Source: Natronolimnobius baerhuensis
GTDB taxonomy: Archaea > Halobacteriota > Halobacteria > Halobacteriales > Natrialbaceae
Reading direction: 5' to 3'
Assembly (NCBI RefSeq): GCF_002177135.1
Contig: NZ_MWPH01000003.1
Location: 682,001-746,000, forward strand
DNA length: 64,000 bases
Positions 1 through 64,000 of the stretch are shown here, piece by piece (positions within the stretch are counted from its first letter, which is position 1; each line of letters opens with the position of its first letter). A program made the position numbers and the translations under genes. The notes under the pieces are model-generated. The model was not told the origin of the DNA. It saw only the letters and a program-made list of their open reading frames with translations, and made no database searches.

Positions 1-676
1 TGTGGTCGTAGCGGTCGTGCATCTCAGCAATTGCGAGCAGGCTCTCGGCGCGGTCGCGCCAGGACTCGCCGATGCCGACCAGAATGCCCGTCGTGAAGGC
101 GACGTCGAGTTCGCCCGCGTTCTGGATGGTCCGCAGGCGTTGTCCCGGCTCTTTTTTTCGGGGACCGGCGTGGGCGTCGACCTCGGCAGTCGACTCGAGC
201 ATGACGCCCATACTGGCGTTGACGTCTGCGACGGTCTCCATCTGTTCGATGGTCTGGTCGCCAGGATTCGCGTGGGGAAGGAGTCCTTCCTCGAGGGCGA
301 CTTCACAGGCCTCGCGCAGGTAGCTATGAATCGAGTCATGGCCCCACGCTTCGAGTTGCTCGTGAATCTCCGTGTAACGGTCGTCCGGGTCGTCACCAAA
401 GGTAAACAGCGCCTCCGTACAGCCTGCATCGGCACCGCGGGCACAGATATCGCGAACCTCCTCGAGTGAGAGCAGCGACGCCTGTCCGGGTGCATCGAAG
501 TAGGTACAGTAGGTACAGGTGTAGCGACACGCCGTCGTCAGCGGGATGAATACGTTGCGCGCGAACGTCAGCGCCGGCGGGGCCTCGACAGCGGCTGGCG
601 TCACTGCGAGCAACTCATCGACGGCTGTGTCGTCGATTTCGATCTCGACGCCGTACTCGCGCGCCCCGGGAATCAT
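1..676 (-). CDS. cofG: CofG, 7,8-didemethyl-8-hydroxy-5-deazariboflavin synthase subunit 1 (partial)
   Basis: Radical SAM enzyme of coenzyme F420 synthesis; with CofH it makes the deazaflavin chromophore Fo. The gene reads leftward from ATG at 676 and leaves the window, so about 225 N-terminal codons are present. The protein begins MIPGAREYGVEIEIDDTAVD and carries CRYTCTYC near residue 50, the CxxxCxxC motif that binds the radical-SAM 4Fe-4S cluster, followed by TYFDAPG. The frame stays open to the window edge. The gene lies 68 bp downstream of cofC on the same strand, so the two are probably co-transcribed. Family assignment rests on the motif, its sequence context and the cofC neighbour; the C-terminal half cannot be seen. 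Confidence 0.88.
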   Translation of the reverse strand, partial: MIPGAREYGVEIEIDDTAVDELLAVTPAAVEAPPALTFARNVFIPLTTACRYTCTYCTYFDAPGQASLLSLEEVRDICARGADAGCTEALFTFGDDPDDRYTEIHEQLEAWGHDSIHSYLREACEVALEEGLLPHANPGDQTIEQMETVADVNASMGVMLESTAEVDAHAGPRKKEPGQRLRTIQNAGELDVAFTTGILVGIGESWRDRAESLLAIAEMHDRYDH

Positions 677-744
677 TACCTCGGAGTGTCCCCGCGGCCC
701 ACATAAGCGCTTCACTTCGGAGGCGAACGCAACCCACAGCCACG

Positions 745-1410
745 TCACTTCGACGGGTTCGACTCACGCCGACTGACTGTGACGCGCCCGTCGGTCTCAG
801 TGAGTTCAAAGCCACACTCTCGAAGCACGGCGGGCGCGCGGGCATCATCTCGCCCGTGAACCAGCACCTCCACGAGATCTGCAGGCTCGTCAATATCCGT
901 TGCCAACCGGAACGAATCGACCGTCTCGAGGCTGGCACCCACGTCTTGTGCGCGTTCGCGATGGTCGAGATACGACGTGCCGTGGTAGTCGACTCGAAAT
1001 TCGGGGTGGCGTACGACGAGTGCGTTCGTCCCGCTGCCACGACCCGGAGCGATAGCGACGTCTGCCTCCGTCTCGAACAGTCGCTCGAGCGCTGCCGGCG
1101 TCGCAAGCGCCAAATCCGCCATCACGACGGCGACGGGGTCGTCCGTCCCAAGACGAGCGTTAACCGCCTCGGTGAGCGGTCGCTCGTCGACAGCGACTGA
1201 CACCCGCTCGAGCACGTCGGGGTCGATGTCGTACTCCTCGAGATCCACTGGTGTCGTCGCGAGAATCGTCGCCTCGTGGCCCGTCTCAGTGAGTGTAGTG
1301 AGCACATCGGCCAGCATCGCCTCCGCAACCCTCGAGCGCTCCGCTGGTGAGAGCACGGGGCTCAGACGGGTTTTCGGTGCGGTTGCAGCGAACGGAACGA
1401 CGACGCGCAT
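745..1410 (-). CDS. cofC: CofC, 2-phospho-L-lactate guanylyltransferase
   Basis: Activates 2-phospholactate (or a related three-carbon phosphate) with GTP for attachment to Fo in F420 synthesis. The 221-residue protein starts MRVVVPFAATAPKTRLSPVL, a nucleotidyltransferase N-terminus with the conserved KTRLSPVLS segment, and has AVVMADLALATP and the glycine-rich APGRGSGTNAL typical of CofC. The open frame extends upstream of 1410, but the extra residues do not look like the family. A TATA-like CTTTTGA lies about 27 nt before the ATG at 1410, as expected for a leaderless haloarchaeal message. It sits between cetZ and cofG. Length matches the family (about 210-225 aa). Confidence 0.9.
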   Translation of the reverse strand: MRVVVPFAATAPKTRLSPVLSPAERSRVAEAMLADVLTTLTETGHEATILATTPVDLEEYDIDPDVLERVSVAVDERPLTEAVNARLGTDDPVAVVMADLALATPAALERLFETEADVAIAPGRGSGTNALVVRHPEFRVDYHGTSYLDHRERAQDVGASLETVDSFRLATDIDEPADLVEVLVHGRDDARAPAVLRECGFELTETDGRVTVSRRESNPSK

Positions 1411-1578
1411 TCGTTGCTGGGAACTCAGTCTGTCCTCAAAAGACCGTCGAACCGGGTACAATCCGTCACAAACGCCGACAGCACAGCACTCCGCGTTGTG
1501 CCCCCCGACACGACCCTCCTCGTCGCAACTCGAGTGGGCCACACTGACGCCACACGAGCAGTAGACGCTCGAGGCCGC

Positions 1579-2757
1579 TTAGAACAGCGGCTCGAGTTCG
1601 TCTTCGTCGTCTTCGACGAGCTCTTCCAGGTTGTCCTCGCTTTCCTGTTGGATGTCGTCGATGTTTTCCTGTGCTTCGATTGCAACCTGCTGGAGACGCT
1701 TGATGCGCGGGACGTTGGTGACTCCCGACAGCAGGATGGCGGCTGCGACTTCCGGCTCCTCGCGCGGATAGTCGCCGCCACGAACTTCCATACTTCCCGT
1801 TTCCTCCTCGAGCCATTTCCGCCCGCGTTCGATGCCTTTCCGGTTCAGATACTCCGAGGGACCGGCAAGTACGAGCAGCGCGCGCTCGGTGCCTTCAATC
1901 TCACAGGGGAGTGTGAGGCGACCGAGTGCGGCCTTGCGGACGAGACTCGTAATGCGGTTGGTCGTGTTCGCCGCGTCGAGATTGTCGTCGCCGCCACCGT
2001 CGCCGGTAAAGCGCGAGAGCAGTCCGCCACCACTGTTCAGTTCGACGTCTTCGCTGGCAAAGCCAACGGTCGAGACGCCACCTCCCGAGAGGGTGTTAAT
2101 GATCTCGGAGGAGTCGACCACGCTTTCGGCGACCTCCTCGCCTTCGCCAACCTCTCCGGCTCCGAAGAGGATGCCAAAGCGGCGGACGATTTCCTCGTTG
2201 ATCTGGTCGTAGCCGCCTTCGACGGACTCGCCGGTCTGTCGCCAGGAGTCGTTATCGAAGACCATCAGGTTGTCTACCTCGCGGACGAACGTCTGGAAGG
2301 ATCGGGCCGCGTTAAGCGTGTAAATCCCACCTTCGTCCGTGCCCGGCAGGACGCCGAGACCATAGACAGGGATCGTATAGATCCGTTTGAGATGTTTCGC
2401 GAGGACTGGCGCGCCACCGGAACCGGTACCGCCGCCCATTCCGGAGACGACGAGGAACGCATCGACTTCGTGGGTCGGGATCTGGTCGATTGCGTTCTGG
2501 ACCTCGTCGATGTCCTCTTCGGCGATTTCCGCGCCGAGTTCGTTGTCTGCACCCACCCCGTGGCCCTTCACGCGGGCCTGCCCGATGAGTACTCTGTTCT
2601 CCTTTGGAATATTGTCCAGCCCGATGAGATCCGCTTTCGCGGAGTTAACAGCGACCGCCGCGCGGACGATTCCGCTGTTCGTTCTATCGTCGTAATCGAG
2701 GAATCGATCGACGATTTTGCCACCGGCCTGTCCGAATCCGATCATCGCCAACTTCAT
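1579..2757 (-). CDS. cetZ1: CetZ-type tubulin/FtsZ superfamily GTPase
   Basis: Cytoskeletal GTPase of the CetZ family, which controls cell shape and motility in haloarchaea and is distinct from the division protein FtsZ. The 392-residue protein has the N-terminal MIGFGQAGGKIVDRF loop, the tubulin signature GMGGGTGSGGAP near residue 110, and NDSW in the guanine-binding region. The tail is long and acidic and ends DELEPLF; I recall a similar C-terminus in the CetZ1 group. A gap of about 170 bp separates it from cofC. A CTTATG box about 50 nt upstream suggests a leader of some 20 nt. Assignment to CetZ1 rather than another paralogue rests on the tail and on the cofC/cofG neighbourhood that I recall for CetZ1. 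Confidence 0.88.
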   Translation of the reverse strand: MKLAMIGFGQAGGKIVDRFLDYDDRTNSGIVRAAVAVNSAKADLIGLDNIPKENRVLIGQARVKGHGVGADNELGAEIAEEDIDEVQNAIDQIPTHEVDAFLVVSGMGGGTGSGGAPVLAKHLKRIYTIPVYGLGVLPGTDEGGIYTLNAARSFQTFVREVDNLMVFDNDSWRQTGESVEGGYDQINEEIVRRFGILFGAGEVGEGEEVAESVVDSSEIINTLSGGGVSTVGFASEDVELNSGGGLLSRFTGDGGGDDNLDAANTTNRITSLVRKAALGRLTLPCEIEGTERALLVLAGPSEYLNRKGIERGRKWLEEETGSMEVRGGDYPREEPEVAAAILLSGVTNVPRIKRLQQVAIEAQENIDDIQQESEDNLEELVEDDEDELEPLF

Positions 2758-3007
2758 TGTTTGTCAGGGGGCTCCGTTGAATTGGTACCAGAGTGATGAG
2801 GGGCATAAGTCTTTCTATGATCTGAATTTCTTACACAACACACTATTTCCTATAATAGGCAGCCAGCGACGATCTCCACCACGATTTTCTGATCCAGATG
2901 CCGCTTACAGGCCTCGGAGCCATCAGCCTTTTATAATAGAACGTGTCCGGAAATACGTTGTTACCCTTCAGTAACCTGTAATTGCGACGCAGAATATAGC
3001 TGTTATG

Positions 3008-3895
3008 TCACTCCCATACTCCCAAGTACGACTGCAACGTCTGTAACTTCGCTTCCTCGACACCGAACGCGTCCACGTCGTTGTCCGCGACAGTGTTATC
3101 AAACTCGAGCGAGCGAGCCTGATCCGGGCCGAAGGGAACGAACGGGACAGGACCAGCCGCTGTGAGTCCGAGTTTCGTCAGCGCCATCGGAACCGGGATG
3201 ATCGTCACGGATTTGCCCTCAGCCGCATACGCGAGTTCCGTCGCGTCCGCGAGGGTGACAATTTGCGGGCCACCGATCTCGTAGGTCTCGCCAACGTGGG
3301 TGCCGTCCTCGAGCGTATCGGCGAGTAGCGGGACGAAATCCTCGACCCAGATCGGCTGGAAGCGCGTCTCGCCGCCGCCCGGCAGCCCAGTCACGTACGG
3401 CGTTGTCACCTGCTTCGTGAACTCGAGGAACTCAGCGCCGTCGCCGAAGACGATTGACGGGCGGATGATCGTCCACGAGAGGTCGGAGTCCGTGACGACG
3501 GCTTCGGCCTGTCCCTTCGCGCGGATGTAGTTGGTCGGGCCGTCAGGGTCGGCACCGAGTGCGCTGATCTGGACGAATCGCGGGACCTCGTGATCTTCGG
3601 CCGCGCGGACGAGGTTTGCCGTCCCGCCGAGGTGGACGCGCTCGTAGAGATCGTCGTCATCGGGGTCGAACAGCGGCGACGGTGAGACGAGGTTGATCAC
3701 CGCGTCCTGGCCCTCGACTGCGCCCTCAATCGAGTCGTAGGCGCTGACATCACCCATTGCGAGGTCGACACCGTCAGGGAGGTCATCACTGTCAGGATTG
3801 CGCGACAGTGCCGTCACCTCGTGGCCGCGTTCGACCAGTTCCGTACACAGCGCTGTTCCAATAAAGCCGCCTCCACCAGCGACGAGGACCTTCAT
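3008..3895 (-). CDS. NDUFA9-like NAD(P)-binding dehydrogenase/epimerase, atypical SDR
   Basis: A 295-residue Rossmann protein of the extended/atypical SDR group related to the 39-kDa complex I subunit NDUFA9 and to NmrA-like proteins. It begins MKVLVAGGGGFIGTALCTEL with the GGxGFIG dinucleotide-binding motif and continues with INLVSPSPLFDP and WTIIRPSIVFGDGAEF. The usual YxxxK pair is replaced by YIRAKGQAE near residue 125, so some form of active site may be kept. Such proteins often act on quinones, lipids or isoprenoids, but the substrate cannot be read from the sequence. A TATTTAT box lies 27 nt before the start, indicating a leaderless transcript. It is monocistronic, with a 250-bp AT-rich gap to cetZ. 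Confidence 0.75.
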   Translation of the reverse strand: MKVLVAGGGGFIGTALCTELVERGHEVTALSRNPDSDDLPDGVDLAMGDVSAYDSIEGAVEGQDAVINLVSPSPLFDPDDDDLYERVHLGGTANLVRAAEDHEVPRFVQISALGADPDGPTNYIRAKGQAEAVVTDSDLSWTIIRPSIVFGDGAEFLEFTKQVTTPYVTGLPGGGETRFQPIWVEDFVPLLADTLEDGTHVGETYEIGGPQIVTLADATELAYAAEGKSVTIIPVPMALTKLGLTAAGPVPFVPFGPDQARSLEFDNTVADNDVDAFGVEEAKLQTLQSYLGVWE

Positions 3896-3918
3896 ACCAC
3901 TAACATACAGCCGTAGCG

Positions 3919-3925
3919 ATAAATA
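3919..3925 (-). promoter_or_regulatory. TATA box of the NDUFA9-like gene
   Basis: ATAAATA on the plus strand reads TATTTAT toward the gene and is centred 27 nt before its ATG at 3895. This is the usual spacing for a leaderless haloarchaeal promoter. Confidence 0.6.
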
Positions 3926-4013
3926 GCTGATCGGCTACGCTGTTTGGGTGTGCACCGTGAGCGCTCCGACGGGAACAGCAGTCCATTAATATCACCCGCG
4001 CAGACGTGTGGGC

Positions 4014-4616
4014 ATGCTCGTGACGCTCGAGGGACTGGACGGCAGCGGTAAAACGACGGTCTGGGAGGCCCTACAGGAGCGCTATCCCGATGCCGTCTTC
4101 ACGCGCGAACCGACGAACGACTCGTGGTACGGCGAGGCGGTCTATCGTTCAATCGAGGACGACGACGCCGACTCGCTCGCGGAACTCTTTCTCTACACCG
4201 CAGACCACGCCGCCCACCTCGAGCGCGTCATCAAACCCGCTCTCGAGCGCGGTGATCTCGTGATTTCGGATCGCTACTCCGATTCTCGGTTTGCCTATCA
4301 GGGCGCGACCCTTGAGCGCGCTGATAGCGAGTACGGACTCGACGACCCGCTCCAGTACGTCGTCGACGTCCACGAGCCGTTTTCGATCACGCCCGATCTG
4401 ACGATCTATCTCGACCTCGAGCCCGAACGCGGAGCGGAACGCGCCGGCGCGACGAACAAGTTCGAACACGCCGACTACCTCGCGGACGTGCGAGCGAACT
4501 ACGAACGTCTCCGCGAGCGCGAGCCAGAGCGATTCGTCCGCGTCGATGCGACGCAGGAGTCGGGGGCCGTGCTCGAGGCGGTCGCAGACGCGCTGGCTGC
4601 GCGACTCCCAGAGTGA
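4014..4616 (+). CDS. tmk: dTMP kinase (thymidylate kinase)
   Basis: Phosphorylates dTMP to dTDP in DNA precursor synthesis. The 200-residue protein begins [15 protein letters not shown], with a P-loop at residues 7-14. It has [16 protein letters not shown], the DRY/S motif that contacts the nucleoside, and a LID-like region rich in Arg and Glu ([13 protein letters not shown]). Length fits the family. A GTG six bases upstream (4008) is in frame, but the ATTAATA box centred near 3988 is 26 nt before the ATG at 4014 and favours that start. The E1-alpha gene follows 53 bp later on the same strand, and the two may share a transcript by position. Confidence 0.92.
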
Positions 4617-4669
4617 TCCAGGCAGTAGGCCGGCCAAACCGCTTTCACGACAGCCGGTGACGGGCCGCT

Positions 4670-5728
4670 ATGCACCGCGTTATTGGCGAGTGCGACCTCA
4701 CAGAGACACGGTTCGAGGCCGAGGACGCGCTCGCGTGTTTCCGTGACATGGTCCGTGCGCGCCAGTTCGACGAGCGAGCGGTTGCCCTCCAGCGCCGGGG
4801 CTGGATGAGCGGCTACCCACCGTTCCGGGGACAGGAAGCTTCGCAGGTCGGCGCAGCACACGCCCTGCTCGAGTCCGACTGGCTAGTGCCGACCTATCGC
4901 TCGAACGCGATGCAACTCGCCCACGGCGTCCCGATGGCCGACATCTTGTTCTTTCGACGTGGCTACCCGGAGTTCGCCTCCGATCACGATCTGCACGTGT
5001 TCCCGCAGGCGGTGCCGATTGCGACGCAGATTCCACACGCCGTCGGGCTGGGGATGGCCCTCGAGTACGACGCGGAGTCCGACGCCGAGACACCAGCGGT
5101 TTGTTGTTATCTCGGCGACGGCGCGACCTCCGAGGGCGATTTCCACGAGGGGCTCAATTTCGCGGGGGTGTTCGATGCCCCTGCCGTGTTCTTTTGTGAG
5201 AACAACGGCTGGGCGATTTCGATGCAGCGTGAGCGCCAGACCGCAAGCGCAACGCTCGCACAGAAAGCCGACGCCTACGGCCTCGAGGGCGTCCGCGTCG
5301 ACGGCAACGACCCGCTCGCAGTACAGGAAGTCGTGAGCGACGCCCTCGAGTCCGCCCGAAACGGCGAGCCGGTGCTCGTCGAGAGCCTGACGTACCGACA
5401 GGGCGCGCATACGACGAGCGACGATCCAGCGCGCTATCGAGACGACAACCCGGACCTCCCCGACTGGCGCACTGCGGACCCACTCGAGCGCTACGAGACC
5501 TACCTGCGAGAACAGGGTGTTCTCGAAGACGGCTATCGAGACGACCTCGAGGCCGACGCTGCGGCCGAACTCGAGGCTGCAATCGAACGGGTAGAGGAAA
5601 CGGCGCTGCCTGCACTCGAGGATGTGTTCGACCACGTCTACGAGGAGCAGCCAGCGCGGCTAGACGATCAGCGGGCGTGGCTCGAGGCGTTCGTAGCCGA
5701 GGCAGACGTGCGCGACCTCGAGTACTGA
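4670..5728 (+). CDS. 2-oxoacid dehydrogenase E1 component, alpha subunit
   Basis: Thiamine-pyrophosphate-dependent E1-alpha of the pyruvate or branched-chain 2-oxoacid dehydrogenase type, 352 aa. The TPP motif is plain: GDGATSEGDFHEGLNF followed by CENNGWAIS about 30 residues later. The N-terminal MVRARQFDERAVALQRRGWM and FRGQEASQVGAAHAL match the family. The phosphorylation-loop-like SLTYRQGAHTTSDDPARYRD is also present. E1-alpha acts as a heterotetramer with E1-beta, normally encoded next to it together with E2 and E3. None of those is here; the next gene lies on the opposite strand. The substrate is therefore unassigned. Confidence 0.85.
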   Translation: MHRVIGECDLTETRFEAEDALACFRDMVRARQFDERAVALQRRGWMSGYPPFRGQEASQVGAAHALLESDWLVPTYRSNAMQLAHGVPMADILFFRRGYPEFASDHDLHVFPQAVPIATQIPHAVGLGMALEYDAESDAETPAVCCYLGDGATSEGDFHEGLNFAGVFDAPAVFFCENNGWAISMQRERQTASATLAQKADAYGLEGVRVDGNDPLAVQEVVSDALESARNGEPVLVESLTYRQGAHTTSDDPARYRDDNPDLPDWRTADPLERYETYLREQGVLEDGYRDDLEADAAAELEAAIERVEETALPALEDVFDHVYEEQPARLDDQRAWLEAFVAEADVRDLEY

Positions 5729-5772
5729 GTCACCACTCCTCGACTCTCTGAAAACGGCGCAGAACGTGGGCG

Positions 5773-6003
5773 TTAGTCCATCGCGATGTACGTCTGCGTG
5801 TCCTCGATGCCTTTGATCCCCTGAATTCGGGTTGCGGCGATCTCCTTGACCGCTGCAGGCGTCTCGACGCGCGCTTTCGCGATGATGTCGACATCGCCGG
5901 CAACGATATGTGCCGAGTCAACACCATCGATGCCCTTGATTTCGTCTCGCAGTCGATCCGCCTCGCCCGTATTCGCCTTGATCATGACAAATGCTGTGAC
6001 CAT
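5773..6003 (-). CDS. Stand-alone Lrp/AsnC ligand-binding (RAM) domain protein
   Basis: A 76-residue protein consisting only of the RAM fold found at the C-terminus of Lrp/AsnC regulators, with no DNA-binding domain. It begins MVTAFVMIKANTGEADRL and includes AHIVAGDVDIIAKA and the ending DTQTYIAMD. Such small proteins form oligomers and may sense amino acids or modulate partners. Its ATG overlaps the TAA of the upstream trkA-like gene by one base, so translation is coupled and the two probably work together. A close paralogue with the same ending is encoded about 1 kb away on the other strand (6903-7133). Confidence 0.85.
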   Translation of the reverse strand: MVTAFVMIKANTGEADRLRDEIKGIDGVDSAHIVAGDVDIIAKARVETPAAVKEIAATRIQGIKGIEDTQTYIAMD

Positions 6004-6761
6004 TAGTTGACACCCTCGTTTGCGTGTTCCGCATCACGATCTGATTGGTCCGTCTCCGCGTCCGCATCCGCCTGCAACGCAGCGTTTGTCGCTGCCTCGT
6101 TCGCCGACTCGCCAACCAGTAACTGGCGCACCTCGCTCAAGACAGCGAAATCGGCCAGTACGACGAGTCGGTCGCCCACCTCGAGCGATTCATCTTCCGT
6201 TGGCAAGGCAAGTTCCGCCTCGCGCTTGCCGAACGCGAGCACCCGCGCATCGGCGGGCAACTCGAGTTCGGTGATCGTGTAGCCGTTGATCGGCGCGTCG
6301 TCTGTGATCGTCAGTTCGACGACTTGCAGGTGCTGGGCGATATCTGCGATAGCGCGGATTGTCCCGCCGAGCAGGGCGTTTTTCGCACCGATTGCGCCCA
6401 GTCGTTCGGGATAGATGATTTCGTCGACCTCTGCAGCGTACTTGCGGTAGATGCCTTCGCGGTAGGCCTCGTCGATTCGCATCACGGTTCGACAGCCATA
6501 GTGGTTCGCGATCATACACGCGGTGAAGTTGGCGTTCAGATTACCAGTCAGTGCGCCCACTGCATCAGCGTCGGTGACGCCAGCCTCCTCGAGGCGGTCC
6601 TCGCGGGAGCCATCGCCCTCGACGACGGTGAACTCCTCTGAGCGAGCACGCCTGATTTTGGCCTCATCACGCTCGATGAGCGCCACGTCGTGGCCTTCCT
6701 CGCGCAAGACGCGCGCTGTTCGTAGCCCGACTCGTCCAGCGCCAATGATCACGAACCGCAT
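6003..6761 (-). CDS. TrkA-type potassium channel/transporter regulatory subunit (TrkA-N plus TrkA-C)
   Basis: Cytoplasmic NAD-binding (RCK/KTN) subunit that gates K+ uptake. The protein from ATG 6761 (252 aa) begins MRFVIIGAGRVGLRTARVL with the GxGxxG motif, has DEAKIRRARSEEFTVVEGDG and MIANHYGCRTVMRIDEAYRE in the TrkA-N domain, and a C-terminal TrkA-C domain (PINGYTITELELPADARVLA). The tail from about residue 225 is acidic and low complexity. An upstream in-frame ATG at 6788 adds nine residues that do not fit the family. No Trk/Ktr membrane subunit is nearby. The overlap with a RAM protein suggests potassium control combined with a small-molecule sensor. Confidence 0.85.
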   Translation of the reverse strand: MRFVIIGAGRVGLRTARVLREEGHDVALIERDEAKIRRARSEEFTVVEGDGSREDRLEEAGVTDADAVGALTGNLNANFTACMIANHYGCRTVMRIDEAYREGIYRKYAAEVDEIIYPERLGAIGAKNALLGGTIRAIADIAQHLQVVELTITDDAPINGYTITELELPADARVLAFGKREAELALPTEDESLEVGDRLVVLADFAVLSEVRQLLVGESANEAATNAALQADADAETDQSDRDAEHANEGVN

Positions 6762-6902
6762 ACCCGCTGCTACGCTCGCCCCCGTCAATAAGTTTGCCCT
6801 GCGTTACCGTACCATGCGGAAAATTGGGTGCTTGACTTCGACTCTCCGACACGCCCCAGCCGTGCAAACGTTTTAGTCGTGTCACGAAGTACCACACACC
6901 AA

Positions 6903-7133
6903 ATGGTACACGCGTTCATCATGGTCAAGACGGCCGCTGGTAAGTCTGAAGACCTCCTCGCCGATATCAGGGACTTCGAGCGTGCCACCGACGCCCACAT
7001 CGTCGCCGGCACCTACGACATCATCGTCGAAGTCGACGCCGAGGAAGTGTACGACATCCTCGAGACCGTCTCCTCGAACATTCAGGGTCTCGAGGGGGTG
7101 ACCGAGACGAAAACGTACATCGCGATGGATTAA
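6903..7133 (+). CDS. Stand-alone Lrp/AsnC ligand-binding (RAM) domain protein, second copy
   Basis: A 76-residue RAM-only protein starting MVHAFIMVKTAAGKSEDLLA and ending TETKTYIAMD. It shares the pattern xAFxMxK...AHIVAG..DII...QG..G...T.TYIAMD with the protein at 5773-6003 and is clearly its paralogue. An open frame continues 25 codons upstream, but the TATA-like TTTTAGTC about 30 nt before ATG 6903 supports this start. It is transcribed divergently from the trkA-like gene. No HTH domain is present, so it is not itself a transcription factor. Confidence 0.87.
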   Translation: MVHAFIMVKTAAGKSEDLLADIRDFERATDAHIVAGTYDIIVEVDAEEVYDILETVSSNIQGLEGVTETKTYIAMD

Positions 7134-7147
7134 GCCGCCGACGCGGA

Positions 7148-7687
7148 CTACATCGGCATCCCGCCAGCGCCGTTCGGATCGTCGCCCTCAGCGGCGTCCT
7201 GGCCCTGCGTCTGTGCGTTCTCGAGCAAGGTCGCCGCCGCCCCCCGATACTTGTATCCAGGGATGATCCCCTGTGCGTAGGTGCCCTCGACGAACTCGAT
7301 CAGGGCTTTGGCGTCTTCGACGCCCTCCGCAGCGTCCCAAGCGAGATACTCGAGCGTGACCGTGACCGACTCGGTGTCGCGTTCGACGATAGGATCGTCG
7401 TGTGTACCCGTGTGTGCGACGGAAAAGACATCCTCGAGGCGGCGCTCGAGGGTTTCGAACCAGCCATCTTCGACGACGCTGGCGACGGCTTCGTTGGCGA
7501 CGGCGGCATCGAGTGTCGGGAGGGAGACGGTAACAGTAAACTCGCCGTCGCGTTTGCCCTCGGCGTCGCTCGCGATGACGGTCGCCTCGAAGACGGTGGT
7601 CGTGAGTCGGTAGGTATCGTTGTCGGCCGGTTCGAACGCGTCATGGGCCTCGAGTTCGCGGGCAACGGGGTCGGGAAAGGCAGTCAT
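7148..7687 (-). CDS. Conserved haloarchaeal protein, DUF5813-like
   Basis: An acidic 179-residue protein beginning MTAFPDPVARELEAHDAFEP. The body alternates beta-strand-like segments (YRLTTTVFEATVIASDAEG; DTESVTVTLEYLAWDAAEG) and ends with a Gly/Asp-rich tail. I recall this as a family restricted to haloarchaea with no known function, similar to DUF5813; the label is from memory. The frame runs far upstream without a stop, but a CTTTT box 26 nt before ATG 7687 and the change in composition mark this start. It converges with the RAM gene, leaving 14 bp between them. Confidence 0.7.
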   Translation of the reverse strand: MTAFPDPVARELEAHDAFEPADNDTYRLTTTVFEATVIASDAEGKRDGEFTVTVSLPTLDAAVANEAVASVVEDGWFETLERRLEDVFSVAHTGTHDDPIVERDTESVTVTLEYLAWDAAEGVEDAKALIEFVEGTYAQGIIPGYKYRGAAATLLENAQTQGQDAAEGDDPNGAGGMPM

Positions 7688-7896
7688 TATTGATGCAACG
7701 GGCGTGACGGAAAAGGGAGTTACGCTGTTGGTGTCTGGGTGTCCACTGAGGCCCGGACAGTGACGTGTCGAAACGGAAACCGGCGACCGGGAATCGTGTC
7801 TGGGCAATCGTTTCACCGATTTGCTGGAGAGAAGTCGCCGGTTTCGGTGGCAAATGCACCCCATTACTACAACCGATACCGACGTGTTTCGTTGGT

Positions 7897-8148
7897 ATGA
7901 CGCTCGATAGACACGCCGCTGAACGACGTCGATTTGCTCGTCTTCTCGGTGTTGATGGCGAACTCGGTTCTGGACTTCCGGTGACGGCTTCTGAGGGCGA
8001 CCGACAGCATGGATCTCGTGATCATGGATCGTCACCACGGTCTGATTCTACAACGACGACACCGGCTACTGACGCGTTGCCGACTGATACTGAGTGCCCT
8101 GAAACCGACCTCGATCCTGACGAGACACAATCGCTCGGCGCTGACTGA
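7897..8148 (+). CDS. Possible small disordered protein
   Basis: An 83-codon frame starting MTLDRHAAERRRFARLLGVD, followed by a Ser/Thr/Asp-rich, probably unstructured stretch ending DETQSLGAD. It lies in an otherwise empty 543-bp stretch (7688-8230). An ATTACT box about 31 nt upstream fits a promoter. The short basic-amphipathic start looks protein-like. Against it, the third codon positions contain far more A and T than neighbouring genes, and I recognise no family. If it is not a gene, this stretch holds nothing else I can identify apart from the promoter of the upstream gene. Confidence 0.35.
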   Translation: MTLDRHAAERRRFARLLGVDGELGSGLPVTASEGDRQHGSRDHGSSPRSDSTTTTPATDALPTDTECPETDLDPDETQSLGAD

Positions 8149-8230
8149 TTGTCCGTTCGCTCCGAACGACACATTCGAGTATTGTTGCTGCGTTCTCGAG
8201 ACCCAATACACTCCGGTGTCCCCATTCCCC

Positions 8231-8626
8231 TTAGGCGTCGGGGTCGTCGCGTTCGGTGAGGAACACCCGGATCGCAGTTGCCACTTCTTCGAAATCTTTC
8301 ATCGTCAGTCCATCAGTCGTCACGAACACGCCATCGGTGTCGGTGGTGACGCGAACCAAGAACCCGTTGTCGAACACCCGAATCGTGTAGTTGTAATCGC
8401 CCAGTTCGGAGCCTTCGTAGGCAGTCTGAGCCGTTTTGAACCCGCGCCACTCATGGCCGATAAACGTCGAGAGGTCGGCATCTCGCTCGAGGTCCTCGCG
8501 CAGGTACACTTGCTCAAAGTCATCACGCGTAAAGTACGTGATCGACCGGAGACTGTCGCCGACGGCCGTTCGACAGGTCGTGACGATCTGTTCAGCCCGC
8601 TCGGACGTGAGAAGCCCTGTGGCCAT
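8231..8626 (-). CDS. Conserved haloarchaeal protein of unknown function
   Basis: A 131-residue protein from ATG 8626, beginning MATGLLTSERAEQIVTTCRT. It looks like a small alpha/beta domain with the segments DSLRSITYFTRDDFEQVYLR, YNYTIRVFDNGFLVRVTTD and DGVFVTTDGLTMKDFEEVAT. There are no cysteines beyond one, no signal peptide and no membrane segment. The family seems familiar from other haloarchaea but I cannot name it. A GATTAAG box about 28 nt upstream supports the start over the longer in-frame option. It lies downstream of metY on the other side of a divergent-looking junction and shows no functional tie to it. Confidence 0.7.
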   Translation of the reverse strand: MATGLLTSERAEQIVTTCRTAVGDSLRSITYFTRDDFEQVYLREDLERDADLSTFIGHEWRGFKTAQTAYEGSELGDYNYTIRVFDNGFLVRVTTDTDGVFVTTDGLTMKDFEEVATAIRVFLTERDDPDA

Positions 8627-8715
8627 ACTGGCTCCATCGAAGCCAACCGCCTTAATCACGGGGGCTGGTGGTACCCCACTGAAACAAACCGAAAAACCAA
8701 CCGACAAGCGTCCCG

Positions 8716-10008
8716 CTACGTCTGCTCGAGCGCGTCCTCGAGATCTGCAATGACGTCAGCAGGATCCTCGATGCCGACGGAGAGTCGCACCAGGTCGTTG
8801 CTGACGCCGCTTGCGAGTTTTTCCTCCTCGGAGAGTTGCTGGTGGGTCGTACTCGCGGGGTGGATGATCAGCGACTTCGCGTCGCCGACGTTCGCCAGCA
8901 GGCTGAACAGGTCGACCTCGTTACAGACCGTCTCCGCGGCGTCGTAGCCGCCCTCGAGTCCGAACGTGATCATGCCGCCATACCCGCCGTCGAGGTACTC
9001 GCTGGCTTCGTCGTGCGTCTCGTGACTCTCGAGACCAGGATAGGTGACCCATGACACCTTGTCGTGATCCTCGAGATACTCGGCAACGACCAGCGCGTTC
9101 TCGCAGTGTTTGTCCATCCGGAGTGGCAGCGACTCGAGTTTCTGGAGTGTGACCCAGGCGTCGAAGGGCGACTGCTGGTTGCCCAAATCGCGCAGGCCAC
9201 GCGTGCGGGCGACGACGGAGAATGCCATGTCGCCGAACGTTTCGTCGAAGTTGATCCCGTGGTACGCCGGATTCGGCTCCGTGATCTCGGGATAGTCGCC
9301 CTCGTCCCAGTTGAATGAGCCCCCATCGACCAGCACGCCGCCGACGGTCGAACCAGCGCCGTGGAGCCACTTCGTGGTTGAGTGCCAGACGAGATCCGCG
9401 CCGTGCTCGAGCGGGCGGCACAGATACGGCGTTGCGAACGTGTTGTCGACGAACAGCGGCACGTTGTGGTCGTGGGCGATATCCGCGATGCGCTCGAGGT
9501 CAGGAGTGACGAGCGCGGGGTTGCCGATGGTCTCTAAGTGGACAAAGGCGGTGTCGTCGTCGATGGCCGCCTCGTAGGCGTCGTACTCGAGTGTGTCGAC
9601 GAACTTCGTCTCGACGCCACGCTTTTCGACGGTATGGGTGAGGTAGGTGTACGTGCCGCCATACAGCGATGACGAGGAGACGATGTTGTCGCCCACGTCC
9701 GCCAAAATGAACGTCGCGAGGTCGAACGCGGCCATCCCTGAGGAGGTGGCTAACGCGGCGACCCCGCCCTCGAGCGTCGCGATGCGCTCTTCTAACATCG
9801 CGTTCGTCGGGTTCATAATCCGCGAGTAGATGTTCCCGGTTTCCTCTAAGCCGAACAGCGCGGCCGCGTGCTCGGTATCCTCGAATTGATAGGACGTGGT
9901 CTGATACAGCGGCGGCGCACGCGCGCCGGTCGTCGGGTCGGGCTCTTGGCCCGCGTGAATGCTATTCGTGGCAAACTCGCGCGTTGGCTCCTCGGAGTCG
10001 TCGCTCAT
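8716..10008 (-). CDS. metY: O-acetylhomoserine sulfhydrylase / cystathionine-gamma-synthase family enzyme
   Basis: PLP-dependent enzyme of the Cys/Met metabolism family, 430 aa from ATG 10008. It makes homocysteine (or cysteine) from an O-acyl amino acid and sulfide. Visible features are the N-terminal [72 protein letters not shown] and the PLP lysine in [12 protein letters not shown]. The C-terminal [17 protein letters not shown] is typical of the MetY branch rather than MetB. A CTTATG box 30 nt upstream supports the start. The usual partner metX is not adjacent. Confidence 0.87.
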
Positions 10009-10082
10009 GTGATCGATCACCACACATCAGAACAGCATAAGTGTTGGCGACACTTGCCACCGGCTGGTAGTGTAATCGGTGT

Positions 10083-10124
10083 TTAGTCCTGCTCCTCGAG
10101 TAGCAGTTCGCCGGTCATCTCCGG
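10083..10124 (-). pseudogene. Remnant of a gpmI 3' end
   Basis: Read on the minus strand, this stretch encodes PEMTGELLLEEQD followed by a stop. The intact gpmI about 900 bp away (10986-12509) ends PPEMTGELLLE. Ten residues match exactly, while the DNA differs only at synonymous positions (ACC/ACT, GGC/GGG, CTA/CTG). The match stops abruptly upstream, so this is a truncated copy of the last codons of a slightly divergent gpmI. It lies just beyond the GNAT gene, as if DNA carrying that gene had entered at the 3' end of gpmI. Confidence 0.7.
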
Positions 10125-10215
10125 TGTTCTGGTACTCGAGATCGACGATTTTCGGTAGGACGTGTTCGATTCCGTCGGCTTCTGTTGGAATAGTTCTACC
10201 GCGGACAGAGCGGAG

Positions 10216-10848
10216 CTACCAGTCCATCTCGAACGCTATCGTTTCACGGTCTTCCGTTTCGCTCTCGTACTCCTCCCGGGTGATCGAGAATCGGTGCTGG
10301 TCGGTCACGTCGCCGTTTGGGTGCGCCGACCCGTGCTGTCGTACCAGCCCCTCGTGGCGGCCGCCGTACCTGTCGATGCATTTCTCGATCATGCGACGGG
10401 ACTGCTCGTTGTCCGCGGCACAGCTCGTACAGTAGGCCTCGAGATCGTACCGCTCGAACGTCAACTCGATAAACACCGACGCCCGCTCGAGGCCGTACTC
10501 CCGGCCCCAGTAGCGTTTCGCGAGGACGATGTCCGAGCCCGCGCGCCGTTGCTCCCACTCGGGTTTGTAGGCCGTGGTGCCGACGATTACCCTCTCCTCG
10601 TCGTTCGTCCGCAGCAGATACCGAGCGCCCTCGTGGTCAGCTCGCATTTGCTCCGCCCTGTCGAGAAAGGCGGCCACCTGGTCGAGTCGGTCCAGTCGAA
10701 ACCACGGCATGTGTTCGGTCGTCTCTCCGTGCCACTCGTCTCGTCTCACGAACTCGTAGAGCTCGAAGGGGTCTACAGTGTCGTGACTCATCCGTTCGAA
10801 GACGAGCCGGCTCGTTTCGATGCGTTCGGGAAACAGATCTCGTGTCAT
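10216..10848 (-). CDS. GNAT family N-acetyltransferase, RimJ/RimL-like
   Basis: A 210-residue acetyltransferase starting MTRDLFPERIETSRLVFERM. It shows the RimJ/RimL layout: DPFELYEFV early, then YLLRTNDEERVIVGTTAYKP, a strand before the acetyl-CoA site, AKRYWGREYGLERASVFIEL in place of the RxxGxG loop, and DNEQSRRMIEKCIDRYGGRHEG near the end. An in-frame ATG at 10866 would add six residues (MDKRVT); a TATTTATAG box near 10905 fits either start less well than usual. The gene sits in AT-rich flanks between the true 3' end of gpmI and a remnant of another gpmI 3' end, which suggests it was gained by transfer. Target unknown. Confidence 0.78.
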   Translation of the reverse strand: MTRDLFPERIETSRLVFERMSHDTVDPFELYEFVRRDEWHGETTEHMPWFRLDRLDQVAAFLDRAEQMRADHEGARYLLRTNDEERVIVGTTAYKPEWEQRRAGSDIVLAKRYWGREYGLERASVFIELTFERYDLEAYCTSCAADNEQSRRMIEKCIDRYGGRHEGLVRQHGSAHPNGDVTDQHRFSITREEYESETEDRETIAFEMDW

Positions 10849-10985
10849 TGTAACCCGTTTATCCATCGAATACGTAGGATAGAAGCGCTAACGACAGCGT
10901 CTATAAATACCACAACGCTGAAGGATATTTAACGCGTAGTATGAATTAAGATTTTGTACAGCGAGTAGCACCCCACCCTCTTGAG

Positions 10986-12509
10986 CTACTCGAGCAGCAG
11001 TTCCCCAGTCATCTCCGGCGGCTGCTCGAGGTCGAGCAACTCGAGCATCGTCGGCGCAATATCCGCCAGGGTGCCGCCCTCGCGGATCGTTCGGCCGCCG
11101 TCAGTGCCGTCGGGAGCGAGGTAGAGAAGCGGCACGTCGTTGTACGTGTGCGCCGTGTGTGGATTCTCCTCGGTCCCCATATTGTCTGCGTTGCCGTGAT
11201 CCGCGGTGATGAGGACGTGTGAGCCTGCCTCCTCGAGTGCGTCGACGAGCCGACTCAACTGGGTGTCGACGGCTTCGACAGCCTCGATTGCAGCCTCGTA
11301 GTCGCCGGTGTGGCCGACCATGTCGGGGTTGGCGTAGTTGAGCACGAGCGTATCCGGGTCGTCGGATTCGATGTGCTCGAGTGCCGTGTCCGTCACCTCG
11401 GGGGCGCTCATCTCCGGCTGGCGGTCGTAGGTTGGTACGTCCGGACTCTCGACGATTTCGCGGTTCTCGCCGTCGAACTCGATCTCGCGGCCGCCATTGA
11501 GGAAGTAGGTCACGTGGGCGTACTTTTCGGATTCGGCGATCCGAAGCTGCGTTTTACCCGCGTCGGAGAGCACCTCGCCCAGCACGTTCTCGGGCTGGTT
11601 CGGCGGGTACGCAATCGGCAGGTCGAACGTCTTGTCGTACTGGGTCATCATCACGACCTCCGCCTCCGGCGGTTCGGTCTCGAGGGCGTCAGCCCAGTCT
11701 TCGGGCCGAATATCCGCCAGCATCCGGGTGAGCTGGCGCGCGCGGTCGGAGCGGAAGTTGAACCAGACGACTGAATCGCCATCTTGCAGCGCTGGCTGGC
11801 CGCGAACCGTCGTCGGCTCGACGAACTCGTCGGTCTCGTCGCGCTCGTAGGCGGCTTCGACGGCCTCGAGTCCGGAGTCTGCTTCGTACTTCGCCTCGCG
11901 CTCGACGATGGCGTCGTAGGCGCGTTTCGTCCGCTCCCAGTTCTGATCGCGGTCCATCGCGAAGTAGCGTCCGGAGACGGTCGCGACGTGGCCCGTGCCG
12001 TTCTCTGCGACGACATCCTCGAGGGCGGCGAGGTACTCGCGCCCGCCGGTGGGCGAGGTGTCCCGACCGTCCGTAATCGCGTGGGTGACGGCCTCGACGC
12101 CGCGGTCGGCGGCGAGTTCGATCAGCCCGTGGAGGTGTTCCTGATCGGCGTGGACCCCGCCGTCACTGACGAGACCGACGAAGTGAACGCGACCGCCGTT
12201 CTCGCGAGCGTTCTCAAACGCGGTGTTGATCGCGTCGTTTTCTCGGAAGGAGCCGTCCGCAATCGAGTCCGCGATGCGGGTGTACTCCTGGTAGACGACG
12301 CGGCCGGCCCCGATATTGAGGTGGCCGACCTCGCTGTTTCCCATCTGTCCGTCCGGCAGGCCGACCCGACGGCCGGCGACCTCGAGCGAGCCCTCGGCAC
12401 CAGCGGCGGCGAGGCGGTCGAAGTTTGGCGTTTCGGCAGCAGCGACTGCGTCTCTGCTCGTCCCGTCGCCGAGTCCCCAGCCGTCGAGGATAATCAGCGC
12501 AGCGTTCAT
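10986..12509 (-). CDS. gpmI: 2,3-bisphosphoglycerate-independent phosphoglycerate mutase
   Basis: Glycolytic/gluconeogenic enzyme interconverting 3- and 2-phosphoglycerate through a phosphoserine, with two Mn ions. The 507-residue length is normal. It begins MNAALIILDGWGLGDGTSRD; the metal-binding D9 and the phosphoacceptor serine in GQMGNSEVGHLNIGAGRVVY are present. Also seen are HFVGLVSDGGVHADQEHL, AITDGRDTSPTGGREYL, WFNFRSDRARQLTRML, YANPDMVGHTGDYEAAIEAV and ITADHGNADNMG. The protein ends PPEMTGELLLE. A second, divergent copy of this tail lies 900 bp downstream beyond a GNAT gene. Confidence 0.95.
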   Translation of the reverse strand: MNAALIILDGWGLGDGTSRDAVAAAETPNFDRLAAAGAEGSLEVAGRRVGLPDGQMGNSEVGHLNIGAGRVVYQEYTRIADSIADGSFRENDAINTAFENARENGGRVHFVGLVSDGGVHADQEHLHGLIELAADRGVEAVTHAITDGRDTSPTGGREYLAALEDVVAENGTGHVATVSGRYFAMDRDQNWERTKRAYDAIVEREAKYEADSGLEAVEAAYERDETDEFVEPTTVRGQPALQDGDSVVWFNFRSDRARQLTRMLADIRPEDWADALETEPPEAEVVMMTQYDKTFDLPIAYPPNQPENVLGEVLSDAGKTQLRIAESEKYAHVTYFLNGGREIEFDGENREIVESPDVPTYDRQPEMSAPEVTDTALEHIESDDPDTLVLNYANPDMVGHTGDYEAAIEAVEAVDTQLSRLVDALEEAGSHVLITADHGNADNMGTEENPHTAHTYNDVPLLYLAPDGTDGGRTIREGGTLADIAPTMLELLDLEQPPEMTGELLLE

Positions 12510-12666
12510 ATGCGACGGGTTGCCTGCCGCTCCTAACTAGCTGTCGTTGTTCCGCGCTCGAGCGCGCACGCGACAAGGGCTACCGCCTGGCGATATCGGG
12601 GGAAGTGGCTGGCAAGATGGAAAGCAGCGCCTGGCAGTATCGGTGCCTTCTACTGCGCCGCGCCGA

Positions 12667-13848
12667 ATGCACGCAGCAATGAGTCCCACACTCTCGCCGG
12701 GCCGTCGCCTACAGCTCCGACTCGCGCTCGGGCTGTGTCTCATCCTCGGCCCGTACGCGGTCCTCGCCGCCGGCATCACCGCCGCGATTCGCGCCGGTTC
12801 GCATCTCCTCTCCGGACTCGGGTTCTCGGCTGCTGACTCCCTGCTCGCCGTCCCGTGGCTCGTCTGGATCGGCGTGCTCACGCCGCTTTTGATCGCCGGC
12901 ACGTACTCCCTCTCGAGGCGCTGGCTCGACCCGCGCGAGTTCCTCGACGAGGATCTGGCCAGTCGTGACGCCGACCTCGAGGCCCGCGTCACACGGCTTG
13001 CGAAACAGGCCGACGTACCCGCGCCGGATGTCGTCGTCGCCGAGGCGTCGGTGCCGAACTCGTTTCTCGTCGGCCGCTCGAGCAACGCCGTCCTCGTCGT
13101 GACGACGGGGCTTCGTGACGCGCTCGCAGACGACGAACTCGAGGCCGTCTTGGCTCACGAACTCGCCCACGCGAGTAATCGAGATAGTACGCTGATGACG
13201 GTCATCTGTGGCGTGTTCGTGCTCAACAACGTCCTCTTTCAGCTCCTGTTGCTGGCGTTGCCGACGTTCGGCGCGAAGCCGATCAACGTCGAGGCTGGCG
13301 TGCTCGCAACGTACGGGCTAATCGCCGCCGGAATCTCGTTTTTCGCTTTCGGCGAGTCGTTCTCGGTCCTCGTCTTCGCCGGCCTCGTCCTCTCGCTTTG
13401 GCTGTGCACCCTCGCCGTTGCCCTGTTTCAGGTGACGATGGGCGCGGTGACCGCGCCGCTTACGCGCGACCGCGAACTGGCGGCCGACCGCGGCGCAGTC
13501 GAACTGATCGGGACGGCTGCACCGCTTGCCAGCGCCCTCGAGACGCTCTCTGATCGGTCGCCGACCGACGTCGATGCCCGGGCGCGCAATCACGGCGTCC
13601 TGGCCGTCTCGTTCCTGCCGTACGCGACCGACCTCGTCTCGCGACCGGAACGGCACCTCTCCGTTCGGCTGCTCGATCAAGTCTGGATCATCGGTTGCAT
13701 CCACGAAAGCACGCTCTTTGCGCCGGTCGCCGAGGTCCTCGAGTGGGGCGCGAAGTCCTCGGCCAGCGCCGCGGGGGCGGCGGTCGATCACCCCTCGCTC
13801 GAGCGTCGAATCGAGCAGTTGCGGGCAACAGCCGCCAACTCGCGGTGA
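12667..13848 (+). CDS. HtpX-like M48 family zinc metalloprotease, membrane-bound
   Basis: Membrane protease of the HtpX/M48 type that degrades damaged membrane proteins. From ATG 12667 (393 aa) there are two N-terminal membrane segments (LGLCLILGPYAVLAAGITAA; LVWIGVLTPLLIAGTYSL). The soluble part has VPNSFLVGRSSNAVLVVTTG and the zinc motif AVLAHELAHASNRDSTLM, then two to three more hydrophobic segments. The third zinc ligand lies in RDRELAADRGAVELIG, as is usual. A second ATG at 12679 (MSPTLSPGRR) is equally possible. The frame further upstream does not resemble the family. Confidence 0.87.
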   Translation: MHAAMSPTLSPGRRLQLRLALGLCLILGPYAVLAAGITAAIRAGSHLLSGLGFSAADSLLAVPWLVWIGVLTPLLIAGTYSLSRRWLDPREFLDEDLASRDADLEARVTRLAKQADVPAPDVVVAEASVPNSFLVGRSSNAVLVVTTGLRDALADDELEAVLAHELAHASNRDSTLMTVICGVFVLNNVLFQLLLLALPTFGAKPINVEAGVLATYGLIAAGISFFAFGESFSVLVFAGLVLSLWLCTLAVALFQVTMGAVTAPLTRDRELAADRGAVELIGTAAPLASALETLSDRSPTDVDARARNHGVLAVSFLPYATDLVSRPERHLSVRLLDQVWIIGCIHESTLFAPVAEVLEWGAKSSASAAGAAVDHPSLERRIEQLRATAANSR

Positions 13849-13930
13849 GCACGCGGCGAGTCGGGCGACGACAACCGATCACTGACCGGTGACCGCTGAC
13901 TTTTTGCGAGTGGACTGAGCGCCAGTGTGT

Positions 13931-15217
13931 ATGACACTCGATCCGGTTCACTTCGACGGCATTGCCCAACTCGCGGGACGGATCGACCACGGTGCCGACG
14001 CGAGTGATCGCCGCGCGTTCGCTAAGACCGTCTGGGAGCAGTTTCTCGACCCGCTCGTCGCTCGAGATGGGCGGACAATCGTCGACCCCATCGGCGAGCA
14101 GTCGCTCCGATTAGTCGACTGTGAGGACGTGGCGCTGCGAGATCGGGAGTTTCCGACCGAACACGGCCTCGACGCGGGAACGATCAACCCGACGACGTTC
14201 AAAAATGGGCTGGTCATCGACATCGCACAGGCAGCGATGAGCGCGACTCCCTCGAATCTCGACTTGCATCGCTCGAGAACCGTCGTCGCGACGGTTCACT
14301 CGAACGACGAGACGATGACCGTCGACGAAACTTGGGGAAAGTTCGACGAGGGGTTCAGTCGCAGCCGCGCCGTGAAAATCCCGCCGCTGCCGCGCTTTGC
14401 AGAGGGCGTCGTCCACGCGCTCGCACTCTATCTCGCCGAGAGCACGCACGCTCGAGATCACGCCGACGACGTCGAGGATCTGCTCGTCCTTGATGGGCCA
14501 CTGTACCCGCGCGGCCTGCTTCGCTGGGCCGACCAGCACCCCGACCTCGCGGACTTCCTGATCGAGGATCCGCGGCCAACGACCGTGCTCGAGAACTACG
14601 TGCGACTGGTCGAGGAGTTCGTCGACCGCGAGGTGCCGCTGTTTGGGTTCGTGAAAAATCCAGCGACGGGCGTCATTACACGCACGCTCAAACAGAAGCG
14701 CAAGGCCGAACTCAGCGTTCCCTGGGCCAACGACGCGGCGCTCTTTACGCGCCTGCTCGAGCGCGGCGAGTACGTCGACGACGTCGAGGGGAAACGCTGG
14801 GAACGGGACACGTCGGCGCTTACCTACACGAACTGGTTCCGCTCTCGCGGCGGCGTCGACGGGGTATTGTCTCAAAACGGTGATGCACTCGGCGTCGAAC
14901 GAAAACGCGATCTCGAGGAGTACGAAGTTACCTTCTTCGTGGTCTACGATCCGCGCGATGATCTGTGTTATCGAGTCGAAGCACCCTACGCGTTCACCCG
15001 CGACGAGCAGACACGCGAGGCGCTGACGATGCAGGTGTTACAGGACGTGGCAATCGCCCACGGCCCGCCGACGATCATCGACAAGGCGGACGAACTCGCT
15101 CGCATTCGCAACCCCGAGAAGCGCTCGCTCTGTGAATCGTTCGAAGAACAGTTTGAGACGAGTCAGGACCGCAGTTATGACGACCATCGGTGGGCCGACC
15201 CGGCCGAACAGTACTAG
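13931..15217 (+). CDS. nurA: NurA-domain nuclease
   Basis: Probable 5'-3' nuclease that works with the HerA translocase in DNA end resection. The 428-residue protein begins MTLDPVHFDGIAQLAGRI. The NurA core is suggested by DEQSLRLVDCEDV-like N-terminal acidic residues, VVHALALYLAESTHARDHAD, and above all DLLVLDGPLYPRGLLRWADQ, the conserved aspartate motif with DGPLYP. Further on, VPLFGFVKNPATGVITRTLK and YRVEAPYAFT fit the haloarchaeal form. A HerA-like ATPase is encoded 2.3 kb downstream on the same strand. The assignment rests on motif recognition and that neighbour. The start at 13931 is preferred over the GTG two codons upstream. Confidence 0.78.
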   Translation: MTLDPVHFDGIAQLAGRIDHGADASDRRAFAKTVWEQFLDPLVARDGRTIVDPIGEQSLRLVDCEDVALRDREFPTEHGLDAGTINPTTFKNGLVIDIAQAAMSATPSNLDLHRSRTVVATVHSNDETMTVDETWGKFDEGFSRSRAVKIPPLPRFAEGVVHALALYLAESTHARDHADDVEDLLVLDGPLYPRGLLRWADQHPDLADFLIEDPRPTTVLENYVRLVEEFVDREVPLFGFVKNPATGVITRTLKQKRKAELSVPWANDAALFTRLLERGEYVDDVEGKRWERDTSALTYTNWFRSRGGVDGVLSQNGDALGVERKRDLEEYEVTFFVVYDPRDDLCYRVEAPYAFTRDEQTREALTMQVLQDVAIAHGPPTIIDKADELARIRNPEKRSLCESFEEQFETSQDRSYDDHRWADPAEQY

Positions 15218-15237
15218 CGGTCAACTCTGGCGCGTCA

Positions 15238-15612
15238 CTACCGCTCAACCGGCTGTTCGTCCGTGTCACTCGTCGATTCCGTGTCGGTTTTCGTTTCCAC
15301 CTCGAGTTCGACGTCCCCCGGATCGATGCCGATTCGAGCGAACTGGGTGCGGATGTGTTCGTTGGCACACTCGAGGGCTTGCTCTCTCGTGTCGAAGCCA
15401 CGCGGCAGGGGTGATTCGAACGCGAGGTTGATCTCGCGGTCCTCGAGTTGCTGGACCGAGCCGCCGCTATCGACTTCGTAGAACTCGTCACAGATCCAGA
15501 CGTACGCGGCGTCTTGATTCGGCGCACCGCTGAATGACGGGGCCTGTTCACCCCGTTCGTACAGCGTTCCGGTGAGTTCAGTCCCGCCGGCTCGACCGCG
15601 TACTATGTGCAT
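15238..15612 (-). CDS. Conserved haloarchaeal protein, possibly DUF7113
   Basis: A 124-residue acidic protein starting MHIVRGRAGGTELTGTLYER, with DAAYVWICDEFYEVDSGGSV, SPLPRGFDTREQALECANEH and IRTQFARIGIDPGDVELEVE, then a Thr/Ser/Asp tail. I recall near-identical small proteins in many haloarchaea, perhaps the family named DUF7113, without known function. The single cysteine pair is not a zinc finger. The frame continues upstream of 15612, but those residues look like translated promoter DNA. It converges with nurA, with 20 bp between the stops. Confidence 0.68.
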   Translation of the reverse strand: MHIVRGRAGGTELTGTLYERGEQAPSFSGAPNQDAAYVWICDEFYEVDSGGSVQQLEDREINLAFESPLPRGFDTREQALECANEHIRTQFARIGIDPGDVELEVETKTDTESTSDTDEQPVER

Positions 15613-15885
15613 ACGTCTAGAGACGGCGTGTGCATGCAAAAAGGCCGCGCCCCACCTACTGTCTGCGCTGCCATCGGCAGTTACCGGACAGATGACCACA
15701 CGTGCCACTTTCATTGACAGGTAACAGGATCATAAATCAAGAATAGCACCCTTCATCACGCAGTATTCACTGGTTTCGATCAGCGGCCGACAACCCTAGT
15801 ATTCAATTATGCGAGTACTATCAGCTATCGAACCCAAATCGTTTTGGAACTGGTCTTATCCCCATTGGTATCGTTGCCAGCAGTA

Positions 15886-16515
15886 ATGAGTTCGGACGTT
15901 CATCTCGGCGGTTCAAGCGAACACGGCCCACTCGGCGACGTGCCGACCGACCAGTATGACGTGCTTCGTCACCCACGCCGCGTTCGTCTCCTCGAGTATC
16001 TCGAGACAGACACGCGGTGCTCGCTGACGGAGCTGACAACTGCACTGCTCGAGCACGAGACAGTCGATGCACCGATGGGCGAGGCTCGCCACAACGTTCG
16101 TCTCACGCTCGTTCACAACCACCTGCCACGACTGGCCGCAGCAGGTCTTCTCGACTGGGATCGCGACGATGGCGTCAAACTCGTCGAGGACCCCGTTCTC
16201 TGTCCTGCCGCACTTTCGACGCTCCTCGAGACGGCTGCTGACGAAGACGAACTCCTCGAGCGTGTCGTCCACCCCGGCCGACTCCACCTGCTCGAGTCGC
16301 TTGCGAGCGCCGACTCGGCGCAGTCACTGGCCGAGATTGCGACGGCCCTTGCCGGACAGGTGCCAGCGCTCCCGGCGGATGTCGAACACACTAAAATCGA
16401 GCTGCATCACTCGCATCTGCCTGCACTCGACGATGTCGGGGCCATCGAGTACGACCACGAGGAACACACGATTGTATCGACCGAAAAGACGGCGTCGATC
16501 ACCCTCATCCGATAA
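15886..16515 (+). CDS. Tandem winged-helix protein, DUF7344-like
   Basis: A 209-residue protein with two successive winged-helix modules of the kind labelled DUF7344 in haloarchaea. Module one runs from YDVLRHPRRVRLLEYLETDT to HNHLPRLAAAGLLDWDRDDG. Module two runs from RVVHPGRLHLLESLASADSA to HSHLPALDDVGAIEYDHEEH. Both share the pattern LxHPxRxxLLExL...H.HLP.LxxxGxxxxD, evidence of internal duplication. It is likely a DNA-binding regulator or an adaptor. CTTATC centred 28 nt before ATG 15886 marks a leaderless start. Targets are unknown; the cohesin-domain gene follows 128 bp downstream on the same strand. Confidence 0.75.
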   Translation: MSSDVHLGGSSEHGPLGDVPTDQYDVLRHPRRVRLLEYLETDTRCSLTELTTALLEHETVDAPMGEARHNVRLTLVHNHLPRLAAAGLLDWDRDDGVKLVEDPVLCPAALSTLLETAADEDELLERVVHPGRLHLLESLASADSAQSLAEIATALAGQVPALPADVEHTKIELHHSHLPALDDVGAIEYDHEEHTIVSTEKTASITLIR

Positions 16516-16643
16516 GCACCCTCTGTTCCACCGAATCGCCATCCAGCGTCCGCCCGACTCCGACTCGTATTCCTTCTGGTGATTGCGACAGCGAGACACA
16601 CCACTCGAGACACTCAAGGGAACGCAGCGCCGAGTATCGGCTA

Positions 16644-17399
16644 ATGGATTCGACAGGTCGGATCCGGGACGCCGTCGTCGCCGGAGCACTGATCGCCGGG
16701 CTTCTCGTGGCATTCGTCGGTGCCGGTATCGGCCCGGTGAGTGCTGCCGATCAGGTTGCAATCGTCTGGGCCGAACCCGAAGAGCAAACCGTTGCCCCCG
16801 GCGAGACACTCGACCTCGAGGTCGTCCTCCAGAGTGAGGGTGGCCACGGCGACGCCGGCCTCGAGCGAATCACACTCGTCGGCCAATACGATCCCGCTGT
16901 GCTCGAGGTGACGGCCGTCGAGCGCGGCCCGTGGCTCGAGGGCGAGGACGGAGCCGACGTCGACACGGCAGGCACAATCGCACACGAGAACGGGACGGTG
17001 ATCCTCGAGCAAGAGCGAGACGGCGGCGCGACCGGCATCGACACGCTCGCGACGCTGACGCTACAGGTTGCCGAGGATGCGCCAGCGACAACAACCGCAG
17101 TCGAGTTCGGCGCGAGTGAGGCGTCGCTCGAGAACGACTGGCCGATTGCCGTCATCGATGACTCGCCGACGGTCACGGTCGACGCCGACACGAACGATGA
17201 CACAGCCGGCGAGTTCGAGCATCCCGATCCCGGCCAGTTCGAACTCGAGGAGGGGTTCGGGAGTCCGACTGAGTCGACAGCTGGGGCGATTGTGTCTTGG
17301 CTCTCCGGGCCGACCTGGCTGTCTGTCCTCGGTGCTGGTGTCATCGGTGCCGTTGTCGCTGTTGCGGTTCGTGCGGTGGGCCGACGCGACTTCAGCTAA
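16644..17399 (+). CDS. Secreted, membrane-anchored protein with a cohesin-like domain
   Basis: A 251-residue protein with a signal peptide (residues 1-35, VVAGALIAGLLVAFVGAGIG then VSAADQ). A beta-sandwich domain at about 38-175 resembles cohesin domains: TVAPGETLDLEVVLQSEG, LVGQYDPAVLEVTAVERGPW, GIDTLATLTLQVAEDAPATT. An acidic linker follows, and then a C-terminal membrane helix (VLGAGVIGAVVAVAVRAVGR) ending in basic residues. The domain therefore faces outward. Cohesins bind dockerins in cellulosomes, but in archaea they occur in other surface proteins. No dockerin was seen in the window. Position between a DUF7344-like gene and herA may be accidental. Confidence 0.75.
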   Translation: MDSTGRIRDAVVAGALIAGLLVAFVGAGIGPVSAADQVAIVWAEPEEQTVAPGETLDLEVVLQSEGGHGDAGLERITLVGQYDPAVLEVTAVERGPWLEGEDGADVDTAGTIAHENGTVILEQERDGGATGIDTLATLTLQVAEDAPATTTAVEFGASEASLENDWPIAVIDDSPTVTVDADTNDDTAGEFEHPDPGQFELEEGFGSPTESTAGAIVSWLSGPTWLSVLGAGVIGAVVAVAVRAVGRRDFS

Positions 17400-17552
17400 G
17401 GCGGTCCGTACAAGTGACCGACTGCGCCGGATCGTAGCCGGAGTTTCCGCAGGTAGCAACCGCTTTCGCCCTCAGTGTACCGTTCTAGCCCGGTGAACAC
17501 TCGCCGCGGCTGGAGGGAAACGCGTTTGGGGACTGGGCCGGATGGGACTGAT

Positions 17553-19412
17553 ATGACTGATCTGGGAGACTTCGGCGAGCACGACGCCGACGCAGCGCCC
17601 GAATCCGACTTCTCGAGCGAATCCGACCCGTCAACCACCGATTCGGAGTCGACCACCGACGAGTTCGAGACGACCACAGTCGAACCCCGCGGCGACGACG
17701 TTGGGATCGGTGCCGTCTGTGTCTCTCAGGGACTTCGCGTTGCCGAAGACGGCGACGAGACGACGCTGCGAGCGTACATCACGCGCGGGAACCGCTCGTC
17801 GATCCGAATCGGGAGCTACCTCGTCGCGCCGTATCCCGACGGGGCAGCGAACGCTGCCAGTCCAGCGCGTGCCAGCGGGCACGACGGCGAAACGCTGTTC
17901 TGTCGGATCATCGGCCTCGAGTACGCCCAGCAGTACCACGCCGACGACGCGACGGAGATCCACGCCCGACGCGCGATGCGCACCGAGGGCGTCGAGGAAG
18001 CCGATTACAAGTTCGTCGCCGAACTCGAGCCCGTTGCAATCCTCTATGATGATGATGGCGAACTCAAGCGCCGGATGACCGACCGCGTCCCGAAACCCCA
18101 GACTGTGGTCCAGCAGGCAACCGACAGCGAGCAGATCAAGACGGGGCTGAAGATACCCGAAGACGGCGTCTTCCTGGGTCATCTTTCCGTTGGTGGCGAG
18201 AAAGTGAGAACCGCTGCGTCGCCGCCGACCATCGACTACCGACTCAAAGACGACTACGATTCGGGCGACCCGCTCGTCTTTCGCCACTCTCTGATCGCCG
18301 GCGGGACGGGATCGGGGAAGACCCACGGTGCGAAGAACATTCTGCGCCAGTATCTCGCTGAGGAGCGGACGTACCCGATGGAAGACGGCCGCTCCGTCCA
18401 GCCGGCGGTCGTCCAGTTCGACCCACAGGACGAGTACGCCCAGATGCACGACGACAACCCCGATCTGGACGGCGAGTTCGCACGCCGCCTCGAGCGCGAG
18501 GAGGTCGCCTACGGCGGCATCGACGACACGACGGCCTTTATCCCGAAAGTCGGCTCGGCCTCGTACGCGGCGGGCCACCACCGCGCGGAGCAAGTCGAGT
18601 TCACAATTCCGTTTGCGATGGTTCACGAGAACCCGTGGCTGGTCGCCGGCAGCGGGTTGAACGACAACCAGTACGGCGCGCTCGTGAGCGTCCTCCTGCC
18701 GCGATTCCGCAAGCAGTACGGCGGGGACGCAACCTACGACGAGTTCACGACCTTCCTCGACGACCCCGCACTGCGCGAGGAGTTAGACGAGTCTGGGCGC
18801 GTCCACGAGGCAACGTTCGACGCCGTCCGGCGGCGCGTGCTCGGCTTCGGACACGTCTTCGACCAGGACGCGCGCCCGATCACCGACCTGATTCACGACT
18901 TCGTGCGTCCCGGCGGGCTTTCGGTCGTGCCGACCTACCACATCAACGACACGCGGGCGGCCGAAACCGTCGTTCTCGCGCTCTCCTCGCTGCTGATCGA
19001 TCAGAAACTGTCGAACGATCCCCGCTATGACCGGATCAAGGAAACGCCGCTCGTACTCGGGATGGACGAGGCCCACAACTTCCTCACCGACGCCGACAGC
19101 GTCCAGGCGGGCAAGGTGATCAAAAAGTTCACCGAAGCCGCCAAACAGGGCCGCAAGGAACGACTCGGACTGTTCCTCATCACGCAGGACCCCCAGGACA
19201 TCGACGACGCGGTCTTCAAGCAGATTAATACGACCGTCGTCCTGAATTTGGGTGACGAAGACGCCATCAAGAGCGTGAATATTCCCAGTAACCTCGAGTC
19301 CAAAGTCCCCTACATGGAAAAAGGCCAGATGGTCGTCTACTCGCCCGATAACTCCGAACCCGTGGAACTGATCGGCCTGCCGAAGTGTCTGACCCGACAC
19401 GGCCGAGACTGA
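17553..19412 (+). CDS. herA: HerA-like hexameric DNA translocase/ATPase
   Basis: FtsK/HerA-superfamily ATPase that moves along DNA and activates NurA. From ATG 17553 it has 619 residues. An acidic low-complexity N-terminus (1-45) precedes a HAS-barrel region (GAVCVSQGLRVAEDGDETTL; GRNRSSIRIGSYL-like strands). Walker A is SLIAGGTGSGKTHGAKNILR near residue 250. QFDPQDEYAQM follows; Walker B is LVLGMDEAHNF near 510; AAKQGRKERLGLFLITQDPQ carries the sensor and arginine-finger region. NLGDEDAIKSVNIPS is typical of HerA. Length is normal for the haloarchaeal form. nurA lies upstream on the same strand, separated by three genes. Confidence 0.87.
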   Translation: MTDLGDFGEHDADAAPESDFSSESDPSTTDSESTTDEFETTTVEPRGDDVGIGAVCVSQGLRVAEDGDETTLRAYITRGNRSSIRIGSYLVAPYPDGAANAASPARASGHDGETLFCRIIGLEYAQQYHADDATEIHARRAMRTEGVEEADYKFVAELEPVAILYDDDGELKRRMTDRVPKPQTVVQQATDSEQIKTGLKIPEDGVFLGHLSVGGEKVRTAASPPTIDYRLKDDYDSGDPLVFRHSLIAGGTGSGKTHGAKNILRQYLAEERTYPMEDGRSVQPAVVQFDPQDEYAQMHDDNPDLDGEFARRLEREEVAYGGIDDTTAFIPKVGSASYAAGHHRAEQVEFTIPFAMVHENPWLVAGSGLNDNQYGALVSVLLPRFRKQYGGDATYDEFTTFLDDPALREELDESGRVHEATFDAVRRRVLGFGHVFDQDARPITDLIHDFVRPGGLSVVPTYHINDTRAAETVVLALSSLLIDQKLSNDPRYDRIKETPLVLGMDEAHNFLTDADSVQAGKVIKKFTEAAKQGRKERLGLFLITQDPQDIDDAVFKQINTTVVLNLGDEDAIKSVNIPSNLESKVPYMEKGQMVVYSPDNSEPVELIGLPKCLTRHGRD

Positions 19413-19442
19413 GCCGTTCGTTCCGTCGTTCGCTGCGGTCCT

Positions 19443-19844
19443 TTACTCGCCATAGCCCATCGTCGACAGCGTCGCGTTTTCGGCCTGTCGGGTATCTTGG
19501 CGACTGAACTGGACGACGACGGGGACGTTCGATTCGACCACGATGGCATAGTCTCGCCCGAGCGGCGGCGCGTACGGGTCGATCAGGTCGTTGATCCGCA
19601 TGTGACGCACCCGTTCTGCGGCGACCGTCAGCGGGTACGGCCCCGCCTCGTGGCCGTCGGCGTACGAGAGCGTGACCTCGAGCGTGGCCATCTCTGAACC
19701 GGTGTTGAGCACGCAGAGTTTGTCGTGGCTGACCATCTCGGGTTCGGGGCCGGTGCTGTCGACGGGGACGTGGCCGCCGGGGATCACCCAGCGGGTCTCG
19801 CCGATTGGCTCCTCGTCATCGCCATCTCCCTCGGCGGCAGTCAT
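19443..19844 (-). CDS. Sensory-rhodopsin-transducer (ASRT) family protein, copy 2
   Basis: A 133-residue beta-sandwich protein of the Anabaena sensory rhodopsin transducer superfamily, a predicted small-molecule (sugar-like) binding fold. Diagnostic strings are TRWVIPGGHVPVDSTGPEPE, LCVLNTGSEMATLEVTLSYA, RVRHMRINDLIDP and SRQDTRQAENATLSTMGYGE. Its ATG (19844) overlaps the TGA of the upstream oxidase gene by four bases, so the two are translationally coupled. It is paralogous to the protein at 21103-21486. No rhodopsin gene lies in the window, so phototransduction is unlikely. It starts with a short acidic stretch absent in the other copy. Confidence 0.8.
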   Translation of the reverse strand: MTAAEGDGDDEEPIGETRWVIPGGHVPVDSTGPEPEMVSHDKLCVLNTGSEMATLEVTLSYADGHEAGPYPLTVAAERVRHMRINDLIDPYAPPLGRDYAIVVESNVPVVVQFSRQDTRQAENATLSTMGYGE

Positions 19845-21100
19845 GTCGTGACCACCTCGTCGCTCGAGCCGTCCTCGAGCAGGGCCTCGAGGTAGTCGGT
19901 CATGAACACGCCCTCGGGGTCGAGGTCGCGTCGAATCTCCTGGAAGTGCTCCCATTCGGGGTACAGCTCTTCCAACTCTGCGGCACGGAGCGTGTGCTTT
20001 TTGCCCCAGTGGGGGCGGCCATCGTACTCCCGAAAGAGCGGTTCCATATCGGTGAAGTAGGGCCAGTGCTCGAGTTCGGCGCTCTGGATGCACGAAATCG
20101 ACATCGCCTCGCGGTCGTACTCCGTCGAGAGCATGGCGTCGTCGGCGGCGATGGTGCGGACGAGCATGCGCCAGCCGACGTCTTTGCGCCAGTTCTCGCG
20201 AACCCGCTCTCTGGCTTTCTCGAAGCACTCGAGGCCGTCCTCGCGGGCGACGGCGTACTCCATCTCGTCGAACGCGCGGCCGATGTCGTCGTGTGCCGGA
20301 ATCGCCTCCTGCCACCAGCCGGTCTGATTCTTGACGAGCGTCGCGTACTCGAGGTCGGCGTGGTCGGTGCCGCCGCCGGGGCCGTTGAGCAGGCGGAGTT
20401 TGACCTCGTCCGAGCGGGGATACCAGTAGAAATCGAAGTTGCGATTCTCCTCGATCAGCGTCGGGATGTGATCCTTGCACTCGCGCCAGTTCGTACAGTA
20501 CTCGCGGCGCTGGACCTTGTAGGTGTCTTGCAGGTCGAGTTCGATTTCGGTGAAGATCCCGAGCGTGCCGAGCGAGACTTTGGCAGCCCGCAGGAGGTCC
20601 GGGTCGTCCTCGGCGTTAAACTCTCGAATCTCGCCGGTTCCGGTGACCAGCCGCCCGCCGGTGAGCACACTCGAGAGGTTCCCGAACTCCGGGCCGGTGC
20701 CGTGGGTGCCCGTGCCGAACGCGCCCGCGACGGTCTGCATCGACACGTCGCCGAGATTCGGGAAGGCGAGTCCGCGGGTGTGAAGCTCCGTGCCGGCCTC
20801 CTCGAGCGTCGTGCCCGCGTACAGGGTCGCCGTTCCCGCGTCGGCGTCGTGATCGATGAGTCCCGTCATATTCGCGAGCGAGACGATTACACCATCTGTT
20901 TCGACGACTGGCGTCCACGAGTGGCCCGCGCCGGCGACGCGGACGGTTCGTCCCTCCTCGGCGCAGCGACGGACGATATCCTGCAGTTCGGACTCGGTTT
21001 CGGGCTCGAGGATCTCGTCGGGATCACAACTGATGCTCCCGGACCAGTTGGCCCAGCCCGCCTCCTCGTGGTCGTCTTCGTCCAGAATGTCCTGGGCCAC
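19841..21100 (-). CDS. FAD-linked aldonolactone oxidase-like protein (ALO/GULO family)
   Basis: A 419-residue FAD-binding oxidoreductase of the vanillyl-alcohol-oxidase superfamily, aldonolactone oxidase branch. The PCMH FAD domain has RTVRVAGAGHSWTPVVETDG with H60, the histidine that in some relatives carries covalent FAD, then NLGDVSMQTVAGAFGTGTHG. The C-terminal ALO domain has the signature GRPHWGKKHTL followed by ELYPEWEHFQEIRRDLDPEG and FMTDYL. It probably oxidises a sugar lactone or polyol with oxygen or another acceptor. The gene is sandwiched in an operon between two ASRT genes, overlapping the downstream one and separated by 2 bp from the upstream one. Substrate unknown. Confidence 0.82.
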   Translation of the reverse strand: MAQDILDEDDHEEAGWANWSGSISCDPDEILEPETESELQDIVRRCAEEGRTVRVAGAGHSWTPVVETDGVIVSLANMTGLIDHDADAGTATLYAGTTLEEAGTELHTRGLAFPNLGDVSMQTVAGAFGTGTHGTGPEFGNLSSVLTGGRLVTGTGEIREFNAEDDPDLLRAAKVSLGTLGIFTEIELDLQDTYKVQRREYCTNWRECKDHIPTLIEENRNFDFYWYPRSDEVKLRLLNGPGGGTDHADLEYATLVKNQTGWWQEAIPAHDDIGRAFDEMEYAVAREDGLECFEKARERVRENWRKDVGWRMLVRTIAADDAMLSTEYDREAMSISCIQSAELEHWPYFTDMEPLFREYDGRPHWGKKHTLRAAELEELYPEWEHFQEIRRDLDPEGVFMTDYLEALLEDGSSDEVVTT

Positions 21101-21102
21101 GA

Positions 21103-21486
21103 CTACTCACCCGATTCCGAGGCCGCCGGATATGCCATCGTCGAGAGCAGGGCGTTTTCGGCCTGGCGAGAATCCAATCGCGTGTGCTGGCAGACGACGG
21201 GGACAGTGGACTCGAGAACGCTCGCGAAGGGCTCACCCGTCGGGATCTCCTCGGGGTCGTCGAACTCGTTGAACCGGAAGTGGCGAGTTCGCTGTGGCGG
21301 GACGGTCTTCTCGTAGGGACCGACCGGATCTTGATCTGGGAAGTAGATCGTGATCTCGAGGGTTGCTTTCTCGTCGGTCGTGTTGAGCACGCAGATCGTC
21401 TCGTGGCTGGTCATCTCCGGCTCCGGGCCGGTGCTTTCCTCGGGGATGTACCCCTCCGGAATCGCCCACGTCTGTTTGCCGGTCAT
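21103..21486 (-). CDS. Sensory-rhodopsin-transducer (ASRT) family protein, copy 1
   Basis: A 127-residue ASRT-fold protein, first gene of a three-gene operon. It begins MTGKQTWAIPEGYIPEESTG and continues ICVLNTTDEKATLEITIYFP, RTRHFRFNEFDDPEEIPTGE, and CQHTRLDSRQAENALLSTMA. Alignment by eye with the product of 19443-19844 shows the same order of strands and the same RQAENA.LSTM.Y ending. No signal peptide is present, so it is cytoplasmic. The superfamily has been proposed to bind carbohydrates or similar ligands and is often linked to sugar metabolism, which fits the lactone oxidase next door. The stop lies 2 bp before the oxidase start. Confidence 0.85.
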   Translation of the reverse strand: MTGKQTWAIPEGYIPEESTGPEPEMTSHETICVLNTTDEKATLEITIYFPDQDPVGPYEKTVPPQRTRHFRFNEFDDPEEIPTGEPFASVLESTVPVVCQHTRLDSRQAENALLSTMAYPAASESGE

Positions 21487-21641
21487 GTCTGTTCTAACGA
21501 CAGAGAGGCGGAAAACACGGCGGCCTGTACGCGCAGGCGCTCTCGAGTGCAGCGAGTGTTCGATGGAGATCCGGAACTGCGTTGCTCATGAACACGTCTC
21601 TGCCGTGTCCAGAGAGCCGTAGCTGGGCCGTGTAATCAGCT

Positions 21642-21676
21642 AAAAAACGATAGTTTGTGTGTCGCTGTGAGCGACA
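21642..21676 (-). terminator. Putative terminator of the cold-shock gene
   Basis: On the minus strand, just past the stop of the cold-shock gene, a 7-bp perfect stem TGTCGCT/AGCGACA with a 3-nt loop (21660-21676) is followed about 13 nt later by a run of six T (21642-21647). Archaeal termination relies mainly on the T run; the hairpin is an addition. Confidence 0.45.
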
Positions 21677-21690
21677 ACTGTGTCTCGGTA

Positions 21691-21897
21691 CTACTGTCGG
21701 ACGACGTTCGCCGCACGAGGTCCTTTCGGTGAGGACTCGATGTCGAACTCGACCTCGGTCCCTTCCGTCAGATCCTCTCCGCCAACATCCTCCATGTGGA
21801 AGAACACGTCTTCGTCGTCGTCGAGGTCGCCGTCGTCAGTCGAAATGAAACCGTAGCCGCCAGTGTCGTTGAAGAAATCAACCTTTCCGTTTGCCAT
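21691..21897 (-). CDS. Cold-shock domain protein, CspA-like
   Basis: A 68-residue single cold-shock domain that binds single-stranded nucleic acid and acts as an RNA chaperone. From ATG 21897 it reads MANGKVDFFNDTGGYGFIST, with RNP1 in GGYGFIS and RNP2 in DVFFHMED, and ends SPKGPRAANVVRQ. Asp/Glu residues in the loop (DDGDLDDDED) are an adaptation to high salt. An upstream ATG (21906) would add MFV. GGAGGT lies about 16 nt before the start, an unusual Shine-Dalgarno-like sequence for this window, and a GTTATC box sits near -32. Confidence 0.93.
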   Translation of the reverse strand: MANGKVDFFNDTGGYGFISTDDGDLDDDEDVFFHMEDVGGEDLTEGTEVEFDIESSPKGPRAANVVRQ

Positions 21898-22079
21898 TAC
21901 AAACAAACGTTACCTCCATTGACTGATAACCCTTCCGAGGGTTGCGGTACCACGACTCCTGTTTAAATACACACGTGGAACGGTTACGCCTCGCGTCCTG
22001 TTCGTTCGGATTTCGGCAGTCAGTTTGGTTTCGGAGGCAGGTATTTACCGGGCGGGTACGAGGTATGATATGCATCGAC

Positions 22080-22349
22080 ATGAAACCGTGCCAGAACTGC
22101 CAGACGGTAATCGACGAGTATCTTCTCGACAAACAACTCGAGCCCCTGCGCGAACTCACGGCCGACGACTTCAGCATCTGTACGGACTGTACGACCGTCG
22201 TTGCGGATGCGTGCGTGAAATGTGGCGGCGCGGTGTACGTTCCCCGAAATGAATCCATCACTCCCGACTACTGTCCCGCGTGTCGGTCCGATCTCATAGA
22301 CCGCACCGGCCACGACCCTGGCTGGACGCGTGACCATGTCTCCACCTGA
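22080..22349 (+). CDS. Small zinc-ribbon protein, DUF7571-like
   Basis: An 89-residue protein with four CxxC knuckles: CQNC at the start, CTDC, CVKC and CPAC. This suggests two zinc sites formed by MKPCQNCQTVIDEYLLDKQL, FSICTDCTTVVADACVKCGG and PDYCPACRSDL. The ending is DRTGHDPGWTRDHVST. I recall this as a haloarchaea-wide family, probably DUF7571, of unknown function; a role in nucleic-acid or protein binding is only a guess. An alternative ATG at 22065 adds MICID; the later start gives the usual family N-terminus and a better distance to the TATTTA box. Confidence 0.72.
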   Translation: MKPCQNCQTVIDEYLLDKQLEPLRELTADDFSICTDCTTVVADACVKCGGAVYVPRNESITPDYCPACRSDLIDRTGHDPGWTRDHVST

Positions 22350-22530
22350 ACGGTAGTCGCTCTCGACTCCGATCACTATTTTTGTCACGTACTCGGTTGA
22401 TTCCCACATCTCGTGAGCGCTGGTCAGTGACCAATCTGGACCGACTGAATTGTCGCTCCGACACACCGTAAACACCTGTCAGGAACGTAGATTGTCCGGC
22501 TACTGTAGATACCGAGCCGTCGACGTGCTG

Positions 22531-23490
22531 TTACTCGAGCGCCGGCAACACGTCCTCACCGAACGCCTCGAGAAAGTCCGTCTGATTCGTCGGCACGTTG
22601 TGGATGAAGACACGCTCTACGTCGAGAGAAGCATCGTGCTCGAGCCACTCGATGTGGTCCTCGAGGGCGGCCGAACAACGAACGTTTTCGGCGACCTGCT
22701 CCTCGTCGACGGTTTCGGATAGCTCGTCGAACTGCTCGGGCGTTCGCAGTTCCTGGGTGACCGGGCCGGGCACGCAGTTGGTGTGCCACTGCTCGTAGGC
22801 ACCCTCGAGGGCGGCCTCATCGCTGTCGGCGTAGGCGTGTTGGGCTTTGAGAAAGACCGGTTTCTCGGGAGCGTTTTCTCGGAAGGCCTCGACCCGGGCG
22901 GCGTCGGCCTCGTGGTCCGGCGTGGCGATGGTGATCATGCCGTCGGCCCACTCGGCGAGCCACGCGGCGGTTTCCTCGGAGAGCGCCGCGCCGATCAGCG
23001 GCGGCGCGGTGTCAGGCCGGGAGTACAGTTGGGCCTGTTCGACGTCGATCCGCCCGTGATGGGTCACCTCTTCGCCGTCCCAGAGTCGCCCCATCACGTC
23101 GGCACACTCCTCGAGTCGAGCATTGCGTTCGCGTTTAACCGGCCAGTCGGTGCCGGTAATCCCCTCGTTCAGCAGTTGGCCGCTGCCGACAGCCAGCCAG
23201 AAGCGCTCGGGGTACATCTCCCGCAGCGTCGCCGCGCCCTGGGCGATGATTGCGGGGTGGTAGCGATAGCCCGGCGCGTTGACTGTCCCGAACGTGAGGT
23301 CGGTCGCCTCGAGCGCGGAGCCGAGCCACGACCAGACGAGTCCCGACTCGCCTTGCCGTTCGCTCCAGGGGTGGAAGTGATCGGAGGCGAGGGCGTGCTC
23401 GAACCCGACCTCGTCGGCGAGTTCGGCGTACTCGAGGGCCGCACTCGGGGCGAACTGTTCGTGGGAGACGTGATAGCCGAGGTCGGTCAC
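22531..23490 (-). CDS. F420-dependent LLM-class oxidoreductase
   Basis: A 319-residue TIM-barrel enzyme of the luciferase-like group that uses coenzyme F420 (or FMN). It begins MTDLGYHVSHEQFAPSAALE from a GTG start, and has ALASDHFHPWSERQGESGLV, TFGTVNAPGYRYHPAIIAQG, YPERFWLAVGSGQLLNEGIT and GWGxxE-like ADVMGRLWDGEEVTHHG. This matches the TIGR03557/TIGR03885 group related to F420-dependent glucose-6-phosphate dehydrogenase. F420 synthesis genes occur at the start of this window. It lies 136 bp downstream of a GH15 gene on the same strand, so sugar oxidation is an attractive but unproven role. Confidence 0.85.
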   Translation of the reverse strand: MTDLGYHVSHEQFAPSAALEYAELADEVGFEHALASDHFHPWSERQGESGLVWSWLGSALEATDLTFGTVNAPGYRYHPAIIAQGAATLREMYPERFWLAVGSGQLLNEGITGTDWPVKRERNARLEECADVMGRLWDGEEVTHHGRIDVEQAQLYSRPDTAPPLIGAALSEETAAWLAEWADGMITIATPDHEADAARVEAFRENAPEKPVFLKAQHAYADSDEAALEGAYEQWHTNCVPGPVTQELRTPEQFDELSETVDEEQVAENVRCSAALEDHIEWLEHDASLDVERVFIHNVPTNQTDFLEAFGEDVLPALE

Positions 23491-23626
23491 GGGCGATCAC
23501 CCGGCTGTCGGCTCGAGCGAGTTGCGGCTGGAATGGATGGGGCGTACACGGTCGCTTCCTCTACGAATCGCCACTTAATTCTGCGGCGTTGTTGTGCCTG
23601 ATTCGCAGCTCTGAGCCCGTGATCCG

Positions 23627-25669
23627 CTACTCGTCTGGCCCCTCCGAATCCCGGCCGTGCTGGGTGAAAAGCGGTGCCGCAGCGCCGCCAGCGAGTTCCT
23701 CGGGCGGCAACTCGTCGGCGTCGTCCGCGCTCGCGAGGTAGATCGCGCTGTTGAGCAGGCCGATGTGGCTGAAAGCCTGCGGGAAATTCCCCAGCAGGGT
23801 GCCGTCTTCGGCGTGGATCATCTCCGAAAGGAGTCCCAGCGGAGAGGCGTACTCGAGCAGGTTATCGAAGATTTCGGTCGCTTCCTCGATGCGATTCGAG
23901 AGCACGAGCGTGTCGACGAGCCAGCACGAACAGAGCACGAAGCCGCCGGATTCGGTCGGTCGTGCGGGGCTGTCGGTAAAGCGGAACACGAGGCCATCGT
24001 CGGTTGCAGCCTCCTCGAGAATCGTATCGATGGTGTTCTGGACGCGCTCGTCGTCGGAGGGCAGGAAGTCGTAGAGTGGGATGAGGAGAGCCGTCGCATC
24101 GAGTGCGTCCTCGGCACCGAAAAACTGCATGAAACTTCCTTTCTCCTCGTTGTAGCCGCGCTCTTCGATTGCCTCCCTGATGGCTTCGCGTTCGCGGTCC
24201 CATTTTTTAAATGGGCCGTCGTAGTCGTACTCACCGCCCATCCTGATCGCCCGGTCGAGGGCAACCCAACACAACAGTTTCGAGTGGACGAAGTGCTCCT
24301 CGAGGTCGCGAAACTCCCAGATACCTTTGCCGCGCTCCTCCCAGTGGTCGCAGACGTGATTCGCCAGGGCGCGAACCGATTCCCAGTCGTAGTCGGAGAG
24401 GCCGTCCTGGTAGCGGATCGTTTCGTAGATGCCCTGTACGACCGTGCCGTACATGTCGAGTTGCACCTGATCCGCCGCGGCGTTGCCGATTCTGACCGGC
24501 TGGGAGTCTCGATAGCCCGAGAGATGCTCGAGGTGTTCTTCCTCGAGGTCGGTTTCGCCGTGAAGGCCGTACAGCGGGCGGATGTCCTCGGGGGATTCGT
24601 GGCCGATCTCTCGGAACCACTCGAAGTACTCGTGGGCTTCTGCGGATTGGCCGACGTTGTGGAGCGCCTGAATCGTGAACTTCGCGTCGCGAATCCAGTT
24701 ATATCGATAATCCCAGTTGAGTTCCCCGCCGATTTCCTCGGGCAGCGAGGTCGTCGCCGCGGCCGGGATCGACCCCGTTTCGTCGTGAATCAGGAGTTTG
24801 AGCACGAGCGTCGAGCGAACGAGCGCGTCGTGCCAGTCGTCTCTGAGCGAAAAGAGGTCCGAGGCCGACTCCTCGCAGCGCTCGAGCCAGTGTCGCCAGT
24901 ACGAAATCGTCTCCTCGAGACACTGCTCGCAGTCAGGTTCGGGTGTAGTTTCGGGATCGCCGTACTGGAGATGAAACCAGTGTTGATCGCCGTCTTCGAC
25001 GGTCATCGTCCCCGTTGCGACTGTCTCGTCTTCGTCAATCGCAAACTCGAGGTCCGTCTCGGTCCGTAACGAGAGTTGGCCTTGTTCGTCGCTGCGGTGG
25101 CGCTGTTCGTCGGCGGGCCGGTTCTCGTCGGTTACGTCGCCGTTGACGCTGTGGTTGCCCGTCTCGTTCGCCTCGGCGGCGACCACCGTGCCGTCGTCAC
25201 TGCGTTCGAGGTCCGTGGTCGACCGGCCGTAATCGAAGCGTGGTTCGAAGACGATCTCGAGGTCGACCGAGCCTGTATTGCCCTCGACGGCGCGGTAGAT
25301 CGCCTGTTGGAAGCGATCTGCCTCGCTGTCTGTCGCCGTGCTCGAGTCGTCGTCGACCGACTCGTCGTGTGCGTTGTCGCGGCTAACGGGCATGACGTCG
25401 GTTACAGTGACGCTGCCGCCATCCGTTTCGAACGTCGTCTCGAGGACGTTCGTTCGGTCGACGTAGGTCTGCGTCGTCTCGTACTCCTCGGCCGGGCGAA
25501 TCGCGAACCGCCCGCCGTCATCAGCATCGAGTATCGCCGCGAACACGCTTGGCGACTCGAGATGGGGGAAACAACACCAGTCGATTGAGCCGTTGTGCCC
25601 GACGAGCGCACAGCGGTCGTTGTTGCCGATCACTCCGTATGCCTCGAGTGGAAGATAGTCGTCGTCCAT
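23627..25669 (-). CDS. Glycoside hydrolase family 15 protein (glucoamylase/trehalase type)
   Basis: A cytoplasmic (alpha/alpha)6-barrel hydrolase that releases glucose from trehalose or alpha-glucans, 680 aa from ATG 25669. The N-terminal beta domain has MDDDYLPLEAYGVIGNNDRC and GHNGSIDWCCFPHLESPSVF. The catalytic domain has the signature GELNWDYRYNWIRDAKFTIQ, FDALDATALLIPLYDFLP-like strings and TESGGFVLCSCWLVDTLV. Two acidic, Asn/Asp/Glu-rich linkers near residues 90-115 and 165-200 are insertions in loops of the N-terminal domain. There is no signal peptide. Trehalase activity is favoured by the intracellular location, but glucoamylase cannot be excluded. Confidence 0.88.
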   Translation of the reverse strand: MDDDYLPLEAYGVIGNNDRCALVGHNGSIDWCCFPHLESPSVFAAILDADDGGRFAIRPAEEYETTQTYVDRTNVLETTFETDGGSVTVTDVMPVSRDNAHDESVDDDSSTATDSEADRFQQAIYRAVEGNTGSVDLEIVFEPRFDYGRSTTDLERSDDGTVVAAEANETGNHSVNGDVTDENRPADEQRHRSDEQGQLSLRTETDLEFAIDEDETVATGTMTVEDGDQHWFHLQYGDPETTPEPDCEQCLEETISYWRHWLERCEESASDLFSLRDDWHDALVRSTLVLKLLIHDETGSIPAAATTSLPEEIGGELNWDYRYNWIRDAKFTIQALHNVGQSAEAHEYFEWFREIGHESPEDIRPLYGLHGETDLEEEHLEHLSGYRDSQPVRIGNAAADQVQLDMYGTVVQGIYETIRYQDGLSDYDWESVRALANHVCDHWEERGKGIWEFRDLEEHFVHSKLLCWVALDRAIRMGGEYDYDGPFKKWDREREAIREAIEERGYNEEKGSFMQFFGAEDALDATALLIPLYDFLPSDDERVQNTIDTILEEAATDDGLVFRFTDSPARPTESGGFVLCSCWLVDTLVLSNRIEEATEIFDNLLEYASPLGLLSEMIHAEDGTLLGNFPQAFSHIGLLNSAIYLASADDADELPPEELAGGAAAPLFTQHGRDSEGPDE

Positions 25670-25861
25670 GGGAGCAGGGTTGTGTATCGCGTTCGGACAC
25701 TCGCGGCGTGTCCGGTGCGTTCGATACGCGTCGTTCAACGGTTTCCGTCAAAAGAATACGCGGTGCAATAGCCGGAGTGACGTCTTTCGGCGCGGCTCAC
25801 TCACGAGTGTTGACACCGTTGGGCAGACGCTTTTTACGGGTACTGCAGAGAGCACCCATCA

Positions 25862-26779
25862 ATGAGTCGGACCGTCCTTTGTGTTGATACTGACCGTCGT
25901 GTTTCGTCCGTCGCATCGACAATCGATGCGGACGACGAACTCACCGCGGTCGAAGCCACGTCACTCGAGCAAGCCGCTGCGACACTCGAGCGCGAACCGA
26001 TTGTCGGCGTCGTCACCGCCTACGAACTGGCTGATGGAACCGGGCTGGATATCGTCGAACTCCTCCGAGAGCAGGCACCGCAGACGCCGTGCGTTCTCTT
26101 TACCGACGTCTCGCCGGGTGAGATCGACACCGCATCGTTCGAAGAACTGATCGTCGAATACCTCAATCGCGACCTGCCCGATGCCCACGACCGGCTCGGG
26201 TTCATCGTCAACGACATCATCGACCACAGCGCCCAGGTCGGCTTTCTCGCACCCGAAGACGAGGACGAACGGCTCGAGACGCTGGCGGCGTACAATATCG
26301 ATGAACTCCCAATCGAGGAGAGTTTCGACCGCTTGACGGATCTAATCGCCGATCACTTCGATGTCGCCGTCTCGTTTATTGGGCTGGTCGAAGCAGACGA
26401 GGAGAACTTCCTCGCGTGTACCGGCGCGGACTGGGACTCGCTGACCCGTGAAGACACCATGTGCACCCACAGTATGCTCCAAGAAGACGTTATGATCGTT
26501 GAAGACATCGCCGACGACAGCCGATTCAACCGCAACGACCAACTCGAGAACCTCGGCATCGTCTCCTATGCTGGGGCCAATATGACCGCCCCGAACGGGC
26601 AGGTGATCGGCCAGGTCTGCGTACTCGACCACGAACAACGGAGCTATTCCACCGCCGAACAGAAGACGCTCGAGCAGTACGCTGACACAGCAATGGAGAT
26701 CCTCGAGTTACGCCAGTCGCTGCTCGAGGCGCGCGAAGCGGGTGCTGAAACTGCAGTTACTTACACGGAGGAGCAATGA
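25862..26779 (+). CDS. Pseudo-receiver plus GAF domain signalling protein
   Basis: A 305-residue protein. Residues 1-115 form a response-regulator receiver fold (MSRTVLCVDTDRRVSSVAST; CVLFTDVSPGEIDTASFEEL). The position of the phosphorylated aspartate is Ala53 (GVVTAYELADG, where related haloarchaeal receivers read VVSDY), so it probably cannot be phosphorylated. Residues 150-285 form a GAF domain (FDRLTDLIADHFDVAVSFIG; CTHSMLQEDVMIVEDIADDS; QVCVLDHEQRSYSTAEQ). No output domain is present. The stop overlaps the start of the next gene by four bases (ATGA). A TTTTTAC box centred 31 nt upstream drives the pair. Confidence 0.82.
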   Translation: MSRTVLCVDTDRRVSSVASTIDADDELTAVEATSLEQAAATLEREPIVGVVTAYELADGTGLDIVELLREQAPQTPCVLFTDVSPGEIDTASFEELIVEYLNRDLPDAHDRLGFIVNDIIDHSAQVGFLAPEDEDERLETLAAYNIDELPIEESFDRLTDLIADHFDVAVSFIGLVEADEENFLACTGADWDSLTREDTMCTHSMLQEDVMIVEDIADDSRFNRNDQLENLGIVSYAGANMTAPNGQVIGQVCVLDHEQRSYSTAEQKTLEQYADTAMEILELRQSLLEAREAGAETAVTYTEEQ

Positions 26780-27432
26780 GTCTCGCGAACTCGAACACCT
26801 TCGGTGTTGACTCGCTCCCCATCGATGGTCTCGAGAGTGGGACCTCGATTTTGCTTACTGGTGAGGACTCCGAGGCGCTCAAAACCGTGTTCGCTCGACT
26901 AGTCGCCCCCGAGACGGACGAATATGGTGTCGTCCTCGCGACGGACCAACGTGGCCACGCCGTCCAACGGCAACTCGAGGCCGTCGAAACTGGGGCTGGC
27001 TCGCGTACATCGGTTCTGGCCGCAGAGGGCCGAGACAACGGTGACGACCTCCAGACTGTTGGGGCGCTCGGCGATCTGACAGCAGTCGGCATGGAACTGT
27101 CAACGATGGTCGCGACAGCACAGCAGTCAGTCGACCGATTCCGAACGGGCATCGTGTTCTGCTCGACGCTCTGTGCAGAAATCGACGACGCGCGATCAGT
27201 GTATCGCTTCCTCAATTCGAACTTTTTAACCGAACTCCGTCGCGGAGACGGTATCGGTGTCTGTGTGTTCGATACCAGTGTCGACCTCGAGACGGACGTC
27301 AACAGTATGCTGGCCGGTATGGAGACGTCCTTTACTGGCCGTCTCGATGTCGAGACGACTGGCCGCCGGATGGCGACGCTACACACGTCCGGACTGGCCG
27401 ACGTTGAGTCGTCGCTCGAGGTATCACTATAA
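26776..27432 (+). CDS. DUF7504-like haloarchaeal protein
   Basis: A 218-residue protein resembling the haloarchaeal DUF7504 group, a RecA/KaiC-like fold that usually lacks a working P-loop. It has LESGTSILLTGEDSEALKTV, EYGVVLATDQRGHAVQRQLE, GDLTAVGMELSTMVATAQQS and FRTGIVFCSTLCAEIDDARS. The ending RRMATLHTSGLADVESSLEV fits. No GxxGxGKT is present, so it is probably not an ATPase. Four-base overlap with the pseudo-receiver gene indicates coupled translation. In haloarchaea such proteins commonly neighbour bacterio-opsin activator-type and histidine kinase genes, and a kinase gene follows here 88 bp later. Confidence 0.7.
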   Translation: MSLANSNTFGVDSLPIDGLESGTSILLTGEDSEALKTVFARLVAPETDEYGVVLATDQRGHAVQRQLEAVETGAGSRTSVLAAEGRDNGDDLQTVGALGDLTAVGMELSTMVATAQQSVDRFRTGIVFCSTLCAEIDDARSVYRFLNSNFLTELRRGDGIGVCVFDTSVDLETDVNSMLAGMETSFTGRLDVETTGRRMATLHTSGLADVESSLEVSL

Positions 27433-27520
27433 TCCAATTCTGAGGCCAACACGATGGTGACAGACAATACACATCCGTGGTAATAAGACTAATAGCAGAA
27501 GCGACGTGAGTGTACTGTGA

Positions 27521-29494
27521 ATGGTGCGGTCATCAATTCGTATTCTTCTCTTTGCGCCAGAACTCCCGGGGGAAGCGATTGCGACCCAACTCAGGAATGG
27601 CGACGACCAATTTGTAGTCAGCATCGAACACGACGAAACAGCGGTCCTCGAGCGACTGCAGGACCCTCACGATATCGATTGTCTGCTTGGAACGGATAAC
27701 ACGCTGTTGGCGTGCTCCGGCGATGGAGTGCGTCCAGTTGTCGCGGCCACTGATCAGATTCCAACGGTGTTGCTTACGGCCAGCGCTAGCCACGACGAGG
27801 CCGAGGCTGCACTCGAGGCAGGTGTCACAGAGTACCTTCGCTGGGACGATGAGACAGACGTTGCAGACGATATTTCTGGCATTCACTTCAATCTCCTCTC
27901 GAGTCGGATTCTGGGGGCGCTCGCTCAGTACCGAAACGCGGGCGAATCCACACAGTCTCAGAACATCGTGTCGCCACACGCGTCACGATCAACCTGCCGG
28001 GACTCGGTACCAGACCTGGCGCACGCGGACGGTGGGCAGAACGTCCGCCAGGACACGCTGATCGACAACCTTCCCGGCGTGGTCTATCGCTGTCGGAATG
28101 ATTCTGCCTGGCCAATGGAGGTCGTCGAAGGAACCTGCGAGGAAATCACTGGCTACAGCGCCGCCCAACTCGAGTCGGGGGACGTGCTGTTCGGCGACGA
28201 CCTGATCCATCCGGACGACCGCGAATCTACGTGGGGCGACGTACAGGCTGCCCTCGAGACGGGCGAACACTACGAAGTCACCTACCGGATTGAAACGAAA
28301 ACAGGGGCCACAAAGTGGCTCTGGGAACGCGGACAGGGAATCTACGCCGAGGACGGCACCCTCGAGGCGCTCGAGGGCTTTTTCACCGATATCACCGAGC
28401 GACGTGGCCGCCAATTACGGCTTCGGCGGAATCAGCGCCGCTTCGAAGCCGTCTTCGAGGACCCCGAAATGCTCGTCGGCCTGCTCGAACTCGATGGCAC
28501 GCTCTTGCAGGCAAACCAGACCGCCCTCGAGTACGCCAATGCGACACACGAGGAGGTTGTTGACACGCCGTTTTGGGAGACGCCGTGGTGGCCAGACGAC
28601 ATGCAAGAGCGAGTCAGAGAGTCGGTCGAACGGGCCGCAGAGGGTGAGTACGTCGATTACGTGGTCGACAATCCAATCGGTAATGGCGAGACGAGGCGCG
28701 TTAGCGGGACGATTCGACCCGTAACCGATAATTCGGGTGCGCCGACCTCCATGATCGTTTCCGCACGAGACGTCACCGATCAGCGGGACCAAAACCGAGA
28801 CCTCGTCGAGACGCGCGACAAACTCGAGATCCTGAATCAGGTCGTTCGCCACGATCTGCGAAACGATATGCAAGTCGTCCGCGGTCGCGCCCGCTTGCTC
28901 GAGGACCACGTTGATGCGGAGGGGGCCTACCATCTCAACGAAATTCACGGCTCGGCTGCTGATGCAATCGAACTGACCGAAACCGCACGTAACCTTACAG
29001 AGGCGATGCTCGGGCGCGGCGACAATCAGCAACTCGTCTCGATCAACCAGGTCGTCACATCGGCAGTCGAAACCGTCCGCTCACGGTACGATTCAGCCGC
29101 AATTACGGTCTACGGGCTTGCCACAGCGCCACACGTACTCGCAAACGACATGCTCGAGTCTGTTATTCGTAACCTCCTCGAGAACGCCGTTGTCCACAAC
29201 GATTCCGACCTGCCGGATATTGAGGTCGCAATCGATCATGACGATGAGACGGTCGTCATTTGCGTTGCGGACAACGGGCCGGGAATTTCTGATGACCGGA
29301 AGGAAGACGTGTTTGGCCGCGGCGAAAAAGGACTCGAGAGCCCCGGCACTGGATTGGGGTTGCATCTCGTCCAGACGTTAGTCGACCAGTTCGACGGCGA
29401 GATTGCGATTCAGGACAACCGTCCGACTGGGTGCGTTTTCCGAATTGAACTCCCGGTTGTTTCGCCGACACCGTCAGCTGAGACCGAAACGTGA
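27521..29494 (+). CDS. PAS-domain histidine kinase
   Basis: A 657-residue soluble sensor kinase. The N-terminus (10-130) looks like a degenerate receiver (IRILLFAPELPGEAIATQL; IPTVLLTASASHDEAEAALE). A PAS/PAC module spans about 185-300 (LPGVVYRCRNDSAWPMEVVE; GFFTDITERR), and a second about 305-425 (FEAVFEDPEMLVGLLELDGT; MIVSARDVTDQRD). The phosphorylated histidine lies in ILNQVVRHDLRNDMQVVRGR near 445. The ATPase domain has NLLENAVVHND, CVADNGPGISDD and GTGLGLHLVQTLV. There are no membrane segments. It follows the pseudo-receiver/DUF7504 pair. No receiver with an intact aspartate is adjacent. Confidence 0.88.
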   Translation: MVRSSIRILLFAPELPGEAIATQLRNGDDQFVVSIEHDETAVLERLQDPHDIDCLLGTDNTLLACSGDGVRPVVAATDQIPTVLLTASASHDEAEAALEAGVTEYLRWDDETDVADDISGIHFNLLSSRILGALAQYRNAGESTQSQNIVSPHASRSTCRDSVPDLAHADGGQNVRQDTLIDNLPGVVYRCRNDSAWPMEVVEGTCEEITGYSAAQLESGDVLFGDDLIHPDDRESTWGDVQAALETGEHYEVTYRIETKTGATKWLWERGQGIYAEDGTLEALEGFFTDITERRGRQLRLRRNQRRFEAVFEDPEMLVGLLELDGTLLQANQTALEYANATHEEVVDTPFWETPWWPDDMQERVRESVERAAEGEYVDYVVDNPIGNGETRRVSGTIRPVTDNSGAPTSMIVSARDVTDQRDQNRDLVETRDKLEILNQVVRHDLRNDMQVVRGRARLLEDHVDAEGAYHLNEIHGSAADAIELTETARNLTEAMLGRGDNQQLVSINQVVTSAVETVRSRYDSAAITVYGLATAPHVLANDMLESVIRNLLENAVVHNDSDLPDIEVAIDHDDETVVICVADNGPGISDDRKEDVFGRGEKGLESPGTGLGLHLVQTLVDQFDGEIAIQDNRPTGCVFRIELPVVSPTPSAETET

Positions 29495-29521
29495 ACATCG
29501 ATTCGGCCGTATCGTGCGAGC

Positions 29522-30046
29522 ATGTACGCCGTCGTCGGCTGTAGCGAGTGTTCGAATCTCTGGATTATCGAAGGCCGGTCGGAGACCACACAGTGCCCTC
29601 GCTGTGGCTCGCGACGCCCCTACGAGAGACGCAAGAAATTCGTCGAAACCGACGACGCAGACCACGCTCGAGACGTCCGCGCCTCGATGCTCGCCAACCG
29701 GCAGGGCCACGGCGACGCCTTTGCCGAACTCGACTCGTTCGGTGCGCTCGAGGACGACGTTTCTGACGGCGTGATCGACGATGACGAGTATCTCGAGGAG
29801 TCGGGTCTCGACGTTTCCGAAGTCGACGCCGCAGGCGACCGCGACCCGCGCGGGTCAGCCCGAAGTGGGAGCAAGAAAGAGATCGTTCAGGAAGCCCTCC
29901 GAGAACTCGAACGTCCCACCGAAGCCGAGGTCGTCGACTACGCCGGCGAGCGCGGCGTGCCCGCCGACGACGCTCGAGATGGCCTCGAAAAACTCACGCG
30001 ACGCGGCGAGGTCAGCGAGAGTCGCGGTCGGTATCGCTTGCTCTGA
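29522..30046 (+). CDS. DUF5817-like protein: zinc ribbon plus winged helix
   Basis: A 174-residue protein. The N-terminus is a zinc ribbon (MYAVVGCSECSNLWIIEGRS, then TTQCPRCGSRRPYERRKKFV), with CxxC pairs about 20 residues apart. A charged middle section follows. The C-terminal 60 residues form a winged-helix-like domain (SGSKKEIVQEALRELERPTE; DGLEKLTRRGEVSESRGRYR). I recall this architecture as the haloarchaeal DUF5817 family. It is probably a nucleic-acid-binding protein linked to transcription or DNA processing, but no specific role is known to me. It starts 27 bp after the kinase gene and may be read through from it. Confidence 0.72.
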   Translation: MYAVVGCSECSNLWIIEGRSETTQCPRCGSRRPYERRKKFVETDDADHARDVRASMLANRQGHGDAFAELDSFGALEDDVSDGVIDDDEYLEESGLDVSEVDAAGDRDPRGSARSGSKKEIVQEALRELERPTEAEVVDYAGERGVPADDARDGLEKLTRRGEVSESRGRYRLL

Positions 30047-30114
30047 TCGGATTCCCGACCACGAACCGAACGCGAACGGTAACACTTTGCCTCGAGCGCC
30101 AGAATAGCGGGCAA

Positions 30115-30471
30115 ATGGCCGAAGTGGTGGATGTTCAAGCGGAGACAATCGGCGTCGGATCGGTGATCGCGTTCGCACTCTATGGCTACGGCATCTTTAT
30201 TAGCGAGACGATTTTCGGACTCGAGGCGACGGCGCTTGCGATGTGGGTCTTCGCGGGGACGTTCGCCGCCGTGGCGCTCCTTCACGGGGCATACGGCCGG
30301 CGGCCGTTCGCGCTCGCCCACGGCGGTGCCGCGGTCGGGTTGGCGATCTTTTTGCTCGCGACGGACGGACTCCAGGCGCTGCTCGGCTTGCTTGTCTTGA
30401 TGGGAAGCGGGGCAGCGATTGCGGTGATGACGATTCGGGCGCGAAACGCACGCGAGTCGACCGCGACGTAA
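30115..30471 (+). CDS. Small integral membrane protein, haloarchaeal
   Basis: A 118-residue protein with about four membrane helices: VGSVIAFALYGYGIFISETI, ALAMWVFAGTFAAVALLHGA, ALAHGGAAVGLAIFLLATDG and LLGLLVLMGSGAAIAVMTIR. The ends are short and the C-terminal tail is basic. I see no catalytic motif and cannot name a family. It converges with hmgA, leaving 5 bp between the stop codons. It may share a transcript with the DUF5817-like gene 68 bp upstream. Confidence 0.6.
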   Translation: MAEVVDVQAETIGVGSVIAFALYGYGIFISETIFGLEATALAMWVFAGTFAAVALLHGAYGRRPFALAHGGAAVGLAIFLLATDGLQALLGLLVLMGSGAAIAVMTIRARNARESTAT

Positions 30472-30476
30472 CCGAA

Positions 30477-31703
30477 TTAGCGTCCGAGGTCTTCGTGAGC
30501 GCTCGCCAGATGTCGCGAAGACAGTGCTGCAAGCAAGGAGAGTTCGCCCGCGAGCGCGCCGACGGTAATGATCTCGGCCAGTGCGTCGGCGTTCGACCCC
30601 GCCGGATCGCCGCCGCCGCGGAGTCCGAGCACGTCGAGCGCTTCGGCTTGGGTCGGGAGTTTCGTCCCGCCGCCGACTGTGCCGACCTCGAGTGAGGCGA
30701 TGGAGACGCTGGCGTAGAGGTCGGTCGCACCGTTTTCTCCCTCGCGCGTATCCATCGTCGTGATCGCGTTCGCGCCTTCGACAACCTGGGCTTCGTCCTG
30801 GCCGGTCGCGAGGAAGGCGGCAGCGACGACGTTTGCCGCGTGCGCATTAAAGCCGAGACTGCCCGCTTTGGCGCTGCCGGTCAGGTTCTTTCGGGTGTTC
30901 GCTTCGACGATGGCCTCGGCCGTCGTGTGGAGTCGGTTCTCGAGCAACTCACCGGGAATGACCACGTCGGCCGTTACGGAACGTCCGCGGCCTTCGACAG
31001 CGTTGACGGCGGCGGGTTTCTTGTCCGAACAGAGGTTGCCGGAGAGGGCAACGAGGTCGGCTGGCGTCTCCTGCTCGACGACCTCGCAGGCCGCGCCGGT
31101 CGCGATAGTGACCATGTTCATCCCCATCGCGTCTTTGGTGTCGTAGGCGAATCGCAGGTAGACCGAATCGCCGACGACGTAGGGTTCGACGCCCAGCAAT
31201 TCGCCGTGGCTGGTCGTCGACTCGGCGGCCTCGCGGAGGGTCTCGAGATTATCTTCGACCCACTCCACGACTTCGGCGGCCTCGGCCACGCCGTCGACGC
31301 GGAAGACGGGCGCGCGAGTCATCCCGTTTTTCGTCACGCGAGCGTCCGCACCGCCCGACGAGCGGATCACCGAGAGTCCCCGATTCACGGAGGCCAAGAG
31401 CGCGCCTTCGGTCGTCGCAAGCGGCAGGTAGTGGTCGCCGTCGGCCGCGCTGCCATCGACTGCGACGGGGCCGACGACGCCCATCGGCACCTGCGCCGCG
31501 CCGATCATGTTCTCGATGTTCGGTTCGGCCTGCTCGGCGGGGAACGTGTAGTCGCCGACCGCCTCGAGGTCGGTTCCTGTCTCGCGCTCGACGAACAGCC
31601 GGCGTGCCTCGGCCGCTGTGTCCGCATCGGTGTGTTCCTCGAGTTCGTAGAGTCGAAGGTCGCCGTCCTGTAGCTTGTCGGCGAGATCCGTAGCGCTGGT
31701 CAT
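30477..31703 (-). CDS. hmgA: Hydroxymethylglutaryl-CoA reductase (NADPH)
   Basis: Makes mevalonate, the committed step to archaeal isoprenoid lipids. The 408-residue class I enzyme shows ENMIGAAQVPMGVVGPVAVD, the catalytic glutamate in PLATTEGALLASVNRG, the DAMGMNMVTIATG motif, GNLCSDKKPAAVNAVEGRGR with the catalytic Asp/Lys region, and a histidine near the end in ALSSRHLASAHEDLGR. NADPH rather than NADH use is inferred from the archaeal class I type. A CTTAGG box lies about 27 nt before the ATG. It is the target of statins, the basis of common haloarchaeal selection markers. Confidence 0.96.
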   Translation of the reverse strand: MTSATDLADKLQDGDLRLYELEEHTDADTAAEARRLFVERETGTDLEAVGDYTFPAEQAEPNIENMIGAAQVPMGVVGPVAVDGSAADGDHYLPLATTEGALLASVNRGLSVIRSSGGADARVTKNGMTRAPVFRVDGVAEAAEVVEWVEDNLETLREAAESTTSHGELLGVEPYVVGDSVYLRFAYDTKDAMGMNMVTIATGAACEVVEQETPADLVALSGNLCSDKKPAAVNAVEGRGRSVTADVVIPGELLENRLHTTAEAIVEANTRKNLTGSAKAGSLGFNAHAANVVAAAFLATGQDEAQVVEGANAITTMDTREGENGATDLYASVSIASLEVGTVGGGTKLPTQAEALDVLGLRGGGDPAGSNADALAEIITVGALAGELSLLAALSSRHLASAHEDLGR

Positions 31704-31778
31704 GGGTCGAGGGACACAGTGGCCGTCCCTAAGCGTTGCTGATCAGTCTCGAGATTGCGCCCGCGACCGTCGGACTCG

Positions 31779-32204
31779 TTACGCACTCGAGTCGCCATCG
31801 CTGGACTGAGACCCAAAGCCAGCGACGAATTCGTAGCCCACCAATCCCAGGAACGCGCCGGCACCGATCACGAGAATCACCAGTCCCTGCAGCGACTCGA
31901 GGTTCTCGAGCGGGGCCTCGAGTGCCGCTTCGGGGTACGTCCCGCCGGTGAACAGCAGTGCGAAGAGACCGGTCGCGATGACGGCGAACCGGATCCGAGT
32001 CCGGGGCGATGCCTCGGCGTCGGTTCTGGCCAGAGACAGTTGCGGCAGGACGATGGCAAGCCCGACAAACAGGAGGAACGCCGGAAGCGGGTAGTCGTTG
32101 ATCGAGAGGCCGGTCGCGTCCTCGAGCAGCGGTAACCCGACGAGCAAGAGCGCGAAGAGGAGGGCGAGCGAGCCGAGAATAACGAGGTTCTCGCGGGTGA
32201 GCAT
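31779..32204 (-). CDS. Small integral membrane protein
   Basis: A 141-residue protein from ATG 32204 (MLTRENLVILGSLALLFALL) with four predicted membrane helices: residues 8-25, LPAFLLFVGLAIVLPQL, IRFAVIATGLFALLFTGGTY and LQGLVILVIGAGAFLGLVGY. A short acidic tail ends SSDGDSSA. No family was recognised. TATATG centred 26 nt upstream gives a leaderless start and rules out the longer frame to 32243. It is divergent from the amidohydrolase gene; two adjacent palindromes lie between their promoters. Confidence 0.65.
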   Translation of the reverse strand: MLTRENLVILGSLALLFALLLVGLPLLEDATGLSINDYPLPAFLLFVGLAIVLPQLSLARTDAEASPRTRIRFAVIATGLFALLFTGGTYPEAALEAPLENLESLQGLVILVIGAGAFLGLVGYEFVAGFGSQSSDGDSSA

Positions 32205-32241
32205 AGCCGCCTGTTCGCATACCTCCCATATACGTTTTCTC

Positions 32242-32272
32242 ACCTGACAGGTGTGTCCGAACGTGCGGACAC
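32242..32272. promoter_or_regulatory. Two abutting palindromes between divergent genes
   Basis: ACCTGACAGGT (32242-32252, 5-bp arms, one central base) is followed without a gap by GTGTCCG-AACGTG-CGGACAC (32253-32272, 7-bp perfect arms). They lie between the leaderless starts at 32204 (minus) and 32333 (plus), where an operator for one or both genes would be expected. No binding protein is known. Confidence 0.45.
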
Positions 32273-32332
32273 GAACTCGAGACGGTGCGAGCGAACCGAA
32301 CGATTTTGCCCCTCGAGCGAGCCATCTCGAGT

Positions 32333-33955
32333 ATGACTGCGGCCGCCGACCGGCTGGTGACGAACGCCGAGATTCACACGTTGAGCGACCCAGAGACGGT
32401 CTTCGAGGCGATGGCCATCCGCGACGGCGAGATCGTCCGTCTCGGCGACAGCTCCGAACTCGAGTTTCTCAACGGCGTCGAGACGGACGTGATCGACTGC
32501 GACGGGCGCGTCGTCCTGCCGGGCTTTATCGACGCCCACACGCACATGGAGCAGCTAGGACAGCACCTCGTTCACGCCGATCTGTCGGCCGCGACGAGCG
32601 CAGACGAGTGCCTCGAGTTGCTCGCTGCGGAGGGCGACCGGACGGCGAGTGCGGTTGCGGCCGACGCTGACAGCGACGCGGCTCCCGCCGACGAGAGGTC
32701 CGACGACTGGATCATCGGCTTCGGCTACGACGAGAGCACCTGGACCGACCGCGGCCACCGACTCACGCGGGTCGACCTCGACGCCGTCAGCGAGACGCGC
32801 CCGGTCGCCGCCCTTCGCGTCGACCTCCACACCGTTTCGCTGAACTCGGTTGCCCTCGAGCGCCTCGCCGACGAGATGCCGGACTCGGATATCGTCTACG
32901 AGGACGGCGACCCAGTTGGTATCGCCGTCGAGGACGCCGCCGAAGTCGTTCGCCGCGAGGTGGCAGCCGACCGCGAACAGATGCGTGACTTGCTCACTGC
33001 TGCCGCTGAATACGCCGTTGCCCGTGGCGTCACCGGCGTCCACGATAAGGTCCGAAGCGATACGAGTCCGCGCGTCTACCGCGAGCTTGCGGCTGCTGGC
33101 GAGTTGCCGATTCGCGTGCGAATCGACTACTGGAGCGACTACCTCGAGGCCCTCTCAAAAGTCGGACTCGTCACGAACGCGGGCAACGACCGCGTCCAGA
33201 CGGGCGCGATCAAGTCCTTCTCGGACGGCAGCATCGGGAGCCGGACGGCGAAGCTCCGCGAGCCGTACACAGACGCGGATGTGGATGATGAAAGCGAGAC
33301 GGAGGACGAACCGACGAGCGGCCAGTGGGTCGTCGATCCCGCGGAACTGACCAGTATCGTCGAACGAGCCGACGATGCGCGGTTTCAGCTCTCGGTTCAT
33401 GCCATCGGCGACGAGGCAATTGAGGAGACGCTCTCGGCGCTCGAGGAGACCGCTGATCCAGCCGACAGCCGACACCGGATCGAACACGCCGAACTCGCGA
33501 CGGATGACCAACTCGAGCGTATGGCCGACGCCGGCATCGTCGCCTCCATGCAGCCGAACTTCCACCGCTGGGCGGACGAGGGCGGACTCTACGATCAGCG
33601 ACTCGGCCGCGAGCGCCGGGAACGGTCGAATCCGCTCGGGCGCGTGCTCGAGGTCGGCGCACCCCTGGCGTTTGGCTCGGACGGGATGCCACTCGGCCCA
33701 CTGCTTGGGGTCCATCACGCGGTCAACGCGCCGTCTGAAGACCAGCGCCTGTCGGTGACGGAAGCGCTGCGTGCGTACACCCGCGGCGCGGCCTACGCCG
33801 GGTTCGACGAGGACCGACTGGGGACGCTCGCAGTCGGCAAACGAGCCGATTTCGTCGTCCTCGAGGCGTCGCCGTGGGACCAGCCGGAGCGCATTGGGGA
33901 GATCGACGTGGCGCTGACGGCCGTCGACGGCGAGGTTGTGTTCGAGCGCGAGTAG
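32333..33955 (+). CDS. Amidohydrolase family protein, YtcJ-like
   Basis: A 540-residue metal-dependent hydrolase of the amidohydrolase-3 group. From ATG 32333 it starts MTAAADRLVTNAEIHTLSDP. Motifs are LPGFIDAHTHMEQLGQHL (HxH metal site), KSFSDGSIGSRTAKLREPY, FQLSVHAIGDEAIEETLSAL, HRIEHAELATDDQLERMADA and APLAFGSDGMPLGPLLG with the conserved aspartate. A low-complexity acidic segment near 285-295 is an insertion. It acts in the cytoplasm; the substrate (an N-acyl or cyclic amide) cannot be deduced. The frame upstream of 32333 lacks family similarity. Confidence 0.85.
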   Translation: MTAAADRLVTNAEIHTLSDPETVFEAMAIRDGEIVRLGDSSELEFLNGVETDVIDCDGRVVLPGFIDAHTHMEQLGQHLVHADLSAATSADECLELLAAEGDRTASAVAADADSDAAPADERSDDWIIGFGYDESTWTDRGHRLTRVDLDAVSETRPVAALRVDLHTVSLNSVALERLADEMPDSDIVYEDGDPVGIAVEDAAEVVRREVAADREQMRDLLTAAAEYAVARGVTGVHDKVRSDTSPRVYRELAAAGELPIRVRIDYWSDYLEALSKVGLVTNAGNDRVQTGAIKSFSDGSIGSRTAKLREPYTDADVDDESETEDEPTSGQWVVDPAELTSIVERADDARFQLSVHAIGDEAIEETLSALEETADPADSRHRIEHAELATDDQLERMADAGIVASMQPNFHRWADEGGLYDQRLGRERRERSNPLGRVLEVGAPLAFGSDGMPLGPLLGVHHAVNAPSEDQRLSVTEALRAYTRGAAYAGFDEDRLGTLAVGKRADFVVLEASPWDQPERIGEIDVALTAVDGEVVFERE

Positions 33956-34005
33956 CGGGTCTCAAATCACCACGCTTATCATGTCAATACTCGCACTACT
34001 GAGCG

Positions 34006-34752
34006 ATGCCCGGCTCACTGTTCGTCATCATCGGTCTCTGTGCGATTGCCTACGGTGGACTCCGCCTTCGGCCTGCCTACCACGTCTACCGCGGCGACAC
34101 TGACGACGTGCTCTCGGTCGAACGCGCCGACGGGCCGGTCGAACTCGAGGGGACCGCAACACCGATTACCAGTCCAAGCGAGGGTCCCCTGACCGGGAAG
34201 CCGTGTCTGGTCTACGAGTACGAAGTCGAAGAACTCCAATCGAGCGGGAAGAACTCCTCGTGGAACACCGTCGACGAGGGCGCTGGCGGGGTTCCGTTTC
34301 GACTCGAGGACGAGACCGCGAGCATCCGCGTCAACCCCTCTGCAGGCGAGTTCGCGCTCTCGACTGTCGACCGAATCGACGTCGACGGCGGGGAGGCCGA
34401 ACCGGACCACGTTCGGGAGTTTCTCGAGCACCACTCCGATCTCGAGTCCGAGAACACGAGCCTCGACCTTCGCGTCGTCGAGATTGCAACCGGGAATGAC
34501 CGCCGGTACTCCGAGCGCCGCCTCGAGCCGGGCGGAGACGTGTACGTGCTCGGCCAGTCGCGCTACGACGTCGAGGCACGCGAGACGATGCGCGACGTGA
34601 GCGCGGTTATCGAAGACGGACCGGAGACGCCGGTGTTCGTCATCGGAGATTCATGTCAAGACGGGGCTGCTCGAATGCTGGCGAAACCAGCTGCGATCTG
34701 GCTCGTTGGTGGGCTGCTTGCGGTCGTCCTCGGCCTTGCACTGTTGCTATAG
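34006..34752 (+). CDS. Membrane protein with GIDE/MUL1-like BAM domain, no RING
   Basis: A 248-residue protein with a helix at each end (LFVIIGLCAIAYGGLRL; AAIWLVGGLLAVVLGLALLL). The region between resembles the GIDE (BAM) domain of the mitochondrial E3 ligase MUL1: VELEGTATPITSPSEGPLTG, KPCLVYEYEVEELQSSGKNS, RRYSERRLEPGGDVYVLGQS. The eukaryotic RING finger is absent, so there is no ligase activity to infer. GCTTATC about 26 nt before the ATG marks a leaderless promoter. Function unknown; likely a membrane-anchored scaffold or sensor facing one side of the membrane. Confidence 0.72.
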   Translation: MPGSLFVIIGLCAIAYGGLRLRPAYHVYRGDTDDVLSVERADGPVELEGTATPITSPSEGPLTGKPCLVYEYEVEELQSSGKNSSWNTVDEGAGGVPFRLEDETASIRVNPSAGEFALSTVDRIDVDGGEAEPDHVREFLEHHSDLESENTSLDLRVVEIATGNDRRYSERRLEPGGDVYVLGQSRYDVEARETMRDVSAVIEDGPETPVFVIGDSCQDGAARMLAKPAAIWLVGGLLAVVLGLALLL

Positions 34753-34858
34753 TCACCGCCGACGCTTGCCCGTTCGGGCACTGAGACGTTCTCCCCGTTC
34801 CCAATCCACTCGAGGACGGCCTGGTGAGCCACTCTGAGGACAGGTCGCTCTCGAGGGC

Positions 34859-35935
34859 TCACTCGAGTGCCAGTTCGACGCGCCGTCCCGTCTGGGCGGA
34901 CTCGTAGGCGGCTTCGATGGCGTACAGATCGATGAGCCCGTCTCGACCATCCGGTTCGGGTTCTGTGCCCGTCAGCACGCAGTAGCCGAAGTAATCGAAC
35001 TCCTCACAGACTTCGTCGACCGGCGGGCCGGTGTACTCCATACGCATGTCGCCGCTCTCGACGACCATCTCCTGCGGGACGACGCCGCCAAACGGCGAGG
35101 CGATCAGGATAATCCCGTCGGTGCCGATGATCTCGAGGCGGCTGTGGGCGTGGGCGTCGAAACTCGCCGTACACGAGGCCGTCACCTCCGTGGGAAACTC
35201 GAGTTGAAACGCGACGTGTTCGTCGACGGCTGCGAAGGGCCCGCCGCTCGAGTATGTCGTCGCGTAGACGCCTGTTGGGTCACAGTCAAGCAGAAAGCGG
35301 ATGGTGTTCAACGGATAGACGCCGAGGTCGACCAGCGCGCCGCCGCCGGCGAGGTCCGGATCGAGTCGCCAGGTATCGGGACTTGTGTACTCGAGCAGCG
35401 GGTGTGAGAACCCACCCTGAATCTGGACGACCTCGCCGATGGTGCCCTCGCGGATGAGTTCACGCGTTCGCCGGACCGCGGGCTCCGTCTGGAGCCGGTA
35501 GGCCGTCATGAGCGTTACGCCAGCGTCCGCACACGCCTCGAGAATCTCTCGCGTGCGCTCGACTGTCGTCTCGAGTGGTTTCTCACAGAGCACATGAGCC
35601 CCGTGTTCGGCGGCGGCGATAGCGAACTCGCCGTGGGTTCCGTTCGGTGTCGCGATGTAGGCTGCGTCGTAGGAGTTGGCGTGGCTTCCACGGCGAAACG
35701 CGTCGTAGCTGATGACATGCTCGACGTCGAACTCCTCGGCGAGCGTGTGCGCGCTGTCTGGAGAGCCGGTGACAAGCGTCGTGACGCTGCAGTACCGACC
35801 GTCTGCAATCGCTGGCAGCGCCCGATTGCGAGCGAACCCGCCCGTTCCGACGATGGCGAGCTGGACTGTGCCATCGACTGGCTCTGACTCCCAGTCTCGC
35901 CGGGTAAATTCAGTAAAGGCCTCCTCGAGTGCCAT
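34859..35935 (-). CDS. Gfo/Idh/MocA oxidoreductase, Gfo6 D-xylose dehydrogenase-like
   Basis: A 358-residue NADP-dependent sugar dehydrogenase of the Gfo6 type. It starts MALEEAFTEFTRRDWESEPV, a haloarchaeal leader, followed by the Rossmann motif VQLAIVGTGGFARNRALPAI. The catalytic motif is HVLCEKPLETTVERTREILE (EKP), with AGGGALVDLGVYPLNTIRFL holding the DxGxYxxxxxR site residues. The closest known relative I can think of is the haloarchaeal D-xylose 1-dehydrogenase. No other pentose-degradation gene is adjacent, so another aldose is possible. The in-frame ATG at 36016 is not favoured because it adds residues unlike the family. Confidence 0.82.
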   Translation of the reverse strand: MALEEAFTEFTRRDWESEPVDGTVQLAIVGTGGFARNRALPAIADGRYCSVTTLVTGSPDSAHTLAEEFDVEHVISYDAFRRGSHANSYDAAYIATPNGTHGEFAIAAAEHGAHVLCEKPLETTVERTREILEACADAGVTLMTAYRLQTEPAVRRTRELIREGTIGEVVQIQGGFSHPLLEYTSPDTWRLDPDLAGGGALVDLGVYPLNTIRFLLDCDPTGVYATTYSSGGPFAAVDEHVAFQLEFPTEVTASCTASFDAHAHSRLEIIGTDGIILIASPFGGVVPQEMVVESGDMRMEYTGPPVDEVCEEFDYFGYCVLTGTEPEPDGRDGLIDLYAIEAAYESAQTGRRVELALE

Positions 35936-36139
35936 ACTCCTTCGACGGCCTCGAGCGAAATGAGCCCAATCCACAGTGACCGGACAGTCCCGAAAACGAA
36001 CGTATTCGAACGCCATATCAACTGATTCTGGCGATTCGATACGGCTACCAGTGGATGGTACGCTCTCGAAATACGCTATCGAAGGAAAAAGTTATTCAAT
36101 AGCGCCCTATGAGGTGAGGGTACCCACAGGTATCGCACA

Positions 36140-37273
36140 ATGGTGACAATGGAAACTGCGGAACTCGACACCGATCTCAGTCTGTTCAAATACGACAACC
36201 TCGAGCAACTCCCGTCTGCGTACCGGGATCTCGAGGAGGCTGAGCGAACGGAGCGCATCGAGGCGGCGCTCGCCGAACTGGGTGACGACGTCGTTATCCT
36301 GGGACACAACTACCAGCGCCGGGAGATCGTCGAACACGCCGATTTCATCGGTGACTCCTATCAGCTCTCGAAGGAGGCGGCCAACGCGGACGCGGAGTAC
36401 GTGATCTTCGGCGGCGTGACGTTCATGGCCGAAAGCGCGGACATCATCACCGACGACGAGCAGACGGTGATTCTGCCGAGTATGGAGGCGTCGTGTCCGA
36501 TGGCCGGGATGGCCGAGGCCTTACAGGTCGACGCCGCGTGGGCCGAGATCACCGCCGCCGCGCCCGACGAGACCATCATCCCGATTACGTACATGAACTC
36601 CTACGCCGACCTGAAGGCGTTCTGTGCGAGCCAGGACGGTCTCGTCTGTACCTCCTCGAACGCGCACAAAGCGTTCGAGTACGCCTTCGAGAAGGGCGAT
36701 AAAGTCCTCTTTTTGCCCGACAAACACCTCGGCGAGAACACCGCCTATCGGATGGGTCTCGAGGAGGAGATTGCGAAATGGGACCCCTGGGACCCCGAGG
36801 GCAAAGACGCCGAGGAGGTCGCAGACAGCGACATCATCCTCTGGGACGGCTACTGCCAGGTCCACGAACGGTTCCGGACGGATCACATCGAGCAGGTTCG
36901 CGACGAACACGACGACGCGAAGGTTATCGTCCACCCCGAATGTCGCCGCGAGGTCGTCGAAGCCGCCGACAAAGCGGGCTCGACGGCGACGATCTGCGAA
37001 ACCATCGAAAACGCCGATCCGGGCGACACCTGGGCAATCGGCACCGAAATTCACCTCACGAACCACCTCGAGCGCTGGCACCCCGACGTGAACGTCATCC
37101 CGCTGTGTGGCGACGCCTGCATGGACTGTAACGCCATGCGCCAGATCGACCCGAACTACCTGACGTGGGTTCTCGAGGAGCTTGTGGAGGGCCGAGAACG
37201 CAACGTGATCGAAGTCGCCCCCGAGGAGAAAGAACTCGCCGGCCTCGCCTTAGAGCGCATGCTCGAGATCTAA
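36140..37273 (+). CDS. nadA: Quinolinate synthase
   Basis: Condenses iminoaspartate with dihydroxyacetone phosphate to quinolinate; first gene of the de novo NAD operon. The 377-residue protein has VVILGHNYQRREIVEHADFI, YVIFGGVTFMAESADI, the first cluster cysteine in MEASCPMAGMAEA, NAHKAFEYAFEKGDKVLFLP, VIVHPECRREVVEAAD and CGDACMDCNAMRQIDPNYLT. Together these supply the 4Fe-4S ligands. ATG 36149 (METAELD) is an alternative start. The upstream 204 bp hold an AT-rich GTTATTCAATA box about 43 nt before the ATG. nadB begins 2 bp after the stop. Confidence 0.95.
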   Translation: MVTMETAELDTDLSLFKYDNLEQLPSAYRDLEEAERTERIEAALAELGDDVVILGHNYQRREIVEHADFIGDSYQLSKEAANADAEYVIFGGVTFMAESADIITDDEQTVILPSMEASCPMAGMAEALQVDAAWAEITAAAPDETIIPITYMNSYADLKAFCASQDGLVCTSSNAHKAFEYAFEKGDKVLFLPDKHLGENTAYRMGLEEEIAKWDPWDPEGKDAEEVADSDIILWDGYCQVHERFRTDHIEQVRDEHDDAKVIVHPECRREVVEAADKAGSTATICETIENADPGDTWAIGTEIHLTNHLERWHPDVNVIPLCGDACMDCNAMRQIDPNYLTWVLEELVEGRERNVIEVAPEEKELAGLALERMLEI

Positions 37274-37275
37274 CC

Positions 37276-38808
37276 ATGACGGACACACACCCCCCCGAAA
37301 CCGCGGACGTCCTCGTCGTTGGCAGCGGCATTGCGGGCTGTGCGGCCGCCCTCGCTGCGGCCCGCGAGGGGAGCGAGGTCGTTCTCCTCACGAAAGCCGA
37401 ACGCCCCGACGGCGCGAGCACCGACTGGGCGCAGGGCGGCATCTCGACCACCCGCGGCGATCCCGAGGCGCTCAAAGAGGACATTCTCGAGGCCAGCGAC
37501 GGGACCGCCGACCCCGACGCCGTCGACGTGCTCGTCGAGAACGCAGACGAGGCCGTCGAGGACGTGCTCCTCGAGACGCTGGGAATCGAGTTCGACGGCA
37601 GCGACGACGCCGACGATGACGCGTTCGACTACGCGCGCGAGGCTGCCCACTCCGAAAATCGCATTCTCCACGTCGACGCCGCGACGGGCACGCACATCTT
37701 GCGGCCGTTTTTGAACTACATCGACGAGCACGAACAGATCGAAGTGCGCCAGGATACGGCCGCCCTCGAACTCATTACCCATGAAGGGCGGGTCCACGGC
37801 GTTCTGACGGATGAACAAGCGGATGGCCATCCGATCTACGCCGGCAACACCATCCTCGCGACCGGCGGCATCGGCGCACTCTACAGCCGCTCGACCAACC
37901 CCGACGACGCGACCGGCGACGGCATCGCCATGGCCGCACTTGCCGGGGCCGAGGTCGCAGACCTCGAGTACGTGCAGTTCCATCCAACCGCCTATGCGGG
38001 TGAGAACCCGTTCTTGCTCTCGGAAGCTCTGCGCGGCGAGGGGGCCGTCCTTCGGAACGCCGAGGGCGAGCAATTCATGCCCGACTACCACCCCGACGCC
38101 GAACTCGCTCCGCGCGATGTCGTCGCCCGCGCGGTCGCAAGCGAGCGCGAGGAAACTGGTGAGGTCGTCCTGGACGTGAGTTCGCTCGAGTTCGAGGCTG
38201 AGTTCCCCGACCTTGCCGAGAACTGTCGCGACCGCGGAATCGAGGGCGACGAAATCCCAGTCGCACCCTGCGAGCACTTCCTGTGTGGCGGGATCAATGT
38301 CGACGACCGCGGGCAGACGAGTCTCGACCGCCTCTACGCCGTCGGCGAGTGCGCCCGAACCGGCGTCCACGGCGCAAACCGATTGGCGAGTACGAGCCTG
38401 CTCGAGGGACTCGTCTGGGGGCTGCGCGCAGGTACAGAGGTAGCCGACGCAGACGCTGAACCGCAGATCGTCGAAGCACCCGATCTCCGCAACAGCGACC
38501 CCGACCTCCCCGAGCGATTCGCCGCCGAGAAGTCGATCCGACTGAAGCGCACGATGGACGAGTATCTGGGCCTCGAGCGCGACCCCGAGGAAATCGCCCG
38601 CGCGAGTGGTGTGCTTCGGCGGCTCAAAGGTGAGGTCGACGCCTATATTCGAACGCGAACCGCTCGAGACCTCTACGAACTCCGGAATGCGAGCGTCGTC
38701 GCCTTGCTGATCGCGCGTGCGGCGAGCGAGAACGGCGAGTCGAAAGGGTGTCACTACGTCGTGACCGAAAACGAGGAGCAACCGGCCGAACAGCCGGCGG
38801 GCGACTAA
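37276..38808 (+). CDS. nadB: L-aspartate oxidase
   Basis: FAD enzyme converting aspartate to iminoaspartate for NadA. From ATG 37276 it has 510 residues. The FAD motif is DVLVVGSGIAGCAAALAA, then ASTDWAQGGISTTRGD, ILHVDAATGTHILRPFLNYI, EYVQFHPTAYAGENPFLLSE (active-site His), PCEHFLCGGINVDDRGQTSL and GANRLASTSLLEGLVWGLRA. A helical C-terminal domain follows. Length is within the family range. It is in the middle of the nadA-nadB-nadC operon; its TAA shares a base with the nadC ATG, so translation is coupled. Confidence 0.95.
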   Translation: MTDTHPPETADVLVVGSGIAGCAAALAAAREGSEVVLLTKAERPDGASTDWAQGGISTTRGDPEALKEDILEASDGTADPDAVDVLVENADEAVEDVLLETLGIEFDGSDDADDDAFDYAREAAHSENRILHVDAATGTHILRPFLNYIDEHEQIEVRQDTAALELITHEGRVHGVLTDEQADGHPIYAGNTILATGGIGALYSRSTNPDDATGDGIAMAALAGAEVADLEYVQFHPTAYAGENPFLLSEALRGEGAVLRNAEGEQFMPDYHPDAELAPRDVVARAVASEREETGEVVLDVSSLEFEAEFPDLAENCRDRGIEGDEIPVAPCEHFLCGGINVDDRGQTSLDRLYAVGECARTGVHGANRLASTSLLEGLVWGLRAGTEVADADAEPQIVEAPDLRNSDPDLPERFAAEKSIRLKRTMDEYLGLERDPEEIARASGVLRRLKGEVDAYIRTRTARDLYELRNASVVALLIARAASENGESKGCHYVVTENEEQPAEQPAGD

Positions 38809-39623
38809 TGATCACCGACGCACAGGTCGAACGCTGGCTCCGCGAGGATATCGGCCACCACGACGTGACGAACGACGTTCCCGGCGAGACCACGGGTCGT
38901 CTCGTCGCCAAAGAGTCCGGCGTCGTCGCCGGCCTCGAGGCAGCGACGGCCGTCTTCGATTATCTCGGCGTTGACGTCACCGACTCGCTCGAGGATGGTA
39001 CCGCCATCGAACGCGGCGACGAACTGCTTCGCGTCGAGGGGGCCGCACGCGAGGTGTTGCGGGGCGAGCGCGTCGCCGTGAATCTCGCGGGCCACGCATC
39101 GGGAATCGCAACGCGAACGCGCCGTGTCGTCGACGCCGCTCGAGTCGAATCCGACGACGTGCGGATCGCTGCAACCCGCAAGACGACGCCCGGTCTGCGG
39201 GGCCTCGAGAAACGCGCCGTCGTCGCGGGCGGCGGCGACACACACCGACTGAATCTCTCCCAGATGGTGATGGTCAAAGACAACCACATCGCCGAGATGG
39301 GCCTCGAGAACGCAATCGCCCACTTCCGCGAGCGAGCCTCGTTCGCGACGAAAATCGATGTCGAGGTCGAGTCGGTTGTGGATGCGCCGCGAGCGGCTGC
39401 GGCGGGTGCGGACGTTGTGTTGCTCGATAATATGACGCCCGCGCAGACGCGCGAAGCCGTCGAAGCGCTCGCATCGTACGAGGGTGTACTGGCTGAAGCC
39501 AGCGGCGGCATCACGCTCGAGGGCGTGGCCGAGTACGCCGCGACCGGCGTCGACGTGATTTCGATGGGGTCGCTGACTCACTCCGCACCGTCGCTGGATC
39601 TGTCGTTTCGAACCGGCGAGTAG
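38808..39623 (+). CDS. nadC: Nicotinate-nucleotide diphosphorylase (carboxylating)
   Basis: Converts quinolinate and PRPP to nicotinate mononucleotide, last step of the operon. The 271-residue protein starts MITDAQVERWLREDIGHHDV. Motifs: NLAGHASGIATRTRRVVDAA, IAATRKTTPGLRGLEKRAVV, GGDTHRLNLSQMVMVKDNHI, EVESVVDAPRAAAAGADVVL, LDNMTP and EASGGITLEGVAEYAATGVD. All are classical QPRTase segments. The start overlaps the nadB stop by one base (TAATG). kptA follows 39 bp later. Confidence 0.95.
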   Translation: MITDAQVERWLREDIGHHDVTNDVPGETTGRLVAKESGVVAGLEAATAVFDYLGVDVTDSLEDGTAIERGDELLRVEGAAREVLRGERVAVNLAGHASGIATRTRRVVDAARVESDDVRIAATRKTTPGLRGLEKRAVVAGGGDTHRLNLSQMVMVKDNHIAEMGLENAIAHFRERASFATKIDVEVESVVDAPRAAAAGADVVLLDNMTPAQTREAVEALASYEGVLAEASGGITLEGVAEYAATGVDVISMGSLTHSAPSLDLSFRTGE

Positions 39624-39662
39624 AGCGGGGCATCTTTTCGTCTCGAGCGCCGAATTACACCC

Positions 39663-40352
39663 ATGACGGCACCGATTCGTACCTGTCCAGCCCACGGGCC
39701 GTTCGCAGTCGATGGCAACGAGGCCGCGGATGACGCACCCGGCGATGGCTGCCCCGTCTGTGGCAACCGCGGCGAACAGGTGCTCTCCGGCGCGCGTCGA
39801 CGCCAACTCTCGAAATTCGTCAGCGGCGCACTTCGACACTTTCCGGCTGATGCTGGCATTGAGGTTGACGGCCAAGGCTGGACGAGAGTTGCGGACCTCG
39901 CAAGCGCCGTCGAGCGGAAATACGAGTGGGCCGACAAACGCCATCTCGAGGCACTCATCGACACCGATCCGAAGGGGCGATTCGAGCGGACGAGCGGGGA
40001 GGGCCGCGGGGCGGCTGATCGCGTCCGAGCCGCCTACGGCCACTCAATCGACGTCACGCTCGAGGCGACCGAGAGCCCGGTGCCCGATACGCTCTATCAC
40101 GGGACTGCGCCGCGGAATCTCGAGTCGATTCGCGCGGAGGGCCTGCAGCCGATGTCACGACAGCAGGTGCATCTCTCCGGTACTCGTCGGACTGCCCGCG
40201 CGGTCGGCGAGCGCCACACCGCTGAGCCAGTGGTTCTCGCCGTCGACGCGGCGACGATGCTCGCAGACGGCTATCGAATCGCAAAACCCGGCCGCGAGAC
40301 CTACACGACCGATGTGGTGCCACCAACATATCTCTCCGTTCCAGAGTGCTAA
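39663..40352 (+). CDS. kptA: RNA 2'-phosphotransferase KptA/Tpt1 with N-terminal zinc ribbon
   Basis: Transfers a 2'-phosphate from RNA to NAD+, giving ADP-ribose cyclic phosphate and nicotinamide. The 229-residue protein has an N-terminal zinc-knuckle pair (RTCPAHGPF and DGCPVCGNRGEQ) not found in bacterial or yeast forms. The Tpt1 core starts at RRRQLSKFVSGALRHFPADA, continues DGQGWTRVADLASAVERKYE and RVRAAYGHSIDVT, and ends with the ADP-ribosyl-transferase-like LYHGTAPRNLESIRAEGLQP and RQQVHLSGT. Catalytic Arg/His residues are retained. It follows the NAD operon and has its own ATCTTTT box about 28 nt upstream. Confidence 0.93.
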   Translation: MTAPIRTCPAHGPFAVDGNEAADDAPGDGCPVCGNRGEQVLSGARRRQLSKFVSGALRHFPADAGIEVDGQGWTRVADLASAVERKYEWADKRHLEALIDTDPKGRFERTSGEGRGAADRVRAAYGHSIDVTLEATESPVPDTLYHGTAPRNLESIRAEGLQPMSRQQVHLSGTRRTARAVGERHTAEPVVLAVDAATMLADGYRIAKPGRETYTTDVVPPTYLSVPEC

Positions 40353-40437
40353 GCGGCGATGATGTGGCTCAAGCCAGGTGGCGTCTCACTCGAGCGAGGA
40401 GACCAGTCCCCGATCTTTCGAATCTAAATGAATAGTA

Positions 40438-40446
40438 ATTTATAAC
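40438..40446 (+). promoter_or_regulatory. TATA box
   Basis: ATTTATAAC centred about 29 nt before ATG 40471, one of the clearest TATA boxes in the window. It decides between two in-frame starts of the following gene in favour of the later one. Confidence 0.65.
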
Positions 40447-40470
40447 ATGCTGTCCGCTAACAGGTTTGGT

Positions 40471-40902
40471 ATGGACAGTTCCCACGAGACAGACATAGAG
40501 GCGTTCGAGGAGGGACCGATCACGCCTTCCCGAATCGCGCTGATCGCTGCACTCTTTGACGTTGTCGCGTTCACCGCCATCGGCTATATCGCACTTGAAT
40601 CGCCGCTCATCGGTGCTTTTTCCGGCCTTCTCATTGGGACCGGCGTCTACTGTTTCCTCCCGATTTTCTTCCTCTCGGAGTCTCGAGGCGGACTCGAGGC
40701 GATGGCTGACGACCGGGAGGGGAGTCCGTTCCAGTCGCTTCACCGACTGGCAGCGGGAATGGCACTTTCGGGTGGTGGCATCATTCCGATTGCAGTGATG
40801 TTTATGGAACTGGAACCGTTTATCGCTGCGACAGCCGGGATTGTCGCCGCTGTCGCGCTCTACGTTCCGCTCGCGTTCGTGTTGCCGAACGCGAAACTGT
40901 GA
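40471..40902 (+). CDS. Small integral membrane protein
   Basis: A 143-residue protein from ATG 40471 (MDSSHETDIEAFEEGPITPS) with four predicted membrane helices: RIALIAALFDVVAFTAIGYI, LIGAFSGLLIGTGVYCFLPI, ALSGGGIIPIAVMFMELEPF and ATAGIVAAVALYVPLAFVLP. A cytoplasmic loop of 25 residues (SESRGGLEAMADDREGSPFQ) joins helices two and three. No family recognised. The frame also allows ATG 40447, but the TATA box at 40438-40446 overlaps the region just before it, so the later start is correct if transcription begins there. Confidence 0.65.
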   Translation: MDSSHETDIEAFEEGPITPSRIALIAALFDVVAFTAIGYIALESPLIGAFSGLLIGTGVYCFLPIFFLSESRGGLEAMADDREGSPFQSLHRLAAGMALSGGGIIPIAVMFMELEPFIAATAGIVAAVALYVPLAFVLPNAKL

Positions 40903-40939
40903 ACTGCCTCGAGATCGCCGTTTCTGTGCTCCGTCCCGC

Positions 40940-41182
40940 TTACCTGAGCAGCGAGAGAAATCGTTGCCATCCCCAGATGAGCAACCCGAAACAGACGAGC
41001 ACAGTCAGCAGATACAACGGCAATGCGTCTGCGATTGGGCCGTCTGCTGGCACGAGGAGGCTCGTGTAGCCGCTCCAGTAGAGCCCCACGCCGACTGTGG
41101 CGACAACGAGCGAACCGAGGACAACAGCGGCGGCCAGCCTGTTGTCCGCAATTCGGGAGTGCTCTCGGTCGGACTCGTCCAT
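40940..41182 (-). CDS. Small two-helix membrane protein
   Basis: An 80-residue protein starting MDESDREHSRIADNRLAAAV with two hydrophobic segments (AAAVVLGSLVVATVGVGLYW and ALPLYLLTVLVCFGLLIWGW) and an external loop containing VPADGP. It ends in QRFLSLLR. The charged N-terminus and clean two-helix layout make it look real despite its size. It converges with the membrane-protein gene at 40471-40902. No family or function recognised. Confidence 0.55.
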   Translation of the reverse strand: MDESDREHSRIADNRLAAAVVLGSLVVATVGVGLYWSGYTSLLVPADGPIADALPLYLLTVLVCFGLLIWGWQRFLSLLR

Positions 41183-41428
41183 CAGCGACAGTTTGCGACG
41201 GGTGAGTAAACCGGTTGAACCTGCAGGTTCCAGTGGCCCAACTGCTGTCTCGTTTTCCGGTCGAGGTGAACCGGCTCGTCGAACGACACGTCAGTCGTCT
41301 CCGACTGGCAACCGAACCCGGCGAGTGATTGACGTTCTCGGTTGCGCTTCCAACACCGAACTGATTCGTGTCGCGTCTCTCCAAGTACCGGCACGAGGTT
41401 TATTCCTGTCACTCCCCACCACGTAGTC

Positions 41429-44400
41429 ATGAGCAAACAGGGGGATACGACGGCACAGGCGTTCTGGGGGGATGACATAGATGATTCTGTGGCGCTCGAG
41501 CGCTACCGAACGCTCGTAAACACCGTCGACGACGGCATTTACCAACTCGACGCCGCGGGTCGGTTCGTCGCAGTCAACGACATCATTGTCGAGATGAGCG
41601 GCTACACGCGCGACGAACTGCTCAACGAGCACGTTTCTCTCGTCCTCGAGGACGGCGATATCGGCCGTATCTCGCGCAAGATTGCCGAACGTGTCCACTC
41701 CACTGAACGACTGGCCGAAACATTCGACATTGCAGTACAAACTGCCGACGGCCAGAATCGATACTGCGAGTTGCGCGTGAATCTCTTGATCGAAGACGGG
41801 ACGTTCCAGGGGACAGTTGGAGTCGTCCGCGACATCACTGACAGCAAACGAACCGAACGAACGCTCGAGCACCGAGAGCAGGACCTCGAGCGTGAACGCG
41901 ACGTGATCAACCAGGTTCTCGAGACCAGCCCCGTCGGTATCGTGGTGCTCGATGCTGACGGCGAAATTTTGCGACTGAACGATCGGGCGACGGACGTTCT
42001 CGAGATACCTGCCGGCGAAGCCGAGATGTACGATCCGTCGAGTCGACCGGTCTACACCGAATCTGGTGACCCGATCCCGGCCGATGACCACCCCTTCGCA
42101 CAGACGTTGCAGACTGGCGAACCAGTGTACGACGAGGTGCTCCAGATCGAACTGCCGGACGGTACCCGTCGCTGGCTTTCGGTTAACGCCGCACCGCTTT
42201 TCGATGAGAGCGGTGAGATCGACCGAGTCGTCACGGCCGGCGAGGACATCACTCATATCAAAGCCCGAGAGCAGGAACTCGAGACGGAACTCGAGGAAAT
42301 CTTCGGTCGGGTTTCTGACGCGTTCTACGCGGTCGACGACGAGTTTCAATTCACGCACGTCAACGAACGCGCCGAAGAGCTTCTGCAACAGTCACAGGAC
42401 GAACTGATCGGCAAACAACTCTGGGATGTCTTCCCATCGGCCGCCGAGATCGACGACGTTTGGGACGCCTTTCAGACGGCACTGGACGACCAGGAGCCGA
42501 CCAGTTACGAACTCTACTACGAGACGCTCGATTTCTGGGTCGAGGCGAACCTGTACCCCTCCGAGACCGGTATCTCGGTCTACTTCCGCGACGTGACCGA
42601 ACGCAAGGCACGTGAACAGGCACTCGAATCGTCCGAGCGCCGGTATCGAACGCTCGCGGAGTACTTCCCAAACGGGCTGGTAACGCTGTTCGATCACGAC
42701 CTCGAGTACACGCTGGCGGCGGGACAGGGATTCGACCGTATCCCCGTCGAGCCGAACGACCTGGAAGGACAGCAGTTCCACGACGTCTGGCCGGACGAAA
42801 CCGCTGCCGACCTCGAGCCCGCGTTCCAGGCGGCACTCGAGGGCGAAGAGAAATCGGTGGAACTCGAGTACGCCGGCCGAGAGTGGGTACTCCACGGAGT
42901 TCCGATCACCGACGAGCGCGGCGAGGTCTTCGCGGGGATGACGATGGCACAGGACATCACCCAGCAAAAAGAACGCGAGCGCGAGCTCGAGGACGCGAAG
43001 ACGCGACTCGAGGCGGCGACGGAGGCGGGTGCAGTGGGCACGTGGGAGTGGCACGTTCAGGAAAACCGGATGGAAATCGGCCCGTCGTTCGCCAAGACGT
43101 TCGGGATCGATCCGGGCGACACAGAAGGTGGCGTTCCGCTCGAGTGGTTACTCGATGCGATCCACAAGGCAGACCGCGACCGCGTCCAGCGAAAAATCCA
43201 GGAGGCCGTCGAGTCGGGCGGGGAGTACGAAGAGGAGTACCGCGTCTGGAACGCAGCCGGCGACCTTCGCTGGGTCGTCGCACGCGGTCACGTCGAGTGT
43301 GATGAGGCAGGCAACCCGACGACGTTCCCCGGTGCGCTCACGGACATCACGGAACGAAAGCAAGCCGAACTAGAACTGCAACAGAACAAAGAACAGTTGC
43401 AGTCGCTGTTCGAAATCCTCCCCGTTGGCGTCATCGTCGCGGATCAGGACGGCGGAATCGTCGAGGTCAACGATGCAGCCGAGGACATTTGGGGCGGTGA
43501 TGTCTTCGATGCTGACTCCCTCGAGGAGTACGACAAGTTCCCCGTCACATGGGCCGAGACGGGAGAGCGGGTCCAGCGCGACGAGTGGACGACCGCTCGC
43601 GTTCTCCAGGGCGAAGAGATAACAGAGCCACGAACCTTCGAAATCGAGGCCATGGACGGCGAGCAGCGGATTCTCAGTGTCAAAGGGATGCCGATCCGGG
43701 ATGAGTACGGAGCGGTGACCCGTGCGGTACTCACCTTGAGTGACATCACCGAACGCCGCGAGTATCAACGGAAACTCGAGCGGACGATTGACCAACTCGA
43801 GGCATCGAACGAACGCCTTGAGCATTTCGCGTACGCGGCCAGTCACGATCTCCAGGAGCCGTTGCGGATGGTCTCGAGTTACCTCCAGTTGATCGAGAAG
43901 CGCTACAGTGACACGCTCGATGCGGACGGTGAGGAGTTTCTGGCGTTCGCTATCGATGGCGCAGATCGAATGCGCGATATGATCGACGGCCTGTTGCAGT
44001 ATTCTCGCATCGAAACGCAGGGCGACCCGTTCGAACCGACCGATCTCGAGGCCGTCCTCGACGACGTGCTCGCAGATATCCAGTTCAAAATCGAGGACAC
44101 CGATGCCGATATTCGTGCTGATGATCTGCCCCGTGTAATCGGCGATGCGGGCCAGTTGCGACAGCTGTTCCAGAACCTCCTGCAAAATGCAATCGAGTAC
44201 AGCGATGACGAGCCATCGCGTATCCACGTTTCTGCCGACCGTTCCGGCTCGATGTGGACGATTTCGGTTAGCGACGATGGGATCGGCATCGATCCCGCGA
44301 ATCAAGACCGTATCTTCGAAGTCTTCCAACGACTGCACAGTCGCGCGGAATACGACGGGACGGGAATCGGCCTCGCGCTCTGTCAGCGCATCGTCGAACG

Positions 44401-44479
44401 CCACGACGGGGACATCTGGGTCGAGTCGGAACCCGGCGAGGGATCGACGTTCTCGTTTACACTCCCAGCGGCCGAGTAA
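41429..44479 (+). CDS. Cytoplasmic histidine kinase with six PAS domains
   Basis: A 1016-residue sensor kinase from ATG 41429. PAS domains by their opening strings: YRTLVNTVDDGIYQLDAAGR (about 25), INQVLETSPVGIVVLDADGE (165), GRVSDAFYAVDDEFQFTHVN (295), YRTLAEYFPNGLVTLFDHDL (405), AATEAGAVGTWEWHVQENRM (530) and LQSLFEILPVGVIVADQDGG (655). The HisKA box is HFAYAASHDLQEPLRMVSSY near 805. The ATPase has NLLQNAIEYSDDEP, VSDDGIGIDPANQD and GTGIGLALCQRIVERH. No membrane helix or receiver domain. A GTTTATT box lies about 28 nt upstream. Several PAS domains may bind haem or flavin, but no diagnostic cysteine or histidine is certain. No partner regulator is adjacent. Confidence 0.9.
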   Translation: MSKQGDTTAQAFWGDDIDDSVALERYRTLVNTVDDGIYQLDAAGRFVAVNDIIVEMSGYTRDELLNEHVSLVLEDGDIGRISRKIAERVHSTERLAETFDIAVQTADGQNRYCELRVNLLIEDGTFQGTVGVVRDITDSKRTERTLEHREQDLERERDVINQVLETSPVGIVVLDADGEILRLNDRATDVLEIPAGEAEMYDPSSRPVYTESGDPIPADDHPFAQTLQTGEPVYDEVLQIELPDGTRRWLSVNAAPLFDESGEIDRVVTAGEDITHIKAREQELETELEEIFGRVSDAFYAVDDEFQFTHVNERAEELLQQSQDELIGKQLWDVFPSAAEIDDVWDAFQTALDDQEPTSYELYYETLDFWVEANLYPSETGISVYFRDVTERKAREQALESSERRYRTLAEYFPNGLVTLFDHDLEYTLAAGQGFDRIPVEPNDLEGQQFHDVWPDETAADLEPAFQAALEGEEKSVELEYAGREWVLHGVPITDERGEVFAGMTMAQDITQQKERERELEDAKTRLEAATEAGAVGTWEWHVQENRMEIGPSFAKTFGIDPGDTEGGVPLEWLLDAIHKADRDRVQRKIQEAVESGGEYEEEYRVWNAAGDLRWVVARGHVECDEAGNPTTFPGALTDITERKQAELELQQNKEQLQSLFEILPVGVIVADQDGGIVEVNDAAEDIWGGDVFDADSLEEYDKFPVTWAETGERVQRDEWTTARVLQGEEITEPRTFEIEAMDGEQRILSVKGMPIRDEYGAVTRAVLTLSDITERREYQRKLERTIDQLEASNERLEHFAYAASHDLQEPLRMVSSYLQLIEKRYSDTLDADGEEFLAFAIDGADRMRDMIDGLLQYSRIETQGDPFEPTDLEAVLDDVLADIQFKIEDTDADIRADDLPRVIGDAGQLRQLFQNLLQNAIEYSDDEPSRIHVSADRSGSMWTISVSDDGIGIDPANQDRIFEVFQRLHSRAEYDGTGIGLALCQRIVERHDGDIWVESEPGEGSTFSFTLPAAE

Positions 44480-44603
44480 GAGACCCGACCTATCCGCGGC
44501 GACAGCGGCGACTCTCACACCGAGGGAGTCAGTCTGGGACGAACGAGCAGTGAATCTACTCGAGACGGTCGCTCTTGTTTTCCTCGAGTGCTCACAACAG
44601 CAA

Positions 44604-44625
44604 GTGAGGGGTGGGATTTGAACCA
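44604..44625 (-). repeat. Degenerate copy of tRNA-Leu 3' end (outer)
   Basis: GTGAGGGGTGGGATTTGAACCA resembles the complement of the T-arm and acceptor end of tRNA-Leu (GCGAGGGTTGGGATTTGAACCC at the intact gene). The rest of a tRNA is missing. It is the most distant of three copies spaced about 116-119 bp. The whole gene-free stretch 44480-44837 holds only these copies and diverged repeat-like spacer DNA. Confidence 0.6.
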
Positions 44626-44704
44626 CGCCCGAGAACCTGCTCGCGGCGCTCACAGAATCACGGTCTGATTCACATCCCACGTTGTGCACTCGTCACTCAC
44701 GGAT

Positions 44705-44741
44705 TGTTCTCAGCGACATGCGAGGGTTGGGATTTGAACCA
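44705..44741 (-). repeat. Near-perfect copy of tRNA-Leu 3' end (inner)
   Basis: Thirty-seven bases, TTGTTCTCAGCGACATGCGAG and onward to GATTTGAACCA, match 44824-44860 at the 3' end of the intact tRNA-Leu gene with about two differences, including 14 bases of flanking DNA beyond the tRNA. It is a direct repeat 119 bp from the gene. Duplicated tRNA 3' ends are the usual footprint of integration by archaeal tyrosine recombinases. Confidence 0.7.
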
Positions 44742-44837
44742 CCTCCAGACGGTCGCCCTCACTTTGTTCGGACGCTGCGACTGGCGTAGTTCAAATTCAA
44801 GAACGCAGTCGCTGCTCACGCATTGTTCGCAGCGACA

Positions 44838-44921
44838 TGCGAGGGTTGGGATTTGAACCCAAGGACCCCTACGGGAGCGGGTCTTAAGCCCACCGCCGTT
44901 GGCCTGCTTGGCTACCCTCGC
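44838..44921 (-). tRNA. tRNA-Leu (UAA anticodon)
   Basis: Read on the minus strand, the 84-nt gene starts GCGAGGGTAGCCAAGCAGGC and ends with the matching CCCTCGC plus discriminator A. The anticodon stem GTGGG/CCCGC encloses CTTAAGA, anticodon UAA. A long variable arm (TCCCGTAGGGG region) marks a class II tRNA, as for leucine. The T-arm reads TTGGGTTCAAATCCCAA, a 5-bp stem. No intron is visible and CCA is not encoded. Two extra copies of its 3' end lie downstream. Confidence 0.93.
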
Positions 44922-44989
44922 ACAGAAGGCACTCGCCAGTTGGCCACACGGTGGGATGTGCGTTTCGATGTGTGACGACTGCGAACGAC

Positions 44990-45334
44990 TTACCAATCGA
45001 CGCTCAGCGTCCCGTCGCCGTGTGGATCCGGTGCAATCTCCTCGTCGGTGCGTCGATCAATCACGTGAATACAGCCGTCGTCTTTTTTCGCCGGACAAAC
45101 CTCTGCTGCGCGAACGTTGTCCTCGAGGTCGTCCTCGTCGATGTAGTACTCGTTTGGCTGGGCCATGCCCGAGGCGAGTGACATCTCCCAGTTGTCACTG
45201 ACCTCGGCGCACTTGCCCGCGCCAAAGCACTTGTTCGCCTCGAAAATGACCTTGTAGGGCTTCTCGGCGACCGGCGGTGCGTCGGCCGAGCCAACGTCGC
45301 TCGCTCGCTGAATTCCCTTTTCGTCGTCGCTCAT
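44990..45334 (-). CDS. Ferredoxin-like iron-sulfur protein
   Basis: A 114-residue protein from ATG 45334 (MSDDEKGIQRASDVGSADAP). The iron-sulfur part is KVIFEANKCFGAGKCAEVSD and, 50 residues on, RAAEVCPAKKDDGCIHVID. This resembles one-cluster ferredoxins of the Fer4-like/3Fe-4S type (C-x5-C...C), with two residues where a classical CxxCxxC would be. It is likely an electron carrier, perhaps 3Fe-4S. The tail ends GDGTLSVDW. It lies just upstream of the tRNA array and 48 bp downstream of an SDR gene. Confidence 0.72.
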   Translation of the reverse strand: MSDDEKGIQRASDVGSADAPPVAEKPYKVIFEANKCFGAGKCAEVSDNWEMSLASGMAQPNEYYIDEDDLEDNVRAAEVCPAKKDDGCIHVIDRRTDEEIAPDPHGDGTLSVDW

Positions 45335-45382
45335 TGCTCGTCTCTCCGTGGGTGGCACACTTTCAGGTTGTGGTTACCGCAA

Positions 45383-46336
45383 TCACCGCACCGATTCGGC
45401 CAGCGGCTTCGGCTCCGGCAGGCCGTAACGCACGTCCGTCAGTTCACTCGAGACGTCCCACAATTGCTGTGCCGTCTCGCGGTCGTAGGACCGATCCGAA
45501 GACCCCTGCCGTTCGGGCGTGCCACGCATGTTCATGAATCCGCCTGGGCCGTAGTAGGCGCCACCCTCGATGTCTGGTGCGGTCGCGGCGTAGAGCAGTG
45601 GCAACGCGCCCATTTCGGCTGACTGTGCAACAACGGCATTCATGAGTTTCATCGCTGCCAGTCGGAGCTGACTGCCACGTTCCTCGGGCCCGCGAAACTG
45701 TAACTGGGTGTTCGCATAGCCCGGATGCACGGCGACGGCCTTGGCGTTCGCCTCCGCCGTGAGCAGTCGCCGCTCGAGTTCGTACGCAAAGAGGACGTTC
45801 GCGAGTTTCGACTGGGCGTAGGCGTTCCACGGGTCGTAGGACTGCTCGGACTGGAGATCGTCGAAATAGATCTCACCCTGCTCGTGAACGCCGCTCGAGA
45901 CGGTGACGACTCGTGACTCCCGACCGTCCTCGAGGCCGAGATTCTCGAGTAACAGTCCTGTCAACGCGAAGTGGCCAAGATGGTTGACGCCGAACTGGGT
46001 CTCGAACCCGTCGTCGGTCTCCGAGCGCGGAATCGCCATCACGCCCGCGTTGTTGAGCAGGACATCAATATCGTCCTCGAGTCGGTCGGCAAACGAGCGG
46101 ATCGACTCGAGACTGGCGAGATCACACTTTTCGACACGAATATCGGCTGCCAGAATCTCGTCGCGAATCTCCTGGGCGGCGTCCTCGCCGCGCTCGAGGC
46201 TGCGACAGGCCATAATCACCGTTGCGCCGTTTCGAGCGAGTTCCCGGGTGGCCTCGAGGCCGATCCCGCTGTTCGCGCCGGTGATGACGACGGTTCGATC
46301 CGTCTGGTCGGGGATATCTGTAGCAGTCCAACCCAT
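45383..46336 (-). CDS. SDR oxidoreductase, retinol-dehydrogenase-like
   Basis: A 317-residue short-chain dehydrogenase of the retinol/protochlorophyllide-reductase-like branch. From ATG 46336 it begins MGWTATDIPDQTDRTVVITG and then ANSGIGLEATRELARNGATV (TGxxxGIG). NNAGVMAIPRSETDDG, SSGVHEQGEIYFDDL and the catalytic YAQSKLANVLFAYELER (YxxxK) are intact, and HPGYANTQLQF follows. Two earlier in-frame ATGs (46342, 46360) exist; the GTATAG box about 28 nt before 46336 favours the shortest form. Substrate unknown. The ferredoxin gene follows on the same strand. Confidence 0.85.
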   Translation of the reverse strand: MGWTATDIPDQTDRTVVITGANSGIGLEATRELARNGATVIMACRSLERGEDAAQEIRDEILAADIRVEKCDLASLESIRSFADRLEDDIDVLLNNAGVMAIPRSETDDGFETQFGVNHLGHFALTGLLLENLGLEDGRESRVVTVSSGVHEQGEIYFDDLQSEQSYDPWNAYAQSKLANVLFAYELERRLLTAEANAKAVAVHPGYANTQLQFRGPEERGSQLRLAAMKLMNAVVAQSAEMGALPLLYAATAPDIEGGAYYGPGGFMNMRGTPERQGSSDRSYDRETAQQLWDVSSELTDVRYGLPEPKPLAESVR

Positions 46337-46451
46337 AGACATCGAACGTGGTCCAGCCATCTATACGTTTGTCACCACTGCCTGTCGCTACGAACCGACC
46401 TGTGTCGAACTGGCTCGAGTGAAACGACTGGCGATAGTTTTAAGCAATGGT

Positions 46452-46467
46452 GTAAAGTAGACTTTAC
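46452..46467. promoter_or_regulatory. Perfect 16-bp palindrome, likely operator
   Basis: GTAAAGTAGACTTTAC has perfect 7-bp arms around AG. A further TGTAAAG half-site follows directly. It lies between the TTTTAA box (about 46437-46442) and the ATG at 46476 of the DUF2178 gene, so a bound protein would block transcription start. The XRE regulator encoded as second gene of the same pair is the obvious candidate. Confidence 0.6.
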
Positions 46468-46475
46468 TGTAAAGC

Positions 46476-46907
46476 ATGCCCGACACCAAACGACAGACAC
46501 ACTCGCCGCTCGGCATTGGAAAGCGAACGTACGAACGAGGGATCTGGGGGCTCGTTGGCATCGGCTGTCTCGGGCTCCTCGCAGGCATCATCTTGGGACA
46601 ACAACTCATCGGCACCGTCACGTACCTCGTGGCGGTCTGGGCTGCGGTACTCACAGCAGTTGCGCTCCCGTATCTTAGCGACGCAAAACTCGCCGATGAA
46701 CGCGACGAACGGCTTCATAACCATGCAAGCGGACTGACAATCGGGATCACATTCATGGTCGGAATCAGTATTATCCCGGCGGTCTACGTCCTTGATGCCG
46801 GAAATTACATTTCCATCTCGGCGACAGCCTGGGGTGCCATCTTCCTGTTTTCGGCACTTGGCTTGCTCTACGGTGCTTGCTATACGGTTGTCAGCCGCCG
46901 TTCCTAA
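46476..46907 (+). CDS. DUF2178-like membrane protein
   Basis: A 143-residue protein with four membrane helices (IWGLVGIGCLGLLAGIILGQ; VTYLVAVWAAVLTAVALPYL; LTIGITFMVGISIIPAVYVL; TAWGAIFLFSALGLLYGACY). Between helices two and three lies DAKLADERDERLHNHASGLT, the charged DERDERL...A signature of DUF2178. In bacteria and archaea such proteins are usually paired with a small XRE regulator, as here (11 bp downstream). Function is unknown; suggestions include envelope stress sensing. The promoter carries a perfect palindrome over the start region. Confidence 0.78.
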   Translation: MPDTKRQTHSPLGIGKRTYERGIWGLVGIGCLGLLAGIILGQQLIGTVTYLVAVWAAVLTAVALPYLSDAKLADERDERLHNHASGLTIGITFMVGISIIPAVYVLDAGNYISISATAWGAIFLFSALGLLYGACYTVVSRRS

Positions 46908-46917
46908 GCTCTCTGCC

Positions 46918-47115
46918 ATGAAGAATCAGCTTACTGAACGACGGGAAGCAGCAGATATGAGCCAGGGTGGCCTCGCTGACGCCGTCGACGTGACACGCCA
47001 AACCATCAACGCAATCGAACGTGAACGCTACGATCCATCTCTGGAACTTGCGTTTAAACTGGCCGCGTTCTTCGAGTGTCACATCGAGGATCTCTTCGAC
47101 CCAGACCTCGAGTGA
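46918..47115 (+). CDS. XRE-family HTH regulator
   Basis: A 65-residue protein consisting of one Cro/CI-type helix-turn-helix: MKNQLTERREAADMSQGGLA, then DAVDVTRQTINAIERERYDP, and SLELAFKLAAFFECHIEDLF. It belongs to the YvaO/YozG-like small regulators that accompany DUF2178 membrane proteins. It starts 11 bp after that gene and shares its transcript. Autoregulation through the palindrome at 46452-46467 is likely, since such regulators generally bind their own promoter as dimers. Longer in-frame starts run into the coding sequence of the upstream gene and are rejected. Confidence 0.88.
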   Translation: MKNQLTERREAADMSQGGLADAVDVTRQTINAIERERYDPSLELAFKLAAFFECHIEDLFDPDLE

Positions 47116-47239
47116 TATTGCCGACAACAGTCAGTGAAGCTGTTTGATCCTCGGTTCAGTCGAACAGTTGTAACTCGTGTTGTCCGGCAGGATGAGAGTC
47201 GGGTGTTATAAAACGGCTCTGGCTCTCGAGTGCGAAGCG

Positions 47240-47758
47240 TTATTCGTAGTTGATCGAGACGGACTCGAGGACGACGTCCTCTTTGGGTTCGTCGTTGCGG
47301 CCGGTGTCGACGCTACCGATTTCCTCAACGACATCCATGCCGTCAGTGACTTTGCCGAAAACGGAGTGGCGGTCGTCGAGGTGGGGCTGGGGGCCGAGGG
47401 TGATGAAGAACTGCGAGCCGTTGGTGTTCGGGCCGGAGTTGGCCATGCTCAGGATGCCGGCGTCGTCGTGGCGCAGTTCGTCGTGGAACTCGTCGTCGAA
47501 CTGGTAGCCGGGGCCGCCGCGACCGGTTTCGGTCGGGTCGCCGCCCTGAATCATGAAGTCCTCGATGACACGGTGGAAGGCAACGTCGTCGTACAGCGCC
47601 TCGCCGTCGACCTCGTCGCCCGATTCGGGGTCAGTCCAGGTCTTGCCGCCGGTTGCAAGGCCGACGAAGTTGTCGACGGTGCTTGGTGCGCGGTCGTCGT
47701 ACAGTTCGACATCGATATCGCCCTTGTTGGTGTGGAGGGTTGCAGTAACGTTTCCCAT
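47240..47758 (-). CDS. Cyclophilin-type peptidyl-prolyl isomerase
   Basis: A 172-residue cytoplasmic cyclophilin that catalyses proline isomerisation in folding. From ATG 47758 it reads MGNVTATLHTNKGDIDVELY, then DDVAFHRVIEDFMIQGGDPT with the catalytic arginine, GGPGYQFDDEFHDELRHDDA, LSMANSGPNTNGSQFFITLG and HLDDRHSVFGKVTDGMDVVE. All key active-site residues (R, F, Q, H) are present. A TTTTCTG box about 27 nt upstream supports the start. It is divergent from the aspartoacylase-like gene. Confidence 0.94.
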   Translation of the reverse strand: MGNVTATLHTNKGDIDVELYDDRAPSTVDNFVGLATGGKTWTDPESGDEVDGEALYDDVAFHRVIEDFMIQGGDPTETGRGGPGYQFDDEFHDELRHDDAGILSMANSGPNTNGSQFFITLGPQPHLDDRHSVFGKVTDGMDVVEEIGSVDTGRNDEPKEDVVLESVSINYE

Positions 47759-47877
47759 ATGCACGGCGACGGTGGGCCGACAGAAAACGATAGTGGTCTT
47801 GCCTGTACGCTCGCACCGTAAGAAAATCCGTCGATGGCCCCCCGCAAGTACATACCGCCAAGTCGAGAACACAGACT

Positions 47878-48870
47878 ATGGGAACTGGGACACATTCAAC
47901 CGAGGAAGTCGTCCTTGCACGACTCTCCTCCGGCGTCGAATTGACGACGACGATTCACACCTATCACGGTGACGCTGACTCGAGTACAGACCCAGACGAG
48001 ACACCCACGCTCTACGTGCAAGCAGCCCAGCACGGCCGCGAAATCAACGGCACTGCAGTCTTGCGCCGCTTTCACGAGCGCTTGCCGCTCGAGGAGCTGA
48101 CCGGAACGATCATCGCGGTCCCGGTGGCGAATCCGTTGACGTTCGACCGAGTCACCTACACCGCCCCAGAACAGTTCGATAGCGTCAATCCGAACATGAA
48201 TCGCGTCTGGCCCGGCAACGACGAGGGGACGCTCCACGAACGGATGGCGGCGCGCCTCTGGGAGGAAATTTCACAGGCAGACGCGCTCGTCGACCTCCAT
48301 ACCGGCAGTCCCGAGATGCTGCCACACATCGTCTTCCGCGAAGGCGATGAGCGCTCTCGAGGCCTTGCCGAAGCGTTCGGAACCGAACTCCTGCTCTCTG
48401 AGCAGGCCAACGACGACGCCGACGAGGAGTGGCATCAGCGAGATTTCGCCGGGAAACTCCGTGTTGCGGCCTCCGAAGAGGGCATTCCATCGATCACGCC
48501 CGAACTCGCGTACAACAAACAGATCCTCGAGGATGTCGTCGAACACGGCGTCGACGGGCTATTCGACGTGCTTCGGTATCTCGAGATGTTGCCTGGCGAT
48601 GTGCCTGAGCGAGACCAGATTCTCGCTCGGAATCATCTTGGACAGGTGTCTGCGACGGCGTCAGGACTGTTCCGTGCCCACCCCGACCTCGAGTTGGGGC
48701 AAGAAATCTCAAGCGGGACGCCGATCGGAACGGTGTACAACCCGACGACGTACGAACCGCTTCACGAGGCAGTGACGGATCGGGATGGCGTCCTCTATAC
48801 GCTAACCCAGGAGGCGACGGTTCTCGCCGGTGACAAACTGGCGAGTGTCGCGTTGCTCCGGGACGAGTAG
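47878..48870 (+). CDS. Succinylglutamate desuccinylase/aspartoacylase family zinc hydrolase
   Basis: A 330-residue M14-like zinc carboxypeptidase-fold protein. The zinc ligands are in LYVQAAQHGREINGTAVLRR (HxxE) and in ADALVDLHTGSPEMLPHIV (second His). VAASEEGIPSITPELAYNKQ holds the conserved PE(L/G) glutamate region. A C-terminal beta barrel (LFRAHPDLELGQEISSGTPI; LYTLTQEATVLAGDKLASVA) resembles that of AstE/ASPA-like proteins. It probably deacylates an N-acyl amino acid or cleaves a small amide. Haloarchaea have many paralogues with unknown substrates. No arginine-degradation genes are near. Confidence 0.85.
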   Translation: MGTGTHSTEEVVLARLSSGVELTTTIHTYHGDADSSTDPDETPTLYVQAAQHGREINGTAVLRRFHERLPLEELTGTIIAVPVANPLTFDRVTYTAPEQFDSVNPNMNRVWPGNDEGTLHERMAARLWEEISQADALVDLHTGSPEMLPHIVFREGDERSRGLAEAFGTELLLSEQANDDADEEWHQRDFAGKLRVAASEEGIPSITPELAYNKQILEDVVEHGVDGLFDVLRYLEMLPGDVPERDQILARNHLGQVSATASGLFRAHPDLELGQEISSGTPIGTVYNPTTYEPLHEAVTDRDGVLYTLTQEATVLAGDKLASVALLRDE

Positions 48871-48904
48871 CGAAACGGCCAACGGACTCGGTGGGGACCG
48901 AGTC

Positions 48905-49252
48905 TTAACAGCTCTCGATTTGATCTGGTCGCTCAGAAACGTGCTCATACTCCAGTAAATCGTCGTCTGCGATGGTGACGAGCAGGATATCGCTCTCTGC
49001 GACGCTCTCGAACGCATCGACGGAGACGACGAGTTGGTCAACCAGTTCGCCCTCGTACTCGAGTAAGAGGACGACGTGTTCGCCATCGACGATTCGGTCG
49101 ACGACGGCGACGTACTCGGTCGCAGCCGCCGCGTCGTCGCTCGTTTCGCGTTCAGTTGCGCTTGCAGAGCCAGCGACAGACAGACTGGCAGTTCCGACAC
49201 CACAGATCGTATACAGAACGCTTCGTCGTGTGGACAGACTATGTTCGTCCAT
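48905..49252 (-). CDS. Tat-exported DUF3006-like protein
   Basis: A 115-residue protein with a twin-arginine signal (STRRSVLYTICGVGTASLSV, then cleavage near AGSASA). The mature part contains YVAVVDRIVDGEHVVLLLEY and LVTIADDDLLEYEHV, the VDRIxDGxxxVLLxE pattern of DUF3006, a small beta-barrel domain known in bacteria. Folded export through Tat is the usual haloarchaeal route. A strong TTTTAAATA box at 49275-49283 places transcription at the ATG. The single cysteine after the signal is at the very end. Function unknown. Confidence 0.75.
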   Translation of the reverse strand: MDEHSLSTRRSVLYTICGVGTASLSVAGSASATERETSDDAAAATEYVAVVDRIVDGEHVVLLLEYEGELVDQLVVSVDAFESVAESDILLVTIADDDLLEYEHVSERPDQIESC

Positions 49253-49274
49253 GCCACCGTTGGCTGCGCCTTCG

Positions 49275-49283
49275 TATTTAAAA
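49275..49283 (-). promoter_or_regulatory. TATA box of the DUF3006 gene
   Basis: TATTTAAAA on the plus strand is TTTTAAATA toward the gene, centred 27 nt before its ATG at 49252. A textbook haloarchaeal TATA element. Confidence 0.65.
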
Positions 49284-49447
49284 GGAAGCAGCGAACCGAA
49301 CGCGACCGGTGAGTATCGCTGTGGCCGTATTCTACGCTGACCTGATCGAGCCTGAAAGCGCCGAATCCACCCTCGAGAGCAAAGCTACGAGAAACTGAGC
49401 ATCTGAACCACCAAAGGTTTATCACTGGCATAAGAAATTACGTAACA

Positions 49448-51445
49448 ATGGCTACGCAGGAGACCGTCACCCGAGAGGCGCAATTATGGGCCCGGAATAT
49501 CGGCGGGATCGATGAAACCACAGTCGAACTCGACGACGGGATCACCGTTCTCGCCGGCCGGAACGCGACGAACCGAACGTCACTGTTGCAGGCATTTATG
49601 GCTGGTCTTGGCGGCGAATCGGCGTCGCTCAAGGCCGATGCCGAGGAGGGCGAGGTCGAACTCGAACTCGACGACGACACTTACACTCGAACGCTTCGTC
49701 GTGCCGGCAACAGTATCGTCACCGAAGGCGACCCCTATCTCGAGGACCCCGAACTCGCCGAACTGTTCGCGTTCTTGCTCGAATCGAATCCCGCACGCCG
49801 CGCGGTAACGACCGGCGCTGATCTTCGTGAAATTATCCTTCGGCCGGTCGATACCGACGAAATCGAGGCCGAAATATCTCGACTCACGGCTGAAAAGGAG
49901 CAACTCTCCGACGAACTCGACCGACTCGAGTCGCTCAAAGGCGACCTCCCCGAACTCGAGCGCCAGCGCACCTCCATTGAAGACCAGATCGAGGACAAAC
50001 GCGCCGAACTCGAGGAGGTCAAAACGGCAATCGAGGAGGCTGAAGCCGAGGCGAGCGAGCAAGACAGCGACGACACCTCCGAGGAACTCGAGGCGAAACT
50101 CACCGAACTGCGCGAACAGCGCTCCGAACTCGAGGACGTCCGATTCGACCTCGAGACCGAACGCGAGAGTCTGGCTGCGCTCAGAACCGAGCGGGAAGAA
50201 CTCGAAGCGGAACGTGAGGAGTTGCCGGAAACGGAGTCGCTGAACCGCGAGGCCGTCGACGACGAAATTGACCGACTCCAGCAACAGTCACAATCGATCG
50301 ACAGCGTTGTCAGCCAACTCCAGAGTATCGTCCAGTTCAACGAGGAGATGCTCGAGGGGTCACATCCTGAGATCAAGGCGTTGCTCGCCGGCGAGGAGGG
50401 CGACGCAAGCGGCGACGGCGCAGTTACAGATCAACTGATCGCCGACGAGGAGACCGTCCAGTGTTGGACCTGTGGCAGTCAGGTACAGCGAGGCGAAATC
50501 GAGGGTACAATCGACCGACTGCGCTCGCTTCAAGAGGAGAAACTGAGCGAACGCGACGACCTCGATGAGCGCATCGAGTCGCTGCGAGACGAACGCCGCG
50601 AGATCGACCAGACGAAACGCAAGTACGAGCGCGTCGAGGAACGTCTCGCCGATATTACCAGCGAAATCGAGCGCCGCGAAGCCCGACTCGAGGAGTTGAC
50701 CGAAGACCGGGAAACCCTCGAGACCGAAATCGACACGCTCGAGGACGAGGCTGCCGAACTCGAGGCCGAAGCCGACCCCGAGTCGGATGACGACGACGAT
50801 GACGAGGAGAGCCTGCTCGATCTCAACCGGCGGGCCAACGAACTCGAGTTCTCGCTCGGTCGACTCGAGCGCGACCTCGAGACGACGACTGAGGAAATCG
50901 AGGACATCGAGGCTGCCCTCGACGAGCAGGGCGACCTGGAAACTCGCCGCGAGGAGATTCGCGACGAACTCGAGGAACTGCGCACCCGGATCGACCGGAT
51001 CGAGCGCGAGGCCGTCGAGTCGTTTAACGAGCACATGGACGCCGTTCTCGAAGTCCTCGAGTACGAGAACATCGACCGGATCTGGATCGAACGCATCGGG
51101 CAGACGGTCCGAGAGGGCCGGCGAAAGGTCGAACAGACGGCGTTCGATCTGCACATCGTCCGGAGTACGGCCGATGGCAGCACCTACGAGGATACGATCA
51201 ACCACCTGAGTGAGAGCGAACGCGAAGTGACTGGGCTAATCTTCGCACTCGCGGGCTATCTCGTCCACGAAGTCTACGAGGAAGTGCCCTTCATGCTCTT
51301 GGACTCGCTCGAGGCAGTGGACTCGGATCGGATTGCTGACTTGGTCGAGTACTTCCGGGAGTACACTGACTTCCTCGTCGTGGCGTTGCTCCCCGAGGAT
51401 GCAAGCGCAATCGACGACAGTCACGAGCGAGTCAGAAGTATCTGA
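49448..51445 (+). CDS. Archaea-specific SMC-related (Sph/Rad50-like) ATPase
   Basis: A 665-residue SMC/Rad50-type protein. The N-terminal ATPase lobe has ITVLAGRNATNRTSLLQAFM; Walker A reads GRNATNRTS with Arg43 where SMC and Rad50 have lysine, a trait I recall for the whole Sph group. Two long coiled-coil arms (about 140-310 and 345-545, Glu-rich) flank a CxxC hook (residues 339-342, QCWTCGSQ), like the zinc hook of Rad50. The C-terminal lobe has SESEREVTGLIFALAGYLVH (signature) and VPFMLLDSLEAVDSDRI (Walker B-like). A GTTTATC box about 28 nt upstream drives it. RdfA, the usual partner of one paralogue, is not encoded nearby. Confidence 0.87.
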   Translation: MATQETVTREAQLWARNIGGIDETTVELDDGITVLAGRNATNRTSLLQAFMAGLGGESASLKADAEEGEVELELDDDTYTRTLRRAGNSIVTEGDPYLEDPELAELFAFLLESNPARRAVTTGADLREIILRPVDTDEIEAEISRLTAEKEQLSDELDRLESLKGDLPELERQRTSIEDQIEDKRAELEEVKTAIEEAEAEASEQDSDDTSEELEAKLTELREQRSELEDVRFDLETERESLAALRTEREELEAEREELPETESLNREAVDDEIDRLQQQSQSIDSVVSQLQSIVQFNEEMLEGSHPEIKALLAGEEGDASGDGAVTDQLIADEETVQCWTCGSQVQRGEIEGTIDRLRSLQEEKLSERDDLDERIESLRDERREIDQTKRKYERVEERLADITSEIERREARLEELTEDRETLETEIDTLEDEAAELEAEADPESDDDDDDEESLLDLNRRANELEFSLGRLERDLETTTEEIEDIEAALDEQGDLETRREEIRDELEELRTRIDRIEREAVESFNEHMDAVLEVLEYENIDRIWIERIGQTVREGRRKVEQTAFDLHIVRSTADGSTYEDTINHLSESEREVTGLIFALAGYLVHEVYEEVPFMLLDSLEAVDSDRIADLVEYFREYTDFLVVALLPEDASAIDDSHERVRSI

Positions 51446-51465
51446 GTCGAGACGGCCGTCTCCTG

Positions 51466-52665
51466 CTACTTGTAGGCCTGAATCCCCGTCAGGTCGTCAC
51501 CGAGTACCAGCGTGTGGATGTCGTGGGTGCCCTCGTACGTGTAGACGGTCTCCATGTTCGCCATGTGGCGCATCGGCGAGTAATCCGTCGTAATGCCGTT
51601 TCCACCGAGCATTTCGCGGGCGACTTTTGATTGCTCGCGAGCCATTCGGACGTTGTTGCGTTTTGCCATCGAGACGTGTTGTGGGCGCAAGTCACCGCGT
51701 TCTTTGAGGTCGGCGAGCCGATAGGCGAGCAACTGCGCGAGCGTGATTTGGGTCGCCATCTCCGCGAGTTTCTCCTGTTGTAACTGAAAGCGAGCGATAG
51801 GGCCGCCGAACTGCTCGCGCTCGAGTGCGTACTCGCGTGCAGTCTCAAAACAGTCTCGGGCCGCGCCGACGGCTCCCCAGGCGATGCCGTAGCGCGCCTG
51901 CGTGAGACAGGACAGCGGGCCTTTCATGCCGGACACGTCGGGGAGAACGGCATCCTCGGGAACGAATACGTCGTTAAGTCCGATTTCGCCGGTGATCGAG
52001 GCACGCATCGAGAGTTTGTCGTCTATCTTGTTCGTCGTGACGCCGTCGCGGTCGGTGTCGACGAGAAAGCCGCGAACCGGGTTTTCGTCGCTGCCATCAC
52101 CGCCGCCGTCGCCGTCAGTCCCATCACTCGAGCGCTCGCGCGCCCAGACGAGGGCGACGTCGGCGATAGGAGCGTTCGTGATCCAGGTTTTCGAGCCGTT
52201 GAGGACGTAGCCGTCGCCGTCAGGCGCAGCGGTCGTCTCCATGCTCGCCGGATCGGAGCCGTGTTCGGGTTCCGTCAGTCCGAAGCAGCCGACAGCCTTG
52301 CCCTCTCCCAATTTCGGGAGCCACTTCTCTTTCTGGGCTTCGCTCCCGTAGGCGTGAATTGGATACATGACGAGTGCGCCCTGGACGGAGGCCATTGAGC
52401 GCAGCCCCGAATCGCCTGCCTCGAGTTCCTGCATCAACAGCCCGTAGGCGGTCTCGGAGACGTTCGGTGAGCCATACCCCTCGAGATTTGGCGCGTAAAA
52501 GCCGAGTTCGCCCATCAGCGGGATGAGGTCGGTCGGGAACGTTCCGTTTTCGAAGTGTTCACCGATGTCGGGTTTCACGCGGTCGGCGACGAACTCGCGG
52601 GCGGTGTCACGAATCAGACGCTCTTCCTCGCCGAGGTCAGCCTCGAGGTGGACGAAATCGAGCAT
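51466..52665 (-). CDS. Acyl-CoA dehydrogenase, glutaryl-CoA dehydrogenase-like
   Basis: FAD enzyme oxidising an acyl-CoA, 399 aa. It has the three-domain layout: N-terminal helices (ERLIRDTAREFVADRVKPDI), a middle beta domain (VGCFGLTEPEHGSDPASMET; LNGSKTWITNAPIADVALVW) and a C-terminal helical domain (ARYGIAWGAVGAARDCFETA; REQFGGPIARFQLQQEKLAE). The catalytic base is the glutamate in TVYTYEGTHDIHTLVLGDDL, at the glutaryl-CoA dehydrogenase position. A Gly/Asp-rich insertion (SSDGTDGDGGGDGSDENPV) in a surface loop of the beta domain looks lineage-specific. Substrate is not certain without partners. Confidence 0.9.
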   Translation of the reverse strand: MLDFVHLEADLGEEERLIRDTAREFVADRVKPDIGEHFENGTFPTDLIPLMGELGFYAPNLEGYGSPNVSETAYGLLMQELEAGDSGLRSMASVQGALVMYPIHAYGSEAQKEKWLPKLGEGKAVGCFGLTEPEHGSDPASMETTAAPDGDGYVLNGSKTWITNAPIADVALVWARERSSDGTDGDGGGDGSDENPVRGFLVDTDRDGVTTNKIDDKLSMRASITGEIGLNDVFVPEDAVLPDVSGMKGPLSCLTQARYGIAWGAVGAARDCFETAREYALEREQFGGPIARFQLQQEKLAEMATQITLAQLLAYRLADLKERGDLRPQHVSMAKRNNVRMAREQSKVAREMLGGNGITTDYSPMRHMANMETVYTYEGTHDIHTLVLGDDLTGIQAYK

Positions 52666-52710
52666 ATGTCGTGATCCACAACGGCGAGTATAGGGGTTGT
52701 GGTCAGGTGG

Positions 52711-54324
52711 TCAGGACGAGAGGCTTGCACTGAGGTCGGCGCGGTAGCGGGCAAGGAGTTCACGGACGACGAGTCGGTCTCGCGGGTCGACGCCGATGAG
52801 AGACAACGTCCCGATGTAGGCACAGGTGCCGACGATGGCTCCGAGCGCGATCCCGAGTGGCCCGCCGAGGACTGTTCGCATAGCGACGAGCACCCCGATC
52901 ATGACGAGCGCGGCTGCAAGCGGCCGGAGGAACGTCGCATCGAACGGCCACAGTCCCTCGAAGCGCTCGAGCAAGACGACCTGAATCGCGTTCTGGGCGG
53001 CGATTGCGAGCGAAGTGCCAAGCGCTGCGCCGACGAGTCCGAACTCGAGGACGAACACGTAGGTCAGAACGACGTTCGAGACGGCGAGCAGCCAGTCGAG
53101 TAGCATCCGCGCGTACTGGTGGTCGGTCATCATCAGCAACCAGCCGGTCGCACCGACGGCGCTGCCGACGAAGACGCCGCCGAGGTAGACAACGAGCGGC
53201 ACGTAGCCCGCGACGTACGTCGGGCCAAAGAGTGCGAGCAGGTCGTCGCCAAACACCAGCAAGACGGCGAGAATCGGAAGCACTGTCGTGAGAATCAGCC
53301 GCGTCACCGACGTGTAGACCGCGTTGAGCGTGTCGACCTGGCCGTTCGAGTAGAGACTCGAGGCGACGGGGGGCAGTAACTGATTGAACGCTTGGAGTGG
53401 GATCCACGCGAGTGCAACGAGGACGAGAACGACGTTGTAGATACCCGTCGCAACGGCCGTCAACAGCGCGCCGACGAGCAACACGTCGATGCGGTTCTGG
53501 AATATCTTCCCGAAACTGCTCATCGCGACCGGTCCCGCGTAGTTGTAGAACTGGCGCAGTTCGGCCGACGTGCGCCGGAGCGTCGGGCGGATCTCGGTCG
53601 TGCGGATCGTCACCGGGATACCGACGACCGCGAGCGCACACGTAAAGCCGAGAATCGCGCCGGCGACGCCAATGGTCGAGTAGCCGACCGCCAGTGCCAC
53701 GAGCGCTCCGAGCAGTCGCATGGCCGGCCGGAGGAGTTTGTTGAACAGGACCTCGCCTCGAGCAGAGCCAACTGCACGAAAGACCCCTGCAGCGATCATC
53801 ACGAGTCCGATTGGGATGACGAGTGCGCCGAAAAATCGCATCGTCGTCGGAAACGCCGGCTGTTCGACCGTCATCTCGTTGATCCAGGGTGCAAGAATCC
53901 AGACACCGGCTGCCATCAGGAGGCCGACTCCGACCGTAGTGGCGTAGGCGATTCCAACGACGCGCGACTGGCGAGCGTGATCGTCGCCCGCGTCGGGGAC
54001 GTACCGCTGGAGGGCCGGAACACTGCCGAACGTAACGAGTCGGATCAGAATCTGTGCGATTCGCCACGCGAGCGCGTACACCCCGTACGCAACCGGCCCG
54101 AGCGCACGCGCGAGGACGAACTCGGTCGCGGTCATCAGCCCACGTTGGACTGAAATCCCGCCCGAGGTCACGACCGCGCCGTGAGCGATGGTGAGCAACG
54201 CGTCGCGTTCATCCGCCGGAACCGTCTCCATACTCGCCTCGCTACCGTCACTCGCTGGATCCTCGAGTGGCGGTTCTCCGTCTCGGTCGTCGGTTTCTGT
54301 CCCGGCCTGCAACTCGTGGCTCAC
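52711..54324 (-). CDS. Oligosaccharide flippase (MATE/MVF superfamily, RfbX-like)
   Basis: A multi-pass membrane protein of about 537 aa, member of the Wzx/polysaccharide flippase group that moves lipid-linked glycans. It has some 14 hydrophobic segments (for example VVGIAYATTVGVGLLMAAGV; AILGFTCALAVVGIPVTIRT; GIYNVVLVLVALAWIPLQAF; LILTTVLPILAVLLVFGDDL). An acidic N-terminal tail of about 45 residues precedes SGGISVQRGLMTATEFVLAR. Start: GTG 54324 is chosen because CTTAAT lies 30 nt before it; ATG 54354 and ATG 54231 are alternatives. No glycosyltransferase genes flank it, unlike typical surface-glycan loci. Confidence 0.8.
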   Translation of the reverse strand: MSHELQAGTETDDRDGEPPLEDPASDGSEASMETVPADERDALLTIAHGAVVTSGGISVQRGLMTATEFVLARALGPVAYGVYALAWRIAQILIRLVTFGSVPALQRYVPDAGDDHARQSRVVGIAYATTVGVGLLMAAGVWILAPWINEMTVEQPAFPTTMRFFGALVIPIGLVMIAAGVFRAVGSARGEVLFNKLLRPAMRLLGALVALAVGYSTIGVAGAILGFTCALAVVGIPVTIRTTEIRPTLRRTSAELRQFYNYAGPVAMSSFGKIFQNRIDVLLVGALLTAVATGIYNVVLVLVALAWIPLQAFNQLLPPVASSLYSNGQVDTLNAVYTSVTRLILTTVLPILAVLLVFGDDLLALFGPTYVAGYVPLVVYLGGVFVGSAVGATGWLLMMTDHQYARMLLDWLLAVSNVVLTYVFVLEFGLVGAALGTSLAIAAQNAIQVVLLERFEGLWPFDATFLRPLAAALVMIGVLVAMRTVLGGPLGIALGAIVGTCAYIGTLSLIGVDPRDRLVVRELLARYRADLSASLSS

Positions 54325-54465
54325 AACTGTGTGGCGTAGGCCGATTCCGAGCATTAAGCGATTCGATACGGCGGACACGCGCTGGACGCACGAGCGCGGG
54401 TTGGCCCGAATTCGAGGAGTACCCAACTAGTTAGGCGGATAGTTTGTGTTAGTCACTCGGTTACA

Positions 54466-54530
54466 GACGGTACCGTCCGTTCAGCGGACGGCGATCCCAG
54501 CGGTAACTACCAGACCGAGATGATTCGGTC
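54466..54530. promoter_or_regulatory. Cluster of inverted repeats between flippase and lactate dehydrogenase genes
   Basis: Three dyads follow each other: GACGGTACCGTC (54466-54477, perfect), CCGTCCG-TTCAG-CGGACGG (54473-54491, 7-bp arms) and GACCGA-GATGAT-TCGGTC (54513-54530, 6-bp arms). They lie in the divergent region, 60-150 nt upstream of the TATA-like CTTTAAC box of the gene at 54623. Regulator binding sites or RNA structure are both possible. Confidence 0.4.
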
Positions 54531-54622
54531 ACCACTGGAATCACGGCGACTGCCCCCCAGACGGTCGCCGGTTTTCGCGCGAACGCCGACGCTTTAACAC
54601 CACTCGGTTAGAAGTACGTTGT

Positions 54623-57600
54623 ATGTCGCTCGAGCCACGCGTCGACCCGGCCGCTGACCGGCGTGCGAACTACGACTACCGAAGCGAGGACGTTGACCGA
54701 CCGGCACTGGTCGCGGATCTCGAGCGGGTCGCCGGCTGTTCGGTCCGTGCTGACTCCTACTCCAGACAACTGTACGCGACGGATGCAAGCGCCTACGAGG
54801 TGACGCCGATTGCCGTCGCGTTCCCCGAATCGACGGCCGACGTCGCCGCCGTGCTCGAGTACTGTTCGAATCGCGGTATTCCCGTCCTTCCGCGGGGCGG
54901 CGGAACGAGTCTCGCGGGCCAGACGGTCAATCGTGCCGTCGTCCTCGATTTCACGCGCCACATGAACGACATTCTCGAGGTCGATCCCGACACGCGGACC
55001 GCGACGGTCCAGCCGGGGACGATCCTCGGGACGCTCAACGAGACGCTCGCAGCGTACGACCTGAAGTTCGCACCCGATCCCGCCTGGGGCGACAAAAGCG
55101 CGATTGGCGGTGCAATCGGCAACAACTCGACTGGCTCACACTCACTGAAGTACGGCAAAACGGATGCCTACCTCGAGTCCGCCGAGGTCGTCCTCGCCGA
55201 TGGCACCGTCACGGAGTTCGGCGAGGTCACACTCGAGGAACTCGCCGAACGGGCGGACCCCGAGGGGGATCTCGAGGGGCGGATCTACGCCAAAGTCGAC
55301 CACATTCTCGACGAGGAGAGCGACCTGATCGACGACGCCTACCCCAATCTCAAGCGCAACGTCTCGGGGTACAATCTCGACCGACTCGTCGCAGAAGCTC
55401 AGGGTGACGGCCTTCCCGGCGATGAGGACACTGGCGAGGCGGGCACGGTCAACCTCGCCCGCTTGCTTGCCGGCAGCGAAGGCACGCTGGCAATCGTCAC
55501 CGAGGCGACCGTCTCGCTCGAGCCGGTGCCCGAAACGAAGGCTGTCTCCCTGCTATGTTATCGTGACCTCCACGAAGCGATGGAAGACGTCGAACCGATC
55601 CTCGCACACGACCCCGCGGCGGTCGAGGTGCTCGACGACGTGCTGATCGACCTCGCGCGCGGAACCGCCGAGTTCGGCCCCGTTACCGGGATGTTGCCCG
55701 ACGGCACGAACGCTGTTCTTCTCGTCGAGTTCTATGCCGAGGATGCCGCCCACGGCCGCGAGCAGGTCGCTGGGCTGTTCGCGGATCGCTGTCCCGACGT
55801 GACGGCCGCAGACGAACCGGCCGCGGACGCACCACAAACGGACGCCGAGACGCTCGCCATCGACGCCCTCGAGGCTTACGACGAAGCCGAACGCGCCAAA
55901 CTGTGGAAGCTCCGCAAGTCCGGGCTCCCAATCTTGCTCTCGCGGACGACCGACGAGAAACACATCTCCTTTATCGAGGACACTGCGATTCCGCCCGCGC
56001 AGTTGCCGGAATTCGTCGAGCGTTTCGAGTCCATTCTCGAGGCCCACGACACCTACGCCGCGTTCTACGCCCACGCTGGCCCCGGCGTCCTTCACATTCG
56101 TCCGCTGATCAGCACGAAGACCGAGGTCGGCCTCGAGCAACTGCACGGAATCGCAGACGATGTGACCGATCTCGTCGTCGAACTCGGCGGGTCGGTTTCG
56201 GGCGAGCACGGCGACGGCCGGGCGCGCACCCAGTGGAATCGCAAACTCTACGGCGAGCAGTTGTGGGAGACGTTTCAAGAGCTCAAGACCGCATTCGACC
56301 CCGACTGGCTCCTCAATCCGGGCCAGGTTGTCTTCCGCGAGGAGAACCCGACCGACCTGCGCGAGCACCTGCGATTCGACCCTGACTACGAGTTCGAGGC
56401 CGGGTTCGAACCTGAACTCGAGTGGGACATCGACAACGGCATGCAGGGAATGGTCGAACTCTGTCACGGCTGCGGGGGCTGTCGCGGCGAGCAGTCCACG
56501 ACTGGCGGCGTCATGTGTCCGACTTACCGGGCCAGCCACGAGGAGATCACGGCAACCCGCGGGCGTGCAAACGCACTCCGGCAGGCCATGAGCGGTGACT
56601 TGCCACCCGGTGAGGCCTTCTCCGACGAGTTCGTCGAGGAGGTCATGGGGCTGTGTATCGGCTGCAAGGGCTGTGCAATCGACTGCCCGAGCGAGGTCGA
56701 CATGGCGAAGCTCAAAGCCGAGGTCACCCACGAGTACCACGAACGAAACGGCGCGACGCTGCGGGATCGGCTCTTTGCCAACGTCGAGACGCTCTCGAGG
56801 ATTGGCTCGCGGCTCGCGCCGCTGTCGAACGTCGCATCGTCGATTCCGGGTGCTCGCACAGTGCTCGAGAAGACCATTGGAATCGCTGCTGACCGGCCGC
56901 TGCCGACGTTTCGTGAGACGACGTTCCGTGACTGGTTCGAGCAACGAGACGGCTCCGCCGTCTCGGAAACGCGAGCGGCGACACCGCGAGCACGCGGCGG
57001 CGCGGCCGTTCCCGAGGACGAGGCGGTCCGGAAAGCCATCGTCTACCCCGACACGTACACGAACTACAGCAATCCCGAAGCGGGCAAAGCCGCCGTGGAG
57101 GTGCTCGAGGCCGCGGGCATCCACGTCGCCGTCCCAGACGACCTCGGCGATACGGGCCGACCGGCGTTCTCGAAGGGCTTTCTCGAGCGAGCCAGAGACA
57201 CCGCCGTCGAGAACGTTGAAACGCTCGCGCCGCTGGTCGCCGAGGGCTGGGACGTAGTCGTCATCGAGCCGTCGGATGCGGTCATGCTCCAGTCGGACTA
57301 TCTCGACTTGCTCGGTGACGAAGCGACGAAGACGCTCGCAGGCAGCACGTATGGCGTTTGTGAGTATATCGACACGTTCCGACTGGATGAGAACATCGCA
57401 TTCGACGAGCCGGCGGAGCGACTCACCTATCACGGCCACTGCCATCAGAAAGCAACCGCAAAAGATCACCACGCCGTCGGCGTCCTCCGGCGTGCTGGCT
57501 ACGGTGTCGACCCGCTCGATTCGGGCTGTTGTGGCATGGCCGGCAGTTTCGGTTACGAAGCCGAACACGCCTCCATGAGCGATGCAATCGCGTCGATTCT

Positions 57601-57736
57601 GTACGAACAGGTCGACGACAGCGACGGCGACCGCGCCGTCGCACCCGGAGCCTCCTGTCGCACCCAACTCGAGGCCCGACCGGCCGGCGAGAAGCCGCCA
57701 ACGCCAATCGAACTGGTCGCAGACGCACTCGAGTAG
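54623..57736 (+). CDS. dld: D-lactate dehydrogenase-like FAD/Fe-S protein (fused GlcD-type and GlpC-type domains)
   Basis: A 1037-residue fusion. The N-terminal half is a PCMH FAD domain with a GlcD-type cap: VAFPESTADVAAVLEYCSNR, GIPVLPRGGGTSLAGQTVNR, AIGGAIGNNSTGSHSLKYGK, VSGEHGDGRARTQWNRKLYG. The C-terminal half has two Fe-S motifs (ELCHGCGGCRGEQSTTGGVM then CP; LCIGCKGCAIDCPSEVDMAK) and two CCG-like motifs (YHGHCHQKATAKDHH; DSGCCGMAGSFGYEAEHASM), as in GlpC/heterodisulfide reductase. It probably oxidises D-lactate or another 2-hydroxyacid and passes electrons to quinone. The first Fe-S motif (C-x2-C-x2-C) has an unusual spacing to the fourth cysteine. Leaderless promoter CTTTAAC about 29 nt upstream. 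Confidence 0.87.
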   Translation: MSLEPRVDPAADRRANYDYRSEDVDRPALVADLERVAGCSVRADSYSRQLYATDASAYEVTPIAVAFPESTADVAAVLEYCSNRGIPVLPRGGGTSLAGQTVNRAVVLDFTRHMNDILEVDPDTRTATVQPGTILGTLNETLAAYDLKFAPDPAWGDKSAIGGAIGNNSTGSHSLKYGKTDAYLESAEVVLADGTVTEFGEVTLEELAERADPEGDLEGRIYAKVDHILDEESDLIDDAYPNLKRNVSGYNLDRLVAEAQGDGLPGDEDTGEAGTVNLARLLAGSEGTLAIVTEATVSLEPVPETKAVSLLCYRDLHEAMEDVEPILAHDPAAVEVLDDVLIDLARGTAEFGPVTGMLPDGTNAVLLVEFYAEDAAHGREQVAGLFADRCPDVTAADEPAADAPQTDAETLAIDALEAYDEAERAKLWKLRKSGLPILLSRTTDEKHISFIEDTAIPPAQLPEFVERFESILEAHDTYAAFYAHAGPGVLHIRPLISTKTEVGLEQLHGIADDVTDLVVELGGSVSGEHGDGRARTQWNRKLYGEQLWETFQELKTAFDPDWLLNPGQVVFREENPTDLREHLRFDPDYEFEAGFEPELEWDIDNGMQGMVELCHGCGGCRGEQSTTGGVMCPTYRASHEEITATRGRANALRQAMSGDLPPGEAFSDEFVEEVMGLCIGCKGCAIDCPSEVDMAKLKAEVTHEYHERNGATLRDRLFANVETLSRIGSRLAPLSNVASSIPGARTVLEKTIGIAADRPLPTFRETTFRDWFEQRDGSAVSETRAATPRARGGAAVPEDEAVRKAIVYPDTYTNYSNPEAGKAAVEVLEAAGIHVAVPDDLGDTGRPAFSKGFLERARDTAVENVETLAPLVAEGWDVVVIEPSDAVMLQSDYLDLLGDEATKTLAGSTYGVCEYIDTFRLDENIAFDEPAERLTYHGHCHQKATAKDHHAVGVLRRAGYGVDPLDSGCCGMAGSFGYEAEHASMSDAIASILYEQVDDSDGDRAVAPGASCRTQLEARPAGEKPPTPIELVADALE

Positions 57737-57829
57737 TCGCAGTTGCGGACGGAGGGTCCTGCGGATGGAGAGTCGTTTGTTCAGTGCTGGCGGAAAACCC
57801 CTACACTTACCATGGCGGGTCATCAACCC

Positions 57830-58141
57830 ATGGCGACGATGACACCGGCCACGCTCCTCGTGCTGTTCTGTGCGGTGATGCTCGTCGTCGCTATTGGCCG
57901 GTTTATCCTTGCACAGCGCCGTGATTGGGTCGACTTCGGGGCGATACTCGTCGTGTTCGGTATCACCGTGCTCTCGGGACTCTGGCTCGTTATCGTCCGC
58001 TCTTGGACCGAACTGGGCGGTTGGCTCACCGTCGCTGCTATCGGAATCGGGATGATCGCCCTTGGACTGGTACAGATCGTCCGCTACTGGAACGAGCCAC
58101 GATACGAGTCGACACAGTCGCTCGAGGATAACGGATTCTGA
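57830..58141 (+). CDS. Small membrane protein with three helices
   Basis: A 103-residue protein from ATG 57830 (MATMTPATLLVLFCAVMLVV). Helices: residues 7-25, VDFGAILVVFGITVLSGLWL and GGWLTVAAIGIGMIALGLVQ. The loop between helices one and two is basic (LAQRRD), which places it inside. The tail is acidic (YESTQSLEDNGF). ATGs at 57812 and 57839 are alternatives; a CTTACC box near 57806 is compatible with the two later ones. No family recognised. It follows the lactate dehydrogenase gene, but with its own apparent promoter. Confidence 0.55.
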   Translation: MATMTPATLLVLFCAVMLVVAIGRFILAQRRDWVDFGAILVVFGITVLSGLWLVIVRSWTELGGWLTVAAIGIGMIALGLVQIVRYWNEPRYESTQSLEDNGF

Positions 58142-58225
58142 CGGTGCGTTGCTATTGTTGATCTGTCATTTATGCACGTCTCTGTAGTTTACTCGATTAC
58201 GAAAACGGAGTTGTGGTTTTCATCC

Positions 58226-58302
58226 CACGGCCCGTGTAATTCGACGAATGTCGACAGCCCCTTTGACCTCGAAAAAGGGGACAGTCGGGTCGTCACGACT
58301 GT
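58226..58302. promoter_or_regulatory. Run of four inverted repeats, two forming abutting hairpins
   Basis: In the 269-bp gap before icd: CACGG-C-CCGTG (58226-58236), ATTCG-A-CGAAT (58239-58249), CCCCTTT-9 nt-AAAGGGG (58258-58280) and ACAGTCG-8 nt-CGACTGT (58281-58302). The last two have perfect 7-bp arms and touch each other. They end 108 nt before the icd start and upstream of its TATA-like TTTTACC box, so they may be an operator array, a terminator for the previous gene, or a small structured RNA. Confidence 0.5.
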
Positions 58303-58410
58303 ATACTGGCCGAATCTGTCTGGGTGTCAAACTCGATCTCGTGCAACTTTTCCCGCGCTGCGATGGAAACAGTAGCTCTTTTACCCTTATCGAGGCACCG
58401 TATAGACGAA

Positions 58411-59673
<1,263 letters not shown>

Positions 59674-59775
59674 GCCAACTTTCGGACAGGGAGGCCGCTA
59701 CATTTCATTTTCTCTGCGCGCTTGCTGTTGTTCACCTACCGCGTCACTACACGCTCGAGTGTTGGCTCGATTCGA

Positions 59776-61173
59776 TTAGTCGCTGATCGAATCTGTCTCG
59801 CCAGTCCGAGGAGTGGTGTGTGGCGGATCGTTTCGTGTCCGCTCGAGCAACCCAACCAGGCCCGCAATCGCGATGAATCCAAGCATGATGAGCGTCTCGA
59901 GGCCGGTTGGGTTGACGTCGGCGCTGGGGTCGATCACGACGAGGCTTGCCCCGATGAGACAGACGCCCAGCACGAGCGTTGCGGGTGCGAGGGTTGCTGG
60001 TGGGATCTGTGATGTCGGCACCGAGAGCATCGATTCGCGTCCGGCAATGGCATCGAGACTCGCATGCCGACCGCCGAGTGCGGTCGCAATGACGAGACTC
60101 GCGAGTAGCAACGGGCCGAGCCGGACGAATCCGAGTGCGGTCAAGAGGAAGAGGTAGCCGATTGCAAGCAGCCCCATCGTGCGCGTTCGCCAGCCGACGA
60201 TTAGTGCGAGGCCTGTCGTGGTCTGGATAACGGCAAACACCACCACCCAGGCACTCATGGCTGGAAGGACGAGACTCTCAATGAGTAGCCCGACCGGAGA
60301 GAGGTGCGTCGCTGCAATCGATTCGAACACCGCCGCTTGCGTCTCGGCTGCTGCCCAACCGGGCAGTCCGGGATCCGTCCGCACGAAGATTTCTTGCAGG
60401 AATCGGTAGCCGACGAAGATCCGAAGCCCGTCGGCCGCAACCAGCGTCGGCGTTCCGCCGCGCCAGACCGCGAGCAGTCCGCCCGCAGTGAGCGCGGTGA
60501 AAATCATCATCTCGAGGCCGATGAACTCGACGCGGGAGGCGTCGACAGCCAGAATCGAGAGCAGGTAGTAGACGGAAATCAGGCTCAACCCTGCTGCGAG
60601 TCCCGGGTACCAGCGCTTTGCAATCGGAAGTGGGTGGTTGAGAACTCGAGTGAGTCGGCCGATGGCGTCCGGTCGAGACTCGAGGATAGCATCGAGTCCG
60701 TAGTAGCGGCCCGCGTTCGCGACGAAGACGAAGACAATCGGGACGGTAAATAGCGGCGACGTTCGGATCGTCCCGAAGTGAAACACGGGCAGGAAGTACA
60801 GCAGTCCACAGATTGCTGCAGGGCGCGTCCAGAGGCCGACGATCAGCGCGAGTGCGGTAAGCAACTGCGCCGCGGTGGCAATGTAACTCCACTCGGCTGC
60901 GTAGGGAATCACGACGGTCTCGAGGAGCGTCGCGTACCAGCCGTAGACGCCGTCCTCAATCACTCGTTCGGAGACGCGCGTGATGTCGCCGCCGGCGTTT
61001 GCCCCGATCCAGTCCTCGTTCGGCCCCGACGCAAACGTGCCGAGTTTCCACCACCCGCCCGCGAACACTTCATACAGCAACAGCAGGCCGATAAAAACCC
61101 GCGTGCCAGCGATCCACGATCCTGCGGAATCTCCAACTGCCGGTTCATCATTGCCTCTCGTTTTCTCTAACAT
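59776..61173 (-). CDS. DoxX/DoxD-like integral membrane protein, two tandem modules
   Basis: A 465-residue membrane protein with about 12-13 helices arranged as two DoxX-like halves: GTRVFIGLLLLYEVFAGGWW, YIATAAQLLTALALIVGLWT in the first; LRIFVGYRFLQEIFVRTDPG, VFAVIQTTTGLALIVGWRTR in the second. Both halves share the pattern of a helix with conserved E, W/G, then ALALIVGxxTR. It resembles the small subunit of thiosulfate:quinone oxidoreductase and other DoxX proteins. The actual redox role is unknown. An ATTTATTATTT box 28 nt before ATG 61173 marks the start and rejects ATG 61197. The tail is Thr/Pro/Asp-rich. Confidence 0.72.
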   Translation of the reverse strand: MLEKTRGNDEPAVGDSAGSWIAGTRVFIGLLLLYEVFAGGWWKLGTFASGPNEDWIGANAGGDITRVSERVIEDGVYGWYATLLETVVIPYAAEWSYIATAAQLLTALALIVGLWTRPAAICGLLYFLPVFHFGTIRTSPLFTVPIVFVFVANAGRYYGLDAILESRPDAIGRLTRVLNHPLPIAKRWYPGLAAGLSLISVYYLLSILAVDASRVEFIGLEMMIFTALTAGGLLAVWRGGTPTLVAADGLRIFVGYRFLQEIFVRTDPGLPGWAAAETQAAVFESIAATHLSPVGLLIESLVLPAMSAWVVVFAVIQTTTGLALIVGWRTRTMGLLAIGYLFLLTALGFVRLGPLLLASLVIATALGGRHASLDAIAGRESMLSVPTSQIPPATLAPATLVLGVCLIGASLVVIDPSADVNPTGLETLIMLGFIAIAGLVGLLERTRNDPPHTTPRTGETDSISD

Positions 61174-61195
61174 CTCTAGGCACAAATTTACCAAC

Positions 61196-61206
61196 AAATA
61201 ATAAAT
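61196..61206 (-). promoter_or_regulatory. TATA box of the DoxX-like gene, in an AT-rich patch
   Basis: AAATAATAAAT reads ATTTATTATTT toward the gene, centred 28 nt before ATG 61173. It lies in a 50-bp AT-rich patch (61181-61230) that stands out from the GC-rich surroundings. Confidence 0.6.
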
Positions 61207-61326
61207 CTAACTAAGTATTTATTAAACTTGGCGCTACTCGAGCCAGTCCAGAGCGGTGAGTATCGGCGGGTATCCCATCGACTGAAACGATAACACTCTC
61301 CTCGAGCGGGCGGCTACGAGCGGGCA

Positions 61327-61797
61327 ATGACAGACGTACGCGTCGTCGGTGTCGACGAGCCAGCCACGCGAGCGGATGCGTTCGACGTTCGACAGACCGT
61401 CTTCGTCGAGGAACAGGGCGTCGACGAGGACCTCGAGTACGACGCACACGACGAACCCGATGCGAGCGCGGATCATTTCGTCGCCTACGACGGCGAGGGC
61501 GAGGGCACGACCGGCGAGCCGGTTGGTGCCGCGCGACTGCGCGAATACGACTCCGGTATCGGCAAAGTCGAACGCGTCGCCGTCCTCGAGTCCCACCGCG
61601 AAGCCGGCGTCGGCCGAGCGCTCATGGCGGCTGTCGAAACACAGGCTCGAGAACGCGGTTTCGAGTCGCTGAAACTGCACTCACAGACGCGTGCAGCGCC
61701 GTTTTACGACCGGCTTGGATACGACCGCCACGGGGAGAAGTTCGAAGAGGCTGGTATCCCACACGTCGAGATGCGAAAATCGCTGTCGACCGACTGA
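61327..61797 (+). CDS. GNAT family N-acetyltransferase, ElaA/YjcF-like
   Basis: A 156-residue acetyltransferase. It begins MTDVRVVGVDEPATRADAFD, VRQTVFVEEQGVDEDLEYDA, the opening typical of the YjcF/ElaA group, with an acidic insertion (DGEGEGTTGE). The acetyl-CoA motif is GKVERVAVLESHREAGVGRA with the RxxGxGxA-type loop (REAGVGRALM). The end is QTRAAPFYDRLGYDRHGEKF and EEAGIPHVEMRKSL. Target unknown. Monocistronic; it is divergent from the DoxX-like gene. Confidence 0.87.
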   Translation: MTDVRVVGVDEPATRADAFDVRQTVFVEEQGVDEDLEYDAHDEPDASADHFVAYDGEGEGTTGEPVGAARLREYDSGIGKVERVAVLESHREAGVGRALMAAVETQARERGFESLKLHSQTRAAPFYDRLGYDRHGEKFEEAGIPHVEMRKSLSTD

Positions 61798-61824
61798 GTT
61801 CGTCCGCGGACGCCGTCGCTCGTG

Positions 61825-62583
61825 TTACTGCGCGAGATAGCCGCCTTCGACGGGGAGCGTGGTGCCAGTTACGCGCGAGGAGAGATCCGAGGCGAGAAAG
61901 ACCACGGCGTTAGCGATCTCCTCGGGGTCGGCGAGGCCGGGCATCGGCTCAGTGTTCTGGAACTGTTCTTCCATCTCGGGGTGTTCCTCGATGGTCCGTT
62001 CGATCATTTCCGTGCGAACGATCCCTGGCGCGACGGCGTTCGCGCGGATGCCATCCTCGGCGTACTCGAGTGCCGCGTACTTGGTGAGGTGACTGACGGC
62101 GGCTTTGGCGGCACCGTAGCCACTGTACTGCGGGACGGCGACTTCGCCGCCAATCGAGGACGCGCTGATGATTGAGCCGCCACCATCGGCCAGCATCGCT
62201 TCGATGCCGTATTTCATCCCGTACCAGACGCCTTTCAGATTTACGTCGATCACCTGCTCGAACGCGTCGTTGTCGTACTCCTCGAGTTTGGCAACCGGGC
62301 CTTCGATAGCCGCGTTGTTGTAGAGGATGTCCAGTCCGCCGTACTCGTCGACGGCGGTCTCGATCATCGCCTTCGCGTCGTCGGGGTCAGAAACATCCGT
62401 TTCGACGAACGTTGCCTCACCGCCTGCATCGGTGATCGTCTCGACGGTCGCCTCGCCGCCCTCGACGTCGATATCTGCTACGACGACGGCCGCGCCGTGG
62501 TCGGCGAACGTCGTCGCCGTTTCCCGTCCAATTCCCGATCCTGCGCCGGTGATTACTGCAATCTGGTCCTCGAGTAGAGCCAT
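61825..62583 (-). CDS. SDR oxidoreductase, glucose 1-dehydrogenase / FabG-like
   Basis: A classical 252-residue short-chain dehydrogenase. From ATG 62583: MALLEDQIAVITGAGSGIGR (TGxxxGIG), VVVADIDVEGGEATVETITD (acidic residue at the end of strand two, suggesting NAD preference), DILYNNAAIEGPVAKLEEYD, ISASSIGGEVAVPQYSGYGA with catalytic Ser and YxxxK (YGAAKAAVSHLTKYAALEYA), then RANAVAPGIVRTEMIERTIE. The end GTTLPVEGGYLAQ is typical. An in-frame ATG at 62604 (MPVNHSN) is possible. Substrate unknown. Confidence 0.88.
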   Translation of the reverse strand: MALLEDQIAVITGAGSGIGRETATTFADHGAAVVVADIDVEGGEATVETITDAGGEATFVETDVSDPDDAKAMIETAVDEYGGLDILYNNAAIEGPVAKLEEYDNDAFEQVIDVNLKGVWYGMKYGIEAMLADGGGSIISASSIGGEVAVPQYSGYGAAKAAVSHLTKYAALEYAEDGIRANAVAPGIVRTEMIERTIEEHPEMEEQFQNTEPMPGLADPEEIANAVVFLASDLSSRVTGTTLPVEGGYLAQ

Positions 62584-62848
62584 GTTGCTGTGGTTCACCG
62601 GCATGGCAATTAGCCGTGCTGGTGGAAACGCCATGGTCACCGAGGCGACGCTCCGTTCCATCTCCCATGACGTATTGGAGGTTATGGGCAACCGACAAAC
62701 CACGTCTATCGAACGGTTCAGCCGAAGCCGTGGCCGAAGTCGATGCGAACACGACCTCGAAACTGGTCAACAACCGCGACGATGCAGCGGCGTCGCTTCG
62801 CAAACAGTAGTCATGCACCTGCCGCCACACTCGAGTTGGTTTCGCCGA

Positions 62849-63487
62849 TCAGTGTTCCCCACCGAGTCTCGAGACGAGAAAGTCACTGACTGCGTCGGCG
62901 ACCTGCTGTTGCTGTGAGACGAAGAAGTGATCGGCTGCGAGTGAGACGAGGTCGACTGGCTGACGAGTTTTGTCTCCGTCGGACTCGGGAGTGCGCCCTT
63001 GGAGGTGATCGACTAGTGGCTCCCATTCGACTGTCGTATCACGTTCGCCGTAGACGATCTGGAGGGGACACTCGAGGGCAGAAAGTGCCGCACAGGCATC
63101 GAGGTCGGCGGCGAGTCGTGCGGTGGGTGCAATTGCCGAGACGGCGGTGACCGGGGGATCGGCGTCCGCGGCGGCGAGGATCGCAAGCGTCGCGCCGAAA
63201 CTGTAGCCACAGAGGCCGACGCGGTCGTAGCGGTCGGCTGCCCAGCGAATCGCGTTCTGTACGTCAGTACGCTCTCCATAGCCCTCGTCCCACGGCCCGT
63301 AATCGAATCTGAGGCAGGCGATTCCTGCCTCGGTGAGTGCGTCGCTGACGGCGACCAACCGCGTATCGCTGCGCGACCCTCGCTGCTGGGGGTGGGGCGG
63401 ACACGCGACGACGAGTGTGTCTGCGTCGTCCGGGCCGTCGAGCGTCCCTCGTACGTCGCGCGCACCGGGAACGAGCACATCGCTCAT
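62849..63487 (-). CDS. Alpha/beta hydrolase, dienelactone-hydrolase-like
   Basis: A 212-residue serine hydrolase with the minimal alpha/beta fold. It begins MSDVLVPGARDVRGTLDGPD; the oxyanion region is VVACPPHPQQRGSRSDTRLV. The nucleophile elbow is VGLCGYSFGATLAILAAADA (GxSxG). The acid lies in CPLQIVYGERDTTVEWEPLV and the histidine in VSLAADHFFVSQQQQVADAV. These make a complete Ser-Asp-His triad. The type with HPxxxGG-like CPPHPQQRGS is common among archaeal proteins annotated as dienelactone hydrolases, with unknown true substrates. Confidence 0.87.
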   Translation of the reverse strand: MSDVLVPGARDVRGTLDGPDDADTLVVACPPHPQQRGSRSDTRLVAVSDALTEAGIACLRFDYGPWDEGYGERTDVQNAIRWAADRYDRVGLCGYSFGATLAILAAADADPPVTAVSAIAPTARLAADLDACAALSALECPLQIVYGERDTTVEWEPLVDHLQGRTPESDGDKTRQPVDLVSLAADHFFVSQQQQVADAVSDFLVSRLGGEH

Positions 63488-63756
63488 AGCTGGTGTTTGA
63501 TGGCCAGCGTAATCAATTCGAGGACGTGTGACTGCGAGACCGTTTCGTGGACGGATCGACGGTATTCTGGTGCACCGTCAATGGAGGAGAGAGATCTCGA
63601 GAGGAGAACTGCGGTCTCGGTTGTGGATTGGTGCGGTCGTACTCTCGTCGTTGCTGTCGTCCACCCAGTACCTCCGAGCGCAGTGGCAGCGATCAAGCAT
63701 TTCTCTGTCTGTCGTTGATGTGATGTTTTTAAGGGTGACGAGCGATAGGTAGGAGT

Positions 63757-64000
63757 ATGGGCATCCTCTCTCGGACCTCCTACGTCATCCGGTCGAAGAT
63801 CAACTCCATCCTCAACCGGGCCGAGGACCCGACCGAAACGCTCGACTATTCCTACGAGCAGATGCGTGACCAGCTTCAGGAGGTCAAACGCGGTATCGCC
63901 GACCTGACGACACAGAAAAAGCGCCTCGAGATGCAAAAACGCCGTCTCGAGGATAACGTCGAGAAGCACAACGAGCAGGCTCGCACGGCGGTCCAACAGG
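63757..64000 (+). CDS. PspA/IM30 family protein (partial)
   Basis: The N-terminal 81 residues of a phage-shock-protein-A homologue, an ESCRT-III-like membrane-remodelling protein. It begins MGILSRTSYVIRSKINSILN with the amphipathic N-terminal helix, then AEDPTETLDYSYEQMRDQLQ and a Lys/Glu-rich coiled coil (VKRGIADLTTQKKRLEMQKR; RLEDNVEKHNEQARTAVQQ). The gene runs off the right edge. TTTTTAAG centred about 28 nt before the ATG is the promoter, and AGGAG lies just before the start. Role: membrane stress response. Confidence 0.85.
   Translation, partial: MGILSRTSYVIRSKINSILNRAEDPTETLDYSYEQMRDQLQEVKRGIADLTTQKKRLEMQKRRLEDNVEKHNEQARTAVQQ

Follow-up and report, generated by a model that had tools for sequence, protein, structure and literature searches.

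In the stretch of DNA analysed here (64,000 nucleotides of a contig of the haloarchaeon Natronolimnobius baerhuensis, hereafter the window), a covalent-FAD oxidase of the ALO/GULO type lies between two genes for ASRT proteins, designated ASRT-A and ASRT-B, in a layout that is conserved far above chance. ASRT-A is dispensable and exchangeable at this locus; ASRT-B constitutes an oxidase-specific clade in which the predicted ligand-contacting histidine has been partly lost. The explanation that we favour, with the considerations for and against it in about equal balance, is that ASRT-B would be a partner reserved for a remodelled, O2-using sugar/polyol oxidase, and ASRT-A a second, optional ligand binder.

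Organization of the locus

The original prediction, that two paralogous ASRT-fold proteins flank an ALO/GULO-type flavoprotein in a tight three-gene unit, was borne out by the domain matches and by the gene boundaries (Table 1), with exactly 2 nt separating ASRT-A from the oxidase gene and exactly 4 nt shared by the oxidase gene and ASRT-B. Both ASRT proteins match the whole of the PF07100 domain (positions 1-118 and 2-119 of 119), with scores of 187.8 bits for ASRT-A and 162.4 bits for ASRT-B against a cut-off of 25. They share 55% identity and are the only ASRT genes in the entire genome. The closeness of ASRT-A to the Anabaena protein (2ii7) was evident using phmmer (E=1.6e-48), and the predicted structure of ASRT-B matches both 2ii7 and 1nc7. 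The oxidase contains FAD_binding_4 (PF01565) and ALO (PF04030) domains and, at 344.5 bits, passes the NCBIfam cut-off (292.25) of TIGR01679, bacterial FAD-linked oxidoreductase.

Table 1. Positions in the window of the three-gene unit and of the genes upstream of it
Feature	Position	Strand	Description
ASRT-A (127 aa)	21103-21486	minus	First gene of the trio; general ASRT type with SHE..C..N pocket signature
ALO/GULO-type covalent-FAD oxidase (419 aa, GTG start)	19841-21100	minus	PF01565 + PF04030, TIGR01679
ASRT-B (133 aa)	19443-19844	minus	Last gene of the trio; oxidase-specific ASRT clade
4-nt start/stop overlap (ATGA), oxidase stop / ASRT-B start	19841-19844	minus	
TIGR03885 LLM-class flavoenzyme (319 aa)	22531-23490	minus	Upstream of the trio, same strand
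GH15 glycoside hydrolase with trehalase-like N-terminal domain	23627-25738	minus	Upstream of the trio

Conservation and translational coupling

Conservation of the trio across haloarchaea, proposed beforehand as a check, was confirmed in a set of 394 halobacterial genomes and extends to Thermoplasmata, Salegentibacter and Sinorhizobium. Of the 394, 17 encode an oxidase closely related to that of the window (E < 1e-170), and in all 17 ASRT-B is the next gene on the same strand. ASRT-A precedes the oxidase in 14 of these; in the other three it lies elsewhere in the genome, one being Natrialba magadii, where the oxidase/ASRT-B pair is carried on plasmid pNMAG01. ASRT genes occur in 42 of the 394 genomes, and every one of the 17 oxidase genomes falls within these 42 (hypergeometric P = 1e-18, a value that ignores shared ancestry). 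The prediction had named two outcomes that would count against it. The first was a trio confined to this genome; the recurrence of the trio in 14 of 394 halobacterial genomes and beyond rejects a single-genome oddity. The second was ASRT genes that do not co-occur with the oxidase elsewhere, and ASRT-B adjoins each of the close oxidases.

The trio was also found in Natronococcus pandeyae (L032) and in a Thermoplasmata MAG (L033). The bacterial trios are those of Salegentibacter salinarum (L044) and of Sinorhizobium meliloti and S. medicae (pSymB), and the oxidase/ASRT-B pair alone is carried on plasmid 3 of Deinococcus deserti. Three genomes from the phylum of Nannocystis likewise possess the pair, though one contig ends too early to exclude an upstream ASRT-A. 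The unit is rare in bacteria: it was present in one of 297 genomes of the Bacteroidota, that of Salegentibacter itself, and no linked oxidase of comparable similarity was found in 385 sampled genomes of Alphaproteobacteria. When 12 ASRT-bearing genomes were reached via an ASRT search, nine gave no hit to the oxidase at E < 1e-20; of the three that did, two contain the trio and the other has distant relatives only. In the loci examined, neither the oxidase without ASRT-B nor ASRT-B without this oxidase was ever encountered.

The 4-nt overlap between the oxidase and ASRT-B is kept in 19 of the 19 archaeal loci examined and in D. deserti, making 20 loci. It is reduced to 1 nt in Salegentibacter, and in S. 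meliloti a gap of 120 nt is found instead. Decayed copies of the unit were seen in two genomes. In one (G167; L112, 6085-6294, minus strand) a single deletion joins approximately codon 43 of the oxidase to approximately codon 100 of ASRT-B, so that most of both genes is gone, and an intact ASRT-A directly precedes the relic; in the other (G273) the unit has decayed. The kept overlap suggests stoichiometry rather than regulation.

A different reading of the same data is that the operon has simply been co-transferred and that its genes work independently of each other within a single sugar-oxidation pathway, no complex being formed. Its spread over phyla and plasmids (N. magadii pNMAG01, pSymB, D. 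deserti plasmid 3) and the exchangeability of ASRT-A would fit such a history, and tight operons and co-transfer can occur without physical contact, a point that counts against a partnership of ASRT-B with the oxidase. We nevertheless regard independent action as unlikely, given that the two genes were never apart in the loci examined and that an overlap kept in 20 loci goes beyond what simple linkage needs.

Two kinds of ASRT protein

In a tree of 88 ASRT proteins (120 alignment columns) ASRT-B is a single clade spanning haloarchaea, Thermoplasmata, Bacteroidota, Alphaproteobacteria and Deinococcota (bootstrap 100, SH-aLRT 98), and it remained single after the three genomes of the Nannocystis phylum were added (support 92/99). 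ASRT-A forms no clade; it groups among local solo ASRTs, which in the present case are the solo haloarchaeal ones. The fine branching is unsure because the alignment is short and some of the ASRT-B branches are long. This topology rejects two equivalent paralogues that arose by local duplication. Of the original prediction of paired ASRTs, the coupling of both to the oxidase stands and their equivalence does not, ASRT-B being oxidase-specific and ASRT-A a general ASRT.

The family's pocket signature, SHEshChhN, reads SHETICVLN in ASRT-A and SHDKLCVLN in ASRT-B, with a Glu to Asp change in the latter. De Souza et al. proposed the histidine as a ligand contact (PMC2739507). Both ASRT proteins of the window keep the predicted ligand-contacting His and Cys. 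Across the alignment the His is present in 63/63 ASRT-A and solo proteins and in only 14 of the 25 ASRT-B rows scored, which weakens the case for a ligand role of ASRT-B. A further position is Thr in 63/63 of the A and solo proteins and Val in 22 of 23 ASRT-B proteins, and Leu to Gln is among the other switches; compared with Anabaena ASRT, the changes in ASRT-B are Thr to Val at 70, His to Phe/Trp at 104 and Leu to Gln at 107.

Residues matching the DNA contacts R109, Q110 and N113 of Anabaena ASRT, a protein reported to bind and loop DNA and to alter reporter expression (PMC8660804), are present in both ASRT proteins of the window (RQAEN). The two ASRT proteins might regulate the operon by binding DNA, a role claimed for the Anabaena protein, and the oxidase would then simply be the enzyme under their control. 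This seems to us quite improbable: the reported KD of about 10 uM is weak and accompanied by little sequence preference (PMC8660804), and the contact residues are less well kept in ASRT-B (R 18/23, Q 18/23, N 16/23) than in other ASRTs (61, 60 and 57 of 63), yet ASRT-B is the copy most tied to the oxidase. The kept translational overlap, with its suggestion of stoichiometry, also speaks against regulation of this kind.

Active site of the oxidase

The motifs recognized in the oxidase are His60, Gly117-Asp118, Trp310-Arg311-x-Leu313-x-Arg315 and Lys367. No aligned sequence departs from the catalytic Arg315 and Lys367, and the flavin-linking His60 is kept. A structure model (pLDDT 81) gave galactonolactone dehydrogenase (GALDH) and alditol oxidase (AldO) as its best matches; two rows from plasmid records were left out of the structure modelling. 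The fold is common to AldO (2vfr, 2vft) and the related 8ot8 (TM about 0.82-0.85), and AldO also has the covalent-FAD His and the active-site Arg and Lys, but its identity to the oxidase is only about 27%. Ala105-Ser106 of AldO is replaced by Gly-Asp in the oxidase, and Leu313 stands at the position of Glu320 (AldO numbering), the substrate-binding Glu of AldO.

GALDH, GULO and ALO (PMC11099136) have in common with the oxidase the fold and the catalytic Arg-Lys pair, and GULO and ALO also the Gly that permits reaction with O2; the oxidase differs in having lost the equivalent of Glu386, and operon partners are not known for those enzymes. In GALDH the pair is Arg388/Lys456, Glu386 hydrogen-bonds the substrate, and position 113 distinguishes dehydrogenases, with Ala, from O2-using oxidases, with Gly (PMC11099136). 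Gly117 occupies the position of this Ala113. At the GALDH Glu386/AldO Glu320 position the Glu is absent and Leu313 is found in the window oxidase. The motif W-R-x-L-x-R is present in 26/26 ASRT-linked oxidases, including those of the three Nannocystis-phylum genomes, which had come to light through an ASRT search at a time when the motif was already known. The 26 linked oxidases form one clade (SH-aLRT 100). The Glu of E-x-R is kept in 29 of 30 unlinked relatives ([FY]-P-x-E-x-R or close), the exception being a distant, gapped sequence, and no ASRT was present at 32 unlinked oxidase loci tested.

Loss of the substrate-binding Glu in the linked clade makes the label 'lactone oxidase' doubtful. 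An alternative in which the enzyme is simply what its annotation says, a D-arabinono-1,4-lactone oxidase of the usual aldonolactone type, and its lactone is bound by the ASRT proteins would agree with the ALO domain, with membership of TIGR01679, with the kept catalytic Arg/Lys and Gly, and with the GenBank annotation of its homologues. We attach little probability to this reading, since the Glu that hydrogen-bonds the lactone in GALDH is absent from every linked oxidase and kept in nearly all of the relatives, and since the score against TIGR01678 (sugar 1,4-lactone oxidase), 196 bits, is under the cut-off of 396.8. The lactone substrates of the original prediction have thus lost ground: aldono- or uronolactones are doubtful as substrates, and a substrate changed from that of the relatives is the best inference from the lost Glu.

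Proposed function

In the partnership that we favour, the conserved core would be the oxidase/ASRT-B pair, made in step by means of the 4-nt translational overlap. Because the oxidase has kept the catalytic Arg and Lys, the His that links the flavin and the Gly typical of oxidases, it most likely abstracts a hydride from a carbinol group of some small substrate derived from a sugar, with H2O2 as a product; the Glu to Leu replacement would imply a substrate unlike either aldonolactones or simple alditols. The most likely role of ASRT-B is in a mixed assembly with the oxidase, which it would tune or complete. ASRT-A, with its intact predicted pocket, would be an ordinary ASRT serving as an optional metabolite sensor, perhaps in a mixed tetramer with ASRT-B.

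A stronger proposal, to which we are more inclined to object than to assent, is that ASRT-B serves a new oxidase subfamily with a rebuilt active site (Glu to Leu) as allosteric partner or obligate subunit, the whole forming a two-component, possibly three-component, ligand-gated oxidase in archaea and bacteria. Were it true, the ASRT family would gain an enzyme-regulating role instead of one in rhodopsin signalling. The family has been known for more than 20 years, and its members have been proposed as rhodopsin transducer, DNA binder and sugar sensor; an enzyme to which an ASRT is strictly coupled and whose active site has visibly changed would offer a clean test case for the enzyme-partner idea. 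The widely copied annotation D-arabinono-1,4-lactone oxidase would also be corrected for the linked oxidase clade.

Relation to earlier work

The ASRT/ASRAH superfamily was predicted to consist of proteins that sense sugars inside the cell and act on the enzymes encoded in the same operon, in a survey that included Natrialba magadii (De Souza, Iyer, Aravind 2009; PMC2739507). The operons reported there, which involve the same protein family as the ASRTs of the window, combine ASRT genes with an FAD oxidoreductase, with amylases (Sinorhizobium) and with an enzyme of the pyruvate decarboxylase/oxidase type. The original prediction knew of no described pathway with the present layout, which is half right: operons of ASRT with FAD oxidoreductase are on record in PMC2739507, whose main text is without two ASRTs around one oxidase, a layout that may be drawn in its figure or supplement. 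That main text is also without the oxidase-bound ASRT-B clade, the overlap, the TIGR03885 link and the active-site change. What the present analysis adds to the text of PMC2739507 is the division into ASRT-A and an oxidase-bound ASRT-B, the motif that marks the active site, the conservation of the overlap and the association with TIGR03885.

The Anabaena sensory rhodopsin transducer (2ii7) and TM1070 (1nc7) are relatives of both ASRTs in sequence and fold, but the present locus differs from the Anabaena system in having no rhodopsin. A genome search revealed no rhodopsin gene in the operon or nearby, in agreement with the earlier statement that none is here; the single rhodopsin gene of the genome lies on another contig (C2, 671233-671910). 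An ASRT pair serving a rhodopsin light-sensing pathway, as in Anabaena, would have that one gene in its favour. We find this scarcely credible and rejected rhodopsin signalling, since the gene is on a different contig, since the ASRT-rhodopsin linkage is specific to Anabaena (PMC3198991), and since the genes adjoining the trio specify carbohydrate and flavin enzymes.

Neighbouring genes

The three-gene unit of the original prediction is tight, but it appears too narrowly drawn, for the genes for the LLM flavoenzyme and the GH15 enzyme upstream probably also belong to the functional unit. In the window the TIGR03885 gene and the trio are likely to be separate transcription units, and between them lies a small gene whose sequence suggests a cold-shock-like protein. 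In one other genome (G020; L127, 8645-9097, minus strand) a universal stress protein is encoded at that place, between ASRT-A and TIGR03885.

The flavoenzyme scores 434.5 bits against the TIGR03885 cut-off of 398.7. Genes of this type, of at least 44% identity, were found near ASRT in 14 other loci, including those of Sinorhizobium, Salegentibacter, Deinococcus, Nannocystis and a Thermoplasmata MAG. No description of this neighbour link was found in the literature, nor any papers on TIGR03885 or PF07100. The family is described by NCBIfam as FMN-dependent and as close to F420-dependent glucose-6-phosphate dehydrogenases.

The GH15 gene product matches PF00723 (206 bits) and PF19291 (TREH_N; 64.9 bits), and GH15 genes are near ASRT in nine other loci. 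The S. meliloti genes run from a TPP enzyme through ASRT-A, oxidase and ASRT-B to a GH13 of the TreS type and TIGR03885; in Salegentibacter an LLM flavoenzyme and a TreS-like gene are followed by the trio. The TreS-type gene next to the S. meliloti trio is presumably smb20099, judging from the TreS-type match and the gene numbering. S. meliloti treS is smb20099 (PMC4960864); for SMb20095-98 and SMb20100 no literature was found. The setting might be alpha-glucoside/trehalose metabolism, with a GH15 or TreS-like enzyme and the TIGR03885 flavoenzyme. Since the GH15 protein of the window is well below the curated cut-offs of the archaeal trehalases TreH1/TreH2, and the bacterial TreS-like neighbours are below that of TreS, trehalose is a lead and not a result.

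Some further arrangements were observed around ASRT genes. In about eleven haloarchaeal loci (including L107, L113, L117, L120, L127, L129 and L131) ASRT-B is followed immediately by a convergent gene for an AEC-type permease (PF03547), an arrangement that the window does not have. In Nannocystis (L042, L046, L047, L050) a solo ASRT is followed by a ribokinase-type gene, with a TIGR03885-like gene 3.4 kb further on. In one haloarchaeal genus (L114, 6761-7717, plus strand; L118; L111) a solo ASRT overlaps a gene of the OMP decarboxylase/HUMPS fold by 4 nt. Elsewhere in the window, genes on the plus strand specify a NurA-domain protein (13925-15217) and a HerA-like ATPase (17475-19412); they are about 2.3 kb apart and enclose genes for a DUF7344 protein and a cohesin-domain protein.
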